Virus record (IMG/VR): IMGVR_UViG_3300021962_000673
Location: 1 to 23,449 of that record
Source: a virus
Strand: one strand, 5' to 3'
DNA: 23,449 nucleotides
Part shown: piece after piece, positions 1-23,449 of the stretch
Layout: each line of letters starts with the position of its first letter
Position numbering within the stretch: the first letter of the stretch is position 1
Translations under genes and position numbers: made by a program
The notes under the pieces: model-generated
Databases searched by the model: none
Told to the model about the DNA's origin: nothing
Seen by the model: only the letters and a program-made list of their open reading frames with translations

Positions 1-1
1 C

Positions 2-700
2 TCCGATAAAAAGGAAGAAGAAGTGTTATTTACCTATGCGAAATTGAAAGATGGTACAATCGTTGAATCTCCAACCTTTGATGTAGGTGAGAAAGTGGAA
101 GTAATTTCAGAAGATGGAACTAAATCACCGGCACCTGATGGAGAACATGAATTGGCACTAAAAGATGAAAGTGGTAATGAAAATCTTATCAAAGTAATCA
201 CAAAAGATGGTGTAATCACCGAAAGAGAGAATGTGGAGTTAGAAGCAGAAACCAAAGAGGCAGAAGACCTACCTGGTTCTCCAAACAAAGCAAACGAAAT
301 CCCTGATCCTAAAGCAGCTGGACAAGAAGTAGAAGGTTTAAAACCTGCATCTATGATGGCAGCAGAAGAAGAATTACCTTCGGGTGATGGTATTGAAGAA
401 GAAGGTGAACCAATGCCAGGCGAAAAAGGCTCTCCATTTGATATGGCGGCATACGATAAGAAATTAGAAGATATGGCGTATCGTATTGAAGAAATGGAAA
501 AGAAAATCGCTAAGATGGCAGAAGTTGAAATCGAAGTTAAAGAAGAGGAAGAAGAAGAACTTCCTAAATTAGATGGAGCACCGGTAGAAGCTGGTAAACC
601 AAATAAGTTTTCTTTAATGAAAGCCAACAACGAAAACAAAGATAAAATGGTTGTTAGAAACTCTCAAAATAGAGTTTTAGACAGATTATATAATAACTAA
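2..700 (+). CDS. Scaffold-like capsid assembly protein, 5' partial
   Basis: The frame is open to the left edge, so the true start lies upstream; a GTG at 23 is in frame but need not be the start. The visible 232 residues are very acidic and lysine-rich. The N-terminal part has short beta-type segments built around repeated DG turns (DGTIVES, DGVITERENVE). The middle is low-complexity and Pro/Glu-rich. It is followed by a predicted coiled coil (about AYDKKLEDMAYRIEEMEKK) and a run of glutamates. The C-terminus is basic and ends RVLDRLYNN. Placement 25 nt before the major capsid gene, charge-rich composition, coiled coil and a basic tail fit a scaffolding protein that guides procapsid assembly and is later removed. 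The cognate protease is probably the XkdF-like gene at 17364. Scaffold is an inference from position and composition; no catalytic domain is visible in the part present. Confidence 0.6.
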   Translation, partial: SDKKEEEVLFTYAKLKDGTIVESPTFDVGEKVEVISEDGTKSPAPDGEHELALKDESGNENLIKVITKDGVITERENVELEAETKEAEDLPGSPNKANEIPDPKAAGQEVEGLKPASMMAAEEELPSGDGIEEEGEPMPGEKGSPFDMAAYDKKLEDMAYRIEEMEKKIAKMAEVEIEVKEEEEEELPKLDGAPVEAGKPNKFSLMKANNENKDKMVVRNSQNRVLDRLYNN

Positions 701-725
701 TAACATTATTAAAAAAATTAAAAAA

Positions 726-1715
726 ATGAGCAAAAGACAAAATTTCCAATTAGGAAACCCTAGCGTAACTACAACTTACGCAGGTGAATTCGCTGGTAAG
801 TATATCAGCGCTGCCTTGTTTAGTGCTAAGACATTGGATAATAAGTATGTAACTATTATGCCAAATGTAAAGTACAAGCAAGTGATTCAGAAAGTGCAAG
901 CATCATCTATCGTAACAGATGCATCTTGTGATTTCGTAAACTCTGGTTCAATCGCATTGACAGAGAGAATTTTAGAACCAAAAGAATTGCAAGTAAACCT
1001 AAGTTTATGTAAGCAAGAATTCGTAGATAGCTGGGAGAGCTTACAATTAGGTTTCTCTGCGTTTGATACAATCCCTGCAAACTTTAACGATTACTTAGTA
1101 TCTTATGTATCTGCATTCGTAGCTGAACAAACTGAAACTTCTATTTGGCAAGGTAATAGTGCAACTAACGGTCAATTTGGTGGATTTGAAAGAGCATTCT
1201 CTGCTTCATTAGCATTGAGTTCTTCAACATCAGTAATTGCAGCAGGTGCAACATCACCAACTTCTCACGCAGGAGCTATCTCTGGTTCAGTAACATCAGC
1301 AAACGTAATTTCTAAATTAGATTCTGCTGTAAACTCTATTCCTGATGCCGTATATGGTAAGGAAGACTTATTGATTTATGTTTCTACTAACGTAGCAAAA
1401 GCATATCAGCAAGCATTAGCAGGTGGAGCAGTAGGAGCAAACGGTTGGAATAACCAATTGAACGTGGGTGAAAAACCATTCAACTTCAATGGTATCGAAA
1501 TCGTACACTGCCCTGGTTTAAGTGCAAACAAATTCGCAATCGCACAAAAATCTAACTTATTCTTCGGTACTGGATTGTTATCAGACCACAACGAAGTAAA
1601 AGTATTAGATATGGCTGACTTGGATGGTTCTCAGAACTTCCGTATCATAATGAGATACACTGGTGGTACTCAATTCGGTATCGGACAAGACATCGTTTAC
1701 TACGGAGCTTACTAA
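726..1715 (+). CDS. Major capsid protein
   Basis: This 329-residue protein has the size of a HK97-fold capsid subunit. It sits directly after the scaffold-like gene and upstream of tail tube and portal genes, the expected place for the shell protein. The N-terminal ~55 residues would be an arm (basic start MSKRQNFQLG), followed by mixed alpha/beta sequence with a Gly/Ala/Ser-rich central stretch (around residues 145-190) and a C-terminal part rich in beta residues (QNFRIIMRYTGGTQFGIGQD). The ATG follows an A-rich leader without a Shine-Dalgarno sequence, normal for Bacteroidota. A perfect 8-bp hairpin lies right after the stop, consistent with a strongly expressed, separately controlled message. 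I recognise the protein by position, size and style rather than a diagnostic motif. A decoration protein is less likely because of its length. Confidence 0.75.
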   Translation: MSKRQNFQLGNPSVTTTYAGEFAGKYISAALFSAKTLDNKYVTIMPNVKYKQVIQKVQASSIVTDASCDFVNSGSIALTERILEPKELQVNLSLCKQEFVDSWESLQLGFSAFDTIPANFNDYLVSYVSAFVAEQTETSIWQGNSATNGQFGGFERAFSASLALSSSTSVIAAGATSPTSHAGAISGSVTSANVISKLDSAVNSIPDAVYGKEDLLIYVSTNVAKAYQQALAGGAVGANGWNNQLNVGEKPFNFNGIEIVHCPGLSANKFAIAQKSNLFFGTGLLSDHNEVKVLDMADLDGSQNFRIIMRYTGGTQFGIGQDIVYYGAY

Positions 1716-1727
1716 TAAAAAAATAAT

Positions 1728-1750
1728 AGGAGAGGTGTATGGCCTCTCCT
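1728..1750 (+). terminator. Hairpin after the capsid gene
   Basis: AGGAGAGG (1728-1735) pairs perfectly with CCTCTCCT (1743-1750) across a 7-nt loop. The downstream sequence is TAATTTA rather than a long T run, so it may be a partial terminator, a processing site or a 3' stabiliser of the capsid message rather than a full stop. Confidence 0.55.
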
Positions 1751-1789
1751 TAATTTACGAAGTTAAAAAAACAATAAAATAATAATAAT

Positions 1790-2332
1790 ATGGCGTGTAA
1801 CTTATCAGCTGGAAGACAGGAAGTATGTAAAGAATCGATAGGTGGACTTCAAGGAGTTTACTTTATCAACTATACTACTGGCTCTTTCACTAAGAACGGA
1901 AGTGGAGTGGTAACAGCGTTGCCAGTTTCTTCATCACTATATTATTATGAACTTAAAGGAACTTCTGCTTATACTGAAACTGTGAATACTTCAAGAGAAA
2001 ATGGTACAACATTCTTCTCTCAGGAATTAACATTGAATTTGAAGAAATTAACAAATGAGATGACAACACAATTAAAGTTGATGGCTTATGGAAGACCTCA
2101 AATACTAGTTTGGACTAACAACGGAGATACTTTATTAGTAGGTGAACAACATGGAGCAGATGTAACTGCGGGTACAATTCAAACCGGTGGTGCATTGGGT
2201 GACCTATATGGTTATTCAGTAACATTCACTGGACAAGAACAATTACCAGCATCGTTTATTTCTGGCTCAACAACGGGTTCAGCATTACCAACTTCAGTAT
2301 TGAATGGTGGAACAATCGTATATGGTTCATAA
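1790..2332 (+). CDS. Probable major tail tube protein
   Basis: The 180-residue product begins MACNLSAGRQEVCKESIGG and continues with mostly beta-strand sequence. Examples are SLYYYELKGTSAYTETVN, TTFFSQELTLNLKKLT and LYGYSVTFTGQEQLPA. This pattern, strands plus one helix (LTNEMTTQLKLMAYG), together with the opening 'C-x-x-S-I-G-G' motif, matches what I know of tail tube subunits in Bacteroidota phages. It is placed between two hairpins, immediately after the capsid gene, consistent with a protein needed in many copies. Its position before the portal is unusual, since tube genes normally follow the connectors. A capsid decoration protein is the main alternative. The A-rich leader (AACAATAAAATAATAATA) decides the ATG at 1790. 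Confidence 0.55.
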   Translation: MACNLSAGRQEVCKESIGGLQGVYFINYTTGSFTKNGSGVVTALPVSSSLYYYELKGTSAYTETVNTSRENGTTFFSQELTLNLKKLTNEMTTQLKLMAYGRPQILVWTNNGDTLLVGEQHGADVTAGTIQTGGALGDLYGYSVTFTGQEQLPASFISGSTTGSALPTSVLNGGTIVYGS

Positions 2333-2356
2333 TATATAAACTATAAAACATAAAAT

Positions 2357-2385
2357 AGGGGTGGTAGAAATACTACCCTTTTTTT
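2357..2385 (+). terminator. Intrinsic terminator after the tail tube gene
   Basis: GGGTGGTA (2359-2366) pairs with TACTACCC (2371-2378), one G-U pair, across a GAAA loop, followed directly by TTTTTTT. This is a classic rho-independent terminator on the + strand and closes the capsid/tube transcript. Confidence 0.82.
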
Positions 2386-2407
2386 ATGCCGAAAAAGGAG
2401 AAAATAA

Positions 2408-2418
2408 TTTGTTATATA
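2408..2418 (+). promoter_or_regulatory. TTTGTTATATA motif, candidate promoter
   Basis: TTTGTTATATA lies just after the terminator and 23 nt before the ATG at 2442. Close copies precede the genes at 5620, 15359 and 21408. Location after a terminator supports a promoter role, but no clear -33 element is visible here. Confidence 0.4.
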
Positions 2419-2441
2419 TAATATAGATAAAGTCGAGATAA

Positions 2442-2795
2442 ATGATAGCATATTACATCACAGGCAGTAATAATGTAGCGATAAGAACAAATGAAATCAA
2501 CTCAGGTTCAGTTCTTAGTTTGAGATTACAAAACATGCTTACTTTGGTAAACACTTCCTCATCAATAAGTAACTATTCATACGATGATTATGAATCACTT
2601 TTACAATTTACTGCAAGTATTGTAAGTGCTAGTGTTGGTGATGAGTATCGTGCTAATATAGTTTCAGGAAGTACAAATGTATGGAATGGAAGTATTCAGG
2701 TATATGCATCAGAATCATTAGTATCCGCTTACACAAACCAAAACACTCAGTATAAATCTAATGTGACTGAGAACGAATATATCATAATGAACTAA
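2442..2795 (+). CDS. Small virion-module protein of unknown function
   Basis: The 117-residue product starts MIAYYITGSNNVAIRTNEI and is rich in Ser, Thr, Asn and Tyr with alternating hydrophobic residues. This suggests a compact beta protein, with segments such as YESLLQFTASIVSASVGDEYRANIVSGS and NGSIQVYAS. It is the first gene after a strong terminator and ends one base before the portal start (TAA-t-ATG), so the two are co-translated. I have an impression of similar short beta proteins next to structural genes in Bacteroidota phages but no function is established. Its place between tube and portal would suit a tail-assembly or connector role. No frameshift signal marking a tail assembly chaperone was found. 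Confidence 0.7.
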   Translation: MIAYYITGSNNVAIRTNEINSGSVLSLRLQNMLTLVNTSSSISNYSYDDYESLLQFTASIVSASVGDEYRANIVSGSTNVWNGSIQVYASESLVSAYTNQNTQYKSNVTENEYIIMN

Positions 2796-2796
2796 T

Positions 2797-4080
2797 ATGG
2801 AAAAGAAGTATCAGAGTTTTTCAGTTGTAAATCTTACTCAACAAGACATTCCTGTTATTACCGAAGATGTAAAGACAAGGTATAATTGGGTGCCGTTTGG
2901 TATTCAAACACAAGATGATTTTTACCCTATTGTAACACAGGCCCTTCAATCATCTACAACCAATGCAGCGTGTATTGAGGGTATAGCAGACCTTATATTT
3001 GGTAAAGGGTTATACACAAAGAATACGGCATTTGAAACACAACTATCACGCCTACTACCACAAGAGGAAACAAAAAGAGTAATCTTTGACCTTAAATTAT
3101 ATGGTAATGGTGCATATCAGGTATATTGGAACGATGAACATACAAAGATAATTAAGTTCTATCACATACCAGTTCAAACCCTAAGAGCGGAAAAACTATA
3201 TGGTGACCCTAAAATACAAAATTATTTTTATTGTACTGATTGGTATGATTTAAAAGCACAAAGAGCTAAGATACAAATTCCTGCATTTGGAACATCGAAT
3301 GAAAAGAGAGAGATTCTATGGATAAAAAATTACACGCCAGGTAAATACTATTACTCAACACCGGATTGGATTTCAGCATTACAATTTTCTTATGTTGAAG
3401 CAGAGTTAAGTAACTTACATATAAACAACATTGAGAATGGTTTCTTACCGGCTGTAATGATTAATATGAACAATGGAGTTCCTGCACCGGAAGAAAGAGA
3501 TACTATTGAAGACCTGATTGAACGTAAGTTTACCGGCACAAGAAATGCAGGTCGCTTTATGATTTCATTTAATGATGATGCGGCTAACAAACCAACGATT
3601 GATACAATCAACATAGATAATCTACATGAAAAATACCAATATGTTGCCGATTACGCACAAGACCGTATATTAGTAGCACATCGTATTACTTCTCCATTAT
3701 TGTTTGGTATAAGAACTGCTAATAATGGATTCTCCTCACAATCAGAAGAGATGAAGACGGCGTTTTCTATCTTACAAACGATGACAGTAAATCCATTCCA
3801 AAACTTAGTAATCAACGCTATAACCGATGCACTATTAGAAGGTGGATATGATGATACACAATTATATTTTGAGCAACTAACACCATTAGCAATTCTTTCT
3901 ACAACTGCGGAAGAAACCGGACAAAGTATAGAAGAAGTAGAAGATGATATAAACGAACAGGCTGAAAACCCTGAGGTGATAGAAGAATCAACCGAAAATG
4001 TAGAACAATTAGAGGATGATGAACCAATCAGACCTTTCCAATATGGTTTTAGTAGAGCTTACGAAACTTATAAAGATTAA
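2797..4080 (+). CDS. Portal protein
   Basis: The 427-residue product has the length and layout of a portal subunit of the dodecameric ring through which DNA enters and leaves the capsid. An early segment (QALQSSTTNAACIEGIADLIFGKGLY) is the conserved region seen in many portals. It is followed by a beta-rich stem/wing region (YGNGAYQVYWNDEHTKII, FYHIPVQTLRAEK) and a helical stretch including NNIENGFLPAVMINMNNG. The next stretch, AHRITSPLLFGIRTANNGFSSQSEEM, is typical of the crown-proximal region in PBSX/HK97-type portals. The C-terminal ~60 residues are acidic and likely disordered. It is coupled to the preceding gene by a one-base gap and followed after 5 nt by a connector gene. Confidence 0.86.
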   Translation: MEKKYQSFSVVNLTQQDIPVITEDVKTRYNWVPFGIQTQDDFYPIVTQALQSSTTNAACIEGIADLIFGKGLYTKNTAFETQLSRLLPQEETKRVIFDLKLYGNGAYQVYWNDEHTKIIKFYHIPVQTLRAEKLYGDPKIQNYFYCTDWYDLKAQRAKIQIPAFGTSNEKREILWIKNYTPGKYYYSTPDWISALQFSYVEAELSNLHINNIENGFLPAVMINMNNGVPAPEERDTIEDLIERKFTGTRNAGRFMISFNDDAANKPTIDTINIDNLHEKYQYVADYAQDRILVAHRITSPLLFGIRTANNGFSSQSEEMKTAFSILQTMTVNPFQNLVINAITDALLEGGYDDTQLYFEQLTPLAILSTTAEETGQSIEEVEDDINEQAENPEVIEESTENVEQLEDDEPIRPFQYGFSRAYETYKD

Positions 4081-4085
4081 ACCTT

Positions 4086-4601
4086 ATGTACGCATTATTT
4101 ATTACAAGAAACGACATCATTAAGAATACCCCATTGCAGGGTGCTATTGATGCAGATAAACTATTACCTTTTGTAAGAACTGCACAAGACAAATACCTCT
4201 TAGACCTATTAGGTACTGTATTGTTTTATTATCTACAAGCGAGGATAGAAGCGGGAACATTTAGTTCCTTAGATTCATATTATCAAGACCTGATGGATGA
4301 CCACATCAAACCTACACTAATATGGTACTCCTGCGTTGAATATATCCCTTTTAGTGGTATATCTTTTAAAAGCGAGGGTGCAGTAAAGCATCTTTCAGAT
4401 CAATCAGTAGCGCCAGGTAAAAACGAAATTGATTACCTTTTAGCAAAGGCCCAAAACAACGTAGATTATTATGCGACTCGTTTACAAAACTACCTTATTG
4501 CTTATAGTGCTCAGATACCACAGTATTTGGAATCAGTAGGTAATATGACACAAATTTTCCCAAATATGAGTAATACATACTTTGGGGGGATCAACTTATA
4601 A
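4086..4601 (+). CDS. Head-tail connector protein (DUF6712-like)
   Basis: The 171-residue, mainly helical product contains LLPFVRTAQDKYLLDLLGTVLFYYLQARI, then a DHIKPTLIWYSCVEYIPF segment. The rest includes SEGAVKHLSDQSVAP and a long C-terminal helix (LAKAQNNVDYYATRLQNYLIAY). This order matches a family I recall as DUF6712, placed after the portal in Bacteroidota phages and thought to form the connector ring under the portal. It is separated from the portal gene by 5 nt. Family naming is from memory and could not be searched; connector role is inferred from position and helical layout. Confidence 0.68.
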   Translation: MYALFITRNDIIKNTPLQGAIDADKLLPFVRTAQDKYLLDLLGTVLFYYLQARIEAGTFSSLDSYYQDLMDDHIKPTLIWYSCVEYIPFSGISFKSEGAVKHLSDQSVAPGKNEIDYLLAKAQNNVDYYATRLQNYLIAYSAQIPQYLESVGNMTQIFPNMSNTYFGGINL

Positions 4602-4613
4602 AAAATAAATTAG

Positions 4614-5129
4614 ATGGGTGTAATAATTAACGATAGTGGACAAAACTTTAATCTCTACTATAACATATTAGATTATTGGAAGACAGTGATGAGTAATCAC
4701 CCTTCAATTGGTAGTGTTCAGCAAGGAGACATATTCGATATAGATAGTAAAGAGTTCCCTGCATATCCATTAGGAAACATCCTAATTACAAATGCAAGTA
4801 TGGGAGAAAGAACTACCACTTGGACTTGTCAATTAACAGTAGCAGATAAAGTAAAACTTAAAAACAACGAATCATCGGGTTCATTTAACTCACAAGTAAT
4901 TCCTTATGAGGGTGTAGATGATGTTGTAGATATACACGCTAATACCCTTGCAATTATAAACGATTTAACATCCTATACACAAAGAGCAATAGAAGCAGCG
5001 GAAATAGAAGGTGATATAAATTGTGTTCCATTTAGAGATAATTTTGATAATGGTTTAGCAGGATGGGTTGCTACATTTGATATGACAGTTCATAATAACA
5101 AAGATATATGTATCTTTAATTTAGTTTAA
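4614..5129 (+). CDS. Putative tail terminator/neck protein
   Basis: This 171-residue alpha/beta protein starts with a helix (NFNLYYNILDYWKTVMSNH). It then has strands including PLGNILITNASMGERTTTWTCQLTVADKV, a VDDVVDIHANTLAIINDLTSYTQ helix, and a final strand pair. The fold order of helix, paired strands with a 'P-L-x-N' turn and a second helix resembles tail terminator proteins (gpU-like) as found between connector and tail genes of Bacteroidota phages. It ends one base before the next ATG. Assignment rests on position and secondary structure pattern, not a motif. Confidence 0.5.
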   Translation: MGVIINDSGQNFNLYYNILDYWKTVMSNHPSIGSVQQGDIFDIDSKEFPAYPLGNILITNASMGERTTTWTCQLTVADKVKLKNNESSGSFNSQVIPYEGVDDVVDIHANTLAIINDLTSYTQRAIEAAEIEGDINCVPFRDNFDNGLAGWVATFDMTVHNNKDICIFNLV

Positions 5130-5130
5130 T

Positions 5131-5583
5131 ATGGCAAATCTAACAAAGACTGCAGATCAAACTAAAGGATTAAAGCAGGTTGCGACACAAATAAAAAACG
5201 CAGCACTATTCTTTGCACCTAAAAAGACGGGTAATCTAAAAAGAGCACTTAATACCGCTAACCGACCTGAATCAATGGTAAAGGTTACAAACATAGGTGG
5301 TGGTACTCGTTTTACTTTTTCATTAATCATAGCACCCAGCGGTGCAGAATATGGAAAGTTTTGGAACTCACCAAATGTTTCATCTACTGTAAGAAAAGGT
5401 AAAACTCCAAATGTACCTCGTAGTATAGATTATGGTATGCAGGCTGTTAATGATAAATCAGTAAAGACTGAGATAGATAGATTAATAGGGGGATATACCG
5501 ATGCTTTAATTGGTGAAAAAGTAAGAGTATTAGTAGGTGGTAAGTTAGAAAAAGGATTTCAACAACTTTCCTCTATTAAGTAA
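5131..5583 (+). CDS. HK97 gp10-like head-tail joining/tail completion protein
   Basis: The 150-residue basic product contains the signature seen in gp10-like proteins, a 'P-x-K-T-G-N-L-K-R-A-L' segment after a first helix (APKKTGNLKRALN). It is followed by strands that include RFTFSLIIAPSGAEYGKFWNSP, with the A-x-Y-G-K-F/ W pattern, and a C-terminal helix. This family joins head and tail or completes the tail. It is translationally coupled to the preceding gene (TAA-t-ATG) and followed by a 36-nt gap with a T-rich promoter-like motif, so it probably ends a transcription sub-unit. Confidence 0.65.
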   Translation: MANLTKTADQTKGLKQVATQIKNAALFFAPKKTGNLKRALNTANRPESMVKVTNIGGGTRFTFSLIIAPSGAEYGKFWNSPNVSSTVRKGKTPNVPRSIDYGMQAVNDKSVKTEIDRLIGGYTDALIGEKVRVLVGGKLEKGFQQLSSIK

Positions 5584-5592
5584 ATTATTTTT

Positions 5593-5604
5593 TTTGTTAT
5601 ATAG
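5593..5604 (+). promoter_or_regulatory. TTTGTTATATAG motif, candidate promoter
   Basis: An exact 12-nt TTTGTTATATAG lies after a T8 run and 15 nt before the ATG at 5620. The same 12-mer occurs before 21408 and near-copies before 2442 and 15359. The role is inferred from recurrence at gene starts that follow gaps. Confidence 0.42.
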
Positions 5605-5619
5605 TAAAGTAACTTATTT

Positions 5620-6780
5620 ATGGCTCTAGCGATACTACAAACTCCAGCATCAGCATCTTTGGCACAATCACCTATTGTGTTTTCAGTTTCGTCATCAACC
5701 GATACGACTAATACTGGATTTCAATATGTAGCAGATTTATATTATTGGGATGGGGCAGTAAGTAATAGTGGTAGTTCAGATTATACACTTGTAAAGTATC
5801 CAAACGTTTCTGGCGTTGGTATATTTGATTTAAGCAGAATTCTTAACTCTACACTTACTGATTTAGCTCAAACCAATGGTTCAAATGTAAAATTTTTTAA
5901 GTGTGATTTCTATACTCAATGGCAAGTTGGTGTGGCATATGTAACTGGTTCTCATTTAACTTCATCAGTATATAAAGCATTGGATGGATATGGTATATTT
6001 CAAGAAGCAATTGGAGTACCTACACAAAACACTACACCACATTGGCCTATAATGACAAGCGGCCCTAATCAACAATACTTCTTTGATGGTAATAAGGGAC
6101 AGGGTTCAGTATATATTGGAGATTTGGGAACACCAATTCCAACTAAAATAGTATATTCTGGTTCAACAGGAAATGGACAGTATGTATTAGATACTACAAC
6201 AAATACTACTTCTACACAAATCGATCAGTTTCCGATGTTTCCTGCACAAAGTGGATTTCCATTATCATCAACTAATCTAACAAATTATTCGGTGCAATCT
6301 TATGCAGGAAATACTGCATTAGGAACTCCTATACAATTCATATATGCCTGCCAACAAAAGTATCCAAACATCCGAATTAAATGGAAAAATAGATATGGGC
6401 AGTTTGATTGGTTTAATTTCTATATGGTATCACAAAATTCATTTAGTACCGATAGAAGATTATATCAACCACAAATTGGTAGTTTCCAATCATCAACGCT
6501 ATCTTACAATTCGTATGATTCTCAAAATCTTACTTATGTAACAAATGCTACACAACAATTATTTGTGAATACATTTTGGATTGAGGAAACATATAACGAT
6601 ATAATAAAAGAATTATTAGTATCAGATGAGGCATATTGGGTATATGATGAAGCGGCAGGAGATTTAAGACCTATTACAATTAATACAAATTCAATTGTAT
6701 TTAAAACCGGCGTTGTCGATAAAACAATACAATACTCATTTACATTTGATTGGGGACAACAATATAAATTAATTATCTAA
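5620..6780 (+). CDS. Tail tip structural protein (distal-tail-like)
   Basis: The 386-residue product is beta-rich throughout and lacks signal or membrane segments. It opens with SPIVFSVSSSTDTTNTGFQYVADLYY and continues with VSGVGIFDLSRILNSTL. A central region has the pattern FIYACQQKYPNIRIKWKNRYGQFDWFNF, and the C-terminus is QYSFTFDWGQQYKLI. The 'K-N-R-Y-G-x-F-D-x-F-N-F' block is one I associate with a tail protein family in Bacteroidota phages that precedes the large tail protein, similar in place to Dit/baseplate hub proteins. Next gene starts one base after its stop. The general tail role is fairly secure from context; the exact part is not. Confidence 0.58.
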   Translation: MALAILQTPASASLAQSPIVFSVSSSTDTTNTGFQYVADLYYWDGAVSNSGSSDYTLVKYPNVSGVGIFDLSRILNSTLTDLAQTNGSNVKFFKCDFYTQWQVGVAYVTGSHLTSSVYKALDGYGIFQEAIGVPTQNTTPHWPIMTSGPNQQYFFDGNKGQGSVYIGDLGTPIPTKIVYSGSTGNGQYVLDTTTNTTSTQIDQFPMFPAQSGFPLSSTNLTNYSVQSYAGNTALGTPIQFIYACQQKYPNIRIKWKNRYGQFDWFNFYMVSQNSFSTDRRLYQPQIGSFQSSTLSYNSYDSQNLTYVTNATQQLFVNTFWIEETYNDIIKELLVSDEAYWVYDEAAGDLRPITINTNSIVFKTGVVDKTIQYSFTFDWGQQYKLII

Positions 6781-6781
6781 T

Positions 6782-8794
6782 ATGGGGGTTACAAGTACAA
6801 ATACAATTGCGTATAAATTAGTAGCAAGTGGAAGTATCTTAGACCTATTTGATGATGAAGATATATTAGTATCAGATAACATCACAGGTCTATTCGATAT
6901 AGGAACACTACCTACTGATTTTAGTAGAACTATTGTTTTACCTGCAACAAAAAAGAATAATGCATTCTTTGAGCATGTATATGACATTAGTATAGAATCT
7001 CCATATCTTTTTTCAACCAATGTTAAAGTAGAAGCCTATTTAGATTTTGAAGGTATATACGTTGCAAGTGGTTATTTACAATTAAATAAAGTTACTGTAA
7101 AAGAAGGATTGGGAGTTGAGAGTTATGAAGTATCATTGTATGGTGGATTATCATCCTTTGCAAGAGATTTAGGAAAATACTATTTGAGTGATTTAAGTAC
7201 TTTAAGTAGATATAATCATACTTCTTCTTATAATAATATAACTGCAAGTTGGAGTGGCTCATTATTTGATGGAGATATAGTATATCCATTAGCGGATTAT
7301 GGTACGGGCTACCGATATACAGAAGGTCAATTACAAACATTTGGTATTAACACTTATGATGGTGCGTTGAGTGTACAAAACTTCAAACCTGCAATCAGAG
7401 TGAAAAAAGTATTTGATGCATGTTTTGAAGAATTTGGATACACATATACGGGCTCATTTATGAATCAAAGTTGGTTAGATGATGTGTATATGGTGTGTAA
7501 TACTGCATTAAAGTATCCTGAATATAGTGGAGTTGATTTAGAAACTTTTGGTAAAATAAAAGTTGGCGCCATTAACGGTACTGGAATGAATAATGTTGTT
7601 CTTGCATCAGGTAGTTGGGTAACACTTCCGTGGTATAATAAATTTTCAGACCCATCTAATTCTTATAACAATGGTGCTTATACATTAACCAAAGCAAGTA
7701 ATTTAGAAGGTATTCTAAACATTAATATAAATGTAAGTTGCTCTCTTAATAATATGCCAGGTACTTTTTCTCAAAATGGAACATGGCAATTCCGATTATT
7801 AGAGACCGGTAGTTCAACTCCTTATGGATTAACTGCTTTGCAATCATACATTTCTTTCTTTGACCAATTACAAAAGAGTAGAACGGGTTCAATTGATACT
7901 ACATACGAATTACAAACACAATATAAGGTGTATGATATACCGGTTGGAACTTACTATTTCCAAATCCGTCAATCACCTAACTTTGCTAATTTAACCCTTC
8001 CAATTGTAACACTTGATCCAGGTAGTACAACTAAATCATATTTGGAAGTAAAACAAGTTAATCAGGCAGCAGATGGTAGAGTAATTGATATACCTTCCAA
8101 TATGCCTTATGGAACTAATGGTATCCGATTAATTGATTTTGTTAAAGGAATGCAAAAGAAATTTAATTTAGTAATCTATCCTGATAAAACAAAACTAAAT
8201 CAGTTTGTTGTTGAAACATTTAATGATTGGTATAATACCGGTGAGATAAAAGATTTCAACAAATATATGAATCTTAAAAACCCAATTGAAGTAATACCTG
8301 CAAACAATTTGGCAGTAAACCAATTGGAGTTTGGTGATGCATTAGATCAGGATTATATATCACAACAATTTAGTAAAGCTGCAAATAGACCATTTGGACA
8401 AACATTCTATACCGATACACAAAACTTTTTCTCACAAGGAAAATTAGAAGTTAAGACAACATTTGCTTCTTCACCTTTACTTCAGATTACAGGAACAGGC
8501 CTTTCAGGTTCGGTAGCAGGTGTTGATAATAATACAACTACTTCTTACTTTAATCAGGTAAGTAGTACTCAATATACCAATTCAAATAATGCATGTAACC
8601 ATAGTGGTGGGTATTACACTTATTATAGTGTAGAACAAACAGTACCTACTATGACTAGATTATATACTGATTTTGGTAGAACAACTCCATTTAATGGTGG
8701 TTACCAATGGTATAAAATAATTGATAATACTTTCAACACTTATGCTATATTTGTTGATTATAATGGAACAATTTTATCATTTGAATCTTGTTAA
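6782..8794 (+). CDS. Large tail protein / baseplate hub-like, with adhesin-type C-terminal module
   Basis: The 670-residue protein starts with a block typical of Bacteroidota phage tail proteins: LDLFDDEDILVSDNI then DFSRTIVLPATKKNNAFFEH, where 'T/S-x-x-I-x-L-P-A-T-x-x-N' is the conserved core. Middle segments such as IRLIDFVKGMQKKFNLVIYPD and FNDWYNTGEIKDFNKYMN are also usual for this family. It may form the tail tip hub that positions adhesins. The last ~65 residues (from about CNHSGG) form a separate module with YTDFGRTTPFNGG and end VDYNGTILSFESC. It resembles the last domain of the adhesin at 10909. It follows the preceding gene by one base and is 9 nt from the next one, so all three are probably one transcript. 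Confidence 0.65.
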   Translation: MGVTSTNTIAYKLVASGSILDLFDDEDILVSDNITGLFDIGTLPTDFSRTIVLPATKKNNAFFEHVYDISIESPYLFSTNVKVEAYLDFEGIYVASGYLQLNKVTVKEGLGVESYEVSLYGGLSSFARDLGKYYLSDLSTLSRYNHTSSYNNITASWSGSLFDGDIVYPLADYGTGYRYTEGQLQTFGINTYDGALSVQNFKPAIRVKKVFDACFEEFGYTYTGSFMNQSWLDDVYMVCNTALKYPEYSGVDLETFGKIKVGAINGTGMNNVVLASGSWVTLPWYNKFSDPSNSYNNGAYTLTKASNLEGILNININVSCSLNNMPGTFSQNGTWQFRLLETGSSTPYGLTALQSYISFFDQLQKSRTGSIDTTYELQTQYKVYDIPVGTYYFQIRQSPNFANLTLPIVTLDPGSTTKSYLEVKQVNQAADGRVIDIPSNMPYGTNGIRLIDFVKGMQKKFNLVIYPDKTKLNQFVVETFNDWYNTGEIKDFNKYMNLKNPIEVIPANNLAVNQLEFGDALDQDYISQQFSKAANRPFGQTFYTDTQNFFSQGKLEVKTTFASSPLLQITGTGLSGSVAGVDNNTTTSYFNQVSSTQYTNSNNACNHSGGYYTYYSVEQTVPTMTRLYTDFGRTTPFNGGYQWYKIIDNTFNTYAIFVDYNGTILSFESC

Positions 8795-8803
8795 AAAAAA
8801 TAT

Positions 8804-10573
8804 ATGGCTCAAATAATTCCAATATATATTCCAACCTTTATTAGTGATCAGAACTACAATCCTAATAGAGTGCTACCACGCCTTTATTTTTTTAATGGAA
8901 TGTTGGATTGTGAACCTTATTATATAGAAAGCGGTTCATTAACTAATATAGGAGTAATCAAAGAACAAAATCAATTTCCATATTTTGATCATTATAATGT
9001 TGTTACTGGTAGTTTCCCATCCACAGGTTCTCGTTCTCTACTTTTTTTAAATGAAAACCCTGTATATGGTGCTCAACCAAATGAAAATCTTTATACTGAG
9101 TATTGGTCTACCTATATAGGTCTTTTATATAATCCTAAAACAAGATTATTGAATGCCTCAGCAATCATTCCATTGGCTGAATACTTTAAAATGGAACTTA
9201 ATGATATAGTAGAATTTCGTTCTAACTATTATCATTTAAGAGCGATTAATGATTATAACTTAAAGACAGGTGAATGTAAGATTCAGTTGTTAGGGCCTAT
9301 TATTGATGATACCCTTTCATCTGGTGTATTTGGATGTTCGTTTACATTTGATAGTGCGACAGTAACAACAACTACTTCTACCACTACAACTGCTGCTCCT
9401 ACTACAACCACAACTGCAGGCCCTACTACAACAACTACTACATTAACACCGACTACTACTACGACAAGTACGACTAGTACTACAACTACTGCTGCCCCGA
9501 CAACTACAACAACGACAGCAGCAGGTACTACTACAACTACAACCGCAGTACCAACTACGACAACTACAACGGCTACTCCAACTACAACTACTACGAGTAC
9601 AACTACTAGTACAACGACAAGTACTACTACGAGTACAACAACTACAACTGTTGCACCAACAACTACGACAACAACTGCTGGTACTACGACGACAACTACT
9701 GCGGGGCCTACTACAACTACAACTACTCAAACACAAGTTAATTATTCGGTGGAGTTCTTATCAGTAGCAGGTGGGGGAGGATCATCTTGGAATGGCGGGG
9801 GCGGTGGTGGCGCCGGTGGTCTTTTGAGTGGAAGTATTAATTTAACTCCATCATCATCATTATTTATTGTAGTAGGTGCTGGTGGAGCTGGTTCATCTAT
9901 AACTTCTGGTTCAAGTGGCGGAAATAGTTATATTACTGAATCTGCTGTAACTGTTTCTCTATCATATGGAGGAGGTGGCGGTGGTGGTGGTATTCCACCT
10001 ACATCTGGAATTTATTATGGAGGAGCTAATGGAGGTTCAGGTGGAGGAGCACATAGAGCTACACAATCAGGTTCTGGAATTGTTGGTCAAGGATTTGATG
10101 GAGGTATAGGTATACCTGGTGCTAACACAGTTGCTACTGGTTCAAATGGTGGTGGAGGTGGTGGATCATCACAAAAGGGACAAGATACTTTTATTAGTGG
10201 TATTAATATGTACTCCGGAGCAGGTGGTTCTGGATCAGTATGGTTAAATGGTAATACTTACGCTGGTGGCGGTGGTGGTGGAGGAGAGATATATAATGGA
10301 TTTTCAGCAAGATCTATTGGTGGATTAGGAGGCCCTGGAGGCGGTGGTAAAGGAGCAAGTGGAAACGAAACTAATGCATCTGGAGGTTTGGCAAATTCAG
10401 GAGGTGGTGCTGGTGGTGGAAACTCACGCACTAATTCAATTGCTAATGGTGGTAGCGGTGTTGTCATTGTAAGATACTTTGGAATTCAAAAAGGATTGGG
10501 TGGTATTGTAACTTCATCGGGTGGATATACATATCATACTTTCAATTCATCATCAATATACACAGCTTATTAA
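8804..10573 (+). CDS. Tail adhesin: tail-attachment domain, Thr-rich linker, Gly-rich tip
   Basis: The 589 residues fall into three parts. Residues 1-187 form an attachment domain; WSTYIGLLYNPKTRLLNASA and NDIVEFRSNYYHLRAINDYN look like the C-terminal part of Bacteroidota phage tail proteins, as if split from the gene before it. Residues 188-310 are a linker of T5-T7 blocks separated by AP, AGP, AVP, ATP and S. Residues ~316-565 are a glycine-rich domain with runs of GGGGG separated by short strands, ending GGSGVVIVRYF. The last part, GGYTYHTFNSSSIYTAY, resembles the closing module of glycine-rich phage adhesins. Glycine-rich tips with polyglycine-II packing are known in T-even-like gp38 adhesins, so host surface binding is the likely role. 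Thr tracts are plausible O-glycosylation sites, an inference supported only by the glycosyltransferases downstream. Confidence 0.72.
   Translation: MAQIIPIYIPTFISDQNYNPNRVLPRLYFFNGMLDCEPYYIESGSLTNIGVIKEQNQFPYFDHYNVVTGSFPSTGSRSLLFLNENPVYGAQPNENLYTEYWSTYIGLLYNPKTRLLNASAIIPLAEYFKMELNDIVEFRSNYYHLRAINDYNLKTGECKIQLLGPIIDDTLSSGVFGCSFTFDSATVTTTTSTTTTAAPTTTTTAGPTTTTTTLTPTTTTTSTTSTTTTAAPTTTTTTAAGTTTTTTAVPTTTTTTATPTTTTTSTTTSTTTSTTTSTTTTTVAPTTTTTTAGTTTTTTAGPTTTTTTQTQVNYSVEFLSVAGGGGSSWNGGGGGGAGGLLSGSINLTPSSSLFIVVGAGGAGSSITSGSSGGNSYITESAVTVSLSYGGGGGGGGIPPTSGIYYGGANGGSGGGAHRATQSGSGIVGQGFDGGIGIPGANTVATGSNGGGGGGSSQKGQDTFISGINMYSGAGGSGSVWLNGNTYAGGGGGGGEIYNGFSARSIGGLGGPGGGGKGASGNETNASGGLANSGGGAGGGNSRTNSIANGGSGVVIVRYFGIQKGLGGIVTSSGGYTYHTFNSSSIYTAY
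9365..9727 (+). repeat. ACN-codon low-complexity tract (Thr-rich linker)
   Basis: About 360 nt consist almost only of Thr codons with occasional Ala, Pro, Gly and Ser. ACT, ACA, ACG and ACC are mixed rather than repeated in a fixed order, so protein repeats are much more regular than the DNA. The same kind of tract occurs four more times within the adhesin at 10909. Confidence 0.9.
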
Positions 10574-10574
10574 T

Positions 10575-10907
10575 ATGGGACATTGGGCAAAAATAGAAAA
10601 TAATATAGTTGTAAATGTTATTACAGCAGAAGAAGATTTTATTCAGACTTTAGAAGGTGAATGGATACAAACATCTTATAATACAAAAGGAGGGGAGCAT
10701 AAATTAGACGGAACTCCCCTCCGTAAAAATTATGCAGGAATAGGTTATATCTATGATAGAGATAGAGATGCTTTTTACGAACCTCAACCATTTCCATCTT
10801 GGATTTTAGATGAAGATAGTTGTTTATGGGAAGCTCCTATACCTTACCCTTCAGATGGTAATTTGTATAATTGGAACGAAGATACATTAAATTGGGAATT
10901 ATTATAA
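10575..10907 (+). CDS. Conserved small phage protein of virion module
   Basis: An ATG at 10521 is in frame but lies within the adhesin gene; the ATG at 10575, one base after that gene's TAA, matches the junction style used elsewhere and gives MGHWAKIENNIVVNVI. The 110-residue product has the features GEWIQTSYNTKGGEH, LRKNYAGIGYIYDRDRDAF and FPSWILDEDSCLWEAP. These are characteristic of a family very common beside tail fibre genes in marine and freshwater phages. Conserved Trp, Tyr, Gly and Pro suggest a small beta domain. Its function is not known to me; a fibre-associated or fibre-assembly role is inferred from the neighbours on both sides, which are adhesins. Confidence 0.78.
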   Translation: MGHWAKIENNIVVNVITAEEDFIQTLEGEWIQTSYNTKGGEHKLDGTPLRKNYAGIGYIYDRDRDAFYEPQPFPSWILDEDSCLWEAPIPYPSDGNLYNWNEDTLNWELL

Positions 10908-10908
10908 T

Positions 10909-12378
10909 ATGCCAAATATAAATAAACAAATAACATTAACTACTAGAGAAAATTCGGCAGGGCCTTATTTTGATGTTTACTATTCTACTGATTGTACTAA
11001 TTTTACAATTTGTATAGATGGTAGTAATGTTTATTTGCCTACAATTTCATCAACTGTAATTGTGACAGTTCCTGATACCACTATTTGTATAAAATTGGTA
11101 AATAAAAATGCGAATTGTAATGGTAGTTTTTATATAGATTCATTTGGTACTACAACAACTACAACTATTTCACCTACCACAACTATTCCACCTACAACAA
11201 CTACTACGACAGCAGGTGTAACTACAACAACAACATTAAATACACAATGTTATGAGTACACCTATACTGCAATTGCAGGTTGTACAATTTTCTATGTTGA
11301 TTGTAATGGGGTACAACAATCACAATTTGTAGCAGCTGGTCAAACTGTGAATTTAGGATGTATCAGAACCTATGGACAAAGTGGATGTGGGCCGTTTACG
11401 CAAGGAACTCTTTGTGCTACTACGACAACAATAGCACCTACAACTACAACAACAACATTAGGTTGTTACAATTGTGGTAGTGGAGTTGAAGTATTTACAA
11501 CAGGAGCCTTAAATTATGGTTCATACGCAACTGAATCAGTATGTTCAACTTCAAATGAGTGTGGATTATTTGTATATAACGCAATAGATAGACCTAACCG
11601 ATTTAATTTATACGATAATAGTGGATTGATTGGAACATCAGGTTGGGTTGGTTATGCAACTTGGCCTGGACCGTGGGGTGCATCATTAAACGTTTCACCA
11701 AGCGGACAATTTACTTATGATTTTGGTACGACAAGTGGAAGATATGTTTTAGTAGAATATGGACCGGCTGATCCTGAATCACCATCATCTGATACTGCTG
11801 AATGGAGTTTAACTTGTGGAACTTGTCCAACAACAACTACTACTATCGCTCCCACAACAACAACTACAACTGCAGCATTTACTTGTTTCAATTGGACATC
11901 AAATAGATGTAATTCACCTATTGATTGTTTTATTGAATACTATGATTGTAATAATAATTTAGTAAATCAAAGAGTAAATTATCAAGATGGAGTAATAGTA
12001 TGTTCACCAAATGCACCGACTGTAACACAAGGTAATATGAATACCTTTACTCAAGGTTCAGGATGTGGGTATTTACCAACAACTACTACTACTACAACCA
12101 CAATAGCACCTACCACCACAACTACTACTACTTCACTCTTTCAGTATAATGATGGTGGTAGAGGAAATAGTGTAGCAGCTGCTTGTAGTGATGCATCAAA
12201 TATGAGAACTTTTTACTCTAATTGTAGTACACTTACATTTGGAATTGGTTGTACGATATATATTGATACATTCCCTAATCCTTTGACAGGATATACAAAC
12301 ATATTTATAAACGGTGCATGTTGGGATATAAACTCATCAACTGGTGTGATAACAGGATTCTCATCAGAACAATGTTAA
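10909..12378 (+). CDS. Multidomain tail adhesin with four Thr-rich linkers
   Basis: The 489 residues split into five domains: 1-80, 114-169, 186-306, 324-388 and 410-489, separated by Thr linkers at 81-110, 170-184, 307-323 and 391-409. Domains 2 and 4 are cysteine-rich and related: both have a C-x-x-(Y/W)-T opening, an (Y/E)Y-x-D-C-N centre, then V-x-C and T-Q-G-x-x-C. Domain 3 (CYNCGSGVEVF... YVLVEYGPADP) looks like an independent beta domain. Domain 5 ends FSSEQC and resembles the end of the large tail protein (FESC). The arrangement fits a modular host-recognition fibre assembled by domain exchange. It is coupled to the gene before (TAA-t-ATG) and followed 16 nt later by the glycosyltransferase-like gene. 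Individual domain functions are unknown. Confidence 0.7.
   Translation: MPNINKQITLTTRENSAGPYFDVYYSTDCTNFTICIDGSNVYLPTISSTVIVTVPDTTICIKLVNKNANCNGSFYIDSFGTTTTTTISPTTTIPPTTTTTTAGVTTTTTLNTQCYEYTYTAIAGCTIFYVDCNGVQQSQFVAAGQTVNLGCIRTYGQSGCGPFTQGTLCATTTTIAPTTTTTTLGCYNCGSGVEVFTTGALNYGSYATESVCSTSNECGLFVYNAIDRPNRFNLYDNSGLIGTSGWVGYATWPGPWGASLNVSPSGQFTYDFGTTSGRYVLVEYGPADPESPSSDTAEWSLTCGTCPTTTTTIAPTTTTTTAAFTCFNWTSNRCNSPIDCFIEYYDCNNNLVNQRVNYQDGVIVCSPNAPTVTQGNMNTFTQGSGCGYLPTTTTTTTTIAPTTTTTTTSLFQYNDGGRGNSVAAACSDASNMRTFYSNCSTLTFGIGCTIYIDTFPNPLTGYTNIFINGACWDINSSTGVITGFSSEQC
11149..12135 (+). repeat. Four dispersed ACN-codon Thr-linker tracts in the multidomain adhesin
   Basis: Low-complexity tracts at 11149-11238, 11416-11460, 11827-11877 and 12079-12135 encode variants of T(4-8)-IAP/ISP-T(5-7). 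They flank the domains precisely and share short identical stretches such as ACTACAACAACTAC with the 9365-9727 tract. They therefore provide repeated homology at domain borders. Confidence 0.85.
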
Positions 12379-12394
12379 AATAAATTAATTAGTT

Positions 12395-13342
12395 ATGGTT
12401 TTAAGACAGTTAAGATTCGTTTCCGCTCAACCTGCCACATTATACTACGCGTGGCAGGTAGAAGTAATGATTAACAACTTTATAGAAATGGGAGTAAATC
12501 CTAATTTTATAGATGTTGTATGTTGGAAACAAAATGGTATTATACCAGAAGAATGGAGTAAACTAGCAAATAGTTATCCCGTAAGGTTTTTCTTTTATGA
12601 TGATACAAGAGAAACAAAACATTACATATCATCAATCCGCCCAAACATTCTAAAACAACATTTTAAAGCACATCCGTATCTAACGAATGATGCAATTTTT
12701 TATCACGATTCCGATATAGTTTTTTCTAAACCAATAAATCAATGGATTAGTAGTGAAATGGTTGGTGATACAAAATGGTATGGTTCAGATACTCGTTGGT
12801 ACATTTCACATTCTTACATAAAAGGTAAAGGTGATGATGTATTACAAAAGATGTGTGAGATTACTGAAATGGATGAATCAGTCATTGAAGCAAATGAATT
12901 AAATTCTATTGGTGCTCAATACCTAATGAAAAATATAGATTACGATTTTTGGGATAGAGTAGAAACCGATTGTGAAAGACTATATAAAGAGGTTACTGAA
13001 TTAAATAATCAAAAGAAATCTATCAACCCATCGTATCACGAATTACAAATATGGTGTGCAGATATGTGGGCTGTATTATGGGGTGGATGGAGATTAGGAT
13101 ACCAAACTGAATGTCATAAGGCATTTGATTTTAGTTGGGGTACATCAACTGAAGAGGATTACAATAATATGAATATAATGCACAATGCAGGTGTTACTAC
13201 ATCAGATACCGGTCTTTTTTACAAAGCAGGATTTATGAATCAATTACCTTACAATCAACCATTACAAATTAAAGAAGGAACTGCAAGCCGAAAGTATTGG
13301 GAATGGATTGAAATGGTAGGTAAAAAATCAATACTATTATGA
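12395..13342 (+). CDS. Glycosyltransferase-like protein with DxD motif (GT-A type)
   Basis: The 315-residue product has an N-terminal beta/alpha start (RFVSAQPATLYYAWQVEVMI) and a segment AIFYHDSDIVFSKP. In this segment D105 and D107 form a DxD motif as used by GT-A glycosyltransferases to bind a metal and the sugar nucleotide. GSDTRWYIS (130-138) and the later WCADMWAVLWGGWRLGY may form part of the acceptor side. Layout resembles peptidyl-Ser/Thr sugar transferases and other small phage glycosyltransferases, but the specific family cannot be fixed. It follows the adhesin gene by 16 nt and overlaps the oxygenase gene by 4 nt (ATGA), so the cassette is translated together. Transfer of sugar to the Thr-rich linkers is an inference; host surface polysaccharide is an alternative target. 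Confidence 0.66.
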   Translation: MVLRQLRFVSAQPATLYYAWQVEVMINNFIEMGVNPNFIDVVCWKQNGIIPEEWSKLANSYPVRFFFYDDTRETKHYISSIRPNILKQHFKAHPYLTNDAIFYHDSDIVFSKPINQWISSEMVGDTKWYGSDTRWYISHSYIKGKGDDVLQKMCEITEMDESVIEANELNSIGAQYLMKNIDYDFWDRVETDCERLYKEVTELNNQKKSINPSYHELQIWCADMWAVLWGGWRLGYQTECHKAFDFSWGTSTEEDYNNMNIMHNAGVTTSDTGLFYKAGFMNQLPYNQPLQIKEGTASRKYWEWIEMVGKKSILL

Positions 13343-13962
13343 TAAAAAGAATTTATAATACTGATTCATATCCATTTTTAGAGGCACTTACTTTAATCTT
13401 TGGTATAAAAGATTTATCATCCGCACATACCTATTCAGAATTTGAATTACTAAGGAGAGAAAATGATCAGAAAACTATTTTTCATAGAAAGTATTACGAT
13501 AACTTTGAATTAATAAAACCCATATATGAAGATTTTATTCGTTTCGAAATCGTACCTATATTTGGACAAGCAGTAGTTTATCAGAAGATTCCAACGTTTA
13601 GGATACAAATACCAAATAATGTTGGTGTCGGTGAATGGCATAAAGATAAACAATACAATCACAATCAGGCAGAAATTAATTTCTTCTTACCTTTTACAAA
13701 AGCATGGGATACAAATACTATATGGGCGGAAAGTGAAGAAGATAAGGGTGATTTTACCCCCATAGTTTGTGACTACGGAGAGTTTGTACAATGGCGAGGT
13801 GTTTCTCTTACGCATGGAAATAAAATCAACCAGACAAACGCCAGTAGGGTTAGCGTTGATTTCCGCATAATACCTCTTTCACAATGGATTCCTACTGATG
13901 GAAGTGCGATAAATACGGGTGTAAAATTTGATATAGGTGGATACTATGAAATAATGACATGA
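13339..13962 (+). CDS. StrG-like 2-oxoglutarate/Fe(II)-dependent oxygenase
   Basis: The 207-residue product contains GEWHKDKQYNHNQAEINFFLPFT, in which H101-x-D103 is the proximal half of the iron-binding facial triad. The distal half is THGNKINQTNASRVSVDFR, giving H159 and the 2-oxoglutarate-binding R170. The sequence around (WHKD...YNH...EINF.LP.T...DTNTIW.ES....GDF.P) matches the StrG family, named from streptomycin biosynthesis and found in some phages. Such an enzyme would hydroxylate or otherwise oxidise a sugar or other small substrate using O2 and 2-oxoglutarate. ATGA overlaps at both ends tie it to the glycosyltransferase and methyltransferase genes. All catalytic residues appear present; the substrate is unknown. 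Confidence 0.8.
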   Translation: MIKRIYNTDSYPFLEALTLIFGIKDLSSAHTYSEFELLRRENDQKTIFHRKYYDNFELIKPIYEDFIRFEIVPIFGQAVVYQKIPTFRIQIPNNVGVGEWHKDKQYNHNQAEINFFLPFTKAWDTNTIWAESEEDKGDFTPIVCDYGEFVQWRGVSLTHGNKINQTNASRVSVDFRIIPLSQWIPTDGSAINTGVKFDIGGYYEIMT

Positions 13963-14474
13963 TAAAATTAATAGAATCTGAAAACCCTTCTAACCATTGG
14001 AGGTTTTTGGATGTAAAATACAAAGTGGTAATGGATATGGGGTGTTCCTTTTGGGATTCTACATGGAATGAGGGTTGGTTATCATCAACTGAATACTTTG
14101 TAGAAAGAGGAGCAAAAAAGGTAATTGGATTTGATGAAGCTCAGCATGATGTTGATAGATACCATCAATTATATAATGGTGATGATAGATACGACATATT
14201 CCGATTGAGTTTAGGAGACCCTATTACTTTACAAAGATTACTAAACATACATAAACCACAAGTCATAAAATGTGATATAGAAGGTGCAGAAATACATTTT
14301 TTACACATAGAAGATTTAGAAGGTGTAGAACAAATAGCAATAGAATACCATAATGGGCCTACAAAATCAATGTGTGAAACAATGATGCCGTTATGGGGAT
14401 TTGAAAACATAGAACTATATCAATTACATAATAATCCAATAGAATCAGCAGGAGTATATTACGCATGGAAATAA
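13959..14474 (+). CDS. FkbM-like SAM-dependent methyltransferase
   Basis: The 171-residue product shows the order of a class I methyltransferase. Motif I is KVVMDMGCSFWDST (SAM loop), motif II is KVIGFDEA (acidic residue for the ribose), and KCDIEGAE (104-111) is the signature block of FkbM-type O-methyltransferases. It is shorter than most FkbM proteins (about 200-280 residues) and lacks an obvious N-terminal extension, so it may be minimal. It overlaps the previous gene by 4 nt and the next by 10 nt. In this cassette it could cap a sugar added by the neighbouring glycosyltransferases, which is an inference; the fold assignment is stronger than the target. Confidence 0.72.
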   Translation: MIKLIESENPSNHWRFLDVKYKVVMDMGCSFWDSTWNEGWLSSTEYFVERGAKKVIGFDEAQHDVDRYHQLYNGDDRYDIFRLSLGDPITLQRLLNIHKPQVIKCDIEGAEIHFLHIEDLEGVEQIAIEYHNGPTKSMCETMMPLWGFENIELYQLHNNPIESAGVYYAWK

Positions 14475-15331
14475 TTAAAGCAACATACGGAGGTAAAGAT
14501 TGTACCGAAGAAGTAAAAAGAAAAGTGATAAATGGTAAGTTAATCTTACGAGCAGATAATGATATAATAGGTGACCCATCGGTAGGAGTATTCAAAAAAT
14601 TAATTATCAATGCAAAAATTGATGGTGAAGAAAGTGAAAACGAATACAATGAAGGAGCATTAGTATCACTACCAAAACCTAAAACTGATAGATTAGGTAT
14701 ATTTTATTCTAATAATATAAATGAAAGCATTTATCCATCTATTAGAGCATCACTTAAATCTATACAAAAAGCAGCCGAAGGTAAAGCAGATATATTAACT
14801 TGTATGTGGAGATATGAAGTAGAAAATCCATTCTATCAATGTATAGCATGGACACAAACATCATCACATCTAAATCAAATTCTACAAGTACTACAATTAT
14901 TATATACTGCAAGGGAAAGTGGTGATTACAAATATGTAAGTTTCTTAGAACATGATTTAATTTATGCGGAAGGTTACTTTGATTATCCTGAATTTGAAGA
15001 AGGAGTATTGGCTAATATGAATTATATTGGGATGAATAGGGAAGGGTATCAGCCATTGGGCCAGAGAGATAAACCAACCTCACAATTAACAATGAGATTT
15101 ACCGATGCAATCCAACATTTTGAATCTCTATTACCTAATGCATTAGTGAGAAATAGTGGCCTTTTAGAACCACAAATCCCTATGGTTGAATGGAATGCTA
15201 AAAATCCTAATGTTCACATCAATCATGGTTCACACTTTACATCACATTACAATGTATATAAGAAAAATGATTTGTTTCAATCGCATCCTTATTGGGGTGA
15301 GCATTCTCAGTATTTAAGTTTCTTCCCATAA
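14465..15331 (+). CDS. Glycosyltransferase-like protein with extra N-terminal DUF3395-like domain
   Basis: The 288-residue product appears to be a fusion. Residues 1-70 (MEIIKATYGGKDCTEEVKRK, then NGKLILRADNDIIGDPSVGV) resemble the small beta domain I know as DUF3395-like, with the N-D-x-x-G-D-P-x-x-G-x-x-K-x-L core. The core is 'A-x-Y-G...V...NG.L'. Residues ~75-288 look like a GT-A glycosyltransferase: a beta/alpha start LGIFYSNNINESIYPSIRASL and an acidic FLEHDLIYAEGYF (EHD 162-164) at the place of the metal-binding motif. MNYIGMNREGYQPLGQ follows, and the C-terminus contains histidines (VHINHGSHFTSHYN) that could help bind metal. It overlaps the methyltransferase gene by 10 nt and ends the cassette. 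Specific sugar and acceptor are not predictable. The extra domain may bind the protein target. Confidence 0.58.
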   Translation: MEIIKATYGGKDCTEEVKRKVINGKLILRADNDIIGDPSVGVFKKLIINAKIDGEESENEYNEGALVSLPKPKTDRLGIFYSNNINESIYPSIRASLKSIQKAAEGKADILTCMWRYEVENPFYQCIAWTQTSSHLNQILQVLQLLYTARESGDYKYVSFLEHDLIYAEGYFDYPEFEEGVLANMNYIGMNREGYQPLGQRDKPTSQLTMRFTDAIQHFESLLPNALVRNSGLLEPQIPMVEWNAKNPNVHINHGSHFTSHYNVYKKNDLFQSHPYWGEHSQYLSFFP

Positions 15332-15344
15332 AGAAACCAAATTT

Positions 15345-15356
15345 TATGTTATATAG
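15345..15356 (+). promoter_or_regulatory. TATGTTATATAG motif, candidate promoter
   Basis: This near-copy (11/12) of TTTGTTATATAG ends 2 nt before the ATG at 15359. It follows the stop of the modification cassette, where a new start of transcription would make sense. If it is a promoter, the message would be almost leaderless or start inside the small gene. Confidence 0.35.
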
Positions 15357-15358
15357 GT

Positions 15359-15508
15359 ATGATAAGGAGCATAATTGATTTATTGGTTTTAGATGAGTAT
15401 TACGGTATTTCAGAAACAATTGATACCGCAAAAGGTAAATACCAATACCCATCATCAATTTCAAAAGGAATAAAGTTACTTAAAAGAATTTGGAAAAGTA
15501 AAAAATAA
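15359..15508 (+). CDS. 49-residue protein upstream of and overlapping the tape measure gene
   Basis: The open frame gives 49 residues, opening MIRSIIDLLVLDEYYGISE with a basic end (KGIKLLKRIWKSKK). The first 13 residues are hydrophobic enough for an amphipathic helix. Its TAA overlaps the tape measure ATG by one base (TAATG), a coupling that supports real translation. The position directly before the tape measure is where tail assembly chaperones usually lie, but it is far shorter than those. An A6 run just before the stop could in principle allow a -1 slip into the tape measure frame, because the downstream gene is in that frame. Confidence 0.6.
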   Translation: MIRSIIDLLVLDEYYGISETIDTAKGKYQYPSSISKGIKLLKRIWKSKK

Positions 15509-17334
15509 TGGCGGATAACACAACAACCTACACAGCGAATGTAGATGTAAATGTAACTGGCGGTGAAGACTTACAAAAGACCGGCGAACAGGCTGAAGAG
15601 GCTGCGGGTGGGTTTGTAAAACTGCAATTACAAATCCGTAAAACTCAAAAGGAATTACAGGAAGCGGCAGCTGCTGGAGATAAAGTAAAATTCAATCAGT
15701 TAAGGGCTCAATTAGATGATTTGGAAGAGGGATTAGAAAAGGTTCAATTCCAAGCAAAACAATTTGATGACCAGTTGGCATCCTTACCAGGCCCTGCCGG
15801 CGCAGCAGGTAATGCTATTAAGGGTATAGATGGAGCATTCAAAGTTCTTATTGCCAACCCTATTATTGCCGTAATTGCTGCAATTGGTGGTGCATTACTC
15901 TTAATGAAGAAAGCTCTATCATCAACTGCGGAAGGGCAAGAAACGCTTAATAGAGTTCAATCCGCATTCTCAAAGATTTTAGGCCCAATTCTTGCATTAG
16001 TAGAAAAAGTAGCACTTCCTATATTCAATGGATTTGCAACTGTTTTAGAATTTGTAGCAGCAGGATTTAGTAAATTAGTTGGTGCATTAGGTATATCAGA
16101 AGCAAAGATAAAAGAAGCAACCTTTAATATAGATGAGGTTCAACAAAATGCAGCTGAAAAAGAAAAGAAAAGACAGGAAGAAGCAACTAAAAAGGCAGAA
16201 GAAGAACAAAAGAAAAGAGAAGAAAACGCTAGAAAAGCAGCTGAAGATAAAAAAAGAAGAGAAGAAAAAGCCGCGGCTGAAGCTCAGAAGAAAGAGGAAG
16301 AAAGAGTTAAAAACTTAGATGCAGCAAATAAAGTATTAACCGAAGCTTATATCTCTACATTAGCTGCTAGAGATCAGGAAATCTTTAAGTTGGGGCAACA
16401 ACATAACGAAAGAATGTTGGCATTAGAGAAAGCCGGTATAGCAGATAAAACAGCAGTTGCAGAGCAGTACCGTATTGAATTGGCAGCAATCAATAAGAAG
16501 TACGATGATGAAGAGGCTAAAAAAGTAGAGGAAAAGAAAAAGGAAGAAGCTGATAAGAAAAAAGAAGCTGATGATAAAGCAAAAGAAGATAGACAAAAAG
16601 CATTAGAAGACCGTATATTAGGTGTTGAAACTGAATTACAATTCGATGCTCAGACATTTGATAGAAAAAGAGAATTAATTACACAAAAAGAAGGTGAGTT
16701 ATTACAACAAGAGGGATTAACTGAAAACCAAAGAGTTGCTATAAGAAAAGCAGCGGCTGCTGAAAGACAGGCCATTGATATGGCTGAATTGGATGCCAAA
16801 GCAGAAATTCAAAATGCATACTTAGATTTAGCAGGTCAGTTTGGTTCTTTATTACAACAAATTGCAGGTAAGAATAAAAAGATTGCGATAGCAGGTATTA
16901 TCATAGAACAGGCGGCATCGATAGGAAAAATTATTGCTAATACCGCAGTTGCTAATGCAAAAGCAGTAGCAGCTTTCCCTATTACCGCTGGACAACCATT
17001 TGTTACAATAAATACTATATCAGCTGCATTAGGTATCGCAGGTTCAATTGCAGGAGCAGCAAAAGCCATATCACAAATTAATAGTGCTGATAATGGTAAT
17101 GCGGCTTCTAGTGGAGGTAATTTACCAAAAGCACAAGTTGCTCCACCTGTACCACCAACTGCTGGTGGTGTACCTCAAATACAAACGCAAGTTGGTAACG
17201 CAAACCCTACTGCTCAAATTGCACAAACTATTGGTGCAGCAAGTGGTAAACCAGTAAAAGCGTATGTGGTTGCACAAGATGTTTCATCAGCACAAGCGTT
17301 TGATAGAAGAACTAGTACCGCTGCTACATTCTAA
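15508..17334 (+). CDS. Tape measure protein
   Basis: The 608-residue product has the usual tape measure make-up: a helical N-terminal coiled coil (residues ~25-95), a hydrophobic membrane-like segment (FKVLIANPIIAVIAAIGGAL, ~111-133) and a second hydrophobic helical region (~160-195). Long Lys/Glu/Ala coiled coils span ~212-275 and ~330-370. A glycine/alanine-rich hydrophobic region (IAIAGIIIEQAASIGK onward, ~457-520) precedes a flexible C-terminus rich in Pro, Gly and Gln. Such proteins fix tail length and are ejected at infection. Using the usual ~0.15 nm per residue, a tail near 90 nm would be expected, which would be a siphovirus with a modest tail. It follows the adhesins rather than preceding the tail tip genes, an unusual order. 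Confidence 0.8.
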   Translation: MADNTTTYTANVDVNVTGGEDLQKTGEQAEEAAGGFVKLQLQIRKTQKELQEAAAAGDKVKFNQLRAQLDDLEEGLEKVQFQAKQFDDQLASLPGPAGAAGNAIKGIDGAFKVLIANPIIAVIAAIGGALLLMKKALSSTAEGQETLNRVQSAFSKILGPILALVEKVALPIFNGFATVLEFVAAGFSKLVGALGISEAKIKEATFNIDEVQQNAAEKEKKRQEEATKKAEEEQKKREENARKAAEDKKRREEKAAAEAQKKEEERVKNLDAANKVLTEAYISTLAARDQEIFKLGQQHNERMLALEKAGIADKTAVAEQYRIELAAINKKYDDEEAKKVEEKKKEEADKKKEADDKAKEDRQKALEDRILGVETELQFDAQTFDRKRELITQKEGELLQQEGLTENQRVAIRKAAAAERQAIDMAELDAKAEIQNAYLDLAGQFGSLLQQIAGKNKKIAIAGIIIEQAASIGKIIANTAVANAKAVAAFPITAGQPFVTINTISAALGIAGSIAGAAKAISQINSADNGNAASSGGNLPKAQVAPPVPPTAGGVPQIQTQVGNANPTAQIAQTIGAASGKPVKAYVVAQDVSSAQAFDRRTSTAATF

Positions 17335-17363
17335 AAATTTAACAAATAAATTGTTATTAGAGT

Positions 17364-18410
17364 ATGGAATTATACGAATTAATTATAGAAGATGAGGCTA
17401 CCGATGAGGTAATGGCACTGTCATTAGTAGAAAACCCTGCGATAGAAGCGAATTGGGTTTATTTCTCCAATCAAAAAGAAGTAAATTTTGCAACGATTGA
17501 TGAAGATAAACGAACAATTGTTGCGCCAGTTTTAATTCCAGATAAGAAAATTTATCGAATAGATGAGAAAACAGGTGAGGAATATAATGTATTCTTAACT
17601 GCGGAAACAATTGAGAAATTGGCTCAAAACTATTTGAAGAATGGTTATCAGGATAAAGCAACGGTTGAACATTCCCAAAAGATAGATGGTGATGTGACAG
17701 TAGTAGAAAGTTGGGTAAGTAAATCATCAACAAAAGATAAATCAGCAAATTACTTTAATCGAGCATTTCCTGTCGGAACCTGGTTTGTAACTATGAAAGT
17801 AAATGATGAAAGGTTATGGCAAGATTATGTGAAGACTGGTAAGGTAAAGGCCATATCAGTTGAAATGATTGTAGGTCATAAATTAGTTAAAGCAGCTGCT
17901 GAACAACAATTATTAGATAAGCCTATCCAAGAACTTACTGATGATGAGGCTCTTATTGTTTTGTCAAAGATTAGGGCAATTATTAAAAAAGATAAGAGAT
18001 ACAAAGATGGCAAAAAAATTGAAATGGAATCCTATTCCGATTACGGAGAAGGGATTAAAAATAACGCAAAAAGAGGAATCGAACTTAATGAGCGTAATGG
18101 TAATAAATGTGCCACTCAAACTGGAAAAGTTAGGGCCCAGGCTCTCGCCAAAGGTGAGCCGATTAGTGTTGAAACCATAAAGCGCATGTACTCATATTTG
18201 AGTCGTGCAGAAACCTACTATGATAATGCAGATTCACACAATGATTGTGGAAATATATCTTACTTATTATGGGGTGGAAAAGCTGCATTGAGTTGGAGTA
18301 GAAATAAATTAAGAGAGTTAGGTCAATTAGAAGAAAATGAGGCCAATCCACAAATCCAATCAACATACCCAGGACAAGGGCCTAAAAAAAGAATAGATGA
18401 ATCCAAATAG
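17364..18410 (+). CDS. XkdF-like prohead serine protease with C-terminal extra domain
   Basis: The 348-residue protein opens with the XkdF-type protease block: MELYELIIEDEATDEVMALS and LVENPAIEANWVYF. The candidate catalytic histidine is H103 (in KATVEHS) and the candidate serine is S165 (KAISVEM), the usual H...S layout of this family. It cleaves scaffold and capsid precursors during head maturation. Residues ~222-322 form a second domain (YSDYGEGIKNNAKRG, then TIKRMYSYLSRAE and LLWGGKAALSWSRNKL). It matches a helical domain often attached to phage prohead or portal proteins, with the pattern NAKRGIEL...G...K..RA..LA.G...S..TIKRM.S...R. The gene sits 16 kb after the capsid gene, which is atypical. 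It overlaps the next gene by 14 nt. An upstream leader TTGTTATTAGAG resembles the promoter-like motif. Confidence 0.76.
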   Translation: MELYELIIEDEATDEVMALSLVENPAIEANWVYFSNQKEVNFATIDEDKRTIVAPVLIPDKKIYRIDEKTGEEYNVFLTAETIEKLAQNYLKNGYQDKATVEHSQKIDGDVTVVESWVSKSSTKDKSANYFNRAFPVGTWFVTMKVNDERLWQDYVKTGKVKAISVEMIVGHKLVKAAAEQQLLDKPIQELTDDEALIVLSKIRAIIKKDKRYKDGKKIEMESYSDYGEGIKNNAKRGIELNERNGNKCATQTGKVRAQALAKGEPISVETIKRMYSYLSRAETYYDNADSHNDCGNISYLLWGGKAALSWSRNKLRELGQLEENEANPQIQSTYPGQGPKKRIDESK

Positions 18411-18723
18411 TGTTCATAATAAAATTGTAGAGTTTGCTCCAATAGTATCCTTTGAAGAATTTGAAAGGGTATTAAAAGAGTTTTCATCACCTTCAAATCC
18501 TGTTAGAGTAGGTTGGATTACCAAAGAAGGTAAAGATAGATACTATGATATGTATTGGATTGATGGGCCGATTGGTGATGGAATAGCAGGAGGAACTGAT
18601 ACAAAAGCATTAGAAGATATGTATAATGTGCCAGTTGTCGGATTAGATGGCAATTGGAGAACATTAGATTTTGGAACCGTTTACAAATACCGATTTAATA
18701 ACAAAACATTTAGAGTAAGATAA
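18397..18723 (+). CDS. Small unknown protein, possible SH3-like beta protein
   Basis: The 108-residue product overlaps the end of the protease gene by 14 nt, so it is translationally coupled. The middle has strands VRVGWITKEGKDRYYDMYWI, and the end runs GNWRTLDFGTVYKYRFNNKTFRVR. This pattern (V-R-V-x-(F/W)-x-K-x-G... then G-x-W-R-T-L/F-x-x-D/F...V) recalls a small SH3-like beta fold seen in phage proteins of DUF2693 type, but similarity is weak. No catalytic motif is seen. It is followed, after one base, by another small gene. Confidence 0.6.
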   Translation: MNPNSVHNKIVEFAPIVSFEEFERVLKEFSSPSNPVRVGWITKEGKDRYYDMYWIDGPIGDGIAGGTDTKALEDMYNVPVVGLDGNWRTLDFGTVYKYRFNNKTFRVR

Positions 18724-18724
18724 T

Positions 18725-19039
18725 ATGCCAATACCAAAACCAACATCTGCTGAGACAGAACAAGAATTTGTAAGCCGTTGTATGAGTGAAATCAGCGGTG
18801 AATACGAACAAGAGCAAGCATTAGGAATATGCTACTCAACATATAGAGCCGAAACCAAAATGAGCACACAAGAAAAAATTGCATCTAAGTTTAGAGAGAT
18901 ACACTACAAAGGTGTTGATTTAACTAAACTTGCAGAAGATGAAGGTTTAGAAGGTGCATGTTGGGACGGATACGAAGCAATAGGAACAAAGATTTTAGAC
19001 GGAAGAGAAGTTCCAAATTGTGTACCAATAAAAGAATAA
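18725..19039 (+). CDS. Small phage protein with two CV-type motifs joined
   Basis: The 104-residue product looks like two pieces. The first (MPIPKPTSAETEQEFVSRCM, then QALGICYSTYR) matches a short protein motif common in phages, MPIPKP...F...CM....... A.AICY. The second (GLEGACWDGYEAIGTKILDG, then VPNCVPI) matches a motif often found at the end of phage prohead or portal-associated proteins. The central basic helix (EKIASKFREIHYKG) links them. Cysteines at the ends of each part may pair or bind metal. Function unknown; it is located between the protease and lysis-type genes and is TAA-t-ATG coupled to the preceding gene. Confidence 0.65.
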   Translation: MPIPKPTSAETEQEFVSRCMSEISGEYEQEQALGICYSTYRAETKMSTQEKIASKFREIHYKGVDLTKLAEDEGLEGACWDGYEAIGTKILDGREVPNCVPIKE

Positions 19040-19042
19040 ATT

Positions 19043-19441
19043 ATGAATACTAAGATTATACAAAAGTTAAATCGTATCAATAAATTCCAACAAAAGTTTG
19101 AGATTGAAGCACCAAATATAAATGTGTTTGGATTTCACACACGTCATTTTGATTTGTGTCCAGGAGCACAGGCTCTTTTTAATCACCTAATCACAATGCC
19201 AGTAAATGAAGAAACTATTGGAATGATTAGAAGTGCAGCGCAAGTTGCAGATAATGTGTTCAGAAAAGAGAAAGAAGTAATCGAAGCAGGTGTAGCATCT
19301 CAGCACGATTATGAAGAAGTTGCTTTATTAGTTGGTGATTTCAAAGACATTATGGAAGAGATTGATGAAGAAGTAGGAATGGGGCATGATGTAAGTTTTA
19401 TGGATGGACACCTTCTTAAAGTGCAAGAATACTTACAATAA
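19043..19441 (+). CDS. Small acidic helical protein of unknown function
   Basis: The 132-residue product is helical: an N-terminal basic helix (IIQKLNRINKFQQKFEIEAP), a block FGFHTRHFDLCPGAQALFNH and long acidic helices (EIDEEVGMGHDVSFMDGHLL). The 'HTRHFDLCPGA' block with two His and a Cys could bind metal, but this is not established. Its stop codon abuts the ATG of the next gene (TAA followed directly by ATG), so they are expressed together. I do not recognise a function; neighbours suggest a late, virion-related or lysis-related role. Confidence 0.65.
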   Translation: MNTKIIQKLNRINKFQQKFEIEAPNINVFGFHTRHFDLCPGAQALFNHLITMPVNEETIGMIRSAAQVADNVFRKEKEVIEAGVASQHDYEEVALLVGDFKDIMEEIDEEVGMGHDVSFMDGHLLKVQEYLQ

Positions 19442-19720
19442 ATGGAAAATATATATTCTGTCATTATTACAGCAATAACTGTCTTAGGTGGAAGTGCAGC
19501 TTTCCGCTTTTACGAAAAGAGAGCTGAGAAAAAAGATAAAGATGATGATTTTATCCGACACGATTGTAAGGATAGAATCTCAAAATTAGAGGCCCTATTG
19601 GAAATGAGTTCTAAAGAAAAAGAACAAATGAGAGCACAAATCTTAGAACTTTCTACTATGGTGGCAAAACTACAAACACAAATCCAATACCTACAAGATA
19701 GACAAGGTAAAGGATTGTAA
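19442..19720 (+). CDS. Membrane-anchored coiled-coil protein, holin or spanin-like
   Basis: The 92-residue product starts with a single hydrophobic segment (IYSVIITAITVLGGSAAF, residues ~4-21), followed by a basic/acidic stretch (YEKRAEKKDKDDD) and a long coiled coil (ISKLEALLEMSSKEKEQMRA through QIQYLQDRQ). This is the arrangement of small membrane proteins that end the structural module in many Bacteroidota phages and are often labelled holin-like. An inner-membrane role in lysis or signalling is likely but unproven. There is no lipobox, and no endolysin next to it. It starts one base after the preceding stop and ends shortly before a hairpin and the terminator at 19790. Confidence 0.6.
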   Translation: MENIYSVIITAITVLGGSAAFRFYEKRAEKKDKDDDFIRHDCKDRISKLEALLEMSSKEKEQMRAQILELSTMVAKLQTQIQYLQDRQGKGL

Positions 19721-19722
19721 TA

Positions 19723-19740
19723 GAGGGGGTAAATCTCCTC
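19723..19740 (+). other. GC-rich hairpin after the last gene of the structural module
   Basis: GAGGGG (19723-19728) pairs with CTCCTC (19735-19740), one G-U pair, around a 6-nt loop. No T run follows. It may protect the 3' end of the message upstream of the real terminator. Confidence 0.45.
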
Positions 19741-19789
19741 ACTGTTGAATGATCTCTACCCAAATGGGTGTTTATATATATCGTACCCT

Positions 19790-19816
19790 AAAACCTCTTA
19801 AAATGGAGGTTTTTTT
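19790..19816 (+). terminator. Intrinsic terminator ending the structural module
   Basis: AAAACCTC (19790-19797) pairs with GAGGTTTT (19806-19813) around an 8-nt loop, with further T residues. It closes the long late transcript on the + strand. Confidence 0.8.
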
Positions 19817-19821
19817 ATGCC

Positions 19822-19834
19822 ATTGATAATCAAT
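19822..19834. promoter_or_regulatory. 13-nt palindrome, possible operator
   Basis: ATTGAT-A-ATCAAT is a perfect dyad located 38 nt upstream of the -33 box of the next promoter. A second dyad follows at 19846-19868. Together they suggest a protein-binding control region. Confidence 0.35.
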
Positions 19835-19845
19835 AAGTTATGGCT

Positions 19846-19868
19846 TTTTTACAAAATAATTGTAAAAA
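19846..19868. promoter_or_regulatory. Inverted repeat TTTTTACAA / TTGTAAAAA upstream of promoter
   Basis: Nine-nt arms at 19846-19854 and 19860-19868 are perfectly complementary around AATAA. The repeat ends 4 nt before the TTG element of the predicted promoter, an operator-like position. It could also act as a second weak terminator. Confidence 0.4.
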
Positions 19869-19871
19869 TGC

Positions 19872-19902
19872 TTGGAAAATTCAAAACTTTTTAGTAGATT
19901 TA
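19872..19902 (+). promoter_or_regulatory. Bacteroidota-type promoter
   Basis: TTG (19872-19874) is separated by 20 nt from TAGATTTA (19895-19902), 7/8 of the Bacteroidota -7 box TAnnTTTG. It lies 40 nt upstream of the ATG at 19943 and downstream of the terminator. Confidence 0.5.
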
Positions 19903-19917
19903 CTATGTAATAAATGA

Positions 19918-19946
19918 TAAACAACTTAAAACTTAAAACAAAATGG
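19918..19946 (+). repeat. 29-nt leader repeat, copy 1
   Basis: This A/T-rich stretch is identical to 20354-20382. It contains a tandem TTAAAAC and ends with ATGG, covering the start codon of the gene at 19943. It serves as leader/translation initiation region and is probably duplicated. Confidence 0.9.
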
Positions 19947-20356
19947 AAAATTTAACATTAGAACAAATCGGAATGAGAGAAGTAATTTTTGTGCACGAAA
20001 GAGGGCACGAAATGTTAATGATGAAAGAAAAATGGGATTTACAAAAAGTTAGAAATATGGCTGCTATGACTGGTGGTTCTAAACTTAACTTAGTTGAAAG
20101 ACCTGTTTTCAAATCTCATAAAGGAGATTGGACTTTCGAAGAGATGGAAATTCTATCTAACTTAGTAGTTTTTGAAGAAAAAGCTAAACTACAAACAACT
20201 TATGGTTCTGAAACATTTAAAAACGAAGGGTTAGCAGTTTATGATACCCTTAGAGGTATGCATGTATTTGGCCCACCATCTGAAAAAGCAATTGCTAAAT
20301 CAATCTTTGAAAAAATGTTTCCAAAATTGAGCTATAATAATGTAATCGCAATATAA
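19943..20356 (+). CDS. Protein of unknown function, first gene of early-type region
   Basis: The 137-residue product begins MENLTLEQIGMREVIFVHER and continues with helical sequence (EMLMMKEKWDLQKVRNMAAM), then WTFEEMEILSNLVVFEEKAK and a C-terminal half with FGPPSEKAIAKSIFEKMFPK. No transmembrane segment, zinc motif or catalytic signature stands out; HERGHE has no HExxH spacing. It is the first gene after the structural module terminator, with its own promoter and operator-like palindromes. Its start lies within the 29-nt repeat that recurs at the next gene. A regulatory or host-takeover role would fit the position but is a guess. Confidence 0.72.
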   Translation: MENLTLEQIGMREVIFVHERGHEMLMMKEKWDLQKVRNMAAMTGGSKLNLVERPVFKSHKGDWTFEEMEILSNLVVFEEKAKLQTTYGSETFKNEGLAVYDTLRGMHVFGPPSEKAIAKSIFEKMFPKLSYNNVIAI

Positions 20357-20382
20357 ACAACTTAAAACTTAAAACAAAATGG
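20354..20382 (+). repeat. 29-nt leader repeat, copy 2
   Basis: It is identical over 29 nt to 19918-19946. The repeat overlaps the stop codon of the previous gene (its TAA starts the repeat) and ends with the ATGG of the small gene at 20379. Confidence 0.9.
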
Positions 20383-20471
20383 CAAAAATGACAAGGAAGG
20401 AGTTCCTAAAACTCATCGGCGAGAAACCACAATTACTGTTCTTATTATTCACAAATTTCAAAACAAAATAA
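20379..20471 (+). CDS. 30-residue small protein after the duplicated leader
   Basis: The frame begins at the ATG in the second copy of the 29-nt leader and encodes 30 residues, MAKMTRKEFLKLIG followed by EKPQLLFLLFTNFKTK. It has a basic N-terminus and a short hydrophobic stretch, and could be a small membrane-associated or regulatory peptide, or the remnant of a longer gene. The identical leader including ATG supports translation; the length makes it uncertain. The next gene begins 4 nt after its stop. Confidence 0.5.
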   Translation: MAKMTRKEFLKLIGEKPQLLFLLFTNFKTK

Positions 20472-20475
20472 GGTT

Positions 20476-20685
20476 ATGAGCAATTTAAAAGAAAACCTTC
20501 TGCAAAAATCAATTGAGATGGAAATCCATTACGATGAGCAGATTCACCTTTATAGAGGTTATCTCAAAGGTATCAAATCAGGTAGAAACAAAATGTGGGA
20601 ATCTAATCTACTTCGTAGTGAAACCCTTAAACAATTTTGGGGTAATCTTAAAACGGCCTTAGAAGCAGGTGTATATGAAAATTAA
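20476..20685 (+). CDS. Small unknown protein, helical
   Basis: The 69-residue product (MSNLKENLLQKSIEMEIHYD...) is predicted to be helical throughout and slightly basic. It has a glycine-lysine turn (YLKGIKSGRNKMW) and ends in a helix with acidic residues. It lies 4 nt after the small gene at 20379 and so belongs to the same operon. The AT-only hairpin at 20678-20704 overlaps its stop codon. No family is recognised. Confidence 0.65.
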   Translation: MSNLKENLLQKSIEMEIHYDEQIHLYRGYLKGIKSGRNKMWESNLLRSETLKQFWGNLKTALEAGVYEN

Positions 20686-20704
20686 TAAAAAAATTATTAA
20701 TTTT
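20678..20704 (+). terminator. AT-only hairpin at gene end
   Basis: An 11-bp perfect stem (AAAATTAATAA, 20678-20688, with TTATTAATTTT, 20694-20704) around AAAAA overlaps the stop of the preceding gene and is followed by ATTTGG. It is AU-only, so it is a weak terminator at best; a bidirectional end signal is possible. Confidence 0.4.
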
Positions 20705-20705
20705 A

Positions 20706-20737
20706 TTTGGAAAATAAAAAAACTTCACTTACATTTG
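20706..20737 (+). promoter_or_regulatory. Canonical Bacteroidota promoter
   Basis: TTTG (20706-20709), a 20-nt spacer and TACATTTG (20730-20737) match the TTTG-N17-23-TAnnTTTG consensus fully. The transcript would start near 20742-20744. No ATG lies between the promoter and the terminator at 20816 other than the one inside the terminator loop. Confidence 0.68.
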
Positions 20738-20741
20738 TATA

Positions 20742-20845
20742 TCTGATTGTTAAAGATAATAAAAACCATCAAATAAAGTTTGCCAACTTTGTTACCATCT
20801 ATTGGTCTTTTTTTCAGAGAGTTTTAATGGTTCTCTCTTTTTTTT
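20742..20845 (+). ncRNA. Candidate small RNA between promoter and terminator
   Basis: About 100 nt lie between a canonical promoter and an intrinsic terminator, with no start codon and no open frame. A small stem (ACCA/TGGT near 20794-20806) can form. The start is estimated from the promoter and the end from the terminator T run. An untranslated leader continuing past the terminator (attenuator) is the alternative. Confidence 0.45.
20816..20845 (+). terminator. Intrinsic terminator
   Basis: AGAGAG (20816-20821) pairs with CTCTCT (20833-20838), followed by an eight-T run (20838-20845). The T run is also the start of the 43-nt repeat element. Confidence 0.65.
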
Positions 20846-20881
20846 AGTGTTTTCTTTAACTAACAGATATATATAAGTGTA
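20839..20881 (+). promoter_or_regulatory. 43-nt promoter-like repeat, copy A
   Basis: This copy matches 21920-21962 at 39 of 43 positions. It shares TTTTTTTAGTGTTTTCT, then AACTAACAGATATATAT and AGT. Both copies follow a terminator and precede a new unit, and both contain a TATATA core. It lacks a TAnnTTTG box, so it would be a different promoter class from the one at 20706. Confidence 0.5.
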
Positions 20882-21210
20882 AACGGCAACTTTAAACTTT
20901 AAACCATAAACTTACTAACACTTCAATTAAGGTAGTCTCACCAACTATCTGAATCCGGAAACTATTAAGGAGATTGATAGACAGTAGAGGTCGTAGTTGA
21001 AATACTACCGGAGTGATACCGATGAGGGAACTGGCCGATAATACTCTATGATGGGGGACTCGTTTCAAGTAGAGAGAGTTTAACTTATCCTATCACCAAC
21101 CTATTTAATTTACGCTACATTGGTAGTATTGTTAAGTGAGTATTGTTGGACTGATAGGATAGGTGGATCTGATTCAAATAAAGACACTGTAAGCAGCTAA
21201 GCAGCTAAGC
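20882..21210 (+). ncRNA. Candidate structured non-coding RNA
   Basis: This ~330-nt stretch without an open frame of useful length is more GC-rich than the AT-rich sequence around it. It has several strong stems. TATCCTATCA (21086-21095) pairs with TGATAGGATA (21152-21161), and the adjoining CCAAC with GTTGG (21145-21149), giving 15 pairs with a 2-nt bulge. CTATC (20946-) with GATAG plus AATC with GATT makes a hairpin of ~9 pairs. GTAGT/ACTAC (20992-21007) and CTCTA/TAGAG (around 21044-21074) form two more. It follows promoter-like repeat A. It does not match group I intron, tRNA, tmRNA or RNase P signatures that I could recognise. Ends are estimates. Confidence 0.5.
21191..21210 (+). repeat. 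8-nt tandem repeat AAGCAGCT
   Basis: AAGCAGCT occurs twice in tandem, followed by AAGC. The AGCT core is self-complementary. It lies at the 3' end of the candidate RNA. Confidence 0.7.
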
Positions 21211-21244
21211 ATTAAATAAAATATATAAGTATATATTTATAGTT

Positions 21245-21379
21245 ATGGAAGAATTAGAAGATATATGGTATGAAGACCTATTTGATATAGGTTTAGATGA
21301 GTATCTGACACAGTTATTTACTGAGTTGGAAAGCCGTATTGATTCTTCTAATGCCAAAAACTTTGAGATAGTAGAATAA
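21245..21379 (+). CDS. 44-residue very acidic small protein
   Basis: The ATG at 21245 follows an AT-rich leader and gives 44 residues, MEELEDIWYEDLFDIGLDEY then a helical tail with LTQLFTELESRIDSS. Fourteen residues are Asp or Glu and only two are Lys or Arg, so it is strongly acidic. Such small acidic phage proteins often bind basic surfaces of host proteins or mimic DNA, but no family is recognised. A TAA is followed by a promoter-like motif and the next gene. Because it is short, translation is probable rather than certain. Confidence 0.5.
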   Translation: MEELEDIWYEDLFDIGLDEYLTQLFTELESRIDSSNAKNFEIVE

Positions 21380-21389
21380 AAAAAATAGG

Positions 21390-21405
21390 TATCTTTGTTA
21401 TATAG
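21390..21405 (+). promoter_or_regulatory. TATCTTTG -7 box fused to TTTGTTATATAG motif
   Basis: TATCTTTG (21390-21397) is a perfect Bacteroidota -7 box and overlaps the 12-mer TTTGTTATATAG (21394-21405). TTTG at 21362-21365 could be the upstream box but is 24 nt away. The ATG is only 2 nt after the 12-mer, so the message would be almost leaderless. Confidence 0.5.
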
Positions 21406-21407
21406 AC

Positions 21408-21797
21408 ATGAAAAGAGTTTTATTAATGTCTATAACCAATAAGGATGAGTGGTTATCGAAGTTACAAGATTTGAGAGAGATATACAGACCAATTGGTAAG
21501 ATTTTTGTATTTCGTAACCGTATGGATGATGAGGATGATAGGATTTGGATTACATTCAATACTGATTCAGAATACAGATTCATAACAAATGGTGTATTAA
21601 GAGTAAACCGAAATAAAGATACATCCACTCTTTTTACAATAGATGCAGTAAATGCTCTATCAATAAGAGAAAAGGGTGTAATAGATAAAGGATTCGTTCC
21701 AAATTGGAGAGAATACGAAAATTGTTTGATAATAAATAATAGAGAGGGGTTTAATGTAATACCATTGGTGATACATCAAACTTATGAATTAAGATAA
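21408..21797 (+). CDS. Conserved-type phage protein of unknown function
   Basis: The 129-residue product has alternating strands and helices. It opens KRVLLMSITNKDEWLSKLQD, then KIFVFRNRMDDEDDRIWITF, RFITNGVLRVNRNKDTSTLF and a final EYENCLIINNREGFNVIPLV. The order of a short helix, strand pair with an acidic turn, and C-terminal alpha/beta suggests a small single-domain alpha/beta protein. I have the impression of similar proteins in other phages without a known role. It has its own promoter-like sequence and is followed by a strong terminator at 21864. Confidence 0.7.
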   Translation: MKRVLLMSITNKDEWLSKLQDLREIYRPIGKIFVFRNRMDDEDDRIWITFNTDSEYRFITNGVLRVNRNKDTSTLFTIDAVNALSIREKGVIDKGFVPNWREYENCLIINNREGFNVIPLVIHQTYELR

Positions 21798-21863
21798 TGT
21801 TCCTGCTAACGTTTTATTCTTTTTAAAGTTGCCATTTTGATTCTAGTAAACAATGCAGGAGCT
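21798..21863 (+). other. 3' region with long-range stem before terminator
   Basis: TCCTGC (21801-21806) pairs with GCAGGA (21855-21860) around a ~48-nt loop. The loop contains TTTAAAGTTGCC (21822-21833), the exact complement of GGCAACTTTAAA (20885-20896) at the start of the candidate RNA. No open frame lies here. Confidence 0.4.
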
Positions 21864-21888
21864 AGGGGGTTTTATACCCCCTTTTTTT
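21864..21888 (+). terminator. Intrinsic terminator
   Basis: GGGGG (21865-21869) pairs with CCCCC (21877-21881) around TTTTATA and is followed by seven T residues. It is a clear rho-independent terminator. Confidence 0.85.
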
Positions 21889-21919
21889 ATGTCAAAAAAA
21901 AAGTTTAGAAATATACCTA

Positions 21920-21962
21920 TTTTTTTAGTGTTTTCTCAAACTAACAGATATATATTAGTATA
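21920..21962 (+). promoter_or_regulatory. 43-nt promoter-like repeat, copy B
   Basis: It is 39/43 identical to copy A and lies 31 nt after the terminator at 21864-21888 and 23 nt before the ATG at 21986. The distance and order (terminator, element, gene) support a promoter. Confidence 0.5.
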
Positions 21963-21985
21963 GAAACAATTAAAACAACAAAACA

Positions 21986-22216
21986 ATGGCAACAAAAAAT
22001 CAAACAAATTATTGGACAGAAAGATTTGAGAACCTACCTAACTATATCGTAGTTGGAAGAGATATGGATGGTATTACCGGATGGACTGTTATACACAAAA
22101 AAGATGAAAAAGAGTGGAATAGCAGCTGTTATCGTATGAGTATAATGAATGGATTGAGTATGAAAAGATGGGAAATGCAAGAGTTAGCCGATAAAATGAA
22201 TAAAGAAAGCAACTAA
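21986..22216 (+). CDS. Small unknown protein
   Basis: The 76-residue product begins MATKNQTNYWTERFENLPNY and continues VVGRDMDGITGWTVIHKKDE and a C-terminal helix with RWEMQELADKMNKESN. One strand-rich core with a helix on each side is likely. Tryptophans are frequent for its size. It is preceded by copy B of the repeat and an A-rich leader with AAAACAACAAAACA, and followed by a GC-rich hairpin. No function is recognised; it may be an early protein. Confidence 0.68.
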   Translation: MATKNQTNYWTERFENLPNYIVVGRDMDGITGWTVIHKKDEKEWNSSCYRMSIMNGLSMKRWEMQELADKMNKESN

Positions 22217-22223
22217 ATCAAAA

Positions 22224-22241
22224 GGGGAGGGAAACCTCCCC
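22224..22241 (+). terminator. Perfect 7-bp hairpin with GAAA loop
   Basis: GGGGAGG (22224-22230) pairs with CCTCCCC (22235-22241) around GAAA, a stable GNRA loop. AATCTT follows instead of a T run, so full termination is uncertain; message protection is possible. Confidence 0.55.
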
Positions 22242-22266
22242 AATCTTAAATAAATCAAATATATTT

Positions 22267-22641
22267 ATGGAAAATTGTAAAGCAATCAGAGGATTTGATG
22301 GTTATTATATAACTAATGATGGTAGGGTATTTACCGATAAAAAATCATATCGGTTAAAAACGAAAGAAGGTGAATGGAGAGAAGTTAAATTAGCAAAGCA
22401 TGTAAGTGGTTATAGATATGCTAACATTTATTCAGGTAGTGGTAAAGAGAATCGCCATTCAATAAGAGTTCATCGATTAGTATGGCAGGAATGGGTTGAT
22501 TTAATACCTGAAGGTTATTTTATAGATCACAAAAATACTGATAAAGCGGATAACCGATTAAGTAATTTACAATTATTAACACCATCACAGAACTCACTCA
22601 AATACCATAGGGTAGATAAATTTAAAAAGGTAAAAAAATGA
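22267..22641 (+). CDS. HNH homing-type endonuclease with NUMOD4-like start
   Basis: The 124-residue protein begins with a NUMOD4-like segment, IRGFDGYYITNDGRVF, common at the start of phage HNH homing endonucleases. A GYRYANIY segment follows. The HNH core runs from VHRLVWQEWV through EGYFIDHKNTDKADNRLSNLQLLT, with H (VHRL), DH (IDHK) and N (DNRLSN) as likely catalytic and metal-binding residues. It is free-standing, not in an intron visible here. It probably cuts DNA to spread itself between phages. It starts 25 nt after the hairpin and overlaps the next gene by 4 nt (ATGA). Confidence 0.85.
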   Translation: MENCKAIRGFDGYYITNDGRVFTDKKSYRLKTKEGEWREVKLAKHVSGYRYANIYSGSGKENRHSIRVHRLVWQEWVDLIPEGYFIDHKNTDKADNRLSNLQLLTPSQNSLKYHRVDKFKKVKK

Positions 22642-22823
22642 TTTGTATAATTAAAGTTGGAAACTTAGTAGAAGGTCTGATCAATGTGTTGACATTGGGT
22701 TGGGGAAAAGATTTAGCGAGTTGGGTAGCATGGAATATATACCGACAAACTGATTGCGGATGTGAAAGAAGACGCGTTTATCTTAATGAATTATTTGGTT
22801 GTAAAGAAGGAATACGATTATAG
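22638..22823 (+). CDS. Small conserved phage protein with CGC-x-x-R motif
   Basis: The 61-residue product starts with an amphipathic helix (VGNLVEGLINVLTLGWGKDL, like 'IG..IE..IN..T.G.GK'). It contains DCGCERRRVYLNELFGC. The CGC..R...LN..FGC pattern is one I have seen in small Bacteroidota phage proteins. Three cysteines could bind a metal or form a disulfide. It overlaps the HNH gene's stop by 4 nt and is followed one base after its TAG by the next gene, so expression is coupled. The helix may attach to the membrane. Function unknown. Confidence 0.68.
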   Translation: MICIIKVGNLVEGLINVLTLGWGKDLASWVAWNIYRQTDCGCERRRVYLNELFGCKEGIRL

Positions 22824-22824
22824 T

Positions 22825-23262
22825 ATGGGAGCTCACAAAAAATATACACCAGAAGAAAAAGAAAAAAAGAAAAAAGAGTATTGGGCATTGTATCAAAGAC
22901 CACGCACCAAAGCAGATGAAGAAAGAATTAAGGGCTTTCAATTACCAAATAGTACTAGTAAAGTAAAGAAAAAGGAAAAAGAGTCGTTTATGAATGAGGT
23001 AAGAGAGCATAACCAAAAGAGGTTTGAAGAGGTATTCAACGATGCGGAAAGATGGAAAATAATAAATACCTCATCTGAAAAATGGGTTCAAAAAAAAGAT
23101 AGACAGGAAAGAAAGAAGAAATCAGGTCCTGGTGAATGGTTGAAACAAAAGGAAGTAGAGAGGATAGAGAAAACAATTTGGGAAGGTGGAGAAGTAATTT
23201 ATGAAGATGATGAACCCAAAGAATATGTAAACCCCTATAAACAAAACTCAAATAATGAATAA
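22825..23262 (+). CDS. Lysine/glutamate-rich protein of unknown function
   Basis: A longer frame opens at 22762 inside the preceding gene. The ATG at 22825 is preferred because it lies one base after the previous stop (TAG-t-ATG) and gives a sensible start, MGAHKKYTPEEKEKKKKEYW. The 145 residues are strongly charged with long K/E helices (KKKEKESFMNEVREHNQKRF) and end DDEPKEYVNPYKQNSNNE. It could be nucleic-acid binding, a small terminase-related or a coiled-coil protein; no motif decides. The next gene starts 7 nt before its stop. Confidence 0.62.
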   Translation: MGAHKKYTPEEKEKKKKEYWALYQRPRTKADEERIKGFQLPNSTSKVKKKEKESFMNEVREHNQKRFEEVFNDAERWKIINTSSEKWVQKKDRQERKKKSGPGEWLKQKEVERIEKTIWEGGEVIYEDDEPKEYVNPYKQNSNNE

Positions 23263-23449
23263 CGAAAGCCGAATAGGAAATTTTAGTATCGGAGAAGTTT
23301 TAGAATTAGAGGAGAAGATGAAAGATATAACTACATTTATACCCGATAACCAAATGGGGTATGTATGGAGTGCGTATCAAAGAATCCTCAACACAACTGA
23401 ACCCCAACCCTGCGGATGCCGAAGTGCAAGTGGATTGTGGATAAAAGCA
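23255..23449 (+). CDS. CGC-motif protein, 3' partial
   Basis: The frame starts at ATG 23255, overlapping the previous gene by 8 nt, and runs to the window edge (65 residues visible). It includes NMG/QMGYVWSAYQRILNTTEP and ends PQPCGCRSASGLWIKA. The C-x-C near a tryptophan recalls small cysteine-bearing proteins of Bacteroidota phages and echoes the CGC in the gene at 22638. The full length and role cannot be seen here. Confidence 0.6.
   Translation, partial: MNNESRIGNFSIGEVLELEEKMKDITTFIPDNQMGYVWSAYQRILNTTEPQPCGCRSASGLWIKA

Follow-up and report, generated by a model that had tools for sequence, protein, structure and literature searches.

A predicted multidomain RNA conserved in related phages with probable Bacteroidota hosts

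Results

Genomic setting of the locus

The DNA analysed here, referred to as the window, is the IMG/VR virus record IMGVR_UViG_3300021962_000673, a stretch of 23,449 bases whose ends are not joined. It encodes a portal protein, a tape-measure protein and a maturation protease, and presumably a capsid-region protein as well. The portal protein is closest, among cultured phages, to those of the Nonlabens phages P12024S/L (35% identity), which makes a host from the Bacteroidota probable; the genes of the window are Bacteroidota-like. Two of the genes (8804-10573 and 10909-12378) share threonine-rich low-complexity repeats, seen at 9427-9723, and their products are putative tail or receptor-binding proteins.

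The locus under study, all features of which lie on the plus strand, begins with an intrinsic terminator at 20816-20845 (AGAGAG/CTCTCT followed by T8), whose loop of 11 exceeds the limit of the terminator scanner; a similar terminator with a changed stem is present in a related phage, G005. Overlapping its end is a promoter-like repeat of 43 bases (20839-20881), 91% identical to a second copy at 21920-21962, which precedes a gene at 21986. A preliminary description had proposed that the adjoining stretch, 20882-21210, is gene-free, more GC-rich than its surroundings and framed by a promoter-like repeat and a small gene. Each of these points was borne out: no sense ORF of at least 50 aa overlaps the stretch, its GC content is 0.36-0.43 against about 0.22-0.33 around it, and the repeat is matched on the other side by a 44-aa ORF (ORF44, 21245-21379). 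A second small gene, ORF129 (129 aa, 21408-21797), follows, and the unit ends in an intrinsic terminator at 21864-21890.

Additional non-coding features were noted nearby. Behind the late genes, an element at 19756-19820 consists of an ACCC/GGGT hairpin, TTTATATATATC and then a terminator-like hairpin; its identity reaches 85% in G005 and 92% over 49 bases in a second relative, G045, exceeding that of the neighbouring genes. At 20707-20845, a TTG-N-TAnnTTTG match precedes an intrinsic terminator by about 100 bases, and the interval holds no ORF; it may encode a small RNA immediately ahead of the main one.

A conserved core in two related phages

A BLASTN search against 44 related phage contigs, taken as whole records, located a copy of the RNA in G005 (IMGVR_UViG_3300043410_001755, 31.6 kb) that is 92% identical over 298 bases (L098 2188-2485). 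A third copy, at 82% identity, was located by a pattern scan with GATACCGATGAGGGAACT in G045 (IMGVR_UViG_3300042485_003650; L104 1353-1597). The known members are therefore three: those of the window, G005 and G045. The three phages are related, and two of the three sequences are close. The conserved core spans 20918-21176 (259 nt; nucleotide identity 92% to G005 and 82% to G045), with similarity to one relative running on to about 21215, so that the span of 20882-21210 proposed at first holds a real core, but a shorter one.

When all shared DNA was compared, most coding alignments with the window showed 67-78% identity in G005 and 67-72% in G045. Among shared stretches longer than 70 bases, the RNA is the most highly conserved, and only short terminator-like elements approach or exceed it; the flank upstream of the RNA has diverged. 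The ends of the G005 contig (L108 1-160 and L098 2949-3109) share a repeat of about 160 bases in which one mismatch was seen, because of which this genome, though classed as linear, is probably complete and either circularly permuted or terminally redundant.

Compensatory changes support a multidomain fold

In the three sequences, the predicted structure comprises nine helices and 59 pairs, with one tentative helix (P7) not counted, and 99.4% of cells are paired. The first domain is a three-way junction in which P1 (20923-20928/20972-20977) encloses P2 (20930-20936/20944-20950) and P3 (20954-20956/20969-20971), with three, two and one double-changed pairs, respectively. The second is closed by the 6-bp P4 (20984-20989/21044-21049; two double-changed pairs), within which lie the invariant hairpin P5 (20993-20997/21004-21008) and P6 (21009-21011/21035-21037; one double change), the latter containing the invariant loop AGUGAUACCGAUGAGGGAACUGG. 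P4 (columns 71-76/131-136 of alignment A4) and P6 were added when the alignment was screened for every helix that all three copies retain. Towards the 3' end, the long hairpin P8 (21086-21100/21145-21161 and 21101-21109/21131-21140) is capped by P9 (21114-21118/21123-21127) and has five double-changed pairs in total, two in its lower and three in its upper part. The stem of 15 pairs with a 2-nt bulge that had been noticed from the window alone (21086-21100/21145-21161) is exact; it recurs when each of the three copies is folded and, in their alignment, carries compensatory changes.

Between these domains, the folds of the three copies contain a tentative hairpin, P7 (GGACUC...GAGUUU, 21056-21061/21076-21081), which is shortened in G045 and has U-A in place of G-U there at one pair. 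P7 was not recovered by RNAalifold on this segment and, because MAFFT misaligns it in G045, it was excluded from the counted structure. In addition, several invariant segments of the RNA are mutually complementary. The segment UGAUGGGG at 21049-21056 can pair with UCCUAUCA (approximately 21088-21095) in the 5' strand of P8, and the pairing or its counterpart is present in all three copies; a mutually exclusive alternative fold is therefore conceivable, and we describe it here as possible.

The single-sequence folding energy lies within the range of shuffled sequences (z -1.08 for 20882-21210 and z -1.29 for 20914-21225). By copy, the z-scores were -1.1 to -1.35 for the window and G045, which is not significant, and -2.55 for G005. 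Folding energy was consequently dropped as standalone evidence, and the structural case depends on comparison. RNAalifold on the three-sequence alignment gave 11 pairs changed on both sides, and against 200 column shuffles, none of which had more than 8 such pairs, the energy z-score was -5.0 and the covariation z-score about +5.1. The final structure without P7 has 14 double-changed pairs compared to a shuffle mean of 4.7, a count reached in 0 of 500 shuffles, while a register-slid control, in which partners were moved by 1-3 columns, yielded 1-2; the structure was chosen knowing the same three sequences, two of them close, for which the shuffles and the slid control correct only partly. Compensatory changes were thus found beyond chance and, since paired letters change together across the copies, we take the fold to be real. 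On this comparative evidence the locus is almost certainly a genuine structured RNA, so far confined to one phage group that probably infects Bacteroidota.

The same data bear on whether the locus might not be an RNA at all, but either a conserved DNA element that serves packaging or replication or a small gene that had been missed. Such a reading could draw on the conservation of the stretch, which is unusual for intergenic DNA in phages, and on an antisense frame that is open in the window and G005. This frame, however, contains stops in G045 and its start is not conserved, and the 14 predicted pairs with compensatory changes, as well as the arrangement of promoter and RNA, also argue for an RNA. 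No frame is open through all three copies. We consider the reading as DNA element or gene very improbable and largely refuted by the covariation.

The RNA matches no known family and is rarely found

A search with Rfam 15 (4227 models) at the gathering threshold gave no match in the window or the homologues, and a permissive search returned only chance-level matches to snoRNA, miRNA and sRNA models. ARAGORN found neither tRNA nor tmRNA in the window. The GOLLD, ROOL and OLE models, which are present in Rfam (PMC12286853), gave no cmscan match at either threshold. Group I and group II introns likewise had no Rfam match, and the RNA sits between complete, unrelated ORFs. As to retrons and DRT systems, no RVT_1 match was found in the records of the window, G005, G045, G046 and G001, some of which are fragments. 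Our literature searches turned up no account of this RNA. The initial judgement that known phage RNAs do not fit thus held up, and the homologues, the covariation and the lack of both an Rfam match and a reading frame uphold the proposal of an undescribed, structured, phage-borne RNA; "large" was a generous term for a core of 259 nt. For the suggested roles in packaging or host manipulation, nothing was found in support.

Further members were sought with R1, a covariance model built from the three copies, which scores 325, 320 and 299 bits on them. R1 found no additional member in 38 phage records, 7 genomes or about 800 Bacteroidota genomes, although the genome sets had no positive control and their empty result is weak. 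BLASTN against GenBank phages and plasmids found none, and neither did an early exact-pattern scan, whose pattern spanned a variable helix. Several candidates were rejected. Pattern matches in genome contigs (0, then 38) were all due to chance as judged by context, and scans with GGACTGATAGGATAGG and GTAGTTGAAATACTAC gave only chance matches beyond the known members. An R1 hit in L158 (E 0.0009) has many broken pairs and matched mainly around the seed word, and matches to the 3' end in G035, G007 and G008 fall within tape-measure-like genes. Because the phages, plasmids and genomes searched gave no further member, the RNA family appears to be rare or undersampled. At the position matching the RNA locus, L003 has 770 bases without a large ORF (2658-3428), which bear no likeness to the RNA by BLAST or R1.

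The RNA probably opens a small transcription unit

We examined the sequences on either side of the RNA. In both G005 and G045, a sigma-A-type match, TTG-N-TAnnTTTG, ends a few bases 5' of the RNA at the same aligned place (the -7 consensus of flavobacterial sigma-A is from PMC9723704). The window copy lacks this promoter, and about 35 bases are absent there; across the window, TTG-TAnnTTTG matches are not enriched (5 versus 5.5 expected by chance). We regard the shared position in both relatives as telling. In the window, each 43-base repeat lies ahead of a transcription unit and is not a TAnnTTTG promoter; it is perhaps recognised by a phage-specific factor.

Downstream, the core is separated from the next start codon by a variable linker of 68 nt in the window (21177-21244), about 87 nt in G005 and 55 nt in G045, and no intrinsic terminator lies between RNA and start codon in any of the three copies. 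ORF44 has a homologue directly 3' of the RNA in G005, while in G045 an unrelated 84-aa ORF takes its place. ORF129, in contrast, is kept in all three, with homologues 3' of the RNA in both relatives (57% and 51% identity; family size 121-129 aa). It had no Pfam or PHROG match, a PDB sequence search yielded nothing credible, and its AlphaFold model (pLDDT 34) was uninformative. A relative of ORF129 also occurs without the RNA in L107. The strong terminator at 21864-21890 closes the unit of RNA, ORF44 and ORF129, and comparable terminators lie behind the ORF129 homologues in G045 and in L107. The locus therefore has a promoter 5', a co-oriented ORF 3' and no terminator between, the promoters being sequence matches only.

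A different non-coding stretch of about 150 bases was noted in L086 (7185-7330), L089 (7264-7480) and L107 (2980-3175). L086 and L089 share 68% identity over it, and the L107 version resembles them weakly. In these related phages the stretch ends in an intrinsic terminator immediately ahead of the start codon of a replication-like gene, which makes it a candidate attenuator leader.

Discussion

Because the RNA opens an operon transcript without a terminator of its own, our best single guess, which we hold tentatively, is that it acts in cis as the leader of a small operon. The transcript would run from the promoter through the 259-nt core, the variable linker, the small ORF and ORF129 to the terminator and, if transcribed from the promoters named above, the RNA would form its 5' part. 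The invariant loop AGUGAUACCGAUGAGGGAACUGG, with the two covarying domains and the long hairpin folded around it, may bind a ligand or protein, and binding would set the output of the downstream small proteins, either via the linker beside the start codon or via transcription. The anatomy common to all three copies favours this reading, with no terminator, a start codon 55-87 nt downstream and a member of the ORF129 family in the same unit, as do the terminator that closes the unit at least in the window and G045 and the sigma-A-type promoter that immediately precedes the RNA in G005 and G045. Since all three phages are related, shared gene order is partly inheritance. Against the leader stand the first downstream ORF, which is not conserved (44 aa in two phages, unrelated and 84 aa in the third), the ORF129 homologue that lacks the RNA in L107, the absence of a conserved expression platform and, in the window, both the missing sigma-A promoter and the chance frequency of TTG-TAnnTTTG matches. 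Moreover, conservation along the entire RNA exceeds that of its supposed target genes, which would equally suit a trans-acting RNA.

A trans-acting phage RNA is in fact nearly as likely as a cis leader, because the first gene is swapped while the RNA itself is exceptionally conserved. Here the core would be cut from the transcript or end at an unrecognised site and act on a host or phage target, either alone or together with a protein of the phage or the host; a ribonucleoprotein, a decoy and an RNA-only complex are examples of the form it might take. Its standing as the most conserved longer stretch common to the relatives, its complex multidomain fold and long invariant loops fit such a role, and its own promoter and upstream terminator set it apart from the late genes. 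The lack of a 3'-end terminator in all three copies and the constant presence of ORF129 behind it speak against this reading.

The RNA directly follows the late-gene terminators and heads a transcription unit that ends in a strong terminator and whose genes vary while the RNA is conserved, an arrangement that also brings to mind processive antitermination in cis. The nascent RNA would modify RNA polymerase, allowing read-through of 21864-21890 and later terminators into the next gene cluster. In mode this would resemble HK022 put, the likeness being a possible action in cis from the beginning of a phage transcription unit; we claim no membership, sequence having been compared through Rfam only. 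Put RNAs are far smaller than the 259-nt core, and read-through would be unnecessary since the second copy of the promoter-like repeat (21920-21962) lies beyond the terminator; we regard antitermination as improbable.

Compared with known systems, the nearest kind is that of phage-borne structured RNAs such as GOLLD and ROOL, which are likewise multi-branched and found by comparative genomics, and the RNA is a member of no tested family. GOLLD often exceeds 800 nt, a ROOL example has 659 nt, and both often lie near tRNA islands (PMC12286853), unlike the 259-nt core, which lies in a window without tRNA and has no cmscan match to either. With riboswitch-like and protein-binding leaders it shares a structured RNA that sits between a promoter and a co-oriented ORF and lacks a terminator, as well as conserved loops, but no known leader family matches and the first downstream gene is not conserved here. 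The likeness to phi29-type packaging RNA is that of a phage-encoded structured RNA, with no cmscan match.

Few structured RNAs are known from phages, mostly without an assigned function, and our searches brought up no report of one from phages of environmental Bacteroidota. Its slower evolution than the shared structural genes suggests that the RNA is likely important to the phage. There is some chance that this phage-specific multidomain RNA with its invariant loop of about 23 nt represents a new regulatory or ribonucleoprotein class in Bacteroidota phages, possibly a bistable one. The three-member model R1 provides a fixed structure, suited to searches of metagenomes and metatranscriptomes and to mutational tests.
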